DNA of 64,000 bases from Microlunatus endophyticus (GCF_014646195.1 NZ_BMMZ01000005.1:248001-312000), one strand, 5' to 3'; positions 1-64,000 are shown, counted from the first letter of the stretch. Numbers and translations are program-made. Notes: a model not told the origin generated them from the letters alone.

Positions 1-199
1 GCCCGGGAAACAGGATCTTGACGTAGTGATCGGTGAACGGAAGATCAGGAAGCGCATCGACGTCCGGGCCGGCGAAGAACAGCCGGACCATCGCGTCGTT
101 GAGCCACTCCTTGCGCACCAGGGTCGCCGATTTCGGCGGGCCGCCGCGGCGGCGCGGCGCTTCGGGTGCGGCTTGCGGCGCAGGCTGGTCTGCGGACAT
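1..199 (-). CDS. Siderophore-interacting FAD-binding protein, N-terminal part
   Basis: Partial gene: the first 66 codons are in the window and the rest lies beyond base 1. After a Pro/Ala/Arg-rich start, the segments VRLFFAG and DHYVKILFP resemble the beginning of the FAD-binding domain of siderophore-interacting proteins, which reduce ferric siderophores in the cytoplasm using NAD(P)H. The ATG at 199 is the first in frame. The assignment is supported by a DtxR/IdeR-like operator immediately upstream (222-240), so iron-repressed expression is expected. The NAD(P)H-binding half cannot be checked here. Confidence 0.72.
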   Translation of the reverse strand, partial: MSADQPAPQAAPEAPRRRGGPPKSATLVRKEWLNDAMVRLFFAGPDVDALPDLPFTDHYVKILFPG

Positions 200-221
200 G
201 ACACTCCTCAGGATGTACGAC

Positions 222-240
222 TTAGGCCAGCCTAACTCAC
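222..240 (-). promoter_or_regulatory. DtxR/IdeR-type iron box
   Basis: TTAGGCCAGCCTAA at 222-235 is an inverted repeat (TTAGG/CCTAA) and matches the first two thirds of the known DtxR/IdeR consensus TTAGGTTAGGCTAACCTAA. It sits 23 bases before the ATG of the siderophore-interacting protein and overlaps the stop codon of the preceding gene. Iron-bound DtxR would repress the gene. This is a prediction from motif and context. Confidence 0.7.
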
Positions 241-1316
241 GCCAGGACAGTCGCCCTGATCGAGTACACGTCCGGAAGATGGGCCGCGATCTGCTCCCAG
301 TGCTCGCCGTCGTCCAGGCTGGCGTAGACGGTGCCGTCGCGGGCGCCGAAGTAGAGCCCGGTCTGTCCGCCGTCGTCGGCAACGAACGCATCCCGCATCA
401 CGGCGGTGTAGAAGTCGGCCGGAAGTCCGTCGTCCAGACCCGTCCAGGTGGTGCCCGCATCGCGGGACCGCCAGACCTTGGCCTGCCCCTCCGGCGGGAT
501 GCGGAGGCCGTCGGCCACCAGCGGGAAGACGAAGATCGTGTCGGGATCCCGCGGATGCACGACGATCGGGAATCCGAAATCGCTGGGCAGGCCGTCGGCG
601 ATCGAGGTCCAGTTGTCGCCGCCGTCGTCGGAGCGGTAGACGCCGTGATGGTTCTGCGCGTACATCCGCCGCGGATCGGAGGGATGCATCGCGATCTTGT
701 GCACGCACTGTCCGTATTCCGGCCAGGGGTCGGGCAGGAAGTATGCCTTGATGCCGACATTGGCCGGAGACCAGCTCGCACCGTCGTCGGCCGTGCGATA
801 GACGCCACCGGTCGACATCGCCACCGTCAGACGCTGCGCATCGGTCGGGTCCGGAATGATCGTGTGGATCGCCTGGCCGCCGTAGCCGGCATCCCAGGTG
901 GGCCGGTGCGGATGATCCCAGAGCGGTCTGACCAGACTGAACGACTCGCCGCGATCGGTCGACTTGAACAGCGCCGAGGGCTGCGTCCCCGCGAAGATCA
1001 CATCGGGTTCGGCCGGCTGGATCTGCCAGACCCGTTCGACGCTGGAGCCGATGTCCGGGCTGAAGCGCACCGCCGCACCCTGCGTCTCGGTCCAGGTCCG
1101 CCCAAGATCATCGGAACGATAGACTCCCGGGCCCCAATGCTCACTTGTGCCTCCGGCGAAGAGCCGCGGCGTCCCACCACGGGCGTCGATACCGACCCCG
1201 TAGACCGACTGCATCAGGAAGTACGGGCTGTCGAAGGTCCAGGTCCGGCGATCCTCGTCGGACCTGCCGATCCACAGTCCCTTGCGGGTTCCGACCAGCA
1301 GCACTGCCTCGCCCAT
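237..1316 (-). CDS. BNR/Asp-box repeat beta-propeller protein (sialidase-like)
   Basis: 359-residue protein with at least six Asp-box motifs of the form (Y/W/F)xSxDxGxxW, for example YRSDDLGRTW, FKSTDRGESF, YRTADDGASW and YRSDDGGDNW. These mark a WD40/YVTN/BNR-like propeller of the kind seen in sialidases and in VPS10/photosystem-stability-type proteins. There is no signal peptide and no obvious sialidase catalytic arginine triad, so it may be a non-catalytic, cytoplasmic propeller. Start is ATG 1316 behind a GGGGAGGGG Shine-Dalgarno. The substrate or partner is unknown. Confidence 0.75.
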   Translation of the reverse strand: MGEAVLLVGTRKGLWIGRSDEDRRTWTFDSPYFLMQSVYGVGIDARGGTPRLFAGGTSEHWGPGVYRSDDLGRTWTETQGAAVRFSPDIGSSVERVWQIQPAEPDVIFAGTQPSALFKSTDRGESFSLVRPLWDHPHRPTWDAGYGGQAIHTIIPDPTDAQRLTVAMSTGGVYRTADDGASWSPANVGIKAYFLPDPWPEYGQCVHKIAMHPSDPRRMYAQNHHGVYRSDDGGDNWTSIADGLPSDFGFPIVVHPRDPDTIFVFPLVADGLRIPPEGQAKVWRSRDAGTTWTGLDDGLPADFYTAVMRDAFVADDGGQTGLYFGARDGTVYASLDDGEHWEQIAAHLPDVYSIRATVLA

Positions 1317-1374
1317 CGCCCCTCCCCGGGCCGGTTCGTTCTGTCGACGACACTTCCACCGGCGCCGGGGCCCG

Positions 1375-2697
1375 TCAAGACTCGATCAGCCGCAGGGTGC
1401 GATCGGCGAGTTCGGAGATGATCGAATTGTCGAAGCCGAACAGCGCTGAACGGGTGCGATCGTGCAGCGGTTCGACGAACTGCGGTGGCAGCCGCGCAGC
1501 ACCATTGAGCACTCCGGCCACCGATCCTGCGGTGGCGCCGTTAGAATCGGTGTCCCAGCCGCCTTGGACAGTCAGCCCGACCGTCGCGGCGTAGTCGCCG
1601 TCGCCCCACAGCACGCCGGCCGCGATCAGCGCAGCGTTGTTGACGGTGTGCACCCAGCTGTAGTGGCCCCAGCGACGCTGGGTCTCGGCCAGCGCCTGCG
1701 ACCAGGTGCTGCCCGCGTCGTACAGCTCGCGGACGGCGACCAGCGCCTCGTGGAGCCGGGAGCCGGGCGGCACCGACCGCAACGACCTGTCGTACGCCTG
1801 GCGCGCCGAGCCCGCGGTGAATGCGCTCGCGACGAGTGCCGCCGACCACAACTCGCCGTAGATCCCGTTGCCGACGTGGGACAGCGCCGCGTCCTGGTAG
1901 GCGATCATGATCGCCGAGCGCGGATCGCCCGGGTTGGTCCAGCCGAAGGCGTCGCCACGGATCAGCGCGCCGATCCACTCCCGGTAGGGGTTGCGGGTCC
2001 GAGCAACCTGGTCGAGCGCGATCCCGTGCACCAGATTGCAGTAGGCGGCCCGTTCGGCGGTGTAGACCTGCTGGTAGGGCAACAGCGTCAGCCAGGCGTC
2101 GGCGACCTTCGCCGGGCTGAGTTCGCGACCGTGGGTCTCGAGCAGGTGCAGACCGAGGATCGCGTAGTCGATGTCGTCGTCGCGGGCCGAGCCATTGACC
2201 CTTCCGCGGGTGGTCTGCGGCCAGTTGTCCTGGAAGACGAAGCCCTCGGGCAGCGGGTCGAGGACCGGGATGTAGTCCCGCAGCGGCCAGGCATCCGCGC
2301 GCCGCAGGTAGTCCTCGAGGCGGGCACTGGTCCAGTAGTCCCCGCTCTCCACGGGCTTGCCGAGGTTGCACCCGGCGATCCGCCCGAGCCAACCTCCGAG
2401 CACCCGATCGGCCAGCGTGTCAGGATCGGCCGGTTCGGCCGGATCGTCGGGCAGGGTCGCGATGATCGCGTCACGATCGTCCGGCTCGTCGTACGGCCAA
2501 TCGCTGCCGCGCGGAGTGTTGATCACCTCGGCGTACAACGCTTCCAGCGCTGCGACGTTGCCGGCGACATTGCCAGGGCTGTCGTCCCGATCGGCCCCGG
2601 CGAAGCGGGCCTGCAGCTCGGCGACCGGGTGGCCGGTCTCCGCCGCCTGCGCCAGCTCGTCGTGGACCAGATCGTACGAACTCAACGGATCGTGCAT
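1375..2697 (-). CDS. ADP-ribosylglycohydrolase family protein
   Basis: 440 residues. The DraG/ARH fold is indicated by two metal-binding motifs: DDDID at about 173-177 and the C-terminal WDTDSNG at about 381-387, whose aspartates hold the di-Mg or di-Mn site in characterised family members. The family removes ADP-ribose from proteins or small molecules. The N-terminal 95 residues are acidic and extra compared with minimal family members. It stands alone on its strand; a TAGTCT hexamer seven bases before the ATG suggests a leaderless transcript. The substrate cannot be deduced. Confidence 0.85.
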   Translation of the reverse strand: MHDPLSSYDLVHDELAQAAETGHPVAELQARFAGADRDDSPGNVAGNVAALEALYAEVINTPRGSDWPYDEPDDRDAIIATLPDDPAEPADPDTLADRVLGGWLGRIAGCNLGKPVESGDYWTSARLEDYLRRADAWPLRDYIPVLDPLPEGFVFQDNWPQTTRGRVNGSARDDDIDYAILGLHLLETHGRELSPAKVADAWLTLLPYQQVYTAERAAYCNLVHGIALDQVARTRNPYREWIGALIRGDAFGWTNPGDPRSAIMIAYQDAALSHVGNGIYGELWSAALVASAFTAGSARQAYDRSLRSVPPGSRLHEALVAVRELYDAGSTWSQALAETQRRWGHYSWVHTVNNAALIAAGVLWGDGDYAATVGLTVQGGWDTDSNGATAGSVAGVLNGAARLPPQFVEPLHDRTRSALFGFDNSIISELADRTLRLIES

Positions 2698-2704
2698 GCC
2701 GGCA

Positions 2705-2710
2705 AGACTA
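2705..2710 (-). promoter_or_regulatory. Predicted -10 box, leaderless start of the ADP-ribosylglycohydrolase gene
   Basis: TAGTCT, seven bases upstream of ATG 2697 on the minus strand, with no Shine-Dalgarno between. Confidence 0.5.
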
Positions 2711-2727
2711 GTGCAGATGATCTTGGT

Positions 2728-3084
2728 TCAGGCCTTCTTGCCGGGCTCCGGACGATGATCAACTCCGGGCGTCCAGTTGAGGGCAGCGGCTCGTTCGAGG
2801 AATTCCTCGGGCGAGATCTCCCCGTTGGCGAATCGGGTGGCCAGCACCTTGCGCGCCTCGAACTCCGGACTCATGGCTCCGAATCGTCCGGGCCCGAAAC
2901 CACCGTGCGAAGCGGCGATCCAGGGTGGCGGTCCGATCCTGCCGCGGCGGACCAGGAAGACGACAACGGCTGCGATCAGCAGCAGAACGAGGAAAGGCAC
3001 GATGGCTCCTAACAGTGGTGCAACGACGGGGACTGCTTGGTGGAAACCGGGCCCGACGGGTGGGCCCCATCCGTGTGGATTCAT
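2728..3084 (-). CDS. Small membrane protein with C-terminal SHOCT domain
   Basis: 118 residues: one strong transmembrane helix at about 20-46 (AVPVVAPLLGAIVPFLVLLL region), a basic stop-transfer RRGR, then a SHOCT-type short C-terminal helix pair at about 77-102 (LATRFANGEISPEEFLERAA). SHOCT domains are oligomerisation or export-associated modules; no enzymatic function is implied. A GAGG element precedes ATG 3084. It is separated by about 30 bases from the ADP-ribosylglycohydrolase start downstream, so it may share a transcript with it. Confidence 0.72.
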   Translation of the reverse strand: MNPHGWGPPVGPGFHQAVPVVAPLLGAIVPFLVLLLIAAVVVFLVRRGRIGPPPWIAASHGGFGPGRFGAMSPEFEARKVLATRFANGEISPEEFLERAAALNWTPGVDHRPEPGKKA

Positions 3085-3250
3085 GCCTCAACCATTCCCG
3101 CCACCCGGACGCCGCGCATCGGTCGTCAAGCGACACCTTCACTACGCCCGGTGACGTACGACAGCTACGCACGCGACCCGACGCCCGAGGCTGCTGACCC
3201 GATTAGGCTCGGTCCCGACCTGAACAGACGGCGGCCCGGGAGGTGAGGCG

Positions 3251-4525
3251 ATGACCGTACGATCCCGGCCCTGGCTGCTGGACGCACCCATCGGCCTGGT
3301 GATCGCCCTGGTCTCGATCGGTACGGCCCGCGTCCAGGCCACCGTGGTCCGCCAGATCAACCCGACGATGGGTCCGCCGTGGATGCAGCCCCGCTTCCGG
3401 CAGCACCAGGTCCCGTTTCCGCCGGGCGTCGATCTGCACGAGCCCTACACCTGGGCGGCGGTGGTCTGGTCGGTGCTGCTGGGCTTCGGGATCGCGATCC
3501 GCCGGGTCCGGCCACTGGTCGGCTACAGCATCACGGTGATCGCCACCACCGGCTATCTAGCCGCCGGCCTGCCGTTCGGGCCGGTGCTGCTCGGCCCGGC
3601 GATCGGACTGCTCGCTCTGGCGACCCGGATGCCCGTCCGGCAGTGGCTGCCGTGGGGCGCACTGTTGCTGCCGATGATCTGGGCCGGCTTCGTCGGCGGA
3701 GACTACGCCGGGCTGGCCGATCCGAATTTCTGGACCGCGATCATCCTCGGCCCGCCGCTGATCATGGTCCCGGCTCTGATCGCGACGATCCGCCGGATCC
3801 GCAGTCAGGAGAGTCGCCGGGCCCACGAGCTGGAGTTGCGCCGGGTCGCCTACCAGGAGCGGCTGCGGATCGCCCGGGACGTGCACGATCTGATCGGGCA
3901 CAGTCTGTCGGTGATCAACATGCAGGCGGGAGTGGCGCTCTATGTGTTGGACAAGGACGCGGCACCTGCCGAGGACGACCACCGGGTCGAGGAATCACTG
4001 CAGGCGATCCGGTCCACCAGTAAGAATGCATTGGACGAACTGCGGGCCACCTTGGCAGTCTTCCGGGGTGAAGGCACCGAACCGGACACGACCGGGGAGC
4101 GGGCGCCGGTCTCCGGGCTGGCACGGTTGTCCGAGCTGGTGGACACCTTCCGCGCCGCCGGACGGATCGTCAGCGTGCAGGTCGACGGTGATCTCGATGA
4201 CCTTCCGGGCCCGGTCGACAATGCCGCCTATCGCGTACTCCAGGAGGCATTGACCAATGTTGCCCGACATGCCGGCGATGCGACGGCCACCGTGCTGATC
4301 GCCCGATCCGCTGAACGATTGATCATCCAGGTCACCGACGACGGCCGCCGGTCGTCGCGTGCCGGTTCGCGGGCAGATCCCCAGCAGCCACAGGGAAGCG
4401 GGCTGATCGGGATGCGCGAGCGGGCCCGTGCCGTCGGCGGCGATGTGACCGCCGGGCCCCGACCCGAAGGTGGTTTCTCGGTCCGGGCCGAATTCCCGCT
4501 GCGACCATCGGAGACTGCATCATGA
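3251..4525 (+). CDS. NarL-family sensor histidine kinase
   Basis: 424 residues. The N-terminal half has four or five hydrophobic helices (about 15-165) with only short external loops, so the signal is probably sensed in or at the membrane. A HisKA_3 dimerisation helix follows, with the phospho-acceptor histidine in ARDVHDLIGHSLS. The ATPase domain has the N-box (NAAYRVLQEALTNVARHA), DDGR and a G-box (GSGLIGMRERARAVGG). Start ATG 3251 follows a GGGAGGTGAG Shine-Dalgarno. It overlaps the downstream response regulator by 4 bases (ATGA), so the two are translationally coupled partners. Confidence 0.93.
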   Translation: MTVRSRPWLLDAPIGLVIALVSIGTARVQATVVRQINPTMGPPWMQPRFRQHQVPFPPGVDLHEPYTWAAVVWSVLLGFGIAIRRVRPLVGYSITVIATTGYLAAGLPFGPVLLGPAIGLLALATRMPVRQWLPWGALLLPMIWAGFVGGDYAGLADPNFWTAIILGPPLIMVPALIATIRRIRSQESRRAHELELRRVAYQERLRIARDVHDLIGHSLSVINMQAGVALYVLDKDAAPAEDDHRVEESLQAIRSTSKNALDELRATLAVFRGEGTEPDTTGERAPVSGLARLSELVDTFRAAGRIVSVQVDGDLDDLPGPVDNAAYRVLQEALTNVARHAGDATATVLIARSAERLIIQVTDDGRRSSRAGSRADPQQPQGSGLIGMRERARAVGGDVTAGPRPEGGFSVRAEFPLRPSETAS

Positions 4526-5175
4526 TCAAAGTCGCTCTCGCCGATGATCAGCCGCTGGTCCGGATGGGACTGCGGGTGCTGGTCGAGGCCGAGGATGATC
4601 TTGAGTTGGTGGGCGAGGCAGGCAACGGACACGAGGTGGTCGAGCTGGTCCGGCGCGCCCGTCCCGATGTCGTCCTGATGGATGTCCGGATGCCGCTGTC
4701 GGACGGGCTGCAGGCACTCGCGAAGATCACATCGGATCCGGCCCTGTCCGCCACCAAGGTGGTGATGCTGACGACCTTCGAGTTGGACGAGTACGTCTTC
4801 GAGGCTCTGGCCTCCGGCGCCAGCGGCTTCCTGATCAAGGACAGCGATCCCGCAGATTTCGTCCGAGCCATCCGGGTCGCGGCCGCCGGAGAGTCACTAC
4901 TCAGCCCGTCAGTGACGCGACGGGTGATCTCGTCCTTCACCGGCAGCCGACCGGCCAGTCACAAGCCGCATCCGCTGCTAGGCGAGCTCACCGACCGCGA
5001 GCGGGAAGTCCTCGGCCTGGTCGGCGAAGGGCTGAGCAACGACGAGATCGCCGAACGTCTCGTGGTCAGCCCCGCCACCGCGCGGACCCACGTCAGTCGC
5101 ACCATGATCAAACTCCAGGCCCGCGACCGCGCCCAGCTCGTGGTGATCGCCTTCCAGGCGGGGCTCGTCTCGTGA
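4522..5175 (+). CDS. NarL/LuxR-family response regulator
   Basis: 217 residues: receiver domain (1-120) with acidic pocket D8/D9, phospho-acceptor D54 (VVLMDVRMP) and conserved K106 (FLIKDSDP). A LuxR-type helix-turn-helix follows at about 152-210 (LTDREREVLGLVGEGLSNDEIA). It is the cognate partner of the overlapping histidine kinase and acts as a DNA-binding transcription factor. Its targets are not evident; the next gene overlaps its stop codon and is probably in the same operon. Confidence 0.94.
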   Translation: MIKVALADDQPLVRMGLRVLVEAEDDLELVGEAGNGHEVVELVRRARPDVVLMDVRMPLSDGLQALAKITSDPALSATKVVMLTTFELDEYVFEALASGASGFLIKDSDPADFVRAIRVAAAGESLLSPSVTRRVISSFTGSRPASHKPHPLLGELTDREREVLGLVGEGLSNDEIAERLVVSPATARTHVSRTMIKLQARDRAQLVVIAFQAGLVS

Positions 5176-5933
5176 CGGGCAGTGCGAGTGAGTCGCGGCT
5201 CGACCTGCTGCAGGCCGAGATCAGCGTGATCTGGGGTCCCACCCGCCGTGCACCCGAGGCGCCGCCATCGGTGGTGATCGGACAGGCCGACGAAGAGTTG
5301 ATCATCCAGGTCCGTGATGATCTTGATCCGGGGCTTGCCGACGAGGTGCTCCGGATCGCCACGGAACAAGGACTTCCGGATGGTTCGACGGCGATCGTCC
5401 GGACGCTCGAGCCATCCCTTGGAACGATCGAGGCCACGGTCGGGCCCGGCTACGACGCCCGACACCCTGCCGACCAGCCGGACCCAGTGATCGGCCGGCT
5501 GATCAGCTCGGCGGTGGTCGATCCTGCTGTCGACGGCCTCAGAATCCCGATCACCTGGGAGGACGACGATTGGGTGGACCTGTTGTCCGGGGCGTACGGG
5601 CCGTGGGCGATGGTCATCGACGGCAACCGGGTGCTGTCGATCTGCCACAGTGCCCGGCTGGCGCCGGAGGGTGTCGAGGCCGGCACCTGGACCGTCGACG
5701 ACGCTCGAGGGCGCGGATTGGCTGCGGCGGCGACGTCGGCCTGGGCGCGGGCCTGCCGGGCCTTGCCAGGCTTCGTCTTCTACAGCACCGACATCAACAA
5801 CCGGGCCTCCCAGCGGGTTGCGGCCAGGCTCGGACTGCCGCTGATCGGCCAGCTGTGGAAATTCCGCGCAGCCGCTGAGGGCGACGGACCCCTGCAGTCG
5901 CGGCTGTGGACGCTGTCGCGGGTACGGTCGTGA
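5172..5933 (+). CDS. GNAT-family N-acetyltransferase-like protein
   Basis: 253 residues; GTG start overlaps the response-regulator stop (GTGA). The C-terminal half looks like a GNAT domain: RGRGLAAAATSAWARA is the acetyl-CoA pyrophosphate-binding motif A, followed by NNRASQRVAARLG, the typical C-terminal helix seen in FR47/GNAT enzymes. The N-terminal about 120 residues are not recognised. Its position as the third gene behind a two-component pair suggests co-expression, but a functional link is not established. Confidence 0.75.
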   Translation: MTGSASESRLDLLQAEISVIWGPTRRAPEAPPSVVIGQADEELIIQVRDDLDPGLADEVLRIATEQGLPDGSTAIVRTLEPSLGTIEATVGPGYDARHPADQPDPVIGRLISSAVVDPAVDGLRIPITWEDDDWVDLLSGAYGPWAMVIDGNRVLSICHSARLAPEGVEAGTWTVDDARGRGLAAAATSAWARACRALPGFVFYSTDINNRASQRVAARLGLPLIGQLWKFRAAAEGDGPLQSRLWTLSRVRS

Positions 5934-5934
5934 C

Positions 5935-6252
5935 ATGCGACTTCGTACGGCTGAGTCAGTGTCCACTGCGCCGCTGGTGGCGACCGGACTGATCAGCGGC
6001 TATCTGGCCGCCCGGGAGACCGGCATCCGGCCGCTGGGCGGCGTCCTGCTCGGGTTGGCCGGGGCGTACGCCGGGCGGACCTGGCTGGCCAGGCGCGGAC
6101 CGACAGTGACGGCGGCGCTCGGCGCGATCTACGTCGGCGGCTTCGGGCTGTCCCACCCGCTGGCGAAGAGGATCGGCGCCTGGCCGGCGGTCTTCGCGGT
6201 CAGCGCTGCGTCGGCCGCCGCATCCTGGGCGCTCGTCGACCGCCGCTCGTAG
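5935..6252 (+). CDS. Small hydrophobic membrane protein, unknown function
   Basis: 105 residues with three or four predicted transmembrane stretches (about 14-26, 34-48, 57-72, 80-100) rich in Ala and Gly. The ATG starts one base after the GNAT stop codon, so it is probably translationally coupled to it. No family is recognised. Confidence 0.6.
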   Translation: MRLRTAESVSTAPLVATGLISGYLAARETGIRPLGGVLLGLAGAYAGRTWLARRGPTVTAALGAIYVGGFGLSHPLAKRIGAWPAVFAVSAASAAASWALVDRRS

Positions 6253-6262
6253 CCGGTACACC

Positions 6263-6892
6263 ATGGCGACGCCGTCACCTGATGATCAACAGCGCCGTTA
6301 CTGGGACGAGCATGCCGGGACCTACGACCGCGGCATGCAGTTCGCGGAGCGGCGGATCCTGCGGGACACCAGGGATTGGGCATGCAGCCGGGCCACCGGG
6401 AAGACGCTGGAGGTCGCGGTCGGCACCGGTCTCAATCTGCGCCATTACCCGCCAAGTATCGACCTCACGGCGATCGACCTGAGCCCGAGGATGCTCGCCG
6501 TCGCCCGGCAGCGGGCAACTGATCTTGGTCTCCAGGTCGAGTTCAGGGAAGGGACGGCAACTCCGCTGGACTTCGCCGACGGCAGCTTCGACACGGTCAT
6601 CTGCACGCTCGCGCTGTGCTCGATCCCGGATGAGAAGGCTGCCGTCGCGGACATGATCAGGGTGTTGCGCCCGGGCGGACGACTGGTGCTGGCCGATCAC
6701 GTCGCGTCGTCACTCGCCCCGGTCCGTTGGCTGCAGCAGGCGGTTGAGCTCTGGAGCATCCGCAGTGCCGGCGAGCATTTCACCCGGCGACCGATCCGGC
6801 AGGTGTACGCCGCCGGCCTGCAGATCACCGAGCAACAGCGCTTCCTGGCCGGTGTGATCGAGCGGCTGGTGGCGATCAAGCCGGGCGGCTGA
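6263..6892 (+). CDS. Class I SAM-dependent methyltransferase (UbiE/COQ5-like)
   Basis: 209 residues with a Rossmann methyltransferase core: motif I LEVAVGTGLNL at about 49-59, acidic loop AIDLSPRML, motif IV FDTVICTLALCSI, and the post-motif LRPGGRLVLADHV. The family methylates small molecules or lipids in the cytoplasm. The acceptor is unknown, and no biosynthetic neighbours give it away. It begins 11 bases after the small membrane protein gene. Confidence 0.85.
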   Translation: MATPSPDDQQRRYWDEHAGTYDRGMQFAERRILRDTRDWACSRATGKTLEVAVGTGLNLRHYPPSIDLTAIDLSPRMLAVARQRATDLGLQVEFREGTATPLDFADGSFDTVICTLALCSIPDEKAAVADMIRVLRPGGRLVLADHVASSLAPVRWLQQAVELWSIRSAGEHFTRRPIRQVYAAGLQITEQQRFLAGVIERLVAIKPGG

Positions 6893-6931
6893 CGGCAGTA
6901 GTCGGACGGAAGGCCTGCCCAACCAGTGCCC

Positions 6932-6937
6932 TAATGT
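6932..6937 (+). promoter_or_regulatory. Predicted -10 box, leaderless start of the HIT-family gene
   Basis: TAATGT, seven bases before GTG 6945. It argues for starting the gene at 6945 rather than at the upstream in-frame GTG 6936, which lies inside this hexamer. Confidence 0.5.
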
Positions 6938-6944
6938 GGCATTC

Positions 6945-7424
6945 GTGACTGATTGGCGCACTGACCGGGTGGCCTCAGCGCTCGACGGGACCAACCCAAC
7001 CGTCGTCAGGCATCTCGACGCGGGCTTCGCCGTCGCCGGCGACGTCCAGTTCCTCCCCGGCTACAGCCTGCTGCTCACCGATCAGCCCGGAACTGACCGA
7101 CTGACCGATCTACCTCGAAACCGCCGCCTCGCCTTCCTCGGGAGTATGGAGATGCTGGGTGAGGCAGTCGAGATCGTCTGCCGCCGCCTCGATCCTGCGT
7201 TCCGACGCATCAATCTCGAGATCCAGGGCAACCTCTTGCCACTACTACACGCCCACATCTGGCCGCGATACGACTGGGAGCCCGACCACCTGGTCATGGG
7301 TCCCGTCGCGCTCTATCCCGACAGCCACTGGCGCGACCCGGATACTCGACTCGGCCCCAGCCATGATCGGTTTCGCGTCGAACTGGGCGAGGAACTGGAC
7401 CGGCTGAGGTCAAACTCCGCCTGA
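6945..7424 (+). CDS. HIT-family (histidine triad-like) hydrolase
   Basis: 159 residues from GTG 6945. The segment NLLPLLHAHIWPRY resembles the histidine-triad active site (HxHxHxx) of HIT nucleotide hydrolases and transferases, with an upstream Asn as in INLEIQGN. Only two of the three triad histidines are present: the third position reads Trp/Pro. It may be a divergent diadenosine-tetraphosphate-type hydrolase acting on nucleotide conjugates. An alternative start at GTG 6936 exists, but the -10-like TAATGT favours 6945. Confidence 0.68.
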   Translation: MTDWRTDRVASALDGTNPTVVRHLDAGFAVAGDVQFLPGYSLLLTDQPGTDRLTDLPRNRRLAFLGSMEMLGEAVEIVCRRLDPAFRRINLEIQGNLLPLLHAHIWPRYDWEPDHLVMGPVALYPDSHWRDPDTRLGPSHDRFRVELGEELDRLRSNSA

Positions 7425-7564
7425 AGTCTGCCCGGCACGACGGGCTGATGTTGCGCCCCGGTAGCCGAGCTACATGGCATAGCCACAGCTGGCCAGGGTG
7501 AGTGAGTTCCACGACGACCCGGCGCCTGCGCGCGGAAGGCGTCGGTGTTGGTGCGGGCCGCAGC

Positions 7565-7570
7565 TAGCGT
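7565..7570 (+). promoter_or_regulatory. Predicted -10 box, leaderless start of the SMR pair
   Basis: TAGCGT, six bases before GTG 7577. The 150 bases upstream were checked for a guanidine riboswitch, and none could be supported. Confidence 0.45.
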
Positions 7571-7576
7571 TGCCCT

Positions 7577-7954
7577 GTGAGGTGGCTCTTGCTGGCGTGC
7601 GCGATCATCTGCGAGGTGTTTGCATCGCTCAGCCTCGAGGGTGCGATCGATCATCCGTGGCTGTACGTCGTCGTCGGCTTCGGTTACCTGGTCTCGTTCT
7701 GGTTGTTCGGACGGGTGCTGCGGGCGGGTATGCCGGTCGGCACCGCGTACGCCATCTGGGGCGCGGTGGGCGTCGCGCTGACAGCGGTGTTGGCCGCGAT
7801 CATCTTCGACGAGTACTTGAGCACCACGACGATCATCGGTCTGGTCGTCGTCATCACCGGCGTCGTGGTCATCAACCTTGGCGGCGGCCACGGCGAGACC
7901 CGTTCCGGCGCCACGAGTGCATCCGATCCGGATGACAGGGGGCGCGGCACATGA
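7577..7954 (+). CDS. Small multidrug resistance (SMR) transporter subunit 1
   Basis: 125 residues with four transmembrane helices and the essential membrane glutamate (E13, in ACAIICEVFAS), equivalent to E14 of EmrE. The GMPVGTAYAIWGAVG segment is the conserved SMR signature. A hydrophilic tail of about 20 residues follows helix 4, which is unusual for a subfamily of about 105 residues. It overlaps the second SMR gene by 4 bases (ATGA). Paired SMR genes usually form heterodimers exporting cationic drugs or guanidinium-like compounds by proton antiport. Confidence 0.9.
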   Translation: MRWLLLACAIICEVFASLSLEGAIDHPWLYVVVGFGYLVSFWLFGRVLRAGMPVGTAYAIWGAVGVALTAVLAAIIFDEYLSTTTIIGLVVVITGVVVINLGGGHGETRSGATSASDPDDRGRGT

Positions 7955-8280
7955 GCTGGGTGCTTCTCGCGCTGGCGATCCTGTGTGAGGTCGGGGCAAC
8001 CCTGGCGTTGCGGATGGCGAGCACGCCGCGCGAGGGCAAGTCGCCGACGCGCCGCTGGTACCTGGCTGTCGTCGCCGGTTATGGGCTGTCGTTCGTGCTG
8101 TTCTCCGTCGTGCTGCGGCTCGGGATCGGCCTGGCGATCAGCTACGGCATCTGGACGGCGGCGGGCGTCGCGCTGACGGCCATCGCAGGGCGGGTCTTCT
8201 TCAAGGAAACCTTCACCCGGACGATGATCATCGGAACGCTGCTGATCATGATCGGCGTCTTCTTGATCGAGGCCGGCTGA
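7951..8280 (+). CDS. Small multidrug resistance (SMR) transporter subunit 2
   Basis: 109 residues, four transmembrane helices, with E13 in LAILCEVGATLA as the proton/substrate-coupling residue. The sequence GIGLAISYGIWTAAGVALTA is the SMR motif of helix 3. It is coupled to subunit 1 by an ATGA overlap and likely forms an antiparallel heterodimer with it. No adjacent TetR regulator is present. The substrate cannot be deduced; guanidinium exporters carry a more specific signature that I could not confirm here. Confidence 0.9.
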   Translation: MSWVLLALAILCEVGATLALRMASTPREGKSPTRRWYLAVVAGYGLSFVLFSVVLRLGIGLAISYGIWTAAGVALTAIAGRVFFKETFTRTMIIGTLLIMIGVFLIEAG

Positions 8281-8324
8281 GGCAGCCTCGAGGGTGCCAG
8301 CAGAGATGGGCCGGCTGTGGGTCG

Positions 8325-8432
8325 GGCCATTTCTCTAGCTCCGCGTTCGCCGACTTTGTCACCGACGATCCCGCCGGTCCGGCGTGTCGACCCCGGTTCA
8401 GCCAATCCTCGGCTACAAAATCAGCGGTCATG
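8325..8432. repeat. Degenerate dispersed segment, copy 1
   Basis: About 105 bases in the gap between the SMR pair and the P-loop gene resemble 49005-49113. The shared cores include CCGACGATC, GGCGTGTCG and ATCCTCGG, with one or two indels. By eye the identity is roughly three quarters. Neither copy lies in a recognised gene, so both may be remnants of the same lost gene or element. Confidence 0.5.
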
Positions 8433-8513
8433 GCCGGGCCGCCGACGAAATGCTGTTGCCGCCGGCTTCGGCTCGCGTGATGCTGGTGCCGAGTCGCGTA
8501 GAAGGGTGGCATC

Positions 8514-9068
8514 GTGGCACCAACGGTCATCGTGATCACCGGACCTGTCGGATCAGGGAAGAGCACGAGTATGCGGGCCCTCTGGGAGTTGCTCGATCGC
8601 GAGGGTGAAGCTGCCGCGATGGTCGACATGGACAGCCTGCGCGCGCTGAGCCCGGACGACCCCGCCGATCCTTTCCACGCCGGACTTGGCGTGGAGAACC
8701 TTCAAGCGATATGGCCACAGTTCGCCGCACGCGGCGCGCGCTGGCTGCTGCTGACCGACGCAGTCGAGCGTCCCGCGCAGCGCGCCGTGTACGAACGCGC
8801 CGTTCCGGACGCAGCAGTGATCATCGTCCGACTGGACGTGCCCATCGATCGCGTCCATCCACAACTCCGCGGTCGTGAGGTGGGCAGTTCCCTGGAATGG
8901 CATCTGAACCGCAGCGTCGAGCTCCAGTCGATGATGATCGAAAGAGGCGTCGGCGACGTGATCATCCCCGTCGACGGACAGCGGCCATCAGAAGTCGCCC
9001 GGTTGATTCTCGACGCGGTGCAGCTACATGTCCGATCGCCCGACGCGAGCGAGATGCCCCGACCGTGA
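8514..9068 (+). CDS. P-loop NTPase (AAA/small-kinase-like)
   Basis: 184 residues. The Walker A motif GPVGSGKST is at about 10-18, followed by a helix carrying the kinase-like substrate segment MVDMDSLRA. The pattern resembles small P-loop kinases and adenylyl-sulfate-kinase-like ATPases, but the substrate is not identifiable. Start GTG 8514 has GAAGG nine bases upstream. It is flanked by the decayed 8.3-kb segment upstream and converges on the phosphonate transporter operon, so it is probably monocistronic. Confidence 0.75.
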   Translation: MAPTVIVITGPVGSGKSTSMRALWELLDREGEAAAMVDMDSLRALSPDDPADPFHAGLGVENLQAIWPQFAARGARWLLLTDAVERPAQRAVYERAVPDAAVIIVRLDVPIDRVHPQLRGREVGSSLEWHLNRSVELQSMMIERGVGDVIIPVDGQRPSEVARLILDAVQLHVRSPDASEMPRP

Positions 9069-9093
9069 TCGCATCACACGGCCGACGCCGATG

Positions 9094-10827
9094 TCACTTG
9101 AATACGCGGCGCAGGTAGTTCGAGAGGCCTTCGACAACCAGAACCATCACGATGACCATGGCGATGATCGCGGTGACGATCGGATGGGTCGCGGTCAGGC
9201 CGGCGGCCAGGGTGAGGTAGTAGCCGATTCCGCCCGCACCGACGATGCCCAACACCGTGGCCGAGCGGATGTTGGTGTCCAGCAGATAGAGAGTGTTACC
9301 GAGCAACGAGGGCAGCCCCTGCGGCAGCGTCGCGGAGCTGAACACCTGCAGTCGCCCAGCGCCGGTGGCGCGCACCGCCTGCTCCGGACCGGCATTGACC
9401 TCCTCGAAGGAGTCGGCGATCAATTTGCCCAGCAAGCCGATACCCCCGAAGGCCAGGGCAAGCACCCCGGCCTCAGGCCCCAGGCCGGTGATGATGATCA
9501 ACACGATGGCCAGCACGAGCTCCGGCACACCGCGAAAGATCACCAGGAAGACCCGAGAGACGTTACGCACCCAGCGGTTCGGCGCGACATTGCGCGCGGC
9601 CAGCGGACCGAAGATCAACGAGAAGACGAAGGTGAGCAACGCCGCGGCGAACGCGATCTGAAGCGTCTGCTCGATGGCGGTCACATACGTCCCCACGTCG
9701 TACGATCCGAGGCTCGGCGGCCAGAAGGATTGCATCGTTGACCAGACGTACTTCCAGGTGATCTGTTTGGGATCCAGCCGCGACATCACGAAGCCGCCGA
9801 TGACGACCAGCACTCCGACCCAGGCCCAGGCGGTGGTGGAGATCCGACCGCGGCTCCAGGGCCGGTGCATCGCCTTCTCCACGGTGAGGTCGGCCTGCGC
9901 CAGAGTGTCTGCGACGACGTCCCTGGGCCGGCTGCCCCGCCGAAGCCTGCGCATCATCGTCTCGCCGAGGGTCCGGCGCGTCGGGGTCGCCCCGAGCAGC
10001 ATCACCCGGATGGTCGAGGCGATGATCTCGGTCACCACACAGAGCAGGAAGATCACGATCGCGATTCCGAGCGCCGGCCCGAAGCCCTCAGGAAATCGCT
10101 GGAAGTCGAGATTCATCCGGTAGCCCAGGCCGCCGACTCCGGCGTAGCCCAAGATCACCGAGCCGCGCAGGTTGATGTCGAAGCGGTGCAATGCGGTTGC
10201 GACCCAGCTGGGAAACACTTGCGGAAAGACACCCGACCAGAACTCCTGCGGCTTGGACCCACCCGCGGCCCGGATCGCGATCCGCGGCCCTTCGTCGATC
10301 TGTTCGACGGCATCGGCGAAAAGCTTGGAGATCATGCCGATCGAATGGAACCCGATGGCGATCACGCCGGGCCAGGTGGCGCCCAGCGCAAACATCAACG
10401 ACACCGCCATCGCCAAGATCACGTCCGGGACGGCGCGGGTGATGACACCGATCGCACGACCGATGATCCGCGTCCAGCGCGCCGGAGTGGTGTTCGATGC
10501 CGCGAGGTAGGCCACGGGGATCGAGATGACTGCGGCGACGACGGTACCGGCGATCACCACACCCAACGTGACCGAGATCAGATAGACCAGATCGGGCGTC
10601 GAGGGAAACGAGATCGGGTCCATCTGTGCGATGGTCTTCTGCAGGTTCTGCACCGACAACTGGAAGTTGTGCGGCGAGAAGTCGATCCGGGTGAGCGACC
10701 AGATGGCGAAGCCCGTCATGGCGACCAGCAGGATCGACGCGATGATCTTGTTCGTCGAGATCCTCGGACGGCGGACCTCCGCCTGACGTGCGTCCTCCGG
10801 ATGAGTATCGACCGCAGTAGCGGTCAC
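9094..10827 (-). CDS. phnE: Phosphonate/phosphite-type ABC permease, two PhnE domains fused
   Basis: 577 residues containing two complete PhnE-like inner-membrane permease domains in tandem (about 30-290 and 330-577). Each has the ATPase-contacting EAA-type loop, visible as EGPRIAIRAAGG and AGPEQAVRATGA. Typical PhnE is about 260-280 residues, so this is a genuine fusion that would supply both transmembrane halves. GTG 10827 overlaps the phnC stop. It is the last gene of phnD-phnC-phnE. No C-P lyase or phosphite dehydrogenase genes are seen nearby. Confidence 0.92.
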   Translation of the reverse strand: MTATAVDTHPEDARQAEVRRPRISTNKIIASILLVAMTGFAIWSLTRIDFSPHNFQLSVQNLQKTIAQMDPISFPSTPDLVYLISVTLGVVIAGTVVAAVISIPVAYLAASNTTPARWTRIIGRAIGVITRAVPDVILAMAVSLMFALGATWPGVIAIGFHSIGMISKLFADAVEQIDEGPRIAIRAAGGSKPQEFWSGVFPQVFPSWVATALHRFDINLRGSVILGYAGVGGLGYRMNLDFQRFPEGFGPALGIAIVIFLLCVVTEIIASTIRVMLLGATPTRRTLGETMMRRLRRGSRPRDVVADTLAQADLTVEKAMHRPWSRGRISTTAWAWVGVLVVIGGFVMSRLDPKQITWKYVWSTMQSFWPPSLGSYDVGTYVTAIEQTLQIAFAAALLTFVFSLIFGPLAARNVAPNRWVRNVSRVFLVIFRGVPELVLAIVLIIITGLGPEAGVLALAFGGIGLLGKLIADSFEEVNAGPEQAVRATGAGRLQVFSSATLPQGLPSLLGNTLYLLDTNIRSATVLGIVGAGGIGYYLTLAAGLTATHPIVTAIIAMVIVMVLVVEGLSNYLRRVFK

Positions 10828-11654
10828 GACCCGGCCCCGACGGCCCCGGCGACACTCAGCTCGCTCTCAATGGCAGCGAATTCGCTGGTGGAGACGCTGA
10901 CGTGGCCGTAGATCTCCATGGCCCTGTCTCTCGAGAGACCCGTGGTCGGGGTGTCGAGCACGACCTCGCCGTGCCGCAGCCCGACGATCCGGTCGCTCCA
11001 GCCGAGTGCCAGATCAACCTGGTGCAGCGAGCACACGACCGTCAGTCCGCGCTCGGCTGCGATCTCCCGGATGAGATTCATCACGACGTCGGAGGATTCC
11101 GGGTCCAGCGAAGCCACCGGTTCGTCGGCGAGCAACACCTCCGGATTCTGCATCAGGGCACGGGCGATGGCCACCCGCTGCTGCTGACCGCCGGAGAGCT
11201 GATCGGCCCGGTTGTACGCCCGGTGCAGCAGTCCGACACGATCGAGGTGGGTGAGCGCTTCCTGCTTGAGATTCTTGGGCCACGTCGACAGCCCGAGCCG
11301 CGGCCCTCTGACTCGCGCCAGGGCACCCGTCAACACGTTCTCCACCACCGTGAGCGACGGCACCAGCTCGAACTGCTGGAAGATCATCGCGACCCGTCCG
11401 CGCAGGCTCCGCAAAGCCGTCGGTCGCAGCGACCGCACGGATTGACCCAGCACCGTCACGTCGCCCTCGGTGGGCATCTCGAGGCCGTCGATGTGGCGCA
11501 GCAGGGTCGACTTGCCGGACCCTGACAAGCCGAGCAGGACGACGACCTCTCCTCTCGTGACGGTGAGATTCACTGCCCGGAGCGCCCGGGTCTCACCGAA
11601 GTCCTTGGTCAGGTCGGTGATCGTGATGATCGAGGAGGTCGTCGTACGGTTCAT
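10824..11654 (-). CDS. phnC: Phosphonate/phosphite-type ABC transporter ATPase
   Basis: 276 residues: Walker A GLSGSGKST, ABC signature LSGGQQQR, Walker B VLLADEP and the downstream H-loop histidine (CSLHQVDLA). The protein energises the PhnE permease in the cytoplasm. ATG 11654 has GGAG upstream. The stop overlaps the phnE start (GTGA), and the gene follows phnD by about 30 bases. The relative order D-C-E is the usual one for this importer type. Confidence 0.94.
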   Translation of the reverse strand: MNRTTTSSIITITDLTKDFGETRALRAVNLTVTRGEVVVLLGLSGSGKSTLLRHIDGLEMPTEGDVTVLGQSVRSLRPTALRSLRGRVAMIFQQFELVPSLTVVENVLTGALARVRGPRLGLSTWPKNLKQEALTHLDRVGLLHRAYNRADQLSGGQQQRVAIARALMQNPEVLLADEPVASLDPESSDVVMNLIREIAAERGLTVVCSLHQVDLALGWSDRIVGLRHGEVVLDTPTTGLSRDRAMEIYGHVSVSTSEFAAIESELSVAGAVGAGS

Positions 11655-11684
11655 CGTGCTCCTTCGCAGTCGTCCCCAACCGGA

Positions 11685-12644
11685 TCAGCTGGGTGCGCAG
11701 TTGGCAGCAGGGATGTTCTTGCAGAGGTTGTCGATGGTCGTGTAGTACGACGGCTTGAATGGCACGACACCGGCGTTCGAGGCGGAGTACGCCTTGGTGA
11801 TCGTGACTCCGGCGGCCTTCATCGTGTCCGGGTTGGCGGTCTGCAGGGCCTTGGTCACCTTGGCCTTGACGCCGGCAGGAAGAGTGTCCGAGACCTCCCA
11901 CGGCACGCCGGGAACGAACTCCTTCTTGATCGACTTCAGCCCCGAGACGTAGTCCTTGGTGTCGATGTCATCGGCGAATCCGACATCGCACTGGCCCGCA
12001 GCGACCGCCTGGGCCGACTTCGGGTGCGACCCGGCGAAGACGGCGGTGAAGTCGTCGAATTTCGGATTACCCGAGGCGTCCTGACCATCCTGCTTGACGC
12101 TGATACCAGCCTCGTTGAGCATGTTCAGGCCGAACAGGAAACCCGAGGTCGAGGTCGGGTCCACGAAGCAGACCTTCTTGCCCTTGAACTGGGACACGCT
12201 CGTGATCGGAGAGTTCTTCGGCACCCATGCCTCGGAGTAGTAGCCCGGCTGCGTGGCGCCCGGGGACATCTGAAGCGAGACCGGGGTGAACTTGCCGCCC
12301 TTGTTCTTGACCGTCTCGTACTCCAACGCCCCGGCGGTGAAGACGTCGACCTTACCGGCGACCGCGGCCGCGATCAGGCTCGGATAGGAGGTGGTCGGGA
12401 AGAACTTGACCTTCAGCCCGGTCTGCTTGGCGAGGTAGTCGGCCACCGGCTGGTAGCCCGACTCACCGCTGGTCTCGTCGGGCAGATTGCCGACCACGAT
12501 CGTGCCCGAGTCAGCGGCGAAAGTCCCCTTCTGGCTCGAGGATCCGGGGGTGTCGGCGGCAGACGATGTCCCACAGGCGGCGAGAGTCGCGATCATTGCG
12601 ACGCTGGCAGCTGCGAGACCGACGGCCTGGGTGCGCAAACGCAT
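11685..12644 (-). CDS. phnD: Phosphonate/phosphite-type substrate-binding lipoprotein
   Basis: 319 residues from ATG 12644, which has GAAAGG as Shine-Dalgarno; a longer frame extends upstream but lacks these signals. The lipoprotein signal has a hydrophobic stretch ending LAACG, cleaved before Cys. The mature part is a PhnD-like periplasmic-binding fold (GNLPDETSGESG, FVDPTSTSGFLF segments), whose members bind phosphonates, phosphite, hypophosphite or phosphate esters. It begins the phnDCE operon. The exact ligand cannot be read from the sequence. Confidence 0.92.
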   Translation of the reverse strand: MRLRTQAVGLAAASVAMIATLAACGTSSAADTPGSSSQKGTFAADSGTIVVGNLPDETSGESGYQPVADYLAKQTGLKVKFFPTTSYPSLIAAAVAGKVDVFTAGALEYETVKNKGGKFTPVSLQMSPGATQPGYYSEAWVPKNSPITSVSQFKGKKVCFVDPTSTSGFLFGLNMLNEAGISVKQDGQDASGNPKFDDFTAVFAGSHPKSAQAVAAGQCDVGFADDIDTKDYVSGLKSIKKEFVPGVPWEVSDTLPAGVKAKVTKALQTANPDTMKAAGVTITKAYSASNAGVVPFKPSYYTTIDNLCKNIPAANCAPS

Positions 12645-12863
12645 GGGTTGCCTTTCGGATGTTCCGGCCCGAGCCGGACAGCAGGACGCGCCGACCATAG
12701 GAGCCGGGCATGAACCGCGTGGCAACTGTGATCGACAGCGAAGGAAATCCCGTCTGAATCAGTCGCGAGCCGGGCGATCCGCGCCGGGGCGGAGAGCCGT
12801 TTGACCGATTGGCCCCCGTGGGCGGCACGATAGGGTCGGGTGATCGAACTCACGAGGAGCGGG

Positions 12864-13601
12864 ATGAGCAACCAGGGATACGGTGGACCACAGGACCCGT
12901 ACGGACAGCAGAACCCGTACGGGCAGCAGGATCCGAACCAGCCGAATCAGCAACCGGGGCAACAGCAGCCCGGGCACCAGTCGGGCGGCTATCAACAGCC
13001 CGGCGATCAGCAGTCCGGTTGGCAGCAGTCCGGTGGCTATCAGCCGGCTCCCCCGGTCGGCCCGGGCCAGATGCCCTACGGGCAGAGTTCTTTCAAGCCG
13101 GTCGGCGATCCGGGGACACTCGACCTGCCCTGGTACGGCATCGGTTTCGGACAGGCGATCAAGCGCGCCTTCCAGAAGTACGTCCGCTTCGACGGCCGGG
13201 CCAGCCGGAGTGAGTTCTGGTGGTTCTACCTGTTCAACGCCCTCGTCGGCTTCGTGCTGTCGATCCCGTCCGAGATCGTGAATATCAGCCAGTCGGTGTC
13301 GGCGGCGTCGAACGGCACCACCCCACATCTGGGAACTGTCTATCTCGCTCAGATCCCGGTCTACATCTGGACCCTGGCGGTATTGCTGCCGACGCTGGGG
13401 ATCACCTGGCGCCGGCTGCACGACACCAACCGGTCCGGCGCCTGGTGGTTCCTCAACTTCGCCTGCGGGATCGGCGGCATCGTCCCGCTGATCATGTGCA
13501 TCATGGACAGCAATCCCGAGGGTCAGCGTTTCGATCGCGTCCAGAACGCCGGGGGATACGGACAGGCTCCGGGAGGATATCCGGGCGGGCCCAGCTACTG
13601 A
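12864..13601 (+). CDS. DUF805 membrane protein with Gln/Gly/Pro-rich N-terminus
   Basis: 245 residues from ATG 12864 (GAGGAG ahead); an earlier in-frame GTG at 12840 lacks such a site. The first about 85 residues are low-complexity (YGQQNPYGQQDPNQPNQQ-like repeats). The DUF805 core follows, with FDGRASRSEFWWFYLF near 108-123, four transmembrane helices and the conserved WRRLHDTNRSGAWW motif. The family is of unknown function. The Q-rich tail is probably cytoplasmic and disordered. Confidence 0.85.
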   Translation: MSNQGYGGPQDPYGQQNPYGQQDPNQPNQQPGQQQPGHQSGGYQQPGDQQSGWQQSGGYQPAPPVGPGQMPYGQSSFKPVGDPGTLDLPWYGIGFGQAIKRAFQKYVRFDGRASRSEFWWFYLFNALVGFVLSIPSEIVNISQSVSAASNGTTPHLGTVYLAQIPVYIWTLAVLLPTLGITWRRLHDTNRSGAWWFLNFACGIGGIVPLIMCIMDSNPEGQRFDRVQNAGGYGQAPGGYPGGPSY

Positions 13602-13613
13602 GGCCTGCCCGCG

Positions 13614-15728
13614 TCAGAAGCTACCGACCCGATCCTTTGACCGGGCAAGCTCGTAGGCGGCCTGCAATCCCTGGCTGGTGGCGCGTACCGCGTTGAGTCC
13701 GGCGGTGGACTCTGCGCCACCGACGACGCGGTACGGCACTCCGAGACCGGCGATCATCGCGACCAGCGAGTCGTTGCGTTCTTGACCCGCTGCGATGATC
13801 ACCGTGTCCGCGGCGATCAGCTGACGCTCGCCGTCGGCGTCGGTGATCACCAGACCGTCGTCGGTGATCTCCTGATAGTCGATGTCGGTCAACATCCTGA
13901 CACCGTGGTGCCGGATCGATCCGACCACAGCCCAGCGAGTGGTCAGCCCCATCCCGGACCCGACGCGCCCCGTCCGGCGCATCAGCGTCACGGTTCGAGT
14001 CGGCTTCGGCGGCTGGTGCTCAGCGGCCGGTTCGGCAAGGCCCCATTCGCCTAGAAAGCCTTGCTGGCGTCCTGCAAGGTCCCCGGTGCCGTCATCGACG
14101 AGCAGGTGGGCAAGATCGACGGCGATTCCGCCACCGCCGATGATCGCCACCCGGTCGCCGATCGACTCGGGATCGGCCAACGCCTGGTGATAGCTGATCA
14201 CATTTGCGCGGTCTGCCCCCGGCAGCTCGACTTCGCGAGGCAGTACGCCGGTGGCCAGCACGATGCCTCCGCACCCGCTCAGCTCCGCCTCGTCCCGATC
14301 GGTGATCGGGTGGCCGAGGCGTACGTCAACGCCGAGGCGTGCCAGCTCGGCGGTGAAGTAGCGGATGGTCTCACCGAAGTCGCGTTTTCCCGGCACCCGC
14401 CGGGCCATCCGGAACTGGCCGCCAAGCTCGTCCTCGGCCTCGTAGAGAGTCACTTGGTTGCCGAGGTCCGCCAGCGCCCGGGCGGCTTCCAGGCCGGCCG
14501 GGCCACCGCCGATCACGGCGAACCGGCCCGTTGCCCCGGCGCCCTGGGGGAATTCGAGTTCGCGGCCGGCGCGTGGGTTGACCAGGCACGACACCGGTGT
14601 GTCCCCGATCGACCGGTCGATACAGGCCTCGTTGCAGGCGATACAGGTATTGACCAATTCAAGCCGGCCGTTACGTGCCTTGGAGACGAACGCCGGATCG
14701 GCCAGGAACGGGCGAGCCATCGAGACGAAGTCGATCTTTGCGCCGGCGAGGATCTGCTCGGCATGATCGACATGGTTGACCCGGTTGGACGCGATCACCG
14801 GCACGTCATGGCCGGCCGCGACCAGCGCATCCTTGATCGACTCGGCGACGGGGACCCAGACCCCCTGCGGGACCAGCGTCTGCACGGTCGGGATCTGCGC
14901 CTCGTGCCAGCCGACGCCGACATTGATCGCGTCGACACCCTCGTCCGCAAGCGCGACCGCGAAGTCCGCGATCTCCTCCGGAGTGCTCGAGTCCGGCACC
15001 AGGTCGGCGCCGGAGATCCGGAAGATCACCGGGAGCTCGCCGGAGACGTGCTTGATCATCCGGAGCAGCTCGAGCGGGAAGTTCCGTCGCCGTACGGCGT
15101 CACCGCCCCAGTGATCATCCCGCTGGTTCGTCAGCGGCGACAGGAACTGGTTGACCACGTAGCCCTCGGACGCCATCACTTCGATCGCGTCGAAACCCAA
15201 CGCCCGTACGGTTGCAGCGGCACGGGCGAAGTCCGCGAGCGTCTGCCGGATCTGATCCTCGGTCATCGCCTCCGGCATACACCGGGAGAATCTGCTGTAG
15301 ACCGCCGAGGGTGCCACCGGGGTCAGGCCGAAGGCCGACTCGAAGGCGTACCGGCCGGCATGAAACAGCTGGGCCGCGATCTTGGCGCCGCCCTCGTGGG
15401 CAGCGGCTACCGCACGGGCGAGCCCTTGCTCATGCTCAGGATCGCCGATGATCGCGTACATCCTGCCGCCGGCGCCGACCCGGTTGACCGCGATGCCACC
15501 CGTGACGATCAGGGACGCGCCACCCCGGGCCCGCTCGGCGTAGAAGGCGGCCAGAGCCGCACCGTGATCATCGCGGGCCTCGAGGTTGAGGTGCATCGAG
15601 CCCATGATCAACCGGTGGTCGAGCCGGAGGCTTCCGAGCTGCCCGGGCCGGTCCCACATCTGGCGAGAGGTCACCGGCTCGGCACCGCGCCGCGGATATT
15701 GAGGAATATGTGACCCCTCGGCGGACAT
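13614..15728 (-). CDS. 2,4-Dienoyl-CoA reductase-type flavoenzyme in the cyclohexanecarboxyl-CoA operon
   Basis: 704 residues: an N-terminal old-yellow-enzyme TIM barrel for FMN (about 24-340), a [4Fe-4S] cluster motif with C362, C365, C369 and C381, then an FAD/NAD(P)H half with VIGGGPAGLEAA at about 405-416. This is the layout of 2,4-dienoyl-CoA reductase (FadH). In this operon it could reduce a cyclohexadiene-carboxyl-CoA intermediate. The ATG lies 3 bases after the SDR stop codon. The first about 15 codons contain an arm of a dispersed repeat (15702-15720), so a later start such as GTG 15674 is possible. Confidence 0.88.
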   Translation of the reverse strand: MSAEGSHIPQYPRRGAEPVTSRQMWDRPGQLGSLRLDHRLIMGSMHLNLEARDDHGAALAAFYAERARGGASLIVTGGIAVNRVGAGGRMYAIIGDPEHEQGLARAVAAAHEGGAKIAAQLFHAGRYAFESAFGLTPVAPSAVYSRFSRCMPEAMTEDQIRQTLADFARAAATVRALGFDAIEVMASEGYVVNQFLSPLTNQRDDHWGGDAVRRRNFPLELLRMIKHVSGELPVIFRISGADLVPDSSTPEEIADFAVALADEGVDAINVGVGWHEAQIPTVQTLVPQGVWVPVAESIKDALVAAGHDVPVIASNRVNHVDHAEQILAGAKIDFVSMARPFLADPAFVSKARNGRLELVNTCIACNEACIDRSIGDTPVSCLVNPRAGRELEFPQGAGATGRFAVIGGGPAGLEAARALADLGNQVTLYEAEDELGGQFRMARRVPGKRDFGETIRYFTAELARLGVDVRLGHPITDRDEAELSGCGGIVLATGVLPREVELPGADRANVISYHQALADPESIGDRVAIIGGGGIAVDLAHLLVDDGTGDLAGRQQGFLGEWGLAEPAAEHQPPKPTRTVTLMRRTGRVGSGMGLTTRWAVVGSIRHHGVRMLTDIDYQEITDDGLVITDADGERQLIAADTVIIAAGQERNDSLVAMIAGLGVPYRVVGGAESTAGLNAVRATSQGLQAAYELARSKDRVGSF
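15702..15720 (+). repeat. Single arm of the AGGAANNNNTGACCCCTCG repeat inside a CDS
   Basis: AGGAATATGTGACCCCTCG matches the arms of the hairpin at 35537-35625. Here it encodes part of the N-terminus of the flavoenzyme on the opposite strand. Confidence 0.65.
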
Positions 15729-15731
15729 GGG

Positions 15732-16550
15732 CTACCTCGTCGGGCGTTCGGGCAGGGTCAGCGGGGCCTCGGTGTCGGCGAAGAACGGCGGCGCCACGAT
15801 GCTCAGTCCGCCGTCGACGACGATCGTCTGTCCGGTGATGTACTCCGCACCCGGCGACAGCAGGAAGGCCAGGGTGTCAGCGACCTCCTGCGGAGTGCCT
15901 GGCCGGCCCTTCGGGATCCGGTCCAGCACGGTCTGCATCGACGCCATCCCCGGAACCCCGTAGAAGTAGTCGAGCGAGTCGGAGTCGATCAAGCCGCCGT
16001 TGACAGCGTTGACATTGATCCCGTACGGCGCGAATTCCAGCGCCATGTAACGGACCCACGCCTCCGCCGCCGCCTTCATCGCACCGAGCGTGGCGTAGGT
16101 GGGGTAGGCGCGGATGCTGCCGTACGAGGTCAGTGTCAGGATCCTGCCACCCTGGTCCATCAGCTTGACGGCCTCCTGGGCGCCGAAGACCAGCGGACGC
16201 AGATTCATCGCGTACGAGCGATCCAGGTGATGGGGCTTGAGGTCGACGATGTTCTTGAATGCGCTGGCCGCAGCATTGGAGACGAAGTAGTCCAGCCGGC
16301 CGTAGTTGTCGGCGACCGCGTCGAACAACGACGCGACTCCCCCGTCGGCCTCGACATCGGCCTGCACCGCGATACCCTGGCCGCCCAGCTCGACCACGTC
16401 GGCGACGGTCTTCTCCGCCAGGTCGGCGCTCTTCTTGTAGTTGACGACGATCGTCGCCCCCTCTTTGGCCAGGGTGAGCGCCAGCGTCCGGCCGATGCCA
16501 CGGGACGCACCGGTGATCAGCGCGATCTTGCCCTCATGCAACTTGCTCAC
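15732..16550 (-). CDS. chcA: FabL-type enoyl-thioester reductase, likely 1-cyclohexenylcarbonyl-CoA reductase
   Basis: 272 residues from GTG 16550, whose GTGA overlaps the upstream acyl-CoA dehydrogenase stop. The NADPH motif TGASRGIG is at 13-20. The catalytic pair is Y152-x6-K159 (YATLGAMK), the spacing of enoyl reductases FabI/FabL rather than the Y-x3-K of ordinary SDRs. ChcA of Streptomyces collinus, which reduces 1-cyclohexenylcarbonyl-CoA, belongs to this group. Role inferred: reduction of one or more ring double bonds in cyclohexanecarboxyl-CoA formation. A housekeeping FabL role is the alternative. Confidence 0.8.
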
Positions 16551-17728
16551 AAGACATCCTTCGACTTCTGGAGTTCGCGGAAAACAACCATCTTCTGGAT
16601 CTCGTTGGTGCCCTCTTCGAACCGCTGGGCGCGGGCGTCCCGGTAGACCCTTTCGATCTTCTCGGTCTTCCAGTAGCCCAACCCGCCATGGATCTGCAGC
16701 GCCTTGTCGGTGGCCCGGGCCAGCATCTCGACTGCGGTCATCTTCGACATCGAGGACAGCGCCGACCCGCGCGGTGAGCCCGCCTCCCACTCCCGGGCCG
16801 CGTGCAGGATCAACTGCTTGGCGGCCTCGATGTCGGCCTCGTTCTCGGCCAGCATGAACTGGATCGCCTGGCGCGCAGTCAGCGGCTTGCCGAAGGTGGT
16901 CCGCTTGCTGGCGTAGTCGTAGGCCAGTTCCTGCGCCCTGCGGGCCAGGCCGACGCAGCTCATCGCGACCGAGATCCGTGACGGGGTGAGGAATCCGCCG
17001 AGCGCGACCTCAAGACCCTGACCCTCGTCACCGAGCCGGTTCGCCACCGGGACCGGAGCACGGTCGAAGATCATGTGCGCGTGATCGGTGCCGGTCACGC
17101 CCATTGTCTGGGAGGTGTCCTTGACCGTCACGCCGGGAACATCCCGCGGCACCATCAGCGCGACGGTGCCCTGATGGCCGGTCGAGCCGGCGAGGCGGGC
17201 CGCCAGCAACCAGTAGTCACAGCGGACCCCGAAGGTGATCAGGTGCTTCTCACCGGAGAGGTAGTAGGTGTCCCCCTCCTTCTCGACCGAACAGGTGATG
17301 TCGGCACCGGTGCCGTTGCCCGGCTCGGTCAGTGCGAAGGCGACCTTCTTGGTGCCGGCGACCGACGGCCGGACGAACTGATCACGCTGTTCCTCGGTTG
17401 CGAAGGGATCCATCGCCCGCCAGGTGCCGTTGACGACGTGCACGATCATCCGGACCGAGGCGTGCGAGGCGGAGAAGATCTCCATCAGGCCCATCCACTG
17501 CTCGAAGGACAGTCCCTTGCCGCCAAGGCGTTGCGGTGCTGCCATCGAGAGGTAGCCGCGCTCGCGCAACTCGGTCCAGAGCTCCTCCGGCACTTCGCCG
17601 GTGGCCTCGATCCGGTCCGTCCAGTCCTCGCCGGGGCCACGGACCCACTCGGTCACCTCGGTGACGAGCTTGTCGTGGTCACCTTGGGCGATGCCGTGCA
17701 CTACGACAGGCTCCGTGCTCTGACTCAC
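16547..17728 (-). CDS. Acyl-CoA dehydrogenase of the cyclohexanecarboxyl-CoA operon
   Basis: 393 residues, the normal acyl-CoA dehydrogenase length. The FAD/acyl contact motif [13 protein letters not shown] is at about 132-144, and the C-terminal signature with catalytic Glu is [13 protein letters not shown] 17728 shares one base with the stop of the preceding ligase fusion, and its own stop overlaps the SDR start. In the known shikimate-to-cyclohexanecarboxyl-CoA gene set an acyl-CoA dehydrogenase homologue takes part in ring redox chemistry. Working in the reducing direction is inferred, not shown. Confidence 0.85.
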
Positions 17729-20727
17729 TACTGCTTCCCTCCCACGCGCTGGGGCTTCAAGCCCTTCGCCTGCTCCCGCAACAAGAATTTCTGGATCTTA
17801 CCGGCAGCGTTGCGCGGCAGCACGTCGATCACCTCGAGGCGCTCCGGCCAGTAGTACTTGGCCACCTGATGATCATCGAGGTAGGCGATCATCTCGTCGA
17901 AGCTGATCTTGGACCCGGACTTGGCCACCACGAAAGCACAGGCCCGCTCGCCGAGCCGATCATCGGGCATCGCCACCACCGCGACATCGTCGACCGACGG
18001 ATGCTCGTAGAGCAGGTTCTCGATCTCGGCGACCGGCACCTTTTCGCCACCGCGGTTGATCACGTCCTTGACCCGGCCGGTGATCCGGATGTAGCCGGAC
18101 TCGTCGATGATCCCGAGGTCGCCGGTCTTGTACCAGCCGTCCTCGGTGAAGGCCTCCGCGGTCAGATCCGGCCGGTCCAGGTAGCCCTGGAACTTCGTCG
18201 GCGAGAGGATCTCGAAGTTGCCCTCGGTATCCGCCGCCAGGACCACACCGTTGTCGTCGGTGATCCGCAGCTTGATGCCCTCCAGCGGGCGACCGTCGGT
18301 ACCCCACACCTTGACCGGCTCGTCGGTCGGCACGCTGAGCGCGCCGAGGCAGGTCTCGGTGGTGCCGAAGGCTCCGCAGACCGCGGTGCCCAGCACTCGG
18401 GTGGCCCGCTCGGCGAGACCGCGCGGCACGGCAGCACCGGTGGCGACGAAGATCCGCAGCTTGCCCGGAGCCTCCTCGCCGTTCTCCACCGCCTTGACCA
18501 GGTCGGCCAGGAACGGCGTCGCAGCCTGGACGAAAGTTCCTTCACCCTCGCGCAGCGCCTGCAGCGCCCGCCGCGGGTCCCAGACGGCCTGGATGATCTC
18601 GGGCACGCCGAGCGTCATCGCGACCCACATCCCGTACAGGAAGCCGGTCTGGTGGGCCAGCGGGCTGGGGATGTAGACCGCGTCCGAGGCGTCGAGTCCG
18701 AGATGACGGATCTCCATGGAGGCCGCCCGGGACAGCGTGCCGCCGGTCATCAGGGAGCCCTTGGGTTCGCCGGTGGTACCGGATGTGAAGAGCAACTGAG
18801 CGGTCTGGTCCGGCGTCGGCTTCCGGTCGGCAAGTGCCTGGGTGTCAACGTCGCCGGTGAGCAGGTCGCTCCAGTCGTGCCAGGACACGTCGCCCGGGGA
18901 CCAGTCGGCGCCGATCTGCACATCGCCCGGCAACACCACCACATGCCGGAGGTCTTCGGGCACGTCACCGTAGTCGCCGTTGACGATGCCGGCGATCTCC
19001 TCGGCATGAGCGCGACCGCGGAAGGTGTCGGGCACGAACAGCACCCGGGCCTTGGCCCGCCGCAACATGAAGGCGATCTCACGCTGCCGGAAGATCGGCA
19101 TCAGCGGGCAGCACACCGCGCCGATCCGCATCGTCGCCAACGCGATGATCACGAATTCGGTCCAGTTCGGCAACTGCAGCGCGACCGGTTCGCCCGGCTG
19201 TACGCCGAGTCTGATCAGCTGTGAGGCGACCTGGTTGACCTGTTGGTCGAGCTCACCCCAGGTGATCTTGTTGGTGGCGCGCGGCCGGGCGTCGATCACG
19301 GCGACGTCGTCCGGACGTTCGGTCGCCCAGCGGGTCAACCAGTCCGACAGTGTCAGCTGTGCAGCAAGATCGGGATGCTCGGCTTCCTTGGGCAGTTTGC
19401 GATGTCCGCGGGTCGCGCGGCTGGGCGTGCCACCCTCCACGGTCATCGGAATGCCGAAACCGTTCATCGCCTCGAGGTAGGTGGGATAGGAGATCCGGTA
19501 CGCGTTCGGATAGGTCAGCGTAGACTCGCCGGTCGCCGTGGACGCGGCGATCGCCAGCGACATCAGCACCCGGTGATCGTTGAAGGACGACAACTTCGCA
19601 CCGTGCAGCTGATCAATGCCGCGGACCCGCAGGACGTCACCGTCAAGATCGAGATTGCCGCCCATCTGGTTCAGCTGCAGCATCGCCGAGACCCGGTCGG
19701 ATTCCTTCAACCGGACGTGGGCGATGTTGCTGAAGGTGGTCTCGCCGTCGGCGAAAGACCCCATCACGGACAAGATCGGCAGCATGTCCGGGATACCACG
19801 GCAGTCGATAGCGGCCGGCTTCAACCGGATGCCGTCGTGGCTGATCCGTACGCCCTCGTCGGTCAGCTCCATCGGCACGCCCATCTCGCGGGCGATGTCG
19901 AGGAAGTGCACCTCGGGGTGGTCGGCCGGGCCTCCGGAGAGCTGGTTCATCCCGCGCAGCAGGATGTCAGAGGGGTGCAGCGCCGCAGCGGCGATGCCGA
20001 AAGCCGCGGAGCCGATGTCCGGCGGCATCACCAGATCGCAGGTGGTCGCCTGCTGGTTGGGCTCGATCTCGAACCGGCGCCAGTCCGGGGAGAAGCTGAC
20101 CTTGAGGCCGAACTGCTTCATCATCTCGACGGTCAGCTCGATGTAGGGCTGCTCGTTGAGCTCACCCTGGACCTCGATCACGGTCTTGCCGGTGGCGAAG
20201 GGCGCCAGCAGGATCAGACCGGAGATCCATTGCGACAGCGTGCCGGCGATGGTGACGTGGCCGCCGGCGGGACGCTTGGCCTTGACGCTGATCGGCGGGC
20301 AGTCATTGGCCGACTCGAGCTCCACGCCCATCTGTTCGAGTGAGCGGAGCAGTGGGCCGACGGGCCGACGCTGGAAGTATTTCTGGCCGGTGACGACGAC
20401 GTCCTTCTCCGACAGCGCCGCCAGGCCGATCATGAAATAGAGCGTGGTGCCGGAGCTGCCGGCGGAGACGCTGTCCTTGGCCGGCCGGTAGGTCCCGCCG
20501 AGGCCGTGCACGATGAAGGTGTCGCCCTCGATCTCGATCTTGACGCCCAGGCCGCGGAGCAGGCCGACGGTGTACTGGACGTGGCGCGCGTCGGAGAGTC
20601 CGGTGATCCGGCTGACCCCCGGCGCCAGCGAAGCGAGAATGAGGGCACGGTGTGCGTGGTATTTGGAGTTCGGCACGAGTGCTTCACCGGTCAGCCGACC
20701 GCTGGTTCCCTTGACGAGCAGATGCAT
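17728..20727 (-). CDS. EPSP synthase-like/acyl-CoA ligase fusion, cyclohexanecarboxyl-CoA pathway
   Basis: 999 residues from ATG 20727 (GGGAG nine bases upstream). Residues 1 to about 430 are an EPSP-synthase (AroA) fold keeping NSKYHAHRAL, LSQWISG, CRGIPDM, RLKESDR and FNDHR. The usual NAGTAMR reads GSSGTTLY, so it is probably not a standard AroA. After a short linker comes an AMP-forming ligase (about 455-999) with TSGTTGEPKG, GAFGTTETC, YKTGDLG and terminal Lys in NAAGKIQK, most like cyclohexanecarboxylate/fatty-acid:CoA ligases. Shikimate-derived acids are the expected substrates. It is the first gene of the operon. Confidence 0.85.
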   Translation of the reverse strand: MHLLVKGTSGRLTGEALVPNSKYHAHRALILASLAPGVSRITGLSDARHVQYTVGLLRGLGVKIEIEGDTFIVHGLGGTYRPAKDSVSAGSSGTTLYFMIGLAALSEKDVVVTGQKYFQRRPVGPLLRSLEQMGVELESANDCPPISVKAKRPAGGHVTIAGTLSQWISGLILLAPFATGKTVIEVQGELNEQPYIELTVEMMKQFGLKVSFSPDWRRFEIEPNQQATTCDLVMPPDIGSAAFGIAAAALHPSDILLRGMNQLSGGPADHPEVHFLDIAREMGVPMELTDEGVRISHDGIRLKPAAIDCRGIPDMLPILSVMGSFADGETTFSNIAHVRLKESDRVSAMLQLNQMGGNLDLDGDVLRVRGIDQLHGAKLSSFNDHRVLMSLAIAASTATGESTLTYPNAYRISYPTYLEAMNGFGIPMTVEGGTPSRATRGHRKLPKEAEHPDLAAQLTLSDWLTRWATERPDDVAVIDARPRATNKITWGELDQQVNQVASQLIRLGVQPGEPVALQLPNWTEFVIIALATMRIGAVCCPLMPIFRQREIAFMLRRAKARVLFVPDTFRGRAHAEEIAGIVNGDYGDVPEDLRHVVVLPGDVQIGADWSPGDVSWHDWSDLLTGDVDTQALADRKPTPDQTAQLLFTSGTTGEPKGSLMTGGTLSRAASMEIRHLGLDASDAVYIPSPLAHQTGFLYGMWVAMTLGVPEIIQAVWDPRRALQALREGEGTFVQAATPFLADLVKAVENGEEAPGKLRIFVATGAAVPRGLAERATRVLGTAVCGAFGTTETCLGALSVPTDEPVKVWGTDGRPLEGIKLRITDDNGVVLAADTEGNFEILSPTKFQGYLDRPDLTAEAFTEDGWYKTGDLGIIDESGYIRITGRVKDVINRGGEKVPVAEIENLLYEHPSVDDVAVVAMPDDRLGERACAFVVAKSGSKISFDEMIAYLDDHQVAKYYWPERLEVIDVLPRNAAGKIQKFLLREQAKGLKPQRVGGKQ

Positions 20728-20900
20728 GGAGATCGACTCCCGTCCGTTCTGTGGTGCGCCGTTCTGGCCCGGACAAGCTTCTCCGCCCGGGGCCAGGCAG
20801 TTTAGCGACCGACCGTGCGCTAACTGCCAGTCGTGAACATACGCCTTTCTGTGCCGGAGTTGAACCCGGGGCCCCCGGAGTGTCGGCGCCGGGGCTGTCC

Positions 20901-20906
20901 TAGGTT
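20901..20906 (+). promoter_or_regulatory. Predicted -10 box, leaderless start of the GH36 gene
   Basis: TAGGTT, seven bases before GTG 20914, with no Shine-Dalgarno between. Confidence 0.5.
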
Positions 20907-20913
20907 TGTCGCC

Positions 20914-23016
20914 GTGGTCGCGATCAGCTGGGACAACGGCAGTTCGGTTCTGGATTTCCAGGGCGGTGACGACGGCCCGATCCGGCTGGTCGATATCCGC
21001 GACGCCGATGGCGCACAGGCCTCCCCGGTCACGGGCCGTCCGGGTCAGCCGCTGGTCGAGATCCTCACCCCGCGCTGGGGCAACCAGACCTGGGGGACCT
21101 CTGCCCGGCACTCGGGCACCCGGGTCGGCGAGCAGTTGCGCTACGTCTCGCACACGGTCGATGCCGACAGGCTGACGATCACCCAGGCCGATCCGGCTTC
21201 CGGACTGCAGGTGATGAGCACCCTCAGCAGTCTCCCCGGGGTTGCGGCCGTACGCTCCCAGACCTCGGTGTCGGCTCTCGACGGAGCCGCCCCGGTCACC
21301 CTGTGGGCGGTGACGAGCTTTGCTGCCGACGTCGTGATCAGCCCCGATCTCAACAACCTCGACGTGTGGTCGGCGAAGTCGTCATGGGCGGCCGAAAACC
21401 GCTGGGGCTCACAGCCGTTGCGGGCCCGGGGATTGGCGCGGATCGACGCATCCGCCCGGGGCGAGCTGATCCGCGATGCGGTGGCCATCTCGTCGATCGG
21501 CACCTGGAGCTCGGGCGCGGTCAACCCGGCCGGCGCCGTACGCGACCAGGCAACCGGCCGCACCCTGGCTTGGCAGATCGAGCACAACGGCGGCTGGCTG
21601 GCCGAGGTCGGCGAGCTGCGCAACGCCCACGGCCACGGCGGTTATCTGGCACTGCTCGGCCCGACGGATGCCCGGCACCATTGGTCCTTCGTCGTCGATG
21701 CCGAGCACAGCTTCACGACGGTCCCGGTGACGATCGCGGTCGCCGACTCCTTCGATGACGCCTTCGGCCGGCTGGCCGACCATCGCCGCGCCGCTCGTCG
21801 GGATCATCGGCAGAACAGCACGCTGCCGGTGATCTTCAACGACTACATGAACACGCTGATCGGCGACCCGAGTGAGGACAAACTGCTGCCGCTGATCGAC
21901 GCCGCAGCAGAGGTCGGCAGCGAATACTTCTGCATCGACGCCGGCTGGTACGACGACACGGCCGGCTGGTGGGCCAGCGTCGGCGACTGGGAGCCGTCCA
22001 CCGTACGCTTCCCCCGCGGCCTCACGTTCATCCTCGACCACATCCGGGATCGGGGCATGGTACCCGGCGTTTGGATGGAGCCCGAGGTCGTCGGGATCAC
22101 CAGCAACGCCGCGCGATCGCTGCCTGACTCGGCTTTCCTGCAACGCGGCGGCGTACGGATCACCGAGCGGGACCGCTACCTGCTCGACCTGCGGAGCCCG
22201 GCCGCAGTTGATCATCTCAATGCCGCCGTCGACCGCTTGATCAACGATCTTGGTGTCGGTTTCTTCAAATTCGACTACAACGTGACACCGGGCCCGGGGA
22301 CCGACCTGGACACCCCATCGGTCGGTCACGGGCTGCTGGAGCACAACCGCGCCTTGTTGGCCTGGCTGGACGCGCTGCTGGACCGGCACCCAGACCTGGT
22401 GATCGAGAACTGTGGTTCCGGCGCCATGCGGTCGGATTTCGCGATGCTGTCCCGGCTGGCGCTGCAATCCACCTCCGACCAGGAGGACCCGCGGCTCTAC
22501 CCCGCGATCGCGGTGGGCGCTCTGGTGCACATCCTGCCCGAGCAGGCCGGCAACTGGGCCTACGCCCAGCCGGAGATGACCGACGAGGAGATCGTCTTCA
22601 CGATGTGTACGGGTCTGGCCGGACGGCTCTACCAGTCCGGCCATCTGGACCGGATGACCCCGCAGCAGCGGCAGCTGGTGGCGGTGGGAATCGCCGTGCA
22701 CAAAGAGATCCGGGGCGATCTCGTACGATCGACGCCGCGCTTCCCGACCGGCCTGCCCAGCTGGGATGACCCGTGGACCACGGTCGCGCTGGATGCCGGC
22801 GAGGTTGCGTACGTGATCTGTTGGCGGCAGGCGGACGCGCCCGAGAGCGTACGACTTGATCTTGGTGGGTTGACCGGCGAAGCGACCGCGGTCGAGCAGC
22901 TCTATCCGGCACCGGGTGTCGGCAGCGACTGGCATGCGGAACTCTCAGGTTCCGGACTCGAACTGACGGCCGCTGCCGGGGTGTCCGCGCGGCTCTTCCG
23001 CCTCACGCTCCGCTGA
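20914..23016 (+). CDS. GH36-family alpha-galactosidase
   Basis: 700 residues. An N-terminal beta-sandwich is followed by a TIM barrel in which FKFDYN carries the predicted nucleophile (D454) and STSDQED the acid/base (D522). WMEPEVV and ENCGSGAMRSD are further GH36 landmarks. No signal peptide, so it is intracellular and would hydrolyse imported alpha-galactosides such as melibiose or raffinose. It is divergent from the cyclohexanecarboxyl-CoA operon with about 190 bases between starts. A strong stem-loop follows the gene. Confidence 0.92.
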   Translation: MVAISWDNGSSVLDFQGGDDGPIRLVDIRDADGAQASPVTGRPGQPLVEILTPRWGNQTWGTSARHSGTRVGEQLRYVSHTVDADRLTITQADPASGLQVMSTLSSLPGVAAVRSQTSVSALDGAAPVTLWAVTSFAADVVISPDLNNLDVWSAKSSWAAENRWGSQPLRARGLARIDASARGELIRDAVAISSIGTWSSGAVNPAGAVRDQATGRTLAWQIEHNGGWLAEVGELRNAHGHGGYLALLGPTDARHHWSFVVDAEHSFTTVPVTIAVADSFDDAFGRLADHRRAARRDHRQNSTLPVIFNDYMNTLIGDPSEDKLLPLIDAAAEVGSEYFCIDAGWYDDTAGWWASVGDWEPSTVRFPRGLTFILDHIRDRGMVPGVWMEPEVVGITSNAARSLPDSAFLQRGGVRITERDRYLLDLRSPAAVDHLNAAVDRLINDLGVGFFKFDYNVTPGPGTDLDTPSVGHGLLEHNRALLAWLDALLDRHPDLVIENCGSGAMRSDFAMLSRLALQSTSDQEDPRLYPAIAVGALVHILPEQAGNWAYAQPEMTDEEIVFTMCTGLAGRLYQSGHLDRMTPQQRQLVAVGIAVHKEIRGDLVRSTPRFPTGLPSWDDPWTTVALDAGEVAYVICWRQADAPESVRLDLGGLTGEATAVEQLYPAPGVGSDWHAELSGSGLELTAAAGVSARLFRLTLR

Positions 23017-23029
23017 TCCGCACCAGTAC

Positions 23030-23067
23030 CCGAGATCCGCACCACCTGCAGCTGGTGCAGATCTCGG
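23030..23067. terminator. Strong stem-loop between convergent GH36 and tRNA-Gly genes
   Basis: The left arm CCGAGATC-c-GCACCA (23030-23044) pairs with TGGTGC-a-GATCTCGG (23053-23067): 14 base pairs with one mismatch and an 8-base loop. There is no T-tract, as is common in actinobacteria. Its position 14 bases after the GH36 stop and about 35 bases from the tRNA 3' end suggests a bidirectional terminator. Confidence 0.7.
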
Positions 23068-23101
23068 TAGCCGATGCGGGTGTGGTCGGCTGACGCTCCG
23101 G

Positions 23102-23172
23102 AGCGGGTGACGGGAGTCGAACCCGCCTCTCGACCTTGGGAAGGTCACGTTCTACCGATGAACTACACCCGC
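23102..23172 (-). tRNA. tRNA-Gly (anticodon CCC)
   Basis: 71-base cloverleaf on the minus strand. The acceptor stem GCGGGTG/CACCCGC is perfectly paired. The D-arm is GTTC/GAAC, the anticodon stem TGACC/GGTCG with loop TTCCCAA (anticodon CCC, reading GGG), and the T-arm CGGG-TTCGACT-CCCG. No CCA is encoded, so it must be added enzymatically. Confidence 0.95.
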
Positions 23173-23239
23173 GCGCAGCACTCGACCGCGGCCTCGAAGT
23201 CTACACAGATTTTCCTGCAACCCCTGCCACGACCTCAGA

Positions 23240-23266
23240 AAAGTGATACAAATTAGCTATCACTTT
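23240..23266. promoter_or_regulatory. Perfect palindromic operator upstream of the SPFH gene
   Basis: AAAGTGATA (23240-23248) and TATCACTTT (23258-23266) form a perfect 9-bp inverted repeat with a 9-bp AT-rich spacer, 16 bases before the start codon at 23282. A possible -10 sequence lies in the spacer, so binding would block transcription. The regulator is unknown; a GntR-type factor or the adjacent ribbon-helix-helix protein are candidates. Confidence 0.65.
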
Positions 23267-23281
23267 CTGAAAGGAGTGGCC

Positions 23282-24190
23282 ATGAACGAGACCGCACAGC
23301 CGGTCGGCCACCAGGGCGCACGAGTCAGCGTGAGCCAACACCCCACCTTCGCCGTGAACGGCTGGCTCGGCGTGCTGGTGGGCGCCCTGTGCATCGCCGT
23401 CGGGTGGTATCTGATCAGCAATGGCGTCGGCGGGGGTTTGCTCTGGATCCCGGCCGTCATCCTGGTGCTGGTCTGCACGACGTTCGTCGTCGTCGCTCCG
23501 GGCCAGATGGCCGCGGTGCAGTTCTTCGGCAGCTACGTCGGCTCGGTCCAGAAGGCCGGCTTCGTCAGCGTGCTGCCGCTGACGAACCGACGCAAGATCA
23601 GCGTCCGGGTCCGCAACTTCGAGACCGGCCGGCTCAAGGTCAACGACGCAGGAGGCAATCCGATCGAGATCGCCGCGATCGTGGTCTGGCAGGTCACCGA
23701 CAGTGCGAAGGCGCTCTATGCGGTCGACAGCTACGACGACTTCGTCCGGGTGCAGTCCGAATCCGCACTTCGGCACGTGGCCAACAGCTATCCGTACGAG
23801 ACCTACACCGACGAGTCGGACGAGGTCGGCACCTCGTTGCGCGGATCGACCGACGATGTGGCGGCGCAACTGGCCCGTGAGGTCGCCGAGCGGGTCGCGG
23901 TGGCCGGCGTCGAGATCATCGAGGTGCGGATCTCCCACCTCGCCTACGCCCAGGAGATCGCCCAGGCGATGCTGCGCCGCCAGCAGGCCAGCGCGGTCGT
24001 CTCGGCCCGCGGCCGGATCGTCGAGGGCGCGGTCAGCATGGTCGAGCTCGCCCTGGCCCGGCTCACCGAGCACGAGGTCGTCGAACTCGACGAGGAACGG
24101 AAGGCCAGCATGGTCAGCAACCTGATGGTCGTACTCTGTGGCGACCAACCACCGTCGCCGGTAGTCAACGCCGGGACCCTCTACACCTGA
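23282..24190 (+). CDS. SPFH/Band 7 domain membrane protein
   Basis: 302 residues from ATG 23282 (AAAGGAG eight bases upstream). Two transmembrane helices lie at about 29-72. The SPFH/band-7 domain follows ([20 protein letters not shown], then [17 protein letters not shown] and [20 protein letters not shown]). The C-terminal part is an Ala/Gln/Arg-rich helix ([18 protein letters not shown]). SPFH proteins scaffold membrane microdomains. The downstream ribbon-helix-helix gene begins 12 bases later and completes an SPFH-RHH pair. Confidence 0.9.
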
Positions 24191-24201
24191 GGCGGGGCCC
24201 G

Positions 24202-24438
24202 TTGAGCGATAACCCGCGCGAACGACGCCAGGACCGGCGCCAGGTCCTGCTTCGGCTCGACCCGGCAATCCACGATGCGCTGATGCGCTGGGCCGATTCG
24301 GAGTTCCGGAGTGTGAACGCCCAGATCGACATGCTGCTGCGGCGCGCGCTGACCGAGGCGGGCCGGATGCCGAAGAACGCCGGCCCGTCACCGCGGCGTG
24401 GCCGGCCGCGGTCGGCTCGCGACGAGGATCCGTCCTGA
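24202..24438 (+). CDS. Small ribbon-helix-helix (Arc/HicB-like) protein
   Basis: 78 residues. VLLRLDPAIHDALMRWADSE gives the beta strand and first helix, and SVNAQIDMLLRRAL the second helix, of a ribbon-helix-helix DNA-binding fold; a basic tail follows. It is annotated in many genomes as an Arc- or HicB-type antitoxin, but no toxin gene is adjacent. The likely start is TTG 24202 after GAGGCGGGG. It could autoregulate the SPFH operon through the palindrome at 23240-23266. That link is an inference. Confidence 0.72.
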   Translation: MSDNPRERRQDRRQVLLRLDPAIHDALMRWADSEFRSVNAQIDMLLRRALTEAGRMPKNAGPSPRRGRPRSARDEDPS

Positions 24439-24509
24439 CGACTCGGGGATCGACCTGATCTACACCCCAGCCCCGTCGGCAACTCCTCGCCTGGAGCGCC
24501 GGCTGGCAC

Positions 24510-24515
24510 TAGTTT
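24510..24515 (+). promoter_or_regulatory. Predicted -10 box of the DUF1707 operon
   Basis: TAGTTT, six bases before GTG 24522; the intervening GGGAGG could also act as a very close Shine-Dalgarno. Confidence 0.45.
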
Positions 24516-24521
24516 GGGAGG

Positions 24522-25175
24522 GTGACCACGTCCCAGCCCGAATCCCGGCCACCGGCACCCCGGTGGGGATCGCAGTCCGGAGCCCTGCGCGCGTCCGACG
24601 CCGATCGCGACCAGGTCGCGAATGTGTTGAGCACCGCATACGCGGAGGGCCGGCTGACCCGCGAGGAGCACGACGAGCGGCTGGGCCAGGTGATGGCGGC
24701 CAAGACCTTCGAGGAGCTCATCCCGCTCACCCAGGACCTCGTCTACACCGGTGCGGCGCCGGCGCCGGCACCCAGCACCAATCCGCAGAGTTCCGCCCTC
24801 CTCGACACCACCAGCCCCAACCCCGAGCCGGACCGGATGGTCGCCGTCTTCGGCGGCACCAGCCGCAAGGGCAAGTGGCGGGTCCGGCGCAAGATCGAGG
24901 CGTACGCGCTCTTCGGCGGCCAGGACCTGGACATGCGGGAGGCAACCTTCGAGAGCCCGGTGACCGAGATCTCCGGCTTCTGGTGCTTCGGCGGGATGGA
25001 GATCAAGGTGCCCGAAGGCATCGAGGTGCACGACCAGGTGATGGGCATCTTCGGCGGCACTGACATCTCCAAGGTCGGCGACCATGCACCGGGCGCACCG
25101 ATTCTGGTGATCAAGGGCGTGGCATTGTTCGGCGGGGTCAGCGTCAAGGGCAGCACCAAGCGCTTCAAACGATGA
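24522..25175 (+). CDS. DUF1707 and LiaF-like C-terminal domain protein
   Basis: 217 residues. An N-terminal DUF1707 (about 22-70: LRASDADRDQVANVLSTAYA, then GRLTREEHDERL) is followed by a Pro/Ser linker and a C-terminal LiaF/DUF2154-like beta-helix (VAVFGGTSRKGKW, FGGQDLDMREATFE, GIFGGTDIS). No transmembrane segment is visible. In Firmicutes LiaF modulates cell-envelope stress signalling; here there is no Lia two-component system next door. It overlaps the following PH-domain gene by 4 bases (ATGA), forming a three-gene envelope-type operon. Confidence 0.82.
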   Translation: MTTSQPESRPPAPRWGSQSGALRASDADRDQVANVLSTAYAEGRLTREEHDERLGQVMAAKTFEELIPLTQDLVYTGAAPAPAPSTNPQSSALLDTTSPNPEPDRMVAVFGGTSRKGKWRVRRKIEAYALFGGQDLDMREATFESPVTEISGFWCFGGMEIKVPEGIEVHDQVMGIFGGTDISKVGDHAPGAPILVIKGVALFGGVSVKGSTKRFKR

Positions 25176-25720
25176 ACCCGGACCCCACAATGCCTGCACC
25201 AGGGACCTCCCGGCCGACGGCAGCTGCGGTGGATTCCTTGTTCGCCTCACCCGGCGATCCCTGGCGACGCCTCTCCCCGAACTACCGCTCGATGCGCCGG
25301 CTCACCTCGGTGATCGGCATCGGAGTGATCTTCCTGGCCGGCGCGCTGCTGGTCGGGCTGCTCGCCGGAGTGTGGTGGCTGGCCGTGGTGATCGTGCTGG
25401 TCGGACTGGCGATCCTGATCGCCCGTTGGATCGTCGTCGGCCGCAACTGGCAGTCCTGGGGCTATCTGGAACGCCAGGAGGATCTCTACCTCACCCACGG
25501 CGTGCTGTTCCGAACCATGATCACCGTCCCGTACGGCCGGATGCAGCTGGTCGAGGTCCGCAGCACCCCGCTGCAGCGCTGGTACGGACTGGCGACTGTC
25601 CAGCTCGTCACCGCGAGTGCGTCCACCGACGCCGCGATCCCGGGCCTGCTGCCCGACGAGGCGGCCCGGTTGCGGGATCGGCTCAGCGAGCTGGGTGAGG
25701 CCAGGGCCTCCGGGCTATGA
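25172..25720 (+). CDS. Bacterial PH-domain (bPH2, YdbS-like) membrane protein
   Basis: 182 residues. Two transmembrane helices lie at about 47-85, followed by a bPH2 domain (about 90-170: YLERQEDLYLTHGVLFRT, VPYGRMQLVEVRSTPLQRW). YdbS/YdbT-type pairs are membrane proteins of unclear function. Both ends overlap neighbours (ATGA on each side), so it is translated as part of the DUF1707-PH-PH/kinase operon. Confidence 0.85.
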   Translation: MNPDPTMPAPGTSRPTAAAVDSLFASPGDPWRRLSPNYRSMRRLTSVIGIGVIFLAGALLVGLLAGVWWLAVVIVLVGLAILIARWIVVGRNWQSWGYLERQEDLYLTHGVLFRTMITVPYGRMQLVEVRSTPLQRWYGLATVQLVTASASTDAAIPGLLPDEAARLRDRLSELGEARASGL

Positions 25721-28059
25721 CGTTCCCGACTGCATCGCCGACCCCGAGCCGTCCGGAGGACCCCCAGCCGCTCGGCGGCCGACCGGTCAAGGAGACGGCC
25801 CGACCGCATCCGCTGACACCGCTGATCCGGGGCTGGATCGTGCTGCTGGTGATCATCTTCGGCGTCGGGCGACAGCTGGTTCCCGACGGCTCCGGAGAAT
25901 CTCCTGTCAAGAACCTGCTTCGGCTGGGTATCGCCTGGTTGCTGTTGATCATCTTCGGCATCGTCGTGCTGGCCGCCGGCGCCGGCTTCATGTCCTGGTA
26001 TTTCACCCGCTTCGTGATCGACGATGAAGAGTTGCGGATCGAGACCGGCTGGCTGGCCAAACGGTCGCGGCGGATCGCCTTCGAGCGGATCCAGTCGGTT
26101 GATATCGTGCAGCCGCTGGCGGCGCGGATCTTCGGCCTGGTGGAACTGCGGATCGAAGCCGGGGCCGGCGACAGCAGAACCGTCCTGCGCTACCTCAGCC
26201 GGCGTGAGGGCACCCAGATCCGCGACTATCTGCTGGCCCGTGCCCACGGTGACCGGGTCACCCGCGCCGCCTCCTCAACGCTGCCCCAGGCCAGTGCGCT
26301 CACCGATCTCAGCGAATCCGAGCATCCGTTGGTCAAGATCGGACCGGGACGGTTGATCGGCGGATTCGTACTCTCCACTGAATTCGGATGGACGCTGCTG
26401 GTCTGGATCGTGCTGTTCGCTGTCGGTGCCGTCATCGGCCAACCGGTCGTCGGACTGGCCGCACTCATCCCGATGATCTTCGCCGCCTTCGGTCTGGTCA
26501 GCCGCCGGGTGGCCAGCCAGTTCAACTACACCCTGGCGGAATCGTCGCGAGGCTTGAGAATCACCCGGGGCCTGACGAATCTGACCAGCCAGTCGCTGCC
26601 ACTGGACCGGATCCAGGGCGTACGAATCTCGCAGCCGATCCTGTGGCGGCGGTTCGGCTGGTCACGGGTTGACATCGATGTGCTCGGCTACGGCACGGCG
26701 AGCAATCGCAACGAGAACCGCAGCGACGTCTCCAGCATCCTGTTGCCGATCGCCGATGCCGCCCAGGTCCGCACCGCGCTCAGCCGGGTGCTGCCGGGTC
26801 TCGACCTTGATCGACTGGAGTTGCACCCGTCGCCGCGGCGGGCGCAGGTGATCCGCTGGTTCGACGGCTGGACCCTGCGCTGGGGCTGGAACGATTCGGT
26901 GATCGCCAGCCGGCACGGGTGGATCGACCGCACCACGGATCTGGTGCCGCACGCCAAGGTGCAGTCGGTACGGATCACCCGCGGTCCGCTGCAACGCTGG
27001 CTGCAGCTGGCCAGCGTGCACGTGGACACCCCGCGCGGCCCGGTTACGCTGGTGGCCAACCATCTCGATCCCGCCGCGGCCCGGACGCTCGCGCTGAGCG
27101 AGCTGGACCGGGCCCGGGCCGCTCGCCGTCGGCTGCCACCGGGGCCCGGCGACATTCCGGTGCTCGAACGCTTCGGCCTGGTCGGTGTCACGCCGCTGGG
27201 CGCCGGTGGCGAGTCCACGGTCTATCCGCGCGGCGATGATCAGGTGCTCCGGATCTACAAAGGTGATCATCAGGGTGATCATCAGGGTGATCATGGTGGG
27301 GCGACGGATCTCGTGCAGCAACTGCGCTCGGCCTACGACGCGTTCGGCCAGTACGACCTCGGCTTCCGTACGCCACTGATCGTCGAATCCGGCGAGCTCT
27401 TCGGCCGGACCTACACAATCGACCGGCGGATCCCTGGCACCTCGCTGTCGGCCTGGCTGCCGACGGCGGCGCGCGACCAGCGCCGTACTGCCCTGTTCCG
27501 ATACCTCCAGGTGGCAGGCAGGATCCGGCTGCTGCCGCTGCCGGCCCAAGATTTCGGGCGGCTCTTCGGGACCGATCCCCGCCGGTTCCCCACGCTGGGA
27601 TCGCTGCTGGAGGACCAACTCCGCACGGCGGTCCGCCAGACCCAACAATGGCTGCAGAAGGACCTGCCGGCCGCAGCCGTGGAGCGGGTGATCGAGGAGG
27701 TGCGGCAGCGACGGTGCCGACCGGCGGTCGTGCACGGCGACTACTACCCGGGCAACGTCTTCGTCGACATCGCCGCCGACGGCTCGGCGGTGATCACCGG
27801 CGTCGGCGACTTCAGCCCGCACACGCTGGCCGCGGATCCGCTGATGGACATCGCCGGGGCGGTCTCACTGATGGGACTGGAGGACTATCCCGAGGTCGCC
27901 GAGGACCAAGCTTTCGTGCACCAGCAGGCAATCGCCCTCTACGGCAACGCCGAACCCGATATCGACTACTGGCTGGACGTCTACCGGCGCTATTACGCGA
28001 TCTACTACGCCGCCGACCCGGCGGTCTATCCGCATTCGGTCGCGGCGTTGGAGCGATGA
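25717..28059 (+). CDS. YdbT-like multi-PH membrane protein fused to an aminoglycoside-phosphotransferase-like kinase
   Basis: 780 residues in one uninterrupted frame. Residues 1-465 are a YdbT-type protein: four transmembrane helices in two pairs (about 40-95 and 215-260) and three bPH2-like domains (near 100-175, 280-350, 395-465). Residues about 478-780 form a kinase-like domain: glycine-rich loop PLGAGGESTVY, K515 in RIYK, catalytic loop HGDYYPGN with D675 and N680, and metal site D698 in GVGDF. A 12-bp tandem repeat encodes GDHQGDHQGDH directly after K515. The fusion is unusual and the substrate unknown. Confidence 0.85.
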   Translation: MTFPTASPTPSRPEDPQPLGGRPVKETARPHPLTPLIRGWIVLLVIIFGVGRQLVPDGSGESPVKNLLRLGIAWLLLIIFGIVVLAAGAGFMSWYFTRFVIDDEELRIETGWLAKRSRRIAFERIQSVDIVQPLAARIFGLVELRIEAGAGDSRTVLRYLSRREGTQIRDYLLARAHGDRVTRAASSTLPQASALTDLSESEHPLVKIGPGRLIGGFVLSTEFGWTLLVWIVLFAVGAVIGQPVVGLAALIPMIFAAFGLVSRRVASQFNYTLAESSRGLRITRGLTNLTSQSLPLDRIQGVRISQPILWRRFGWSRVDIDVLGYGTASNRNENRSDVSSILLPIADAAQVRTALSRVLPGLDLDRLELHPSPRRAQVIRWFDGWTLRWGWNDSVIASRHGWIDRTTDLVPHAKVQSVRITRGPLQRWLQLASVHVDTPRGPVTLVANHLDPAAARTLALSELDRARAARRRLPPGPGDIPVLERFGLVGVTPLGAGGESTVYPRGDDQVLRIYKGDHQGDHQGDHGGATDLVQQLRSAYDAFGQYDLGFRTPLIVESGELFGRTYTIDRRIPGTSLSAWLPTAARDQRRTALFRYLQVAGRIRLLPLPAQDFGRLFGTDPRRFPTLGSLLEDQLRTAVRQTQQWLQKDLPAAAVERVIEEVRQRRCRPAVVHGDYYPGNVFVDIAADGSAVITGVGDFSPHTLAADPLMDIAGAVSLMGLEDYPEVAEDQAFVHQQAIALYGNAEPDIDYWLDVYRRYYAIYYAADPAVYPHSVAALER
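27262..27297 (+). repeat. In-frame 12-bp tandem repeat in the kinase domain
   Basis: GGTGATCATCAG occurs twice (27262-27285), followed by a third degenerate unit GGTGATCATGGT. Because the period is 12 bases, copy-number changes would preserve the frame and lengthen a Gly-Asp-His-Gln stretch. Confidence 0.85.
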
Positions 28060-28104
28060 GCGGCCCCGGTCGCACTCCGGCACCGGTCGGCCACCCTGGA
28101 CCAT

Positions 28105-28110
28105 TAGGCT
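28105..28110 (+). promoter_or_regulatory. Predicted -10 box, leaderless start of ppgK
   Basis: TAGGCT, six bases before ATG 28117. Confidence 0.5.
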
Positions 28111-28116
28111 GCCCCC

Positions 28117-29010
28117 ATGACCGATGAGGGATCCGCAGCAACGCCATCGACGACGCCTTCAGAATCGCCTTCAGAATCGCCTTCTCAGACGCCTTCAGAG
28201 TCGGGTCGCCCGGTTCTGGGCATCGATATCGGCGGCAGCGGCATCAAGGGCGCACCCGTCGACCTGGCGACCGGAGAACTGGCGGCGGAGCGGGTCCGCT
28301 TCGAGACGCCGGCCGAGTCCACCCCGGAGAAGATCGCCAAGGTCGTCCTCCAGGTGGTCAACGAATTCGCCGATCAGATCGGCGACGGGCCGGTCGGCAT
28401 CACCATCCCGGCGGTCGTGACCCACGGCGTGACCCGCTCGGCGGCCAACATCGACAAGTCATGGATCAACCACCCGGCCGAGAAGACCTTCGAGGACGTC
28501 ATCGGCCGCGACGTGGTGCTGGTCAACGACGCGGATGCCGCCGGCGTGGCCGAGGTCAAGTACGGCGCCGCCAAGGACCATCCGGGTCTGGTGCTGCTGA
28601 CGACCCTGGGCACCGGCATCGGCAGCGCGCTGATCCATCACGGGGTGCTGGTCCCCAACACCGAATTCGGCCACATCGAGATCGACGGTCACGATGCCGA
28701 GAAGCGCGCGTCAGCCAAGTACAAGGAAGACAAGGGCCTGTCGTACAAGGATTGGGCGCACAAGAGCCTGCAGCGCTACTACGAGACCATCGAGGCACTG
28801 ATCTGGCCGGATCTGATCGTGGTCGGCGGTGGTGTCAGCCGCAAAGCCGACAAGTTCCTGCCGCTGCTGAAGCTGAATGCCGAGATCATCCCGGCGAAGC
28901 TGCAGAACCAGGCCGGCATCGTCGGCGCGGCCTGGCTGGCCAACGACTACGCCACCCACCGGTCCGAGCCGCTGGTGCACGCCGCCGTCGATCCGAACGG
29001 CGGCGATTGA
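28117..29010 (+). CDS. ppgK: Polyphosphate glucokinase
   Basis: 297 residues. A Ser/Pro/Thr/Glu-rich, repeat-encoded N-terminus of about 28 residues precedes the ROK-type fold: phosphate-1 motif [11 protein letters not shown], catalytic Asp in [19 protein letters not shown], and the adenosine region [12 protein letters not shown]. PpgK phosphorylates glucose using polyphosphate (or ATP), feeding glycolysis. The family is characteristic of actinobacteria and especially of polyphosphate accumulators. Its stop directly abuts that of the convergent argS. Pgi, the next glycolytic enzyme, is encoded about 7 kb away. Confidence 0.95.
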
Positions 29011-30648
29011 TCACATTCGGTCGGGAGCCTGGATGCCGAGCAGGTCGAGCCCCTTCGCGAGCACTCGCTGGGTGGCCAGGCACAGCGCCAGCCGGGAGGC
29101 TCGTACCTCGCCCTCGGACTTGAGCACCGGGCACTGCTCGTAGAAGGTCGAGTACGCGACCGCGACGTCGTGCAGGTAACCGCAGAGCCGATGCGGCTGC
29201 AGAGTCTGCGCGACCTCCTCGACGATCTCCCCGAAGCGCGGCAGCAGCAGGGCAAGGCTCTGCTCGGCCGGCTCGTCCAGGACGGTGATCTTGTCCGGGA
29301 CCGCGATACCTTCGGCCTCCGCCTTGCGCAGCACCTGGTGGGTCCGCGCATGGGCGTACTGCAGATAGGGCCCGGTGTTCCCGGTGGTGGCGACCATCCG
29401 GTCGATGTCGAAGACGTAGTCCTTGTTGAGCCCGCTGGACAGGTCGGCGTACTTGATCGCCGCCATCGCGACCGCGGGCGCCGCCTTGGCCTCGGCGGCG
29501 TCCAGCAGGTCGACGAGCTTCATGGTCGAACCGGAGCGGGTCCGCAGCCGCTTGCCGTCGTTGCCCAGGATCAGTCCGTACGCGACGTGCCGCGCCTCGA
29601 CCCCGTCCGGCAGGTAGCCGGCCTTGCGAGCGACGGCGAAGACCTGGTCGAAGTGGAATCCCTGTTCGGCACCGACGACATAGATGATCCGGTTGGCGTG
29701 CAACTCCCGCACCCGCCGGCGGATCGCGGCCAGATCAGTCGTCGAATACCCGTACCCGCCGTCCGACTTCCGGATGATCATGGGCGAGTTGAATCCCTCG
29801 ACGAAGACGCACAAAGCACCCTGATCGATCACGGCGGTCCCGTTACCCTCGAGCTCGGAGACCACCTTCTCCAAGTCGTCGTTGTAACTCGACTCACCCG
29901 CCAGGTTCTCCTCGGTGACGCGCAGCCCGAGCCGCGCGTAGATCTTCCGGAACGCCGCAGTCGAGATGTCGATCAACTGGCGCCAGATCTTCAGCGTCTC
30001 CGCATCACCCGACTGCAGCTTCACCACCCGGCTCCGGGCGCGAGCGGCGAAGGCCGGGTCGGCCTTGAAGTGCTCGTTGGCCCGCCTGTACAGGTCCTCC
30101 GCGGCCACCAAGTCGAGGCTGCCGGCATCGATCCCGGCGTCCAGGATCTCCTCGACCAGCAGCCCGAACTGGGTCCCCCAGTCGCCGATGTGGTCCTGCG
30201 GGATGACCGTGTGCCCGAGTGAGGTCAGTACCCGGTTGAAGCAGTCGCCGATGATCGAGGTCCGCAGGTGGCCGACATGCATCTGCTTGGCGACATTCGG
30301 CGACGGGTAGTCGATCACCACGATCTGCGGATGCTCGGCGATAGGCAGGCCGATCCGCTGATCGGCCAGCTGCTCCGATGCTGCCGTTGCCAGGGTCTCG
30401 GCCTTCAATCGCAGGTTGATGAAGCCCGGGCCTGCCAGCTCCGGCGGCTCGGCGATGTCATCCAGATCCAGCTGGTCGACGATCTGTTGAGCAACCTCGC
30501 GCGGCGGTTTGCCCTCCTGCTTGGCCAGGCGCAGGGCGACGTTGGACTGGAAGTGGCCGAACTGTGGCTTGGTCGCGGGGCGCAGCTCGGGATCGATCCC
30601 GGCAACGGCCTGGAGCCGAGCGCTGAGCGTCTGAGGAAGCGAGGACAT
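29011..30648 (-). CDS. argS: Arginyl-tRNA synthetase
   Basis: 545 residues, class I synthetase. An N-terminal Arg-tRNA-binding domain (about 1-90) is followed by the HIGH motif HVGHLR in PSPNVAKQMHVGHLRTS, the SRS-type region, GKRLRTRSGS in place of KMSKS as usual for ArgRS, and the C-terminal DALR anticodon-binding domain (about 420-545). It charges tRNA-Arg. ATG 30648 follows GAGGAAT. The gene is essential and complete, and its stop codon touches that of ppgK. Confidence 0.97.
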   Translation of the reverse strand: MSSLPQTLSARLQAVAGIDPELRPATKPQFGHFQSNVALRLAKQEGKPPREVAQQIVDQLDLDDIAEPPELAGPGFINLRLKAETLATAASEQLADQRIGLPIAEHPQIVVIDYPSPNVAKQMHVGHLRTSIIGDCFNRVLTSLGHTVIPQDHIGDWGTQFGLLVEEILDAGIDAGSLDLVAAEDLYRRANEHFKADPAFAARARSRVVKLQSGDAETLKIWRQLIDISTAAFRKIYARLGLRVTEENLAGESSYNDDLEKVVSELEGNGTAVIDQGALCVFVEGFNSPMIIRKSDGGYGYSTTDLAAIRRRVRELHANRIIYVVGAEQGFHFDQVFAVARKAGYLPDGVEARHVAYGLILGNDGKRLRTRSGSTMKLVDLLDAAEAKAAPAVAMAAIKYADLSSGLNKDYVFDIDRMVATTGNTGPYLQYAHARTHQVLRKAEAEGIAVPDKITVLDEPAEQSLALLLPRFGEIVEEVAQTLQPHRLCGYLHDVAVAYSTFYEQCPVLKSEGEVRASRLALCLATQRVLAKGLDLLGIQAPDRM

Positions 30649-30930
30649 GATTCCTCGATTATCTCATCCGTCCGCGATCGGGTTTTCCTCGCCGCCACTG
30701 GGCCGGCGAGCACGTCCCGCACGAATTGCTCGGCCGAGTGCGCCGTGCTCGATCCCGCACCAACGGCAGCTGCCGCGGGACCCGGCCATTGCAGGCGAGA
30801 AGGGTCAACTCGTGCAAGAACTCGCTCTGCGGGCCGGAAGCCGGATGCGTACGCCGACTCGGCTACGGTGGGGCGCCAAGCCCGGGACAGATCGTTCAAC
30901 CAACTCCGTCCGAACCAAGGAGCACATTTC

Positions 30931-31755
30931 ATGGCACAGGTACCTACCGTCACGCTGAACGACGGGCGAGCGATCCCGCAGCTCGGCATCGGCGTCTGGC
31001 AGGTGTCCAACGACGACATCGAGGCGACCGTCGCCAAGGCCCTCGAGGTCGGCTACCGGCACATCGACACCGCGCAGGGATACCAGAACGAGAAGGGCGT
31101 CGGTGACGCCTTCACCGCTTCCGGGCTGTCCCGCCATGACGTCTGGGTGACCACCAAGCTCGCCAATGGCAAGCATTCCCGGACCGATGCTGTCGACGAG
31201 CTCAAGATCAGCCTGGAGAAGCTCGGCATGGATTACGTGGATCTCTACCTGATCCACTGGCCGACGCCGACCAAGGGCGATTTCGTCGAGACCTGGCGCG
31301 GAATGCAGGACGCACTCGAGTCCGGATTGGCCAAGTCCATCGGCGTCTCCAACTTCCAGCCGGCCCACCTGGACGCGGTGGTCGCCGACGGCGGCGTGGT
31401 CCCGGCCGTGAACCAGATCGAGCTGCACCCGACCTTCGCCAACCAGGCGGCCGTCGACGGCAGCCTCAAGCACGGCATCAAGGTGGAGTCCTGGAGCCCG
31501 CTTGGACTCGGCGCGGACCTCGGCAATGACACGGTGGCCCGGATCGCCGCGGCGACCGGCAAGACCCCGGCCCAGGTGATCATCCGCTGGCACCTGCAGA
31601 AGGGCTACATCGTCTTCCCGAAGTCGGTAACACCCTCGCGGATCGAGGAGAATTTCGACGTCTTCGACTTCGAGCTCACCACCGACGACCTCGCCGCGAT
31701 CGATGCTCTGGATGCCGGCAACCGGACCGGCGGGAATCCCGACATCTTCGGCTGA
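30931..31755 (+). CDS. Aldo/keto reductase
   Basis: 274 residues from ATG 30931 (AAGGAG ahead). It is an NADPH-dependent AKR barrel with the signatures GYRHIDTAQGY (catalytic D and Y), LYLIHWPTP, AKSIGVSNF, and the C-terminal cofactor-binding IVFPKSVTPSRIEEN. It resembles bacterial 2,5-diketo-D-gluconate/methylglyoxal reductases. The physiological carbonyl substrate is not predictable. It is convergent with Nei2, whose stop codon lies directly after its own. Confidence 0.93.
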   Translation: MAQVPTVTLNDGRAIPQLGIGVWQVSNDDIEATVAKALEVGYRHIDTAQGYQNEKGVGDAFTASGLSRHDVWVTTKLANGKHSRTDAVDELKISLEKLGMDYVDLYLIHWPTPTKGDFVETWRGMQDALESGLAKSIGVSNFQPAHLDAVVADGGVVPAVNQIELHPTFANQAAVDGSLKHGIKVESWSPLGLGADLGNDTVARIAAATGKTPAQVIIRWHLQKGYIVFPKSVTPSRIEENFDVFDFELTTDDLAAIDALDAGNRTGGNPDIFG

Positions 31756-32541
31756 TCATCCCGGTTGGCAGTGCGGGCACCAGTAGCTGAGCCGTTCCTG
31801 GCCCTGCGGCCCGAACTCCTCGACCCTGATCGGCGTTCCACACCGGCGACATTCCCGACCGGACCGGCCGTAGACCCAATGACTGCGGCCGGGCCGGGGA
31901 TCACCGGTGGTGTTCTGCTCGAATCCGGTGCGGTTCCTGATCATGATCTGTCGCACCCGGTCGCAGAGCCGTCCAAGATCACGGACGTCGCCGACCGGTT
32001 TGCGGGGATTGATTCCTTGGAGGAAAAGGATCTCGGCACGGTAGACGGTGCCGATCCCGGCCAGGTTGCGCTGGTCCAGCAGCGCTTCGCCGATCGTACG
32101 GTCCGGTTGGGAACGGAGCCGTCGTACGGCCTCGGCCAGGTCCCAGTCCGGACCGAGCAGGTCGGGTCCGAGATGTCCGACGACCTCTGGCTCGCGAGCG
32201 GTCTTGATCAACTCCAGTACCGGCAACCGGTATCCCACCGCCGCGCTGCCGGTCACCCCGAGGATCGCGCGGATCTCGTACGTCGGGCCGCCCGACCAGC
32301 GCCGCCCGTCAGCGAAGACCCGCCAGGCGCCGTCCATCTGCATATGGCTGTGCAATGTCAGGTCGTTGTCGAACCGCGCCAGCAGGTGCTTGCCGCGGGA
32401 CACCACCTCGGTGACGCTGATCCCGGTCAGGTCGACCGTCGCCAGCGTGGGCACCCGGAACTCACAACGGGTCAGCGGCTTTCCTGCCAGCGACGCATCC
32501 AGCAACTGGCAGGTACGCCACACGATGTCACCCTCTGGCAC
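31756..32541 (-). CDS. Fpg/Nei-family DNA glycosylase (Nei2-type)
   Basis: 261 residues from GTG 32541, chosen because the mature enzyme must begin Pro-Glu (PEGD), the catalytic N-terminal proline of the family. The helix-two-turns-helix region IGEALLDQRNLAGIGTVYRAE and a C-terminal zinc finger (CRRC...CPHC) are visible. The enzyme excises oxidised pyrimidines with AP lyase activity. A TACGGT hexamer six bases upstream supports a leaderless start. It is divergent from the SanA/YdcF-like gene with only 45 bases between start codons. Confidence 0.92.
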   Translation of the reverse strand: MPEGDIVWRTCQLLDASLAGKPLTRCEFRVPTLATVDLTGISVTEVVSRGKHLLARFDNDLTLHSHMQMDGAWRVFADGRRWSGGPTYEIRAILGVTGSAAVGYRLPVLELIKTAREPEVVGHLGPDLLGPDWDLAEAVRRLRSQPDRTIGEALLDQRNLAGIGTVYRAEILFLQGINPRKPVGDVRDLGRLCDRVRQIMIRNRTGFEQNTTGDPRPGRSHWVYGRSGRECRRCGTPIRVEEFGPQGQERLSYWCPHCQPG

Positions 32542-32547
32542 AACTTC

Positions 32548-32553
32548 ACCGTA
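32548..32553 (-). promoter_or_regulatory. Predicted -10 box of the Nei2 gene
   Basis: TACGGT, six bases before GTG 32541. Confidence 0.5.
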
Positions 32554-32574
32554 TCGGCCCGACCAGTACCGACC

Positions 32575-32580
32575 TACCAT
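32575..32580 (+). promoter_or_regulatory. Predicted -10 box of the SanA/YdcF-like gene
   Basis: TACCAT, six bases before ATG 32587; it faces the Nei2 promoter back to back. Confidence 0.5.
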
Positions 32581-32586
32581 TGAGCT

Positions 32587-33288
32587 ATGCCTCGACACCG
32601 GGTCCGCAAGCATCATCGGCGGTCCGGCCGAATCCCCCGGGTCGGGCTAGTCGGGTTGCTGGCGGCCGGTGCCGGGGTTGCACCGGCCGTCCCGTCGGTC
32701 CTTTACATCCGCCGCCTCGCAAGCGGACACATCTACCCCGTTGACAGGGTGCCCGGGACCCCGGTCGGAATCGTCTTCGGTGCCTTGACCTACGCCGATG
32801 GCACACCGTCCAGTTTCCTGCGCGGCCGTCTCGATCTCGGCCTGGAACTCCTGCGACGCAAGAAGATCGACTCGATCCTGGTGTCCGGTGATCATGATGC
32901 GGAGTTCTACGACGAGACCGCCGCCATGCGGGACTACCTCGTTGATCATGGTGTGCCGGCGAACAGGATCATCGTCGATCCGTACGGTTTCGACACCTAC
33001 GACACGGTTGTCAGGGCTCGGGATGTCTACGGGGCGGTTGCGGCGACCATGATCACGCAGAGCTACCACCTGCCGCGCGCCGTTGCCACAGCCCGGGCCG
33101 TCGGGTTGGATGCGGTCGGGGTCGGCGACACGTCCGTACGCGTGCGGCGGATCGCCTGGACGAAAGGACTGATCCGCGATCAGTTGGCCTGCGTGAAGAC
33201 GGTCTACGACCTGGCGACGAAGCGTCGCCCGATGCAGGAGGGGTCGGCACGGCTCCCGGACAGGGTCGCCCCGCTCACCGCCGACTGA
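32587..33288 (+). CDS. SanA/YdcF/ElyC-family (DUF218) membrane-anchored protein
   Basis: 233 residues: a basic N-terminus, one transmembrane helix at about 19-45, then a DUF218 alpha/beta domain with SILVSGDHD, the acidic region YDETAAMRDYLVDHG, and TMITQSYHLPRA. The family (SanA, ElyC) is connected with envelope integrity and antibiotic exclusion; biochemical activity remains unclear. The active-site side is probably extracytoplasmic. Confidence 0.88.
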   Translation: MPRHRVRKHHRRSGRIPRVGLVGLLAAGAGVAPAVPSVLYIRRLASGHIYPVDRVPGTPVGIVFGALTYADGTPSSFLRGRLDLGLELLRRKKIDSILVSGDHDAEFYDETAAMRDYLVDHGVPANRIIVDPYGFDTYDTVVRARDVYGAVAATMITQSYHLPRAVATARAVGLDAVGVGDTSVRVRRIAWTKGLIRDQLACVKTVYDLATKRRPMQEGSARLPDRVAPLTAD

Positions 33289-33462
33289 AGCCGGCATGAG
33301 GGTCGGTGTTGGGACGGCAGCGGCGCGCGGATTCCGTCGCGGGTCGGAAAGCGGACGCGGAAAGTGCCTTGCGGGCCGCCGCAACCCGACGCTGGCAGGG
33401 AAACGCACGATGAGAGCAGCAGCCTCGGCCGGACCAGGGTTCACTCCGGGTTCCGATTACCT

Positions 33463-33494
33463 TGTAACTGTGTAATCATGTAATTACGTACATG
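33463..33494. promoter_or_regulatory. Four 8-bp repeats (TGTAAYNN) upstream of the RHH-tailed protein gene
   Basis: TGTAACTG, TGTAATCA, TGTAATTA and CGTACATG follow each other at 33463-33494 with exactly 8-bp spacing. An internal palindrome is GTAATcatgtaATTAC. It is AT-rich within GC-rich DNA and ends 20 bases before ATG 33515. Regularly phased short repeats suit cooperative binding of a ribbon-helix-helix dimer array, plausibly the product of the next gene. Confidence 0.65.
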
Positions 33495-33514
33495 CCGTAC
33501 GGAGGAAGGAGGGC

Positions 33515-34363
33515 ATGATGCGTAACAGTGATTTCCCGGGAGGCTTCGGCCCCAACCCTGGTCGACCAGGGCCCGGACGGCGCGGCCCGGACGGCCGTGG
33601 CGGAGGTCGTGGCAGGCGCCGCGATGACTTCGACAACAACGACGAGCCGGGCCCGGAGCGGCGCCGGCACCGAGGCGGACACCCGGGCCATCCCGGGCCT
33701 CCGTTCTTCGAAGGGGGCCCCGAAGCCCTCCGCGAGTTTCTCAGCGACCCGGCCAATGTGCCGTGGGGACGAGGCGGACGCCGTCGCGGACCACGCGGCT
33801 TCGGTCGGCCGGGCGGTTGGCAGCAGAGCGATCTGCCGCCCGCCGATGATGCCACCGACTGGTTCAGTGGCCGGCTGCCGGCGGACTGGTTCTCTACGGT
33901 GGACGTGACCGTCGACCGTGAGGAGATCGTTGTCGTCGGCACCCTGGCCGATACCGACCAACTGACCGGCGCCGAGGCCGAGGGCCGGATCAGCCGGTTC
34001 CGGTCCGAGAGCCGCGACACCCGGATGCAGATCGCCGAGGAGGCCCAGTCCCGTTACGGGCGCAAGGTCTCCTGGGGCGCTGCGGCGGGCGACGCCGAGG
34101 ATCTCTTCACCAACGTCTCCGTACCGGTGATGACCCGGCTGCGGCAGCCGGAGCGCCGGGTACTCGACACGCTGGTCGATGCCGGCGTGGCCCGGTCTCG
34201 TTCCGAGGCACTGTCGTGGGCAGTCAAGCTGGTCGGCGAACACACCGAGACCTGGCTCACCGACCTGCGTGCGGCGATGGCCGAGGTCGACAAGCTCCGC
34301 TCCCAGGGTCCGAATGTCGGATCCGATGACACGGACGAGTCCGGCGGCGAGGGCGAGGACTGA
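33515..34363 (+). CDS. Gly/Arg/Pro-rich protein with a C-terminal ribbon-helix-helix-like region
   Basis: 282 residues, ATG 33515 after GGAGGAAGGAGGG. Residues 1-115 are disordered (PGPGRRGPDGRGG-type). A mixed alpha/beta segment (125-205) contains VDVTVDREEIVVVGTL. The C-terminal 205-265 (RRVLDTLVDAGVARSRSEALSWAVKL) looks like a CopG/ParD-type ribbon-helix-helix followed by a helix. No enzyme motif is seen. Together with the phased repeats upstream it may be an autoregulated DNA-binding protein. This is inference only. Confidence 0.7.
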   Translation: MMRNSDFPGGFGPNPGRPGPGRRGPDGRGGGRGRRRDDFDNNDEPGPERRRHRGGHPGHPGPPFFEGGPEALREFLSDPANVPWGRGGRRRGPRGFGRPGGWQQSDLPPADDATDWFSGRLPADWFSTVDVTVDREEIVVVGTLADTDQLTGAEAEGRISRFRSESRDTRMQIAEEAQSRYGRKVSWGAAAGDAEDLFTNVSVPVMTRLRQPERRVLDTLVDAGVARSRSEALSWAVKLVGEHTETWLTDLRAAMAEVDKLRSQGPNVGSDDTDESGGEGED

Positions 34364-34364
34364 C

Positions 34365-34383
34365 CCTTCGACCGGCTCAGGGG
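34365..34383 (+). repeat. TTCGACAGGCTCAGGG-family repeat copy
   Basis: CCTTCGACCGGCTCAGGGG begins 2 bases after the stop codon of the previous gene, in a convergent gap of 211 bases (34364-34574) that otherwise holds no recognised gene. Confidence 0.75.
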
Positions 34384-34574
34384 TCATCGGCGGGCTCAGG
34401 GGCAGACGGGCGGGCAGAGGGCTGCGGAGTTTGATCTTGTGGTTCCAACGTGATCAATCGGTGGTGATCAGCTGCCCGCCCGGCTTGTGGAGCATGTCCG
34501 CGGCACGGCGGACGGCTGCTGGTGTCGTACGAGACCGCCGACGGATCGGTGCAGGCGCTACCTGATGCCCTGAC

Positions 34575-35039
34575 TCAGCTGCGCGACGGCAGCACCCGGA
34601 GCCCGAGCAGGTAGAGCTCGCAGCCCAGGCAGAAGCCGATCACCGCATTCAACAGGGCGGCGACGACCGCGCAGCCGGTGGCGACCAGGCCGAGCACCCA
34701 GACCCCGCTGAAGAAGCCGATCAGGCCGAGGATGCTGAAGATCAGGCCGACCAGCTGGGCGAAACGCGGTGGCCGCGGATCCTCCAACTCGTGCGGGACC
34801 GACAGCCGGGGCCGCACCAATGCGCGGAAGATCCAGCCGTACGGTCCTTTCGCGGGTCCGGCGACGACGGTGATCGCGAAGACGACCGCCTGGAACAGCA
34901 GCACCCAGGGATTCTGCAGGACCAGCGCCACCGCCAGCACGACGGTGGTGATGGCGGCTGCGAAACGCTGGCCACGTTGGTCGATCCAGCCCGCCGCACG
35001 CTGGGCGGACAGGCCCTCGGGTTGGGTTTCAGTGCTCAT
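34575..35039 (-). CDS. DUF4395 membrane protein
   Basis: 154 residues with four hydrophobic helices (about 27-45, 50-62, 92-113, 118-143). The FCLGCELYLLG segment near the C-terminus carries the CxxC of DUF4395. The family commonly accompanies a membrane-anchored thioredoxin, as here: its ATG shares a base with the thioredoxin stop codon. A redox or cytochrome-type envelope role is likely but unproven. Confidence 0.88.
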   Translation of the reverse strand: MSTETQPEGLSAQRAAGWIDQRGQRFAAAITTVVLAVALVLQNPWVLLFQAVVFAITVVAGPAKGPYGWIFRALVRPRLSVPHELEDPRPPRFAQLVGLIFSILGLIGFFSGVWVLGLVATGCAVVAALLNAVIGFCLGCELYLLGLRVLPSRS

Positions 35040-35476
35040 CAGCTGGCTCCTGCCGGGAGTACGGCTTGCAGGGACTGTTTGGTCGGCACACCGGCGGTCC
35101 GGGCGACGATCCGACCGCCGTCGTCGGTGACCACGACGGTCGGGGTCCTCAAGATGTTGAGGCGGCGGACCAGGTCGAGCTTGGTTTCGGAATCGATGTC
35201 CAGGTAGCGGACCCCGTCGAGCCCGGCGACCGCATCGGTGATGACCCTCTCGGCTGCCCGGCAGGGCGCGCAGAACTCGCTGGAGAACTGGACCACTGTG
35301 GCCGAACGGCCCAACGGCGCCCCGAGATCGCCCTCGGTCAGCCGCTCGGCGGGGGACGTTTCAGCCGTCACAGCCGCGGCCGTCGTACGGAATCGCCCGT
35401 CGACGCGGCGGCGATAGAGCGCGAACGCTGCCGCCGCCAGCACCGCGATCAGCAGTGCGATGAGACCTGGCCACAT
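35039..35476 (-). CDS. Membrane-anchored thioredoxin-like protein
   Basis: 145 residues: an N-terminal membrane anchor (about 3-21), then a thioredoxin fold with active site FCAPC (CxxC with Ala-Pro instead of Gly-Pro), LDIDSETKLDLVRRLNI, and the cis-Pro loop RTPTVVV. It acts as a thiol-disulfide oxidoreductase at the membrane, probably with the coupled DUF4395 partner. Confidence 0.9.
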   Translation of the reverse strand: MWPGLIALLIAVLAAAAFALYRRRVDGRFRTTAAAVTAETSPAERLTEGDLGAPLGRSATVVQFSSEFCAPCRAAERVITDAVAGLDGVRYLDIDSETKLDLVRRLNILRTPTVVVTDDGGRIVARTAGVPTKQSLQAVLPAGAS

Positions 35477-35536
35477 AGCCCACCAGAGTAGTAGGCAATA
35501 TCAAATCCCAGACCCGATGTCCACTCCCCAAGACCG

Positions 35537-35625
35537 CGAGGGGTCACATTTTCCTCAATCCGCGCGGCGTGTCGTGGGGACCTCCGAACGACACGGCGCA
35601 CAGATAAGGAATTACTGACCCCTCG
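35537..35625. repeat. Long imperfect hairpin element (AGGAANNNNTGACCCCTCG arms)
   Basis: Outer arms CGAGGGGTCA (35537-35546) and TGACCCCTCG (35616-35625) are perfect 10-bp inverted repeats. They continue as TTCCT (35551-35555)/AGGAA (35607-35611), with a further internal pair GTGTCGT (35569-35575)/ACGACAC (35588-35594). The element fills the gap after the Pgi stop codon, where it could end the transcript. It looks like a REP/MITE-type element; a single arm also occurs at 15702-15720. Confidence 0.7.
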
Positions 35626-35628
35626 GCG

Positions 35629-37302
35629 TCAGGAGCGGTGGGCGCGGTAGTAGCCGATCAGCGACTGGGTCGAGGAATCGGCCTTGGCCAGTGCGTCCTC
35701 GTCACCGCCGACGGCCGGGGTGAGCTCCTGGGCAAGCTGCTTGCCCAGCTCGACGCCCCACTGGTCGAAGCTGTCGATGCCCCAAACCGTGCCCTCGGTG
35801 AAGGTGATGTGCTCGTAGAGGGCGATCAACTGGCCGAGCACCGACGGCGTCAGGGCCGGCGCGAAGATCGAATTCGTCGGTCGGTTTCCGGTGAAGACCC
35901 GGGCCGGGACGATCCCCTCTTTCGTCCCCTCGGACCGCACCTCGTCGGCTGTCTTGCCGAACGCCAGCGCCCGGGTCTGGGCGAAGAAGTTGGCCAGGAA
36001 GAGCTCGTGCACGTCCTTGTCGCCGTCGGTGAGCGGGTGGGCCGGGTTGGCGAAGGCGATGAAATCGGCCGGGATCACCCGGGTGCCCTGGTGGATGAGC
36101 TGGTAGAAGGCATGCTGGCCGTTGGTGCCCGGTTCGCCCCAGAAGACCTCGCCGGTGTCGGTCACCACCGGGGTGCCGTCGTAGCGAACACCCTTGCCGT
36201 TGGACTCCATGGTCAGCTGCTGCAGGTAGGCCGGGAAGCGATGCAGATACTGGCTGTACGGCAGCACGGCGTGGGTCTGGGCGCCGAAGAAGTTGTTGTA
36301 CCAGACATTGAGCAGCCCGATCAGGGCCGGCACGTTGTCCTCGATCGGGGTGGTGCGGAAGTGCTCGTCGATGGCGTGGAACCCGGCCAGGAAGTCGGCG
36401 AAATTCTCCGGCCCGATCGCGACCACCAATGAGGTGCCGATGGCCGAATCGACCGAGTAGCGGCCGCCGACCCAGTCCCAGAAGCCGAACGCATTCTCCG
36501 GATCGATGCCGAAGGCGGCGACCTTGTCCAGCGCGGTGGAGACCGCGACGAAGTGCTTGGCCACTGCGTCCTTGCCGGAGTCCTCGTCGCCGGAGATCGC
36601 GCCGGACGCCGTCAGCCCGTCGAGCAGCCAGCTGCGCGCCAGCCGGGCGTTGGTCAGCGTCTCCAGGGTGCCGAAGGTCTTGGAGCTGACGATGAACAGC
36701 GTCGTCTCCGGATCAAGATCATGAGTCTTCTCGTACGCATCGGTGGGGTCGATGTTGGAGATGAACCGCGCGCTCAGACCCTCCTGTTTGTACGGCAACA
36801 ACCCCTCGTACGCCATCACCGGACCAAGATCGGAACCGCCGATGCCGATGTTGACGACGGTCTCGATCCGTTTGCCGGTGACGCCGGTCCACGCGCCGCT
36901 GCGCACCTTGGTGGCGAAGTCGTAGACCTTGGCCAGCACCTCGTGCACATCGGAGACCACATCCTGGCCGTCGACAACGAGCGAGGTGCCCTGCGGTGCC
37001 CGAAGCGCGGTGTGCAGCACGGCCCGATCCTCGGTCACGTTGATGTGCTCGCCGGTGAACATGGCCTCGGTCCGCTCGCGCAGGCCGACCTGCTCGGCGA
37101 GCTCGACCAGCGCCTGCTTGATCTCGGCGTTGATCAGGTTCTTGGACAGATCCACGAACAGCTCGCCCGCCGTCAGGCTGAAGGTCTTCGCCCGATCGGG
37201 ATCGGCGGCGAACCAGCCGCGGAGATCCGGCTGGAGGTTCTTGTGCAGGTCGGCGAGCTTGGCCCAGGCCGGGGTGCTGGTGGGATCGACCGGAGATGAC
37301 AT
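35629..37302 (-). CDS. pgi: Glucose-6-phosphate isomerase
   Basis: 557 residues from ATG 37302; the open frame continues upstream, but homology begins at [16 protein letters not shown] landmarks: [19 protein letters not shown], the phosphate-binding [15 protein letters not shown], the catalytic region MESNGKGV, and the [23 protein letters not shown] signatures. It interconverts glucose-6- and fructose-6-phosphate. The ATG is preceded by GGGAGCC and by TAGTGT, so either a close Shine-Dalgarno or a leaderless start is possible. It follows the PpgK reaction in glycolysis. Confidence 0.97.
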
Positions 37303-37309
37303 GGCTCCC

Positions 37310-37315
37310 ACACTA
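37310..37315 (-). promoter_or_regulatory. Predicted -10 box of pgi
   Basis: TAGTGT, seven bases before ATG 37302. Confidence 0.45.
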
Positions 37316-37383
37316 CTGATTGCCGGTGACGAGTTGGTGACGCGCACAGCACAGGCTTGGGCCGATGCGGCAGGGTTGGCGGT

Positions 37384-38118
37384 GTGGAGGTGGTCACCAA
37401 GATCTGGCACCGTGCGACGGCGGTGCAGCCGGCACCTGCACCAGGCCTGGTCGGCGCCATCGCGGTGCTGGGGCTGGTGTTGGTGCTCTACCGCCGGTGC
37501 TGGCCGATCACCCGGTTGCTGGTGACGATCACCCACGAGGGCGCGCATGCGGTGGCGGCCGTCCTGGTCGGCCGCCGGCTCTCCGGCATCCGGCTCAACT
37601 CCGACACCTCCGGACTGACCGTCTCCCGCGGCAAGCCGCGCGGACCGGGCATGGTCGTGATGCTGGCCGTCGGTTATCTCGGTCCGGCACTGGCCGGCAT
37701 CGGGGCGGCGTGGCTGCTGGCAGCGGGTCGCAGTATCGGGCTGCTCTGGCTCGTGGTCGTGCTGCTTTCGCTGATGCTGCTGATGATCAGGAACTTCTAT
37801 GGACTCCTGGTGCTGCTGGTCGCCGGTGGCGGGGTGTTCGCGATCAGCTGGTATCTGACGCCGGGCTGGCAGTCGGCGATCGCCTACCTGATCACCTGGG
37901 TGCTGCTGATCGCGGCACCGAAGCCGGTGATCGAGTTGATCATGCAACGCAGGCAGGGTCGTGATCATGGTTCGGATGTGGCGCAGCTGGTCCGCCTGAC
38001 GTCGATGCCGGGCGCCTTCTGGCTCGGGCTCTTCCTGCTCTGCTCGCTGGCCGGCCTGGCGTTGGGAACGGCGGTGCTGCTGCCGAGCCTGATCGCCCTG
38101 TTCCGGCCGATGTTCTGA
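37384..38118 (+). CDS. M50-type membrane metallopeptidase (site-2-protease-like)
   Basis: About 244 residues. The zinc-binding HEGAH (HExxH) lies in the second hydrophobic stretch ([19 protein letters not shown]), and six or so transmembrane helices follow, as in actinobacterial M50B-like peptidases. Substrates of such intramembrane proteases are usually membrane-anchored regulators; none is identified here. The start is uncertain: GTG 37384 is chosen, but upstream in-frame options exist. A TTCGACAGG-type repeat lies 2 bases beyond its stop. Confidence 0.78.
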
Positions 38119-38120
38119 CT

Positions 38121-38138
38121 CTTCGACAGGCTCAGGGG
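38121..38138 (+). repeat. TTCGACAGGCTCAGGG-family repeat copy
   Basis: CTTCGACAGGCTCAGGGG begins 2 bases after a stop codon between convergent genes, the same placement as the copy at 34365. Confidence 0.8.
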
Positions 38139-38158
38139 CGCTTCAACCGCCCCAGGGA

Positions 38159-38635
38159 TCAGTGGTCGGCGTTCTGGTCGTGGTTCTGGTCGTGCCGACG
38201 CGGTGGTGTCAGGACGATGCCGCGGGATTCCAGATTGGCTTCGATCCGGACGCGCTCGATATCGCGTTCCAGGCCGGCCGTCGGCCGGTCGAGTTCATGC
38301 TCGAGCGACAGCATCCGGCAGGTGTCGGCCAGTACCGCGTCGTAGGCCCGGCGCAGCGCCTCCTGTTGACTCGCCGAGTGGTGTTCGCTGTGCTGGATCA
38401 GGAACCGCAGCCGTCGCAGGTCGGCGCTCAACCGTTCGATCGGCGTGCCGTGCTGGTGTTTGAGCGCCCGGACATTGCGGTGATGTTCGCGCCGTTGCTC
38501 GATCCGGCGGCCGCCGAGTTGCGCGATCACCCGCTCGAGGCCGCGGATCGCCGACTCATGACCGAGCAGGACCAGGATCGGCAGGCCGGCCATGATCAGA
38601 ATGGCAAGCAGGCACAACCCCAGCTGGACGCCCAT
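38159..38635 (-). CDS. Small membrane-anchored helical protein, unknown function
   Basis: 158 residues: one transmembrane helix (about 5-25) followed by a long, charged, mostly helical region rich in Arg, His and Glu, and a His/Asp/Asn tail (HDQNHDQN) encoded by a 12-bp tandem repeat (TTCTGGTCGTGG-type). TAATCT six bases before ATG 38635 suggests leaderless expression. No family is recognised. Confidence 0.6.
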   Translation of the reverse strand: MGVQLGLCLLAILIMAGLPILVLLGHESAIRGLERVIAQLGGRRIEQRREHHRNVRALKHQHGTPIERLSADLRRLRFLIQHSEHHSASQQEALRRAYDAVLADTCRMLSLEHELDRPTAGLERDIERVRIEANLESRGIVLTPPRRHDQNHDQNADH

Positions 38636-38641
38636 GCCATC

Positions 38642-38647
38642 AGATTA
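38642..38647 (-). promoter_or_regulatory. Predicted -10 box of the small helical membrane protein gene
   Basis: TAATCT, six bases before ATG 38635. Confidence 0.45.
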
Positions 38648-38735
38648 CGACTCACAGCGGTAGCACTGAAAGCCCGACGTGACCGCCGTGACGGGTGGGT
38701 CCAATGGGACGAAGACGCAGCTCTGGGCCCGGGCG

Positions 38736-38741
38736 TACGTT
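38736..38741 (+). promoter_or_regulatory. Predicted -10 box of the disulfide oxidoreductase gene
   Basis: TACGTT, seven bases before ATG 38749. Confidence 0.5.
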
Positions 38742-38748
38742 GGGTGCC

Positions 38749-40092
38749 ATGGAGCAATTCGATGCCATTGTGATCGGGGCCGGCCAGGCCGGCCCGGGAG
38801 TGGCTGCCGACCTTGCCGGACGGGGACGGAAGGTCGCCGTGATCGAGCTGGACCAGGTCGGCGGTACCTGTCTGAATCACGGCTGCCGGCCGACCAAGGC
38901 GCTGCGGGCCAGCGCCGCAGCAGCGCACCGGGCTCGACGGGCCGCCGACTTCGGGGTGCACACCGGCAACGTGACCGTTGACTTCGGCGCCGTGATGCGG
39001 CGGATGCACACCATGATCGACAGCTGGGTGACGGGCCTGCGCGACTGGATGGAGTCGGTGGACAATCTGGAGTTGATCATCGGCCGGGCAGAACTGCACA
39101 GCTCGGCGGACGGCCCGCATCGGGTCACGGTCGGCGATCGAGAACTCCAGGCTCCGGAGATCTACCTCGATCTCGGGGCCCGCGCAGTCGCGCCCCCGAT
39201 TCCAGGTCTTGATCAAGTCAACTACCTGACCGAGGTGGAGTTGCTGCAGCTGACCGAGTTGCCGGAGTCGTTGATCATCATCGGGGGCAGCTACATCGGC
39301 TGCGAATTCGGCCAGATGTTCGCCCGCTTCGGTGCCCAGGTGACGATCGTCGGTCCCGTCGCACCGAGGGAGGACGACGATGTCGCCGAGGCGGTCGTCG
39401 ACACCCTCCGCGCCGAGGGCGTACGGATCGTGCCGGCCCGAGCAACGGGGGTCGAGGCATCCGGTGAGGACGTCGCGGTGCTCTGCGACGACGGGACGGC
39501 GGTGATCGGCAGCCAGCTGCTGGTTGCGGCGGGCCGCCGGCCGAATGTCGACCTGCTCGGCGCTGAGCATGGTCTGGCGATCGATGATCGGGGCTACCTG
39601 GCGATCGACTCGCGGTTCGCGACCTCGGTACCGGGCATCTGGGCGTTGGGCGATGTCAACGGCCACGGCGCCTTCACCCACACGGCCTATCAGGACAGCC
39701 AGATACTGCTGGACCCGGAGCGTACGGTCGACGGCCGGATCACGGCCTACGCGATGTTCACCGACCCGCCGCTGGGCCGGGTCGGCATGACCCAGGCCGA
39801 GGCAGCGGCCTCCGGTCGGCGGGTGCTGAAGGCCGAATTGCCGATGTCGAGTGTCAGCCGGGCGGTGCTGGACAGCGAGACCATCGGGCTGATGCGGGTG
39901 TTGGCCGATGCCGACACCGAGGAGATCCTCGGCGCCACCTTCTTCGGGCTGGGCGGAGACGATCTTGCTCAGCAGATCGGGCTCGCGATGCAGGCCAAGA
40001 TCGGTTACAAGACCGTACGGGACGCGTTGCCGATCCATCCCACGGTTGCCGAATTCATTCCGACGCTGTTCTCCTCGCTGACCGAGCTCTGA
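38749..40092 (+). CDS. Pyridine nucleotide-disulfide oxidoreductase (MerA/Lpd/mycothione reductase-like)
   Basis: 447 residues. FAD motif IGAGQAGPGVA, redox-active disulfide GGTCLNHGC, NAD(P)H-binding IIGGSYIGCEFGQ, second FAD motif GIWALGDVNG, and a C-terminal dimerisation domain ending in IHPTVAEFIP. The normal C-terminal His-x4-Glu pair reads HPTVAE. The gene stands apart from the 2-oxoacid dehydrogenase operon, so E3 of that complex is only one option; mercuric-reductase-like or mycothione-reductase-like paralogues fit as well. Its 3' end overlaps the convergent Mpg gene by 38 bases. Confidence 0.85.
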   Translation: MEQFDAIVIGAGQAGPGVAADLAGRGRKVAVIELDQVGGTCLNHGCRPTKALRASAAAAHRARRAADFGVHTGNVTVDFGAVMRRMHTMIDSWVTGLRDWMESVDNLELIIGRAELHSSADGPHRVTVGDRELQAPEIYLDLGARAVAPPIPGLDQVNYLTEVELLQLTELPESLIIIGGSYIGCEFGQMFARFGAQVTIVGPVAPREDDDVAEAVVDTLRAEGVRIVPARATGVEASGEDVAVLCDDGTAVIGSQLLVAAGRRPNVDLLGAEHGLAIDDRGYLAIDSRFATSVPGIWALGDVNGHGAFTHTAYQDSQILLDPERTVDGRITAYAMFTDPPLGRVGMTQAEAAASGRRVLKAELPMSSVSRAVLDSETIGLMRVLADADTEEILGATFFGLGGDDLAQQIGLAMQAKIGYKTVRDALPIHPTVAEFIPTLFSSLTEL

Positions 40093-40672
40093 TCGTCCCC
40101 GGCCGGAAGGCGGAGACGTACGGATCGTCAGTGAGCCAGAAGCGCCACGGAAGATCAACCGCCTTGGTGATGCCGACCCGCGGCCCGCTGCTGATCTTGG
40201 TGGGCGCCTGGTCCGGCGGGGTCAGCGAGATCTCGTCGGAGGCCAGCAGATCGGCGCCGTTGTCGGCACGGGTGATGGCAAGCGACTGGGCCAAGCGGCC
40301 CGGTCCCCGAGCAAGATCACGATCGGAGATCCTCATCCCCCGCCGTTCGCGGGCCACCTCGATCCCGGAGACCACCTGGCCGGCCCGGATCAGCACCCCG
40401 CAGCCGTGCCCGACCGGTCCGGCCGAGACGTTGCAGGCATGGTGCATGCCGTAGGTGAAGTAGACGTAGAGATGACCGGCCGGACCGAACATCACGAAAT
40501 TGCGGTCAGTTTTTCCGTTGTAGGCATGGGAAGCCGGGTCGGTCAGCCCGTCGTACGCCTCCACCTCGCAGATCCGGACGGCGACCTGGCCATGCCGGAG
40601 TACACCGCCCAGCACCGACCGGGCGGCGATCACGACATCGCCGTCAAGATCGAAACTCAGACCGTCTCCCAC
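40055..40672 (-). CDS. 3-Methyladenine DNA glycosylase (AAG/Mpg type)
   Basis: 205 residues. Family motifs: ICEVEAYDGLTDPASHAYNGKT, MFGPAGHLYVYFTYGMHHACN and the region RGPGRLAQSL, all characteristic of alkyladenine glycosylases. The enzyme removes alkylated purines in base excision repair. The start is uncertain; GTG 40672 is used, overlapping the Gfo/Idh stop by 16 bases. It forms a probable two-gene operon with that gene. Confidence 0.88.
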   Translation of the reverse strand: MGDGLSFDLDGDVVIAARSVLGGVLRHGQVAVRICEVEAYDGLTDPASHAYNGKTDRNFVMFGPAGHLYVYFTYGMHHACNVSAGPVGHGCGVLIRAGQVVSGIEVARERRGMRISDRDLARGPGRLAQSLAITRADNGADLLASDEISLTPPDQAPTKISSGPRVGITKAVDLPWRFWLTDDPYVSAFRPGTIRARSARRTASE

Positions 40673-41778
40673 TTCCGGGACTCCGCCGAGCGCAGCATCG
40701 CATCGCAGATCTCGGCCGCCCGCAAGCCGTCGGCGAAGGTCGGCAGCCCTTCGGGTGTGTTTCCGTCGATCGCCGCGTAGGTGTCGGCGACGAAATTCTC
40801 GAAGCACTGCGCGTACCCCTGCGCGTGGCCGGCCGGCAGGTGGGACAGCCGGCGCTGTTCGCTCCCCCCGTGGTTGGGATCGCGGACCAGCAACAGGGAC
40901 TGGTCCTCACCGCCGATCCAGAGCTCCTCCGCATGCTCCTGGTCGAAGACCGCGCTGTGCTGAGCGCCGTCGACCTCGAGCCACAGCCGATTCTTGCGAC
41001 CAGCGGACAACTGGCTGATCACCGCGGAGCCTGAGGTGCCCCTGTCGGTCCGGAACAGGATCAGCGCACTGTCCTCGGTGGTCACATCGGCCAGCGGAGC
41101 GTCCGAGGCAGCCGCGCTGAAGGAGGCTGCCGTCGCGGCAGGGCGCTGCTTGATCGCGATCGAGGTGTCGGCGACTACCTCGACGATCCGTTCGCCGGTG
41201 ACCCACTCGGCCAGGTCACACCAGTGCGACCCGATGTCGCCGAAGGCCCGCGACGGGCCGCCGGCCTGCGGATCGACCCGCCAGCTGCTGGCCCGCGGGT
41301 CGAGCAGCCAGTCCTGCAGATAGCTGCCGTGGATCAGATTCGGAGCGCCGAAGGATCCGTCCTGCACACGCGCCCGCATCTCCCGGGCCATCGGATGGAA
41401 GCGGTAGGCGAAGGGCATGGTGTTGACCAGCCCGGTGCGCTCGGCCACCTCAGCGGCGTGCCGGGCGTCGTCCAGGCTGACACCCAGCGGCTTCTCACAG
41501 ATCACGTGTTTGCCGGCCTCCAGGGCCGCGACCGCGTAGGGCACGTGCGAGGCATTGGGCGTACAGATGTGGACGACGTCAAGATCGTCGGCCACGACCT
41601 CGTCGATATCGGCGTACGCCTTCGCAACGCCCCACTGCGCCGCCACTTCCCGGGAGCGCTCCGGTGTCGAGGCCAGGACCCCGACGACCTCGGCACCGGC
41701 CAGCACAGCTGCCCGCCGATGAACCTCGCCGATCATGCCCGCGCCGAGCACCGCCACCTTGCGTACGCCATTGGTCAT
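40657..41778 (-). CDS. Gfo/Idh/MocA-family oxidoreductase
   Basis: 373 residues: NAD(P)-binding GAGMIGEVH at about 12-20, the family lysine motif CEKPLG at about 93-98, then the C-terminal substrate-binding domain with FGDIGSHWCDLAEW (catalytic D and H). Members oxidise or reduce sugars, inositols or related polyols. TAAATT lies six bases before ATG 41778. The sugar substrate is not predictable; no sugar transporter is adjacent. Confidence 0.9.
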   Translation of the reverse strand: MTNGVRKVAVLGAGMIGEVHRRAAVLAGAEVVGVLASTPERSREVAAQWGVAKAYADIDEVVADDLDVVHICTPNASHVPYAVAALEAGKHVICEKPLGVSLDDARHAAEVAERTGLVNTMPFAYRFHPMAREMRARVQDGSFGAPNLIHGSYLQDWLLDPRASSWRVDPQAGGPSRAFGDIGSHWCDLAEWVTGERIVEVVADTSIAIKQRPAATAASFSAAASDAPLADVTTEDSALILFRTDRGTSGSAVISQLSAGRKNRLWLEVDGAQHSAVFDQEHAEELWIGGEDQSLLLVRDPNHGGSEQRRLSHLPAGHAQGYAQCFENFVADTYAAIDGNTPEGLPTFADGLRAAEICDAMLRSAESRKWETV

Positions 41779-41784
41779 GGCGTC

Positions 41785-41790
41785 AATTTA
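41785..41790 (-). promoter_or_regulatory. Predicted -10 box of the Gfo/Idh gene
   Basis: TAAATT, six bases before ATG 41778. Confidence 0.5.
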
Positions 41791-41852
41791 GTGCGCGCGG
41801 GCCGTCCCGTTCGTGCCGCCCCGTGAATCGGGTCGGCTGCCCGGGTCGGTTG

Positions 41853-42296
41853 TCAGCGGGGCTCGATCAGGAACACCGGGATCAGCCGGTCGGTCTTGGT
41901 CTGGTACTCCGCGTACGGCGGGTACGCCTGGACCGCGCGCTGCCACCACTCCTCGCGCTCCGCGCCCTCCAGCTCACGGGCGTGACCGTCGATGACCTGC
42001 TCGCCGTCCTGGACCGTGACCGCGTCCGGATCAGCCTTCACGTTGTGGTACCAGACGGGATGTTTCGGAGCTCCGCCCTTGGAGGCGACCATCGCATACT
42101 TGCCGTCGTGTTCGACCCGCATCAGCGCGAACTTGCGGATCTTGCCGGACTTGTTGCCGCGGGTCGTGAAGATCACCACTGGGTACGGCGTGCCGGCGAG
42201 CAGGTAGCCCTCGCGGCCACCCGTCCGCTCGTACAGCTCGACCTGATCGCGGACCCACTTCTCGGGACTCGGTGCGTATTCGCCAGTCAATGCCAT
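41853..42296 (-). CDS. F420-type deazaflavin-dependent nitroreductase family (DDN) protein
   Basis: 147 residues from ATG 42296. The split-barrel DDN/F420H2-dependent reductase family is indicated by [23 protein letters not shown], which carries the RGRKSG-like cofactor-phosphate loop, and by [19 protein letters not shown] six bases before the ATG fits a leaderless start, and supports rejecting the longer frame. The physiological substrate is unknown. Confidence 0.9.
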
Positions 42297-42302
42297 GGTT
42301 CC

Positions 42303-42308
42303 ACTGTA
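42303..42308 (-). promoter_or_regulatory. Predicted -10 box of the DDN gene
   Basis: TACAGT, six bases before ATG 42296. Confidence 0.5.
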
Positions 42309-42458
42309 GGAAGGCGTTCCAGGGCGGTTCACACAGGGACTTCTCACAGGCAGCCCTCGGGCGCGTCACGACCAGGACAATTCCTGCCGCGGTCGGTCGG
42401 ACGCGCCGGTCCGCGACCCCCGGCGTCCCTACCGTCGAATCGACGAGAGGGGGTCACA

Positions 42459-43343
42459 ATGTCCATCGCAACACCGTCCCGTGCAGCATCCGGCCCAGAC
42501 ACTCCACCGGCACTGCAGGAGCGCGGGACCCGGCTGACGGAGCGGCTGCCGGTGCTCTATCCGATCGCCGTCGAGCTGTTGCGGCTGCGGCGTCTCTGGC
42601 AGTGGCAGCGCTCCGGCATCGAGTGGGCGACCCAGCGGGCGACCGACGATCTTCCGGTCCGGGTCAAGCAGCACAAGTCGCTGTTGTTACGGACGCTCGG
42701 CGACTCCGAGATGTGGATGCAGCACAACAAAGTGCGCAATCTCGAACTCGCCACCGCGCGGGTGGACGGGATTCTGCTCCGGCCGGGTGAGGAATTCTCC
42801 TTTTGCCGGCTGGTTGGCCGGGCCAGTCGCCGCAGAGGCTACCTGGACGGCATGTTGCTGGACAACGGAGAGGCCAAGGCCGGGCCGGGAGGCGGCATCT
42901 GCCAGCTGGCGAATCTGCTGCACTGGATGGTGCTGCACTCCCCGCTCACCGTCACCGAACGGTCCGAGCACTCCTTCGACCCGTTCCCGGACAACGGGCG
43001 GGTGCTGCCCTGGGGAGTGGGCTGTGCGGTCTACTACAACTACGTCGATCTGCGGTTCCGCAACGACACCGACGCGACCTTCCAACTCCGAACGCGGGTC
43101 GGCACCCGTTACCTGGAAGGAGACCTCCGTGCCGACCGTGCGCTGCCGTACTCCTACTCGGTCTGTGCCCGCGACGAGGACTTCGTACGACGTGGTGACG
43201 ACTGGTTCCGGCGCAACGAGATCTGGCGCGACGTGATCGACCGGCGATCCGGCAACAGGGTCCGCAGCGAGTTGATCAAGAAGAACTGCGCCCTGGTGAA
43301 GTATCGGCCCGACGCCGACGCTGCCGCAGATCAGCAACAATAG
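42459..43343 (+). CDS. VanW-family protein
   Basis: 294 residues from ATG 42459 (GAGAGGGGG ahead). The VanW domain spans about 80-260: RVDGILLRPGEEFSF, AGPGGGICQLANLLHWM, and CAVYYNYVDLRFRND. VanW is named for vancomycin-resistance clusters but its activity is unproven. No transmembrane segment or signal peptide is visible, unlike exported family members with YoaR-type domains. No van genes are nearby. The coiled-coil gene follows 5 bases after its stop codon. Confidence 0.9.
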   Translation: MSIATPSRAASGPDTPPALQERGTRLTERLPVLYPIAVELLRLRRLWQWQRSGIEWATQRATDDLPVRVKQHKSLLLRTLGDSEMWMQHNKVRNLELATARVDGILLRPGEEFSFCRLVGRASRRRGYLDGMLLDNGEAKAGPGGGICQLANLLHWMVLHSPLTVTERSEHSFDPFPDNGRVLPWGVGCAVYYNYVDLRFRNDTDATFQLRTRVGTRYLEGDLRADRALPYSYSVCARDEDFVRRGDDWFRRNEIWRDVIDRRSGNRVRSELIKKNCALVKYRPDADAAADQQQ

Positions 43344-43348
43344 GCCTC

Positions 43349-44206
43349 ATGGAGCTGGACGAAGTCGCCCGCGAGCTGTACGACGGTTCGCCGGACGACT
43401 TCGTCGAGATCCGCAAGGCCCGCGCCGCCGAAGCCCGGTCCGCCGGAGATCGGGAGCTGGCCAAACAGATCACCGCTCTGCGCCGGCCCACCCGATCAGC
43501 CTGGGTCGTCAACCTGCTGTCCTTCCAGGCGGACGACGAGCTGGCCGGCCTGCTGGATCTCGGTGCCGCACTGGCGCAGGCCCAGCAGCGGCTGTCCGGT
43601 GATGATCTCCGTCAGCTGTCCCGGCAGCGCAACACGGCGATCTCGGCGCTGGTCCGGCGGGGCAGCCAACTCGCCCAGGTGCGTGGACACCGGCCCTCCG
43701 AGGCGACACTGCGTGAGGTCACCGACACGCTGCAGGCTGCGCTGTCCGATCCCGGCGTAGCCGAGGTCGTCCGCAACGGACGGCTGACCCAGCCGCAGTC
43801 GTACGGCGGATTCGGACCGGAGATGATCTTCGCCCCGGCGGAATCGCGTGCCGAGCCTCCCGAGCCTGCTCCCGGCACCGCGCCCGAGGATGATCAAGCC
43901 ACCCCCGACGAGCGACTGCACCAGCAGCGACTCGACGAACTCGCAACAGCGCAGCAGGCCCTGGACCGGTTGGAGGTCCAGCTCACCCGGGTCGAGGAGC
44001 AGGTGCAACGGGCCGCCGAGGACGCCGACCGGCGGTCGCAGCGGCTGACCGAGCTTCGCGATCAACTCCGACGGGCCGAGCGCGAGGCCGACCGCGCCGA
44101 TGCCGAACTCGAGCGTCTCAGCAGCGAGCGCGATGATCTACGCTCGGCCAGGGAAGAGGCCGAGGAGCAGGTCTCGCAAGCGCTGTCGCGGCTGGCGGGC
44201 GACTGA
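43349..44206 (+). CDS. Coiled-coil protein of unknown function
   Basis: 285 residues. An N-terminal alpha-helical segment of about 140 residues (FVEIRKARAAEARSAGDREL, RRPTRSAWVVNLLSF) is followed by an acidic linker (about 165-185) and a long coiled coil to the C-terminus (LEVQLTRVEEQVQRAAEDAD heptads). Homologues appear to be widespread, unnamed actinobacterial proteins; I recognise no function. It is closely coupled to VanW. Confidence 0.7.
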   Translation: MELDEVARELYDGSPDDFVEIRKARAAEARSAGDRELAKQITALRRPTRSAWVVNLLSFQADDELAGLLDLGAALAQAQQRLSGDDLRQLSRQRNTAISALVRRGSQLAQVRGHRPSEATLREVTDTLQAALSDPGVAEVVRNGRLTQPQSYGGFGPEMIFAPAESRAEPPEPAPGTAPEDDQATPDERLHQQRLDELATAQQALDRLEVQLTRVEEQVQRAAEDADRRSQRLTELRDQLRRAEREADRADAELERLSSERDDLRSAREEAEEQVSQALSRLAGD

Positions 44207-44217
44207 CGGCGGTCCGA

Positions 44218-44681
44218 TCAGCGCGCGAGCCCGGCAGCCCGCCGACCGAGGGCCAGCACCCCGCCGACCGCTGCGGCCAGCGAGCAGACCACTACCGCCG
44301 AGCTCCAGCCGTGCTCCAGCACCCGGGCATCGTGGCCGCCGTGCAACAACAGGGTTGCGGCCACCGTCGCCCCGATCGCCGAGCCGAGATAGCGCGCTGT
44401 GTTGTTGACGCCACTGCCCAGACCGCTGCGCCCTGCCGGCGCACTGGCCGCGGTCTCCCGGCCCAGACCGGCATTCACCACGCCGGCTGCGATACCGGAG
44501 ACCAACAGCCCGATCACCATCGGCGCCAGACTCGCCGTGCCGATCATGATCAACTGGCCTGCGGCGAGCACCAGCAGCCCCCAGCCCTGATCACGAAGAC
44601 CACGAAGAGCGCACCGGCGATCGTGCTCATGATCGCCGGGAGTACTGCCGACGTGGCTGACCGGAAGCCGACCAGAAAGGT
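44218..44681 (-). pseudogene. Remnant of an MFS transporter, C-terminal helices
   Basis: A frame of 117 codons (44218-44571) encodes the last transmembrane segments of a DHA2-type MFS exporter, with GSGVNNTARYLGSAIGATVAATLL as its hallmark. Upstream the reading continues only after a one-base frameshift near 44590: NTFLVGFRSATSAVLPAIMS then GALFVVFVI, then GWGLLVLAAGQL in the other frame. The N-terminal two thirds of the protein are absent. It lies next to HxlR-like debris, a common regulator for such exporters. Confidence 0.75.
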
Positions 44682-45037
44682 GTTCTGAGCGAGCGGCTCA
44701 ACCATCTCGTCGACCGCGGACTGGTCGCCAGGACCACCGGGACCGGGCACGCCGAATACGAACTCACCGAGGTCGGCATCGGCCTGCACCCGGTGCTGGT
44801 CGCGTTGAGCTCCTGGGGCCGGGAGTACGCCAATCCCGAGCACCGTCCGAGCGGAGCCTGACCCACATCTGCGGGACAGTCCTGGAAGCCTCCGGGCATT
44901 GCCCCAGCTGCGATGTCATCGCCGAGCCGGCCGACGTCATCAGCGCCCCGGATCCGAAGCATCCAGGGCGTCGTACGGATCCGGTCTCGGTCGCACTGCG
45001 GCATCCGAAGCGGCTCCTGGAGCCCGTCGGCCGCTGA
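44682..45037 (+). pseudogene. Remnant of an HxlR-family regulator, truncated and frameshifted
   Basis: Frame one (44682-44861) gives LSERLNHLVDRGLV, then TGHAEYELTEVGIGLHPVLVAL and SSWGREYA, the wing and C-terminal helix of an HxlR winged helix. After a stop, frame two (44864-45037) gives HICGTVLEASGHCPSCDVIA, matching the Cys-containing tail of the family. The DNA-recognition half is missing, and the fragment borders the MFS debris. Confidence 0.7.
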
Positions 45038-45044
45038 TCCCGCG

Positions 45045-45686
45045 CTAGATCATCCGGGCCGCGTAGTCGCGGACGTGCCCGAGGGTCGGCACCGCCAGCC
45101 CGACGGCGACGACGAGCAGTAGGCCGCCGCTGACGGCGGCGGCGGGACGGCCGGCCCTCGGCGAACGACCGACGCGCAGCACGCGCGCGACGACAGCGAC
45201 GACGAGCCAGAACGCACCCGAGACCAGCACGACGGTCAGTCCCAGGATTGCCGTGTCGGTGGTGATGCCGGGTCCGCGGCCGATGAACTGCGGCAACACC
45301 GCGCCGAAGAAGATGGGGGCCTTCGGATTGCTGACATCGACGACGAAACCGCGCCGGTACGGGTGTAGGTGATCATGCTCGAGTGCGTTGGGGTCCCCGC
45401 CGCGGCGAGCGCTGTTGATCACCCTCAGGGCAAGCCAGACCAGCACGGCGGCACCGACAAGCCGCAGCAGGTCAAGGGCTTGCGGCCAGGCCGCCAACAT
45501 CGCGGCCAGGCCTGCCGTCGCCAGCCCGGCGTGCACGCACAAGCCGGTCATGATCCCGGCCACGGTCCGCACCCCGGCCCGCCGTCCGCGGCCGGCGGCC
45601 TGGACCACGACGACGAAGTCCGGGCCGGGCACGGCGAGCGCCACCAGCAGCGTGAGAACGAATCCGATCCAGGTCGAGAAGGTCAC
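45045..45686 (-). CDS. LysE-family amino-acid exporter
   Basis: 213 residues with five or six transmembrane helices and the family motif PGPDFVVVVQAAGRGRRAGV at about 20-39. LysE/RhtB proteins export amino acids or homoserine lactones. It is divergent from an Lrp/AsnC regulator with 37 bases between start codons, an arrangement typical of amino-acid-induced exporters. TAGCTT six bases before GTG 45686 suggests leaderless transcription. Confidence 0.93.
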   Translation of the reverse strand: MTFSTWIGFVLTLLVALAVPGPDFVVVVQAAGRGRRAGVRTVAGIMTGLCVHAGLATAGLAAMLAAWPQALDLLRLVGAAVLVWLALRVINSARRGGDPNALEHDHLHPYRRGFVVDVSNPKAPIFFGAVLPQFIGRGPGITTDTAILGLTVVLVSGAFWLVVAVVARVLRVGRSPRAGRPAAAVSGGLLLVVAVGLAVPTLGHVRDYAARMI

Positions 45687-45692
45687 GACCCG

Positions 45693-45698
45693 AAGCTA
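45693..45698 (-). promoter_or_regulatory. Predicted -10 box of the LysE exporter gene
   Basis: TAGCTT, six bases before GTG 45686. Confidence 0.5.
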
Positions 45699-45707
45699 AG
45701 CCTGTGT

Positions 45708-45720
45708 TCGATAAGATCGA
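45708..45720. promoter_or_regulatory. Palindrome in the Lrp/LysE intergenic region
   Basis: TCGATAAGATCGA is a perfect inverted repeat (5-bp arms, 3-bp centre). It overlaps the predicted -10 box TAAGAT (45712-45717), which lies six bases before ATG 45724 of the Lrp gene. It is a candidate autoregulatory operator. Confidence 0.5.
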
Positions 45721-45723
45721 GGG

Positions 45724-46275
45724 ATGGAGGAATATCCGTCCCTGAATCGGACAATGACCGAATTGGATTCGGTCGACTGGGAGATTCTCGACATCCTGCA
45801 GAATGACGCCACCACCCCCAACAAGGAGATCGCGGCCCGCGTCGGCGTGGCCCCGAGCACCTGTCTGGAGCGGATCCGCCGACTGCGGTCGGCCGGTGTG
45901 ATCTCGGCGATCCGGGCGGTGATCGACCCCGAGGCGATCGGCCGCGGCGTCCAGGCCTTCCTGGCCATCCAGATTCGCCCGCACTCCCGCGAGACTGCCA
46001 ACGACTTCGCCCGCCAGGCACTCGACCTACCTGAGACAATCGCCCTTTACAACGTGGCCGGCGGCGACGACTACCTGGTGCACGTCGCGGTCACTGACAG
46101 CGCGGCCCTGCAGTCGCTGATCATCGATCGGATGCTCGCCATCCAACAGGTGGCCCACTGCCGCACCCAGTTGATCTTCGGCGAACCGTGGACGTCGGTG
46201 ATCCAGCGGTCGGACAGCGCCGGGCCGGCTAGTCGCCGCGGACGGCGCGGCGGATCACGCCGCCGAGCGCGTTGA
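45724..46275 (+). CDS. Lrp/AsnC-family transcriptional regulator
   Basis: 183 residues: an N-terminal AsnC helix-turn-helix (about 12-58: DWEILDILQNDATTPNKEIA then VGVAPSTCLERIRRL) and a C-terminal RAM ligand-binding domain. It is divergent from the LysE exporter gene and likely controls it in response to an amino acid. The last about 20 residues (SRRGRRGGSRRRAR) are a basic extension encoded opposite the end of secA2, where the two convergent genes overlap by 47 bases. Confidence 0.93.
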   Translation: MEEYPSLNRTMTELDSVDWEILDILQNDATTPNKEIAARVGVAPSTCLERIRRLRSAGVISAIRAVIDPEAIGRGVQAFLAIQIRPHSRETANDFARQALDLPETIALYNVAGGDDYLVHVAVTDSAALQSLIIDRMLAIQQVAHCRTQLIFGEPWTSVIQRSDSAGPASRRGRRGGSRRRAR

Positions 46276-48538
46276 GGAAGCGGTCCTCGGGCGAGCCGAA
46301 CGCCTGGTCGTCGACCATATAGGTCCAGGTCGAGGTGGGCCGGTCGATCCCGGAGGCCGCCTCGTCCAGGCCGTCTTCGGTGATCACCGCCTTCTCGAAG
46401 GCTTCCGCGGCGTCGTCCAGCAGCTTCTTGCGCAGTTCCCGGTAGGCCTGATCACTGGCGGAGTGGTAAGCCATCAGCGGCGTCTCGCGGCCGAGGGCGC
46501 GCAGGTGGATCCCCTCGCGCAGGTCCTCGGTGAAGGCGATGTGGTCGCTCCAGGCCCGGTCGATCTGGTGCAGCAGCAGCTGCCGGGCCGCCTCGGCCAG
46601 CACCTCGTCCTCGACCTCCTCGGCAAGCTCCTTCCAGCGGTCCGGCCGCAACCGCTGGAACTCCTCGGCAGCCAGGCCGGTCCTCAACACCCGGTCGCGA
46701 TAGCTCAGGACGTCGGTGCGCTGTGCGTCGAGCTGCTGGCTGTAGTTCCAGCTGTTGCGGTGGGTGTCCAGCAGAGCACCCTCGGTGATCCGCTGGGCGT
46801 GGTCGACCTGGCCGGCGATCCGGGGCGAGGTGATCTCCCCGGTCTCGTCGTCGATCTCGGCCCCGCGAGGGTGCAACTCGGCCGTGGTCGGATCGTCCTC
46901 GAGGCTGACGAAGATCACCGAGGTGCCTGGATCGCCCTGACGCCCGGCCCGACCGCGAAGTTGATCATCGAGTCGGCTGGTGTGATAGCGACCGTGGCCG
47001 ATCACCAGCAGGCCGCCCAACTCCGCGACCTGATCATGCTCATGCTCGTCCCCGCCGCCGAGTTTGATGTCCACGCCGCGCCCGGCCATCTGGGTGGACA
47101 CCGTGACCGCGCCCAGCTGGCCGGCGGCCGCGATCACCGCCGCCTCCTCGGTGTCGTTCTTTGCGTTCAACACTGCGGCTTCGACGCCGACCTCGGCGAG
47201 CAGCTCGGCGATCTTCTCCGACCCGGCGACGCTGTGGGTGCCGATCAGCACCGGGCGTTGTCGATCATGGGATTCCTTGATCAACTCGACCATCGCGGCA
47301 TCGCGGTCCTCGGCGGTCTCGTAGATCCGATCCGCCTCGTCGGTGCGGATCAAGGGTCGGTGCGGCGGCAGCGCGCCAGTCTCCAGGTCGTAGAACTCCC
47401 GGAACTGCTCGGCCGCGGCCAGCGCCGTACCGGTCATCCCGCCGACGGTGCCGTAGTGCTTGATCAATGCTTGCACGGTGATGGTGTCCAGGATCTCGCC
47501 CCGGTCACTGGGCTGCAGGCCCTCCTTGGCCTCGACCGCCGCATGCAGGCCGTCCGGCCAGCGCTGCTGTTCGGCGACCCGGCCGCGATTGGGATCGACC
47601 AGGCGGACATGATCATCGGTGACGATGTAGTCGACGTCGCGCTGCACCAGCGTCTCAGCGTAGAGGGCGACATTGACCCGGGTGAGCAGCAACTCGTTGC
47701 CCTCGGCGTACAGATCGTCGACGCCCAGCAGAGCCTCCACCCGTGCCAGACCGGAATCGGTCAGATTGACCTGGGTGTTGTCGTCGGAGGTCTCGTAGTC
47801 CTTGCCGGCGGCCAACTGGGTGACGATCGCGGCCATGCTTCCACCGTCGTCGGAGACCGGCAGGCTGCCGGCCAGCACCAGCGGCACCTTCGCCTCGTCG
47901 ATCATCACCGAATCTGCCTCGTCGATGATCAGGGCGTCCGGTTTGGTCTGGACGATCTGCTCGGTGTCGGTCCGCAGCCGGTCGCGGAGCAGATCGAAGC
48001 CGATCTCGCTGACCGAGCCGTAGCAGATGTCGGCGGCATAGGCGGCCTTGCGCTGATCATGGTCGGACGCGCTGGTCACCCAGCCGACGCTGACCCCGAG
48101 CAGTTCGTAGATCGGCGCCATCCACTCGGCATCACGGCGGGCCAGGTAGTCGTTGACGCTCATCACCCGGGCCCGATGCCCGCGGGCCACCAGGCCCAGC
48201 GCCGCGATCGCCCCGGCCAGGGTCTTGCCCTCCCCGGTGGCCATCTGCACCACGGTGCCGTTCATGATCGCCAGCGCACCCTGCAGCTGGACGTCGTACG
48301 GCCGCTCACCGATGCCGCGCTCGGCTGCCTCACGAACGACCGCGCAGAATTCCGACTGGGTCGGCACGTCGTCAAGATCACCACGGATGTCGTCGTACGC
48401 CTGCCGCAGCTCGGCGTCCTCGAGATCCCCGATCTCGCCCTCGATCTCGTCGGCCGCCGTGATCGCCGATCCATAGCGACCGACCTCAGTCGTACCGGCG
48501 CGCCCGATCAGCCGGCGCAGGCCGTCTCTCAATCCCAC
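46229..48538 (-). CDS. secA2: Accessory Sec translocase ATPase SecA2
   Basis: 769 residues from GTG 48538. DEAD motor features: MATGEGKTLAG (Walker A), DEADSVMIDEAKVPL (Walker B), STQMAGRGVDIKLGG and the QLRGRAGRQGDPG motif VI. It is shorter than canonical SecA (about 900 residues) and lacks the C-terminal zinc/linker tail, which matches SecA2-type accessory ATPases of actinobacteria exporting a subset of proteins. TACCGT lies seven bases before the GTG. The housekeeping SecA is expected elsewhere. Confidence 0.92.
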   Translation of the reverse strand: MGLRDGLRRLIGRAGTTEVGRYGSAITAADEIEGEIGDLEDAELRQAYDDIRGDLDDVPTQSEFCAVVREAAERGIGERPYDVQLQGALAIMNGTVVQMATGEGKTLAGAIAALGLVARGHRARVMSVNDYLARRDAEWMAPIYELLGVSVGWVTSASDHDQRKAAYAADICYGSVSEIGFDLLRDRLRTDTEQIVQTKPDALIIDEADSVMIDEAKVPLVLAGSLPVSDDGGSMAAIVTQLAAGKDYETSDDNTQVNLTDSGLARVEALLGVDDLYAEGNELLLTRVNVALYAETLVQRDVDYIVTDDHVRLVDPNRGRVAEQQRWPDGLHAAVEAKEGLQPSDRGEILDTITVQALIKHYGTVGGMTGTALAAAEQFREFYDLETGALPPHRPLIRTDEADRIYETAEDRDAAMVELIKESHDRQRPVLIGTHSVAGSEKIAELLAEVGVEAAVLNAKNDTEEAAVIAAAGQLGAVTVSTQMAGRGVDIKLGGGDEHEHDQVAELGGLLVIGHGRYHTSRLDDQLRGRAGRQGDPGTSVIFVSLEDDPTTAELHPRGAEIDDETGEITSPRIAGQVDHAQRITEGALLDTHRNSWNYSQQLDAQRTDVLSYRDRVLRTGLAAEEFQRLRPDRWKELAEEVEDEVLAEAARQLLLHQIDRAWSDHIAFTEDLREGIHLRALGRETPLMAYHSASDQAYRELRKKLLDDAAEAFEKAVITEDGLDEAASGIDRPTSTWTYMVDDQAFGSPEDRFLNALGGVIRRAVRGD

Positions 48539-48545
48539 CCGACCG

Positions 48546-48551
48546 ACGGTA
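48546..48551 (-). promoter_or_regulatory. Predicted -10 box of secA2
   Basis: TACCGT, seven bases before GTG 48538. Confidence 0.5.
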
Positions 48552-48656
48552 CACGCGCGGGCCGGTGCAAACACTTCAACTGACCGCGACTCACGACGCA
48601 CGGAAGACTGCGACTACCTGGAACGTGACGAGGATCTTCATCGTCTGCGTCCGCGC

Positions 48657-48990
48657 ATGAAAAGGCGTCGACCGGCAGCTGGGGCTCCGGCCAGACTGTG
48701 CTACAACACCTCGGCGCTTGCCCACCCTCGACAAATCACCCACGCCATGCAGCGTCGCTTTCGCGACGCTGCCGTCCCTGCAGCGCTGGAAGAACCGATC
48801 ACGATGGCCGGGCGCGCCATCGATGATGAGGCGCTCGACCTAGCCGTCGACGGCACGCATAGCTACCCGTTCTTGATCCAGCTGGTCGGCCATCGATCCT
48901 TGCGCTCCGGGCCGGACCACGCATGGATCACCGCTGCCCATGTTCGGGCCAGCGTTGACGGCACGGTCCGGCGGGCCGGCCGCTGCAATT
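48657..48990 (+). pseudogene. Remnant of an AAA ATPase C-terminal region
   Basis: The frame encodes ALEEPITMAGRAIDDEALDL, then SYPFLIQLVGH and ITAAHVRASV, closely resembling the lid/winged-helix end of Orc1/Cdc6-like AAA_16 ATPases. The P-loop half is absent and the frame degrades after about 48990. The 760-base gap 48539-49298 contains no other gene I can support. Confidence 0.6.
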
Positions 48991-49004
48991 GGGGATCCTG
49001 GTCC

Positions 49005-49113
49005 GGGCAACATCGCTGTTTCCATTTCCGCTGATTCTGTCGCCGACGATCGAGCCGCCACGGCGTGTCGCCCCGGGGCAGACCATCCTCGGTCACAAAA
49101 CCAGCGACTCCGC
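49005..49113. repeat. Degenerate dispersed segment, copy 2
   Basis: This resembles 8325-8432 over about 105 bases (shared cores CCGACGATC, GGCGTGTCG, ATCCTCGG, ACAAAA). It follows the decayed AAA ATPase fragment. The function is unknown. Confidence 0.5.
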
Positions 49114-49298
49114 AAGCCGTTCCCCAACGGACAGATCGGAACAACCCCGCCTCACCGGAGAACGGGGGCGCCCGGAGACCCGCCCGGTGCAACTGCCCGC
49201 AACGGTAGGCCAAACGCAACATCTATAACGCTTGTGGGCCCAGGCCTGCGGGCAGGTTCACGCACACGCGGTACGGCTCCCGAACAACCCGGAGTCGC

Positions 49299-51164
49299 CT
49301 AGAAGGACGCCTCGTCAAGCTCCATGGCCGCCAGATCGGTGCCCTCGGCGATCACCCGCTCGGCGGCCAGCTTCGGCAGCACAATACGGGCGAACCAGCG
49401 GGCCGAAGCGACTTTGCCCTCGTAGAACCGCTGCTCCGACTCCGGCAGGTCGGTGCCCAGTGCCTGCAGCGCGATGTCGGCGCTGCGCAGCAGCAGCCAG
49501 GCGCAGACGACGTCGCCCAGGCCGAAGAGCAGCCGAGTGGTGTTCAGGCCGATCTTGTAGAGGTTGCGCGGATCGCCGCCGGCTCGAACGTCGGAGCTCA
49601 TGGCGTTCATCGCCATCGCGGTGCCGATCGCCTCGACGTCCTCCAGCGCCTTGGCGAGCAACTCGCGCTCGTCCTTCAGCTGGCCGCCGGAATTCTGATC
49701 GCCCTCGGTGTCCAGGAACTGCTGGATCTCGGCCTGCAACTGACCCAGCGCCTTGCCCTGGTTGCGGATGATCTTGCGGAAGAACAGGTCCTGGCCCTGG
49801 ATGGCAGTGGTGCCCTCGTACAGGGTGTCGATCTTGGCGTCGCGGACGTACTGCTCCAGCGGGTAGTCGGCCAGGAAGCCGGAACCGCCGAAGGTCTGCA
49901 GCGCCTCGGTGCCGAGCAGGGTCCAGGACTTCTCGGACCCGTAGCCCTTGACGATCGGCAGCAGCAGGTCGTTCAGCTTGATCGCGTCGTCGTCCTTCTC
50001 GCCCTTGGCGGCTGCGATCGCGACCTTGTCCTGGATGCTCGCGGTGTAGAGCACCAGCGACCGCATCCCTTCCACATAAGCCTTCTGGGTGAGCAGCGCG
50101 CGACGCACGTCCGGGTGATGGGTGATCGTGACGCGGGGTGCGGTCTTGTCGTAGTTCTTGGTCAGATCGGCGCCCTGGATCCGGCTCTTCGCATAGTCGA
50201 GTGCATTCAGGTAGCCGGTGGACAGGGTCGCGATGGCCTTGGTGCCGACCATCATCCGGGCGTCCTCGATCACCTGGAACATCTGCGCGATGCCGTTGTG
50301 CACCTCGCCGAGCAGCCAGCCCTTGGCCGGCTTTCCGTCACCGAAGGTCAGCTCACAGGTGTTGGAGACCTTCAGGCCCATCTTGTGCTCGACGTTGGTG
50401 ACGTTGACGCCGTTGCGCTCGCCCAGGTCACCGGTCTCGAGGTCGAAGTCGTACTTCGGCACGATGAACAGCGACAGGCCCTTGGTGCCGGGGCCGCCGA
50501 AGCCCTCGACGCCGACCGGGCGGGCGAGCACCAGATGGATGATCTGGTCGCTCAGGTCGTGTTCGGCGGAGGTGATGAAGCGCTTGACGCCCTCGATGTG
50601 CCAGCTGCCGTCAGGTTGCGGCAGGGCCCGGGTACGACCGGCACCGACGTCGGATCCGGCGTCGGGCTCGGTCAGCACCATGGTTGCGCCCCACAGCTTG
50701 TCGGCCATGATCCGGCCGATCTTCTGGTCCCGTTCGGTGCCGTTCCGGAAGATCATCTCGCCGAACTTCGGCCCCGACGCATACATGTAGACGGCCGGGT
50801 TGGCACCGAGCACGAGCTCGTTCATGGCCCACCGCAGCGATGGCGGCGCCGGCTGACCGCCCACCTCTGCCGCAAGACCGATCTGATAGAACTCCGACTC
50901 CATCCAGGCGTCGTAGGACTTCTTGAACGCCTCCGGGAGCGGAGCCGTGTGGCTCTCGGGATCGAAGACCGGCGGCTGCCGATCAGCGGACTCGAAGGAT
51001 TCCGCCAGCTTGGTGGTCGCGAGGTGATCGACCTCGTCGAGCACCGCTTCGGCGGTTTCGACATCCATGTCCTCGTACGGCCCGTGGCCCAGGATCTCGG
51101 ACCGGCCCAGCAGCTCGAACAGATTGAACTTGATATCGCGAAGATTGGACTTGTAGTGCGTCAT
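49299..51164 (-). CDS. Long-form acyl-CoA dehydrogenase (FadE5/DmdC-like)
   Basis: 621 residues from ATG 51164 (GAGGTG upstream). It has an extra N-terminal domain ([16 protein letters not shown]) and a C-terminal extension in addition to the core ACAD fold. [17 protein letters not shown] is the FAD contact motif and [15 protein letters not shown] carries the catalytic Glu. This layout is that of the broad-specificity beta-oxidation dehydrogenases of about 600 residues. Two TetR-like palindromes lie upstream (51227-51240, 51254-51267), suggesting control by a fatty-acid-responsive repressor. Confidence 0.92.
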
Positions 51165-51226
51165 CGCTGGTTTCACCTCAGGTCTTCATCGAGCCGACCG
51201 GGCTGTGGGAAGCAGCACGGGGATTG

Positions 51227-51240
51227 TTACTGGTGAGTAA
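51227..51240. promoter_or_regulatory. TetR-type palindrome 1 upstream of the acyl-CoA dehydrogenase
   Basis: TTACTGGTGAGTAA: perfect 5-bp arms TTACT/AGTAA with a 4-base centre, 63 bases before ATG 51164. Confidence 0.6.
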
Positions 51241-51253
51241 CTTCACTCTGATA

Positions 51254-51267
51254 TTACTCGCAAGTAG
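51254..51267. promoter_or_regulatory. TetR-type palindrome 2 upstream of the acyl-CoA dehydrogenase
   Basis: TTACTCGCAAGTAG repeats the pattern with one mismatch, 27 bp centre to centre from the first site. Confidence 0.55.
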
Positions 51268-51402
51268 CGACGCCGCCAAGATGGTCCCGCGCAAAATCCG
51301 GACGGAAATCGCGCCGTATCGGGCGCCGGGGACGGCGGTCGCGGAGCAAGCCTGTGGACACATTGCCGCCCAGCGGACCCGTCAATGGGCAGGATGGGTG
51401 CC

Positions 51403-52158
51403 ATGACCCAACCTCCCAACCCTCCGGGCGGCAATCAGCCCCACCACGACCCTCAGCAATTCGGCCAGCACAACCAGTGGATCACCGGTTCCAGCGAGTC
51501 GGCGAGCCGGCCCGAAGAGACGCAGCAGCTGCCGCCGTACGGGCAGAGTTCGGCGGCCCAACCGCAGGCCGGCAGCTACAGCCAGCCGTCGGCAGGCAGT
51601 CCGTACGGGCAGCCACCCACACAGCCACTCACGCAGCCACCTGCGCAACCGCAGTCGCAGCCGTACGCCCAGCCGACCGCGCCATCCTGGGGTCAGCCGC
51701 CGTCCGGCGCCCCCGACACCTCCTCTTTCGGTGCCTGGCAGTCACAGCCACCGCAGCAGCTGCAACCCCAGCAGCAGAAGCGGTTCGGCGATGCCAACCC
51801 TTTCCGGGCGGCCTTCGACTTCGGCTTCAGGACCTATGCGACGCCGGGCATCGCCAAGATCGTCTACATCGTCGCGATCGTGCTGGGGGTGGTGGCCTGG
51901 ATCGGCGGTGCGATCTACTGGTTCCGGGTCGCTGCGGCGATCAACCACCTCGCGAGTTCGCTGAGCAGCCCCTTCGGCGGTGGCGGCGACAGCAACGCCG
52001 GCAGTGCATTCACCGTGATCGGGATCGTGTCGTTGGTGCTCGGCTGGATCCCGGTCCTGCTCGAGATCCTCATCGTGCGGGTGTTCCTCGAGGCCGCGAT
52101 CGCCATGACGCGTACCGCCGACGACGCCCGGCATATCCGGGAGAAGATCGAGGACTGA
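51403..52158 (+). CDS. DUF4282 membrane protein with Pro/Gln-rich N-terminus
   Basis: 251 residues from ATG 51403. The first about 125 residues are Pro/Gln/Ser-rich (PPTQPLTQPPAQPQSQPYAQ-like), predicted disordered. A DUF4282 core follows with two or three transmembrane helices (about 152-180 and 205-228) and a short charged tail. Overall design parallels the DUF805 protein at 12864: a disordered Q/P-rich arm fused to a small membrane domain. Function unknown. Confidence 0.82.
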   Translation: MTQPPNPPGGNQPHHDPQQFGQHNQWITGSSESASRPEETQQLPPYGQSSAAQPQAGSYSQPSAGSPYGQPPTQPLTQPPAQPQSQPYAQPTAPSWGQPPSGAPDTSSFGAWQSQPPQQLQPQQQKRFGDANPFRAAFDFGFRTYATPGIAKIVYIVAIVLGVVAWIGGAIYWFRVAAAINHLASSLSSPFGGGGDSNAGSAFTVIGIVSLVLGWIPVLLEILIVRVFLEAAIAMTRTADDARHIREKIED

Positions 52159-52210
52159 CCCGCGATCGCGCTTGTGGATCGGGAAATCGTCGCAGTCGTC
52201 ACAGGCAGTC

Positions 52211-52337
52211 CCGAACGGACGCCGATCAGCTCCGCGAACGCCGCGAACGGCTGGGCATCAACTACCTCGTCGTCGGCGACGAACTCATGGACGCGTTCGC
52301 TCCCGTCGTCGGACTCCTGCGGCGAGGTGATCAGTAG
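52211..52337 (+). pseudogene. Remnant of an LLM-class F420-dependent oxidoreductase (C-terminus)
   Basis: The frame encodes RERRERLGINYLVVGDELMD, then AFAPVVGLLRRGDQ and a stop codon, matching the C-terminal end of luciferase-like F420-dependent oxidoreductases. The rest of the barrel is absent; only about 42 codons remain. Confidence 0.65.
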
Positions 52338-52340
52338 GGT
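52335..52340 (+). promoter_or_regulatory. Predicted -10 box of the PaiB-like gene
   Basis: TAGGGT, seven bases before GTG 52348; it overlaps the stop codon of the LLM remnant. Confidence 0.5.
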
Positions 52341-52347
52341 TTGCTGG

Positions 52348-52965
52348 GTGCGACACAATCCGTTCCATGCCAGCGAAGACCCCGAGATCGTCCGGCAACT
52401 GATCCGTGACTATCCGTGGGGGCTGCTCGTCAGTAACACCGCCGACGGGCTGGTCGCGTCGCACTACCCGATCCTGCTGGACGAGGATTCCGCCGAACCG
52501 GCCATCTTCACTCACGTCGGCCGTCCGGACGAACAGCTGCACGGCTTCGGCAGCCCCGAGATCCTGTTGATCGTTCAGGGCAACCACGGCTACGTCTCGC
52601 CGAGTTGGTACGCACCGGGCGCCAGTAGGGCGCCCACCTGGAACTTCACCGCTGCCCACTGTTACGGCATCCCGGAGATCCTCGACGAGGAGACGAATCT
52701 GCGTACCCTGGCGCGACTCGTCGAACATTTCGAACGGCACGTCGACGAGCCGATGCTGCTGGACCCGGAGTGGGGCCGACCGGTGGCCAAGGGCACGGTC
52801 GGCATCCGGCTGCCGATCGCCCGCTTCCAGCTCAAGGTCAAACTCAGCCAGGACAAGGACATCGAGTCCCAACGCCGGGTCATCGCGCAGCTCCGCACTC
52901 CCGGCCCGTACCGCAATCCCGCTCTGGCGACTGACATGGAGAACGCCCTGGATCTCGAGCAGTGA
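52348..52965 (+). CDS. PaiB-type FMN-binding protein
   Basis: 205 residues. The split-barrel FMN-binding fold of the PaiB family is indicated by YPWGLLVSNTADGLVASHYP, then YVSPSWYAPG, VPTWNFTAAH-like APTWNFTAAH and VGIRLPIARFQLKVKLSQ. PaiB was first described as a transcriptional regulator, but the fold is that of flavin/heme-utilising split barrels. It is convergent with the 2-oxoacid dehydrogenase E2 gene, whose stop codon follows directly. Confidence 0.9.
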   Translation: MRHNPFHASEDPEIVRQLIRDYPWGLLVSNTADGLVASHYPILLDEDSAEPAIFTHVGRPDEQLHGFGSPEILLIVQGNHGYVSPSWYAPGASRAPTWNFTAAHCYGIPEILDEETNLRTLARLVEHFERHVDEPMLLDPEWGRPVAKGTVGIRLPIARFQLKVKLSQDKDIESQRRVIAQLRTPGPYRNPALATDMENALDLEQ

Positions 52966-54363
52966 TCAGAACAGCAGCGCGGTCCCGGGATCGTTGAGGA
53001 TCCCTGCGACGTCGGCCAGGAATCGCGATCCCTGCTCCCCGTCGACAATCCGGTGGTCGAAGCTCAGCGCCAGCGTTGTCACCCAGCGGGGCTCGATCCT
53101 TTCGTCCGCACCGCTGCCGACCACCCACGGTCGCCGGCTGATGCTGCCGACTGCGAGGATCCCGGACTCCCCCGGGTTGAGGATCGGCGTTCCGGCGTCC
53201 ACACCGAACACGCCGACGTTGGTGATGGTGAACGTCCCGCCGGAAAGGTCGGCGGGCTGCGCCTTCCCCTCGCGCGCTGTCATTATCAACTCGTTGAGAC
53301 CGGAGGCGAGACCGGCCAGGTCGAGCCGATCGACGTTCTTGATGTTGGGCACCACCAGGCCTCGCGGCGTCGCGGCGGCGATGCCCAGGTTGACGGCACC
53401 GTGGTAGACGATCTCCTGCGCGGCCTCGTCCCAGCTGGCGTTGAGTGATCGCGACCGCCGCAAGGCCAGCAGGCAGGCTCGGGCGATGATCAACAATGGC
53501 GAGACCCGGACGTCGGCGAAATCCTTGCGGGACTTTAGTTTCTCGACCAACTCCATCGTCGCCGACACATCACAGGTCACCCACTCGGTCACGTGCGGGG
53601 CGGTGAATGCCGAGTCGACCATGGCCTGCGCGGTGGCCCTGCGGACGCCTCTGATCGGGACGCGCTCGTCACCGGAGGGCCCTTCGACAGGCTCAGGGAT
53701 CTCGACAGGCTCAGGGCTCCGGGTCGCGGCAGCTTCGACGTCGTCGCGAGTGATCACGCCGTCGTCACCGGATCCGGTGACCGTGGTCAGATCGAGGCCG
53801 AGATCCTTGGCCAGCTTGCGAACCGGCGGCTTCGCCAGTGGGCGTCCGCCACCCACGGCCGGTTCGGCGGCAGGAGTCCCTGGCGCCGGCAACGGCGGCC
53901 CGACCGGCTTGGTCAGACCCGGTGCGAGCGGTTCGCGATGATCATGACGATGAGAGACCGGTTGATGGGTGCCGAAACTTGCAGCCACCGCGGCATGCGG
54001 TGCCTCGGCCGGCTCCGGGTGACGGCGCGGACGACGCTTCGACGGACCGGTGCGCGGGCCGTAGCCGACCAGGTTGGCCACCCGCTCGGTCTGTTGCCCC
54101 TTCGCCTGCCCTTCGACAGGATCAGACGCCGATTCCTCGATCAGGATGATCGGGGCGCCCACCTCGACCGTATCGCCCTCGTTGACCAGCAGCTCACTGA
54201 CGGTGCCGGCGTACGGGCTGGGCAGCTCGACGATCGACTTGCTGGTCTCCACCTCGACCAGCACGTCGTTGATCTTGATCTGGTCGCCCGGCTTGACGTG
54301 CCAGCTGACGATGTCGGCCTCGACCAGGCCCTCGCCCGGATCCGGCAACAGGAACTGCTTCAT
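52966..54363 (-). CDS. bkdC: Branched-chain 2-oxoacid dehydrogenase E2 (dihydrolipoyl acyltransferase)
   Basis: 465 residues from ATG 54363 (GGGAGGAG ahead). The N-terminal lipoyl domain has lipoyl-lysine K42 (VETSKSIVE), followed by a Pro/Ala linker, a peripheral-subunit-binding domain (VRKLAKDLGLDLTTVTGSG) and the catalytic domain ending in SFDHRIVDGEQ with catalytic His/Asp. The linkers contain PEPVEG and DPVEG peptides encoded by copies of the TTCGACAGGCTCAGGG repeat. It transfers acyl groups to CoA. It is the third gene of the operon, 22 bases after E1beta. No E3 gene follows. Confidence 0.94.
   Translation of the reverse strand: MKQFLLPDPGEGLVEADIVSWHVKPGDQIKINDVLVEVETSKSIVELPSPYAGTVSELLVNEGDTVEVGAPIILIEESASDPVEGQAKGQQTERVANLVGYGPRTGPSKRRPRRHPEPAEAPHAAVAASFGTHQPVSHRHDHREPLAPGLTKPVGPPLPAPGTPAAEPAVGGGRPLAKPPVRKLAKDLGLDLTTVTGSGDDGVITRDDVEAAATRSPEPVEIPEPVEGPSGDERVPIRGVRRATAQAMVDSAFTAPHVTEWVTCDVSATMELVEKLKSRKDFADVRVSPLLIIARACLLALRRSRSLNASWDEAAQEIVYHGAVNLGIAAATPRGLVVPNIKNVDRLDLAGLASGLNELIMTAREGKAQPADLSGGTFTITNVGVFGVDAGTPILNPGESGILAVGSISRRPWVVGSGADERIEPRWVTTLALSFDHRIVDGEQGSRFLADVAGILNDPGTALLF
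53681..53716 (+). repeat. Two tandem TTCGACAGGCTCAGGG-family copies inside the E2 gene
   Basis: CCTTCGACAGGCTCAGGG (53681-53698) and CTCGACAGGCTCAGGG (53701-53716) lie in frame in an E2 interdomain linker and encode the PEPVEG/PEPVE peptide on the minus strand. Confidence 0.85.
54110..54126 (+). repeat. Degenerate TTCGACAGG-family copy inside the E2 gene
   Basis: CCTTCGACAGGATCAGA, a diverged copy, encodes DPVEG in the linker after the lipoyl domain. Confidence 0.65.
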
Positions 54364-54385
54364 CGCAATCTCCTCCCCAACATCC

Positions 54386-55360
54386 TCAGTAGGCAAGCGA
54401 ACGGTCGACGGCATCGAGCACCCGATCGAGATCGGGAAGGTACTCGTCCTCCAGCCGGCTGGCCGGATACGGCAGGTCGAAGCCGGTCACCCGCAGCACC
54501 GGCGCCTCGAGCGAGTAGAAACACTTCTCGGTGATGCGGGCAGCGATCTCCGCTCCCAGCCCCAGATTTCCGGCGGCCTCGTGCACGACCACGACCCGGC
54601 CGGTCTTCTCGGCCGAGCGGGTGATCGTCGCCATGTCCAGCGGCGACAGCGTCCGCAGATCGATGACCTCCAGGCTGCGGCCTTCGTCCTCGGCCGCGCC
54701 GGCGGCATCGGTGCACACCTTGACCATCGGCCCGTAGGCCAGCAGCGTCAGGTCGGAGCCTTCCTTGATGATCTTCGCGCTGTGCAGCGGCTGCGGATCG
54801 CCGGCGACGTCGACCTCGCCGCGCTCATGATAGCGGCGCTTCGGCTCGAAGAAGATCACCGGATCCGCCGAGGCGACCGCCTGCTGGATCATCCAATAGG
54901 CATCGTCGGCGTTGGACACCGCGACGGCCTTCAGCCCGGCGGTGTGGCAGAAGTAGGCCTCGGGCGATTCGCTGTGATGTTCGACCGCGCCGATGCCGCC
55001 TCCGTACGGGATCCTGATCACCATCGGGATGTTGATCCGGCCGCCGGACCGGAAGTGGAATTTGGCGACCTGGTTCACGATCTGGTCGAAAGCTGGCATG
55101 GTGAAGCCGTCGAACTGCATCTCGCAGACCGGCCGGTAACCACGCAGAGCCATCCCGACAGCCGTCCCGACGATCCCCGACTCGGCCAGCGGGGAGTCGA
55201 TCACCCGGGCCTCACCGAAGTCCTTCTGCAGGCCCTCGGTGACCCGGAACACGCCACCCAGCTTGCCGATGTCCTGCCCGGCGAGCACCACCTTCGGGTC
55301 AGCCTCCAACGCCCGCCGCAGGCCGGCGTTCAACGCCTTGGCGATGGTCAACGTCGTCAT
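54386..55360 (-). CDS. bkdB: Branched-chain 2-oxoacid dehydrogenase E1 beta
   Basis: 324 residues. A transketolase-like pyrimidine domain (GQDIGKLGGVFRVTEGLQ, DSPLAESGIVGTAVGMALRG) is followed by the C-terminal domain (VVVHEAAGNLGLGAEIAARI). With E1 alpha it forms the thiamine-diphosphate decarboxylase that turns 2-oxoacids of Val, Leu and Ile into acyl-CoA primers. It overlaps E1 alpha by ATGA. Confidence 0.95.
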   Translation of the reverse strand: MTTLTIAKALNAGLRRALEADPKVVLAGQDIGKLGGVFRVTEGLQKDFGEARVIDSPLAESGIVGTAVGMALRGYRPVCEMQFDGFTMPAFDQIVNQVAKFHFRSGGRINIPMVIRIPYGGGIGAVEHHSESPEAYFCHTAGLKAVAVSNADDAYWMIQQAVASADPVIFFEPKRRYHERGEVDVAGDPQPLHSAKIIKEGSDLTLLAYGPMVKVCTDAAGAAEDEGRSLEVIDLRTLSPLDMATITRSAEKTGRVVVVHEAAGNLGLGAEIAARITEKCFYSLEAPVLRVTGFDLPYPASRLEDEYLPDLDRVLDAVDRSLAY

Positions 55361-56517
55361 CGGACACCGTCACCGGACTCAGGGCCGTCAACCTCGAAGC
55401 TGTTTAGGTAGGCGGTGTACGTGGCCTGTTGTTCAACCAGATAAGGGGTCTGTTCGGCATACACCTGGTCGAAGGCGTCGACCAGTGCCGGGTCGGGAAG
55501 ATCAAGACAACGCTTGCGGATGTCGGCTGCAAGATCATCGGCCTCGGCGTCGACGTCGTCGAAGAAGGACTGCGTCACGCCCCCGCTGCGAGCCAGGTAG
55601 ACCTTCACCCGGGCGATCGGATCGCGCAACCGCCAGTGTTCGACCTCGTCTGCCAGCCGGTACTTCGTGGGATCGTCGGAGGTCGTGTGCGCGCCCATCC
55701 GGTAGGTGTACGCCTCGATGAAGCTCGGCCCGCTTCCGGAGCGGGCCTGCTCCAAAGCCTTGCTGGTAACGGCAAACGTGGCCAGCACGTCGTTGCCGTC
55801 GACCCGTACGCCGGGGATCCCGAAGCCCGAGGACCGTTTGAACAGCGGGATCTTCGACTGCCGTTCGATCGGCTCGGAGATCGCCCACTGGTTGTTCTGA
55901 CAGAAGAAGACCACCGGCGCGTTGTAGGAGGCGGAGAACACGAACGCCTCGCTGACATCGCCCTGACTGGTCGCCCCGTCCCCCAGATAGGCGACGACGG
56001 CCGCGTCGCGCTCGGGATCTCCGGTGCCGACCAACCCGTCGCGCTCCAGCCCCATCGCATAACCGGTGGCGTGCAGGGTTTGAGCGCCGATCACGACCGT
56101 GTAGAGGTTGAGCCGCGACCCGACCACGTCCCAGCCACCCTGGTCGACACCACGGAAGAGGCCGAGCACCTCGACCGGATCGACATCGAGACAGCGAGCG
56201 ACGCCGTGCTCGCGGTAGCTGGGGAAGACATGATCCTGCGGTCCGAGCGCCCGACCGGATCCGATCTGTGCTGCTTCCTGTCCCAGACAGGACGCCCAAA
56301 GGCCCAGCTCACCCTGGCGCTGCAGCGCTGTGGCTTCGGTGTCGAATCTGCGGGTCAGCACCATGTCGCGGTAAAAGCCGGCGATCTGTTCGTCATCGCC
56401 GGTGAATTCATACGCATCGTTCTCGACGCGGACACCCTCGGGTGTCAGCAACTGGACGTAGTCGACGTCCGCCTGCGCGCCTGCTCGCGGCCCCGCAAGA
56501 CCACTCAACTCGCTCAT
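55357..56517 (-). CDS. bkdA: Branched-chain 2-oxoacid dehydrogenase E1 alpha
   Basis: 386 residues. The ThDP/Mg-binding motif GDGATSQGDVSEAF ends in CQNNQWA at about 200-235, and the phosphorylation-loop-like YRMGAHTTSDDPTKYR is present. Pyruvate dehydrogenase E1 alpha is the alternative, but the sequence and the three-gene order E1alpha-E1beta-E2 fit the Bkd type. It is the first gene of the operon. Its products feed iso- and anteiso-fatty acid synthesis. Confidence 0.94.
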   Translation of the reverse strand: MSELSGLAGPRAGAQADVDYVQLLTPEGVRVENDAYEFTGDDEQIAGFYRDMVLTRRFDTEATALQRQGELGLWASCLGQEAAQIGSGRALGPQDHVFPSYREHGVARCLDVDPVEVLGLFRGVDQGGWDVVGSRLNLYTVVIGAQTLHATGYAMGLERDGLVGTGDPERDAAVVAYLGDGATSQGDVSEAFVFSASYNAPVVFFCQNNQWAISEPIERQSKIPLFKRSSGFGIPGVRVDGNDVLATFAVTSKALEQARSGSGPSFIEAYTYRMGAHTTSDDPTKYRLADEVEHWRLRDPIARVKVYLARSGGVTQSFFDDVDAEADDLAADIRKRCLDLPDPALVDAFDQVYAEQTPYLVEQQATYTAYLNSFEVDGPESGDGVR

Positions 56518-56739
56518 CCTGCGTCCTCTCGCCTCGTTGCGGGATCACCGCAGCGCCGGAAAGCCGAACCGTTGCGGACCCTGTCCTGCGTCCGTCGACT
56601 TGTGGCCGGATGGGCGCGGGGCGGTGGCCTGTGCCGCCCAAGCTACCCCGGCGGTGGTCGAGGTCAGAAAACAACTTGCGGTACCGAGTTCTTTTGCCTC
56701 AACCTTGTCGTCACTGGTATGCCGCCCGAGCGGGGCGGC

Positions 56740-56810
56740 CCTGAGAGGAGGAGGTGCGACGTGTCCATCGCCGTTGCGGATCGCGCTCACAAGCCGACCC
56801 ACCTCTCAGG
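56740..56810. promoter_or_regulatory. 9-bp inverted repeat covering two ribosome-binding sites
   Basis: CCTGAGAGG (56740-56748) and CCTCTCAGG (56802-56810) are perfect reverse complements. The first arm contains part of the GAGAGGAGGAGG Shine-Dalgarno of a short reading frame, the second part of the CAGGAG Shine-Dalgarno of the RIO-kinase gene. If paired in RNA it would hide both sites. Confidence 0.45.
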
Positions 56811-56853
56811 AGATTCCCGTGAACCAACCTTCCGAGCAGCACGCTCCAGCTGA
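56761..56853 (+). CDS. Possible leader peptide before the RIO kinase gene
   Basis: 30 codons starting GTG 56761 seven bases after a very strong GAGAGGAGGAGG. The peptide begins MSIAVADRAHKPTHLSG. It overlaps the RIO-kinase start (56819) in another frame and ends at 56853. Coding status is uncertain; the main evidence is the ribosome-binding site and the overlap. Confidence 0.25.
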   Translation: MSIAVADRAHKPTHLSGDSREPTFRAARSS

Positions 56854-57682
56854 CCTCTTCGCCTTCGACTTCGAAGACCTCGGCGACCATCTCGATCCCG
56901 ACCAGCGCTGGTCCCGCTACGACGATCCCGGCATTCCGATCGGCCCCGAGCCGGTGCCCGACTGGGTGATCACCGACCAGGCGATCGACACCGAACTCGG
57001 CATTCTGAAGACCGGCAAGGAAGCCGACGTCAATCTGATCGAACGAGCGGTGCCCGAAGCGCTTCGACCGGTCCAGGACGCCAAGGACCCCGTGGTGATG
57101 GCGGCCAAGCGATATCGGTCACCCGACCAGCGGCAGTTCCACCGCGACACCAGCTACACCGAGAGCCGTCGGACCCGCAACAGCCGGGACCGGCGGGCGA
57201 TGGCCAAACACACCGGCCACGGGCGGGCGGTGGAGGCCGGCCAGTGGGCCGGCGCCGAATTCGGCACGCTGTGCGAGCTGTGGTCGGCCGGTGTCCCGGT
57301 GCCCTATCCGGTCCAGCTGGACGACAACGAGATCCTGATGGAGTTCATCACCACCAGCGACGGTTCCGGTGCCCCGCGGCTGGCCCAGACCCGGCCGGAG
57401 CCCGATCTGCTGGCCCACTACTGGGAGCAGCTGCACCAGGCGATGCGGGTGCTGGCCGGGCGGCAGCAGGCCCACGGCGACCTGTCGGCGTACAACATCC
57501 TGGTCGCCGAGGAACGCCTGGTGATCATCGACCTGCCGCAGGTCACCGACATCGTCGGCAACCCGCACGGAATGGACTTCCTGGCACGGGACTGCCGCAA
57601 TGTCTGCGACTGGTTCAGCCGCCGAGGGCTGGAGCTGGACGCCGACGGCCTGCTGGCCGAGCTGATCTCGTACGCCTGGTAG
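56819..57682 (+). CDS. RIO-type serine kinase
   Basis: 287 residues from GTG 56819 (CTCAGGAG ahead). The N-terminal about 60 residues are acidic. The RIO core shows LKTGKEADVNLI (glycine-rich loop analogue), VMAAKRYR (ATP-binding Lys), catalytic HGDLSAYNILV and metal-binding VIIDLPQ. Bacterial RIO kinases are rare compared with archaeal/eukaryotic ones and have no well-defined substrate. It is divergent from the bkd operon across about 300 bases containing the possible leader peptide. Confidence 0.9.
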   Translation: MNQPSEQHAPADLFAFDFEDLGDHLDPDQRWSRYDDPGIPIGPEPVPDWVITDQAIDTELGILKTGKEADVNLIERAVPEALRPVQDAKDPVVMAAKRYRSPDQRQFHRDTSYTESRRTRNSRDRRAMAKHTGHGRAVEAGQWAGAEFGTLCELWSAGVPVPYPVQLDDNEILMEFITTSDGSGAPRLAQTRPEPDLLAHYWEQLHQAMRVLAGRQQAHGDLSAYNILVAEERLVIIDLPQVTDIVGNPHGMDFLARDCRNVCDWFSRRGLELDADGLLAELISYAW

Positions 57683-57696
57683 CCGGGCTCGGTGAG

Positions 57697-58734
57697 CTAA
57701 CTCCGAGGCGGCCGATCAGCGCTGGCCCTGACCACCAGATCGGTGGCCAGGTCCACCCGCGGCGCCTGCGCATCGAGGTCCAGATCAAGCAGCATCGTGC
57801 TCGCCTGCCGCCCCATCTCCAGCAGCGGCTGCCGGACGGTGGTCAGCGGAGGTCCGGCCCATTCGGCGACGCTCAAGTCGTCGTAGCCGACCACCGACAG
57901 ATCGTCGGGAATGCTCAGTCCGGCCTGCCGGGCGGCCTCGTAGACCCCGAGCGCCATCAGGTCGTTGCAGGAGAAGATCGCGGTCGGCCGCTCCGGCAGG
58001 CTCAGGAGCTTCTTGCCCAGCTCGAGTCCGCTGTCGCGCTCGAAGTCACCGGCCAGGATGTAGTCCGAGCGGACCGGTACGCCGGCCTCGTCCAGCGCCG
58101 ACCGATAGCCGGCCAACCGCGCCCGGGAACACATCATCTGCTCCGGGCCGCCGATCACGGCGATCTTGCGGTGGCCGAGACCGAGCAGGTGCCGGGTGGC
58201 GATCAGCCCGCCGTTCCAGTTGGCGGAGCCGACCGAGGCGACGCCCGGTGCCGGATCCCCGGCCGGATCGACGACCACGACCGGGATCCCCCGTGCCCGC
58301 AACTGCCGCAGCTGGGATTGCGAAACTCCCGACATCACCAGCACGACCCCGATCGGGTTGCGCTGCATGACGGCGTCGATCCACTCCGGCCCCGGGCCGC
58401 TGTAGTCGCCGCTCTCGGTGACGACCACACCGACCCCGCGGGACCGGGCCGCCGCCTGGACGCCGCGAAGGATCTCCAGCGCCCAGACGGTCGTGAATCG
58501 TACGAAGACCAGCTCGATCAGCGGAGCGCTGTCGCGCAGGCCACGCCGCTGGTAGCCGTGCTGGTGCAGCTGGGCCTCGACCTTGGCCCGGGTCGCTTCC
58601 GAGACGCCGGTCCGGCCGTTGAGTACTTTCGAGACTGTCGAAATCGAGACGTCGGCGGCCGACGCGATCCGGGACAACGTCGCCCGGGAGAGATCCACAG
58701 CCTCATCGGCCGGCAAGCGCACCTCCGATACCAC
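57697..58734 (-). CDS. LacI-family transcriptional regulator
   Basis: 345 residues. The LacI helix-turn-helix lies at about 19-50 (LSRIASAADVSISTVSKVLN), with hinge helix and a periplasmic-binding-protein-like sensor domain (GGLIATRHLLGLGHRKIAVI). It is the fourth gene of the sugar-importer operon and its start overlaps the permease end, so it probably represses that operon. ATG 58734 is used; GTG 58722 is a possible alternative. Confidence 0.93.
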   Translation of the reverse strand: MVSEVRLPADEAVDLSRATLSRIASAADVSISTVSKVLNGRTGVSEATRAKVEAQLHQHGYQRRGLRDSAPLIELVFVRFTTVWALEILRGVQAAARSRGVGVVVTESGDYSGPGPEWIDAVMQRNPIGVVLVMSGVSQSQLRQLRARGIPVVVVDPAGDPAPGVASVGSANWNGGLIATRHLLGLGHRKIAVIGGPEQMMCSRARLAGYRSALDEAGVPVRSDYILAGDFERDSGLELGKKLLSLPERPTAIFSCNDLMALGVYEAARQAGLSIPDDLSVVGYDDLSVAEWAGPPLTTVRQPLLEMGRQASTMLLDLDLDAQAPRVDLATDLVVRASADRPPRS

Positions 58735-59596
58735 CCACGCTGAAGTACTTGTTCAGCGCCGCGAACAGTATCACCGGCGGCAACATCATGATCACCGCGA
58801 CCGCCATGACCAGGCCCCAGTTGGTCGCGTTCTGCTGGAAGAAGGTCTCCAACCCGACCGGAAGGGTGTAGTTGACATCGGAGCGCAGGAACACGACCGC
58901 GACCAGATAGTCGTTCCAGGACAGCAGGAAACTGAAGATCGCGGTGGAGAGGATGCCGGGCAGGGAGTTGCGCAGCACGACCCGCAGGAAGCTGCCGAAG
59001 ACCGACAGCCCGTCCATCCACGCCGCCTCCTCCAGCGAGATCGGGATCGAGTCGTAGTAGGCGGCCAGCATCCAAGTCGCCACCGATAGCGTCGAGCCGA
59101 CGTAGACGATGATCACGCCGCCGAGGTTGTCGACCAGACCAAGGCCGGAGAACAGGATGAACAGCGGGATCACCGCTGTCACCACCGGCAGCGACTGCAC
59201 GACGAAGAGCACCAGCGAGTAGCTCGACACCAGCCGGCTGCGGACCCGGGACAGCACGTAGCCGGCCGGCGCCGCGACGGCGACCGAGATGACCACGGTG
59301 ACCAGGGTGACCAGCAGGCTGTTCTCCAGCCAGTAGCTGATCTGGGTCTGGGAGAAGACCAGGCCGAAATTCTCCAGGGTCAGGCCGGTGGCCGAGCTGC
59401 CCAGTCCCGGTTGCAGCGACAGGTAGAGCACCGAGACGATCGGCACGATCGCGATGATGGTGACGATCAGGACCACGACGAATCGCCACCACTTACCCCG
59501 CTCATCGAGCGGCCGGCGCCGGCGGGTCGGGGCGGCTGTCGGGCTCTGGGCGCTGACGCCCTGTTGCAGGCCCGTACGCATGCTGGTGTCGGTCAT
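58703..59596 (-). CDS. Carbohydrate ABC transporter permease (MalG type)
   Basis: 297 residues from ATG 59596, which overlaps the MalF-type permease stop (ATGA). It has six transmembrane helices, and the ATPase-contacting EAA loop reads EEAAWMDGLSVFGSFLRVVL. With the MalF-type partner and the solute-binding lipoprotein it imports an oligo- or monosaccharide. No ATPase is encoded here; a shared MsiK-type ATPase elsewhere is expected. Confidence 0.93.
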   Translation of the reverse strand: MTDTSMRTGLQQGVSAQSPTAAPTRRRRPLDERGKWWRFVVVLIVTIIAIVPIVSVLYLSLQPGLGSSATGLTLENFGLVFSQTQISYWLENSLLVTLVTVVISVAVAAPAGYVLSRVRSRLVSSYSLVLFVVQSLPVVTAVIPLFILFSGLGLVDNLGGVIIVYVGSTLSVATWMLAAYYDSIPISLEEAAWMDGLSVFGSFLRVVLRNSLPGILSTAIFSFLLSWNDYLVAVVFLRSDVNYTLPVGLETFFQQNATNWGLVMAVAVIMMLPPVILFAALNKYFSVGGIGGALAGR

Positions 59597-60546
59597 TCGA
59601 TGTTCACCTTCGCGATCTGGCGGTAGAGCACGACCGACACGATGACGAGCACCGCGGTCATCAGGAAGGCGATGGCCACCCCGGGTCCGGTCTGGAAGTC
59701 CTGGAACACCGTCCGATAGGCCAGCACGACCAGCGATGTGGTCGCGTTGGTCGGACCGCCACCGGTGAGCAGGTAGATGGTCGGGAAGTCGTTGACGCAG
59801 AAGATCGTCATCAGGATCCAGCTGATGTAGGTCGACCGCGAGATCAACGGCATGGTGATGCTGCGGAAGGACTGCCAGCCGGTCGCGCCGTCGACCTTGG
59901 CCGCCTCGTAGACGTTGACGTCGACAGCGGTCAGCGCCGAACTCATCATCATCATCATGAACGGGAAGCTGATCCACACCTTGAATACGCAGACCACGAT
60001 CTTGGCCAGCGTCGGGTCGCTGAGGAACAGCACATTGTCGAAGCCCAGCAGCGAGAAGAATTCCGGCAGCGGGCTCTGCGGCGTGGCGACCAGCCAGTTC
60101 CAGGAGGTCGCGGAGACGACCACCGGGACCACCCAGGGCAGCAGCAGCAGCACCTTGAACACGCCGCCGGCCGGGACCTTGCCGCGCAACAGCATCGCCA
60201 GCGCCAGACCGACCGCCCAACTGCCGAACACGCCGGTCACGGTGAAGATCAGCGTGAACAGCGCCGAATGCCAGAAGTCCGGGTCGGTCAGGACGTTGCG
60301 GTAGTTCGCCAGCCCGACGAACGGGCCGAGGTTGATCAGGTTGCCGGAGCGGACCGATTGCATCGCCGCGTAGACCAGTGGATACAGGTTGATCAGCAGC
60401 AGCAGGATCAGCGAGGGCAGCGCGAACAGCAGAAGGGTGAGTCCGCCACCGGTCGGCCGCCGGCGGCGCCGGGGAGTCGTACGGCCGGATCCACCGGCTC
60501 CGACTCCCCGACGCGCCCTCTCGATGCCTTCCGAGACGGCAGACAT
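59593..60546 (-). CDS. Carbohydrate ABC transporter permease (MalF type)
   Basis: 317 residues with a basic N-terminal tail and six transmembrane helices. The EAA loop is YEAAKVDGATGWQSFRSITM. The start shares a base with the stop of the solute-binding protein gene, and it overlaps the MalG-type permease by ATGA. The sugar is unknown. Confidence 0.93.
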   Translation of the reverse strand: MSAVSEGIERARRGVGAGGSGRTTPRRRRRPTGGGLTLLLFALPSLILLLLINLYPLVYAAMQSVRSGNLINLGPFVGLANYRNVLTDPDFWHSALFTLIFTVTGVFGSWAVGLALAMLLRGKVPAGGVFKVLLLLPWVVPVVVSATSWNWLVATPQSPLPEFFSLLGFDNVLFLSDPTLAKIVVCVFKVWISFPFMMMMMSSALTAVDVNVYEAAKVDGATGWQSFRSITMPLISRSTYISWILMTIFCVNDFPTIYLLTGGGPTNATTSLVVLAYRTVFQDFQTGPGVAIAFLMTAVLVIVSVVLYRQIAKVNIE

Positions 60547-61886
60547 CAGCCCTGGGCCTTGATGGCCTTGGCTACGGTGTCCTGGAGGGTCGACAGTGCC
60601 TGCTTGGCGGTCACCTTGCCACCGAGGATGGACTGGGTGAAGGTGTCCATGGCGGGCGTGCCGTCAACCGTGGTGACGCCGAGGAACAGCGAGTTCGAAC
60701 CTGGAGCGGCCCAGGTCTTGGAGATCGGCTGCCATTCCTCGATTGCCTTGACTGCGTTCTTGTCCTTGCGGAACCCGGTCTTTTCGGTGATCGACTTCAG
60801 CGGCGGCAGACCGATGCCGGTGTTCGAAGTCCACAGCGGAGCCATGTTCTTGTAGTAGTACGTCAGGAACGCTTCGCTCGACTTCTGGTTCGGCGTGTTG
60901 GTGTACATCATGATGTTGTTCGGGAAGTAGAGCGCGCCCTTCTTGCCCGAGGGGCTGGTCAGCGGGCTCCCGATGGTGAGCTCCGGACCGACCGTGCCGC
61001 CGATGTTGTTGGCCAGACCGGCGGTGTCGAAGCCCATGCCGAACTTGTGGGCCTTCCACTGCGACTGCGCGTTGTCGCTGGTGTAGCTGACGCTGTGCGG
61101 GTCGACGTAGCCCTTCTTGACGCAGTCGAGGACGAAGTTGATCGCCTCGATGTTGACGTCGGTGACCATCTCCGGCTCATGACCGGCGTTGAACAGGCCG
61201 CCGCCGTTGTTGATCATCCAGCTGACCAGCGTGTGGCTACCGGTGTAGGCGCCGGCGCCGGCCATCGTGCCGTAGCCGTAGATGCCCTTCTGCTTCAGCG
61301 CGGCACAGACCTTGTCGAAGTCGTCCCAGGTCTTCGGCGGCTCGACACCGGCCTGGTCGAGCAGCTTGGTGTTGTACCAGAGCACGCGCATGTCGAGGTT
61401 GTACGGGATCGCCGCATAACCTTTGTCGACCTTCATGGTGTCGATCAGGCCGGGCAGGAAGTCGTCGTAGAGACCGTTGGACTTCCAGGAGTTCAGCAGG
61501 TCGTCGGCGTAGGCGATCTTGCCCTGCGCCTCGAACTGGAAAGCCTGCGTGCCGCCACCCGAGCTGACAGCCGGACCGGTGTTGGAGGCAACGGCCGAGG
61601 CGAAGGTCTGGGTGAAGTTGGCCCACTGGATGGTCTGGTAGCTGGCCGGGTTCAGACCCGAAGCCGGCTTGTAGCTGGTGGTGATCTTCTTGTCGAGCGT
61701 GGTGAACTGGGTATTGCCCCAGGGCATGTTCCAGAACTTGAGCGGCTTCTCGCCACCCGATGAGCCCCCGGTCGATGCGGCCCGGTTGCAACCCGTCAGA
61801 ACCCCGGCGGTCGCGATGCCCGCTGCGCCGGCGAAACCGAGGAATCCCCGGCGGGACAGCGCGGGACGCGGATTCGGAGCTGCCAT
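60546..61886 (-). CDS. Sugar ABC transporter solute-binding lipoprotein
   Basis: 446 residues from ATG 61886 (AAGGA ahead). A twin-arginine motif RRGFLGF and a lipobox LTGC (cleavage before Cys) indicate a Tat-exported lipoprotein. The mature part has the type-1 sugar-binding fold with GGTQAFQFEAQGKIAYADD and WYNTKLLDQAGVEPPKTWDD. It is first in the operon binding protein-MalF-MalG-LacI. Upstream, CGAAAC and GTTTCG form a widely spaced inverted repeat (near 61940-61960) of uncertain meaning. Confidence 0.93.
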   Translation of the reverse strand: MAAPNPRPALSRRGFLGFAGAAGIATAGVLTGCNRAASTGGSSGGEKPLKFWNMPWGNTQFTTLDKKITTSYKPASGLNPASYQTIQWANFTQTFASAVASNTGPAVSSGGGTQAFQFEAQGKIAYADDLLNSWKSNGLYDDFLPGLIDTMKVDKGYAAIPYNLDMRVLWYNTKLLDQAGVEPPKTWDDFDKVCAALKQKGIYGYGTMAGAGAYTGSHTLVSWMINNGGGLFNAGHEPEMVTDVNIEAINFVLDCVKKGYVDPHSVSYTSDNAQSQWKAHKFGMGFDTAGLANNIGGTVGPELTIGSPLTSPSGKKGALYFPNNIMMYTNTPNQKSSEAFLTYYYKNMAPLWTSNTGIGLPPLKSITEKTGFRKDKNAVKAIEEWQPISKTWAAPGSNSLFLGVTTVDGTPAMDTFTQSILGGKVTAKQALSTLQDTVAKAIKAQG

Positions 61887-62299
61887 GTCTTGTCCTTCCG
61901 AACCCGCTTCATTGACCGGGTTCTTGTTCATCGTCGAACGAAACTTATCGGAGCCGGCGTTTCGACATTGACCCCTTCCGGCAACGGACCAAGGGTGCTC
62001 CGGTGATCGATAGTTGTCAAACGCCTGCAACGATTCAACGCCTGAATCACCACCGAATCGTTGCCTTCGACGGACCTGAGACACCCCTAATCGGACGATT
62101 AACTAGGCTCTGACAAGGCAGGATGCCGACTCGAGCGGATATTGCGATGATTTCGCTGCGAGGATCGAAACATCCCGACTGGACGAACCGGACCGAGCCG
62201 GACACCGGCCTCCAGGCCGGATCCTCAACTATCGCCCCAGGGACGAAAACGTTCGCTGAGGTTGGTTCGGCGTCAGTGTCGGAGGCCGCGTACGGGAGA
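61887..62299. other. Divergent intergenic region, about 410 bases
   Basis: This lies between the divergent sugar-importer operon and the CobA-like gene. It should hold both promoters. I see a CGAAAC/GTTTCG half-site pair near 61940-61960, a candidate LacI-type operator, and AT-richer stretches, but no gene or riboswitch that I can support. Confidence 0.5.
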
Positions 62300-63475
62300 A
62301 TGGCAACCGTCCCCGTCCGTCCGCGGGGTCGACTGAGCGGAGGCTTCGTGGGTTCCTGGCGCGGCATTGAGGTGGGCCGTCGACGAGTGGTGGTGATCGG
62401 TGCGTCGAACCCGTCGCCGGCCGAGGTCGCCGCACTGCTGCAGGCCGACGCACGAGTGCAGGTGTACGCCACCGAGCCCGGCCCGGCAGTGCAGGACCTG
62501 GCCGACCGCGTCCGGCTGCAGCTGAGTCGGCTGTCGCCGACTGCATTCACCGCAGACGGAGCGCTCCTGGCCCGAATCCTGGACGGCGTGGCGCTCGTCA
62601 TCACCGACGGCGGCACCGAGGCCGACCGGGCGGTGCTCGCCGCCGCGGAGAAGGTGGGTGTCGTAGCCGTACGCCTCACCCCGGGCGGGCAGGAGTCGGG
62701 CGGGCAGGAGTCGGGCGGGCACGAGCCAGGCCAGGACGGTCCGGACCGGGTCGGCCGGGTCGTCCTGGTCGGCGGCGGCCCCGGCGATCCGGGTCTGCTG
62801 ACGATCGCCGGGATGGAGGCGATCAGGAGCGCCGACGTGATCGCGACCGACCGGCTCGCTCCGCTGGCAGCCTTGGCGAACGCCCGGGTCGATGCCGAGA
62901 TCATCGACGTCGGGAAGATCCCCCGCGGGCCGGGCGTCGGTCAGCAGACCATCGAGGAGCTGCTGGTCGATCGCGCCCGGCGCGGCAAGACGGTGGTCCG
63001 GTTCAAGGGCGGCGACAGCTTCGTCTTCGGCCGCGGCGGGGAGGAGTGGCAGACCTGTGCGGCCGCCGGCATCCCGGTGACGGTCATCCCGGGTGTGACC
63101 TCTGCCAGCGCGGCGCCGGCCGCAGCCGGCATCCCGCTGACCCACCGCCAGCTCTCGCAGGGATTCACCGTGGTGACCGGACACGTACCGCCGGGGGATC
63201 CGCGCTCCAAGATCGACTGGCCGTCCCTGGCGACATCCGGTCTGACCTTGGTGATCATGATGGGGATGGCAAACCTGCAGTCGATCGCCGAGACGTTGAT
63301 CAATCACGGCCTGGCCGCGCAGACACCAGCCGCCGTGGTCGCCGACGGTACCCTGGCGACGATGCGGAGCGTCCGCGCCCCGCTGGCCGAAATCGCTGCC
63401 CAGGCAGCGAAAGCCGGCCTTGGCGCCCCGGCCACCGTGGTGATCGGGGCGGTGGCCGGCTTCACCCTGAGCTGA
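62300..63475 (+). CDS. CobA/CysG-type uroporphyrinogen-III methyltransferase fusion
   Basis: About 391 residues from ATG 62300; GTG 62350, with GGAGG four bases ahead, is an alternative start. An N-terminal siroheme-synthase-like NAD-binding domain (RRRVVVIGASNPSPAEVAAL) is joined by a repeat-encoded GGQESGGQESGG linker to a SUMT/CobA domain: VVLVGGGPGDPGLLTIAGM, GRGGEEWQTCAAAGIPVTVI and GVTSASAAPAAAGIPLTHR. It would make precorrin-2 and oxidise it towards siroheme or cobalamin. CysG-type fusions are well known. No cob or nir genes are adjacent. Confidence 0.88.
   Translation: MATVPVRPRGRLSGGFVGSWRGIEVGRRRVVVIGASNPSPAEVAALLQADARVQVYATEPGPAVQDLADRVRLQLSRLSPTAFTADGALLARILDGVALVITDGGTEADRAVLAAAEKVGVVAVRLTPGGQESGGQESGGHEPGQDGPDRVGRVVLVGGGPGDPGLLTIAGMEAIRSADVIATDRLAPLAALANARVDAEIIDVGKIPRGPGVGQQTIEELLVDRARRGKTVVRFKGGDSFVFGRGGEEWQTCAAAGIPVTVIPGVTSASAAPAAAGIPLTHRQLSQGFTVVTGHVPPGDPRSKIDWPSLATSGLTLVIMMGMANLQSIAETLINHGLAAQTPAAVVADGTLATMRSVRAPLAEIAAQAAKAGLGAPATVVIGAVAGFTLS
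62683..62727 (+). repeat. 15-bp in-frame tandem repeat in the CobA-like gene
   Basis: GGGCGGGCAGGAGTC occurs at 62683 and 62698, with a degenerate third unit at 62713-62727. It encodes the Gly/Gln/Glu/Ser linker between the two enzyme domains. Confidence 0.8.
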
Positions 63476-63532
63476 TCTTGATCCTGATCGTGATCTTGGT
63501 CCCGATCTTCATCGTGATCTCGGTCAGGATCC
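63473..63532 (+). repeat. Ten-unit hexamer array built on TGATCN
   Basis: Successive hexamers TGATCT, TGATCC, TGATCG, TGATCT, then TGGTCC, CGATCT, TCATCG, TGATCT, CGGTCA and GGATCC. They fill the gap between two convergent genes and overlap both stop codons (63473-63475 and 63524-63526). Confidence 0.75.
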
Positions 63533-63919
63533 CCAGGTCGTGAGGCAGAACGGGTGGCCGGCGGGATCGAGCATCACCCGCCAGGTCTCCCCCGGCTGAA
63601 ATTCGGGCCTGGTCGCACCCAGCTCGACAGCCCGCTCGGTCGCGGCATCGATGTCGGCGACATTCAGATCGAGGTGGAACTGTTTGTCGCTGGCCTCGTC
63701 CGGCCACGCCGGCGGGTGGTAGTGATCGACCTTGCCGAAGCCGATGGCGGTCCCGTCCTCCCCAGCCAGCATCCCGACATTCTCGTCCTGGTAGGTGATG
63801 GCCATCCCCAGGAATGCGGAGTAGAAGTCCAGCAGCGGCTTCGGATCGGCACAGTCGATGGTGAACATCGCGACGCGGCCGGCCGGCGTGGCGGTGGCGT
63901 CCGGTTGTGTTTGGCTCAT
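63524..63919 (-). CDS. VOC-family (glyoxalase-like) protein
   Basis: 131 residues from ATG 63919 (a further ATG at 63931 is possible). The VOC fold shows MFTIDCADPKPLLDFYSAFL, the metal-ligand-type residues in FHLDLNVADID, and a C-terminal DPAGHPFCL. A catalytic role (glyoxalase, dioxygenase, antibiotic binding) cannot be assigned; single VOC genes of this length are commonly uncharacterised. Confidence 0.88.
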   Translation of the reverse strand: MSQTQPDATATPAGRVAMFTIDCADPKPLLDFYSAFLGMAITYQDENVGMLAGEDGTAIGFGKVDHYHPPAWPDEASDKQFHLDLNVADIDAATERAVELGATRPEFQPGETWRVMLDPAGHPFCLTTWGS

Positions 63920-64000
63920 GGGTGCAGCCAACCACCCGCCACCGACAGCCGGCCAGCGACAAATCCGACACCGGTCGGGAAACGAGCGGCAACAACGACC

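Follow-up and report, generated by a model that had tools for sequence, protein, structure and literature searches.

A gene of Microlunatus endophyticus joins a domain with the fold of EPSP synthase (EPSPS, AroA) to an acyl-CoA ligase in one polypeptide, and it is a member of a recurrent fusion that stands in a recognizable operon for cyclohexanecarboxyl-CoA (CHC-CoA). The window, by which we mean the whole stretch of DNA analyzed (64,000 nucleotides; NZ_BMMZ01000005.1:248001-312000), includes the fusion gene and its operon. The first half of the protein has probably given up the textbook EPSPS reaction for a new one. The explanation that we favor, with a probability of roughly 0.6, is that the fusion protein is the bifunctional entry enzyme of the CHC-CoA operon: the EPSPS half would dehydrate shikimate, and the ligase half would activate the resulting diene acid.

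The fusion gene lies on the minus strand at 17728-20727 and encodes 999 amino acids in a single frame that begins with ATG at 20727, ends with TAG at 17730-17728, and has no internal stops. In the same register, the plus strand of this interval contains two stops. GC content by codon position (0.66/0.45/0.88) favors a minus-strand gene, and the probability of a 999-codon open frame arising by chance at the local composition is about 7e-11. The ATG start is supported by the alignment of M1 with M1 of full-length relatives. Within this one chain, Pfam recognizes EPSP_synthase at residues 9-421 (E 9e-87), AMP-binding at residues 465-850 (6e-68), and AMP-binding_C at residues 901-977 (1e-14). Frame and domains together confirm the initial annotation of a single 999-codon polypeptide with an EPSPS-like part and an acyl-CoA ligase part. 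A sequencing error or missed stop between the domains is ruled out by 22 intact fused genes from independent genomes, and full-length relatives at 57-65% identity hold one frame through both domains.

The EPSPS-like domain (residues 1-425; 19453-20727, minus strand) is followed by an interdomain linker of about residues 426-464 (19336-19452, minus strand), whose length and sequence vary among relatives, and by the ligase domain of about residues 465-999 (17731-19335, minus strand). Every motif quoted in the initial annotation was located in the translation: NSKYHAHRAL (20-29), the GSSGTTLY loop (90-97), LSQW (164-167), RGIPDM (310-315), RLKESDR (339-345), and NDHR (383-386), all in the EPSPS half. 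The ligase half contains TSGTTGEPKG (648-657), GRVKD (884-888), and GKIQK (976-980). It has the defining elements of an ANL superfamily acyl-CoA ligase, namely both domains, the P-loop TSGTTGEPKG, the GRVKD hinge, and the catalytic lysine (GK). Among known acyl- and aryl-CoA ligases, its best NCBIfam model is TIGR03208, cyclohexanecarboxylate-CoA ligase. Unlike the ligases of that model, however, the window ligase half carries an EPSPS-like domain and scores 490.8 bits against a curated cut-off of 792.3. An AlphaFold model built from eight fused sequences is confident for the EPSPS half only (the ligase half has a mean pLDDT of 56), and the top Foldseek matches, at a TM of about 0.8 over the target, are EPSP synthases with shikimate 3-phosphate (S3P) and glyphosate.

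The fusion gene is the first of a tight four-gene operon on the minus strand. It is followed by a gene for an acyl-CoA dehydrogenase (ACAD) family protein of 393 amino acids (16547-17728), which has a GTG start and a one-base overlap with the fusion stop, and by an SDR gene of 272 codons (15732-16550), also with a GTG start, which overlaps the ACAD stop by four bases. The last gene, beginning three bases after the SDR gene, encodes an OYE/2,4-dienoyl-CoA-reductase-like flavoprotein of 704 amino acids (13614-15728). The nearest NCBIfam model of the SDR is a FabL-type enoyl reductase, below the curated cut-off, and the SDR is probably a ChcA-like reductase. The nearest models of the ACAD are acryloyl-CoA reductase and cyclohexane-1-carbonyl-CoA dehydrogenase, both below their curated cut-offs. 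Because the ligase and the ACAD score well below NCBIfam equivalog cut-offs, the substrates named by these models are candidates. The operon flanks look unrelated, with a melibiase-like gene on the opposite strand upstream and a phosphonate-type ABC transporter downstream, and no PKS gene appears among the neighbors that are annotated. The operon links genes for an acyl-CoA ligase, an SDR enoyl-CoA reductase, a dienoyl-CoA reductase, and an ACAD-like enzyme, as is characteristic of CHC-CoA operons, and its assignment to the pathway from shikimate to CHC-CoA is strong.

The EPSPS half passes the Pfam and NCBIfam AroA models, clearing the NCBI AroA equivalog TIGR01356 at 318 bits against a cut-off of 287, and shares with AroA the fold and most catalytic residues. 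Its active site is nonetheless distinct, as compared with the E. coli AroA sequence from NC_000913.3 and a set of 18 AroA-type proteins. The window domain has Y23 (S23 in E. coli AroA), S91 (N94), Y97 (R100), L164 (S169), E192 (S197), H337 (N336), and I412 (K411), and it retains K22, R27, R121 (equivalent to R124), S165-Q166, Y195, D314, K341, E342, R345, H385, and R386. All intact operon proteins share S23Y, N94S, R100Y, S169L, S197E, N336H, and K411I in E. coli numbering, and all keep K22, R27, G96, R124, S170, Q171, Y200, D313, K340, E341, R344, H385, and R386. The S3P-binding residues S23, S169, S197, and N336 are therefore replaced by Y23, L164, E192, and H337 in the window protein and all operon relatives. 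At the PEP site, R124, E341, R344, H385, and R386 are kept, and K411 is replaced by Ile, a position that also varies in Bacillota AroA-type proteins.

Three changes, R100Y, S169L/N/F, and S197E, are common to all 34 relatives of the wider group, which includes the unfused and Bacillota proteins described below. S197 is kept in 18 of 18 AroAs, R100 is invariant there too, and S169 is Thr in one. Loss of K411 and the change at N94 were dropped as diagnostic marks, as one or the other varies among AroA-type proteins as well. The GSSGTTLY loop is a signature of the family and no defect of the window copy. In the tree, the window domain falls outside AroA in a clade of its own with the fused, unfused, and Bacillota EPSPS-like proteins (SH-aLRT 95-100). 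Most hosts checked hold a separate AroA-type gene, and the window's genome holds two.

The initial annotation had proposed a search of public genomes for the fused EPSPS-ligase architecture, which proved to be recurrent: the 22 intact fused genes come from Streptomyces, Cellulomonas, Curtobacterium, Gryllotalpicola, and the window's own family. A scan of named genomes found full-length fused relatives at 54-62% identity in Cellulomonas timonensis, C. cellasea, Curtobacterium species including C. pusillum, a Microbacteriaceae isolate, and Gryllotalpicola ginsengisoli, and wider genome searches added one more (genome G040). Within the window's own family, three more members carry the fusion, one of them with a disrupted frame. 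In the genus of genome G253, taken to be Streptomyces, intact fused copies occur in 10 of 393 genomes (11 genes), and an eleventh genome has a truncated copy. Among the matches listed, a plasmid search gave only those at 32% identity or less, mostly annotated aroA. The order of fusion, ACAD, SDR, and OYE genes recurs in Curtobacterium, Gryllotalpicola, most Streptomyces, G040, and the family members; at the two Cellulomonas loci (L036 and L037), the SDR was not detected. In Streptomyces, the operon abuts a modular PKS in one genome (G253, L074), and FabH (G574, L084) or FabF (G404, L076) is encoded close to it in two others. The C. pusillum genome carries the fusion operon (L042), and a passage of PMC5023266, citing Suzuki 1981, records omega-cyclohexyl fatty acids in this species; Propionibacterium cyclohexanicum is recorded there as another producer. 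The link between operon and omega-cyclohexyl fatty acids thus concerns one named species, C. pusillum, and is supportive rather than proof.

Four genomes from a different actinobacterial family (f58; L092-L095) have an unfused form of the system. Here the EPSPS-like protein has a gene of its own, of 441-445 codons, and separate genes for the ligase, the ACAD, and the SDR come immediately after it, in the same order as in the operon; the best model of the L092 ligase is likewise TIGR03208. All 20 of the fused domains included in the tree fall on one side of a branch with an SH-aLRT of 95, and the unfused domains adjoin this fused group (SH-aLRT 100). The simplest history is that neighboring genes fused once and that the fusion then spread. 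The window copy clusters with Streptomyces and Cellulomonas copies, apart from those of its own family (L112, L113), which suggests horizontal transfer.

A search of the Bacillota revealed eight stand-alone relatives with R100Y, S169N/F, S197E, and K411I/V, which form the sister group in the tree and likewise clear the NCBI AroA equivalog cut-off. Two other Bacillota candidates (L043 and L044) were rejected as CHC relatives, as they keep every tested AroA residue except A95, which is changed to Ser. No CHC-operon neighbors were found at any of the eight loci. Instead, a solute uptake system adjoins the gene at all eight, of the branched-chain ABC type at L115, L118, and L119, the TAXI-TRAP type at L117, L120, L121, and L122, and the TctABC type at L116, and an IclR-type regulator is a neighbor in seven of the eight. 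These transporters and regulators suggest an imported, unphosphorylated substrate. The setting fits breakdown of an imported carboxylate, and a phosphorylated substrate is hard to reconcile with it. More tentatively, and with the odds slightly against us, we suggest that shikimate 1,4-dehydratases, misannotated as AroA, evolved as a family from the EPSP-synthase fold, with a CoA-ligase-fused actinobacterial branch for CHC and a Bacillota catabolic branch that would act on imported shikimate or a similar acid. The signature of this putative dehydratase family would be R100Y, S169L/N/F, and S197E.

In the labeling work of Floss, Moore, and Reynolds, the CHC route is reported to start with 3,4-dihydroxycyclohexa-1,5-diene carboxylate as its initial intermediate. 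In the proposed mechanism, the EPSPS-fold half would have abandoned enolpyruvyl transfer and would bind shikimate itself. A 1,4-conjugate elimination would then remove the 3-hydroxyl (as water) and a C6 hydrogen, yielding 3,4-dihydroxycyclohexa-1,5-diene-1-carboxylate. Ser169, Ser170, and Ser197 of AroA are presumably the residues that contact the S3P phosphate (structure 1G6S, UniProt P0A6D3). With Glu at position 197 and Ser169 lost, phosphate would be repelled, and an acid could sit at O3 of shikimate. The conserved E192, at the phosphate-binding Ser position, may stand in for the phosphate and serve as this acid; D314 and E342 are candidate bases. In EPSPS, S3P is anchored to the central domain through its carboxylate and phosphate and to the terminal domain through both hydroxyls (PMC8983318). 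The ligase half would adenylate the diene acid and pass it to CoA, which would place CoA activation after the first elimination, and handing a shikimate-derived acid to CoA activation, perhaps by channeling, is the most plausible role of the fusion. The OYE-type reductase, the ACAD-family enzyme, and the SDR would then take the CoA ester through reduction and dehydration to CHC-CoA. Since the annotated neighbors in M. endophyticus show no PKS, omega-cyclohexyl fatty acids are most likely what the product primes there; for some Streptomyces, the operon would supply polyketide starters.

Alternatively, the EPSPS-like domain could remove phosphate from S3P in a chorismate-synthase-like 1,4-elimination carried out on an EPSPS fold, with the product and later pathway unchanged. 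The retained equivalents of K340, S170, Q171, and Y200 are consistent with this reaction, phosphate is the better leaving group, and S3P is expected to be made by AroK in every host. We nevertheless consider it unlikely: the change of Ser197 to Glu and the loss of Ser169 in 34 of 34 relatives disfavor a phosphate at C3, and the carboxylate-type uptake systems next to the Bacillota sister genes make an imported, unphosphorylated substrate probable for that group. Less likely again is an enzyme that still transfers enolpyruvyl, acting on shikimate in place of S3P, with the enolpyruvyl group leaving later. Loss of K411, as noted, is not diagnostic, and the PEP contacts R124, E341, R344, H385, and R386 are retained; they are not obviously needed by a pure dehydratase and count against our preferred explanation. 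Yet R100, N94, and K411 are all altered in the operon clade, and the operon is without a later enzyme to remove the enolpyruvyl group.

Even more doubtful is that the operon breaks down cyclohexanecarboxylate or shikimate rather than building CHC-CoA. The top NCBIfam models, cyclohexanecarboxylate-CoA ligase and cyclohexane-1-carbonyl-CoA dehydrogenase, are also known from degradation, and the Bacillota relatives appear catabolic, but the operon encodes two reductases and lacks genes for a hydratase, a thiolase, or ring opening, it is present in the omega-cyclohexyl fatty acid maker C. pusillum, and PKS, FabH, or FabF genes adjoin it in Streptomyces. That an ordinary AroA is joined to an unrelated ligase is scarcely credible, for although the N-terminal half exceeds the TIGR01356 cut-off, it forms a separate clade with conserved substitutions at substrate-binding positions, most hosts checked have other AroA-type genes, and a CHC-type operon is conserved around the fusion.

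Shikimate dehydration by a bifunctional entry enzyme can be set beside known systems. Streptomyces collinus reportedly has a pathway from shikimate to CHC-CoA for ansatrienin (ansJKLM, chcA), said to have been described by Cropp and colleagues in 2000, a paper that PMC10295569 cites. The same functions are expected there, and Streptomyces loci with the window's operon were found. The initial annotation assigned these functions to separate genes in Streptomyces. The sample does not support this: in each of the 11 intact Streptomyces genes, found in 10 of 393 genomes, the first two functions are fused. The pentafunctional AROM/Aro1 protein also has an EPSPS domain inside a multienzyme polypeptide (PMC9074039), but it joins shikimate-pathway enzymes, has a canonical EPSPS, and is without a CoA ligase. 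A search of the open literature found no report of the fusion or of EPSPS homologues in CHC biosynthesis.

The interest of the gene lies in an EPSPS-fold enzyme with a probably changed reaction and in a sister group that is apparently catabolic. To our knowledge, no enzyme has been assigned by assay to the loss of the 3-hydroxyl with which the conversion of shikimate into the cyclohexane ring begins. A candidate for this step emerges from the fusion, from its unfused counterpart, which resembles an ancestor, and from the conserved remodeling of the active site. AroA calls by database models on such proteins would mislead surveys of pathways and of glyphosate targets. The cyclohexane ring that the operon probably makes from shikimate is a building block of unusual membrane fats and of antibiotics, and the Bacillota branch hints at an undescribed route for the use of shikimate-like acids.

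In the unfused loci, where the EPSPS-like protein and the acyl-CoA ligase are encoded by separate genes, no Old-Yellow-Enzyme-type (OYE) reductase was detected in any of the 20-kb regions, and a different flavin or F420 reductase may therefore take its place in these operons. The gene that directly follows the SDR gene in the unfused operon of genome G862 (L092, 4776-5792) encodes a luciferase-like monooxygenase. In the Cellulomonas operons (L036/L037, 13141-16389), no SDR gene was detected between those for the acyl-CoA dehydrogenase (ACAD) family protein and the OYE; their SDR may be located elsewhere in the genome.

Two loci carry degenerate copies. In L125 (genome G1504, 7259-14287), from the window's own family, the frames of the fusion, ACAD, and OYE genes are disrupted, reflecting either poor assembly or decay. 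The EPSPS-like gene of L085 (G484, 8961-9974; genus taken as Streptomyces) is truncated, with an in-frame TGA.

Downstream of the window's cyclohexanecarboxyl-CoA operon is a phosphonate-type ABC transporter operon (permease, ATPase, and binding protein; window 9094-12725). Elsewhere, the same genome encodes an Actinobacteria-type AroA on contig C2 and a second, divergent AroA-type paralogue on contig C23 (L001, G000 C23:11464-12669), whose loop reads CRDGATPSRF.

Stand-alone AroA-like proteins with the S197E/R100Y substitutions in Bacillota (L115-L122; e.g., the EPSPS-like gene at L118:9281-10567, minus strand) have genes for IclR regulators as neighbours, along with transporters of the TRAP, TctABC, or branched-chain ABC type. 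These loci probably represent catabolic operons that have yet to be described.
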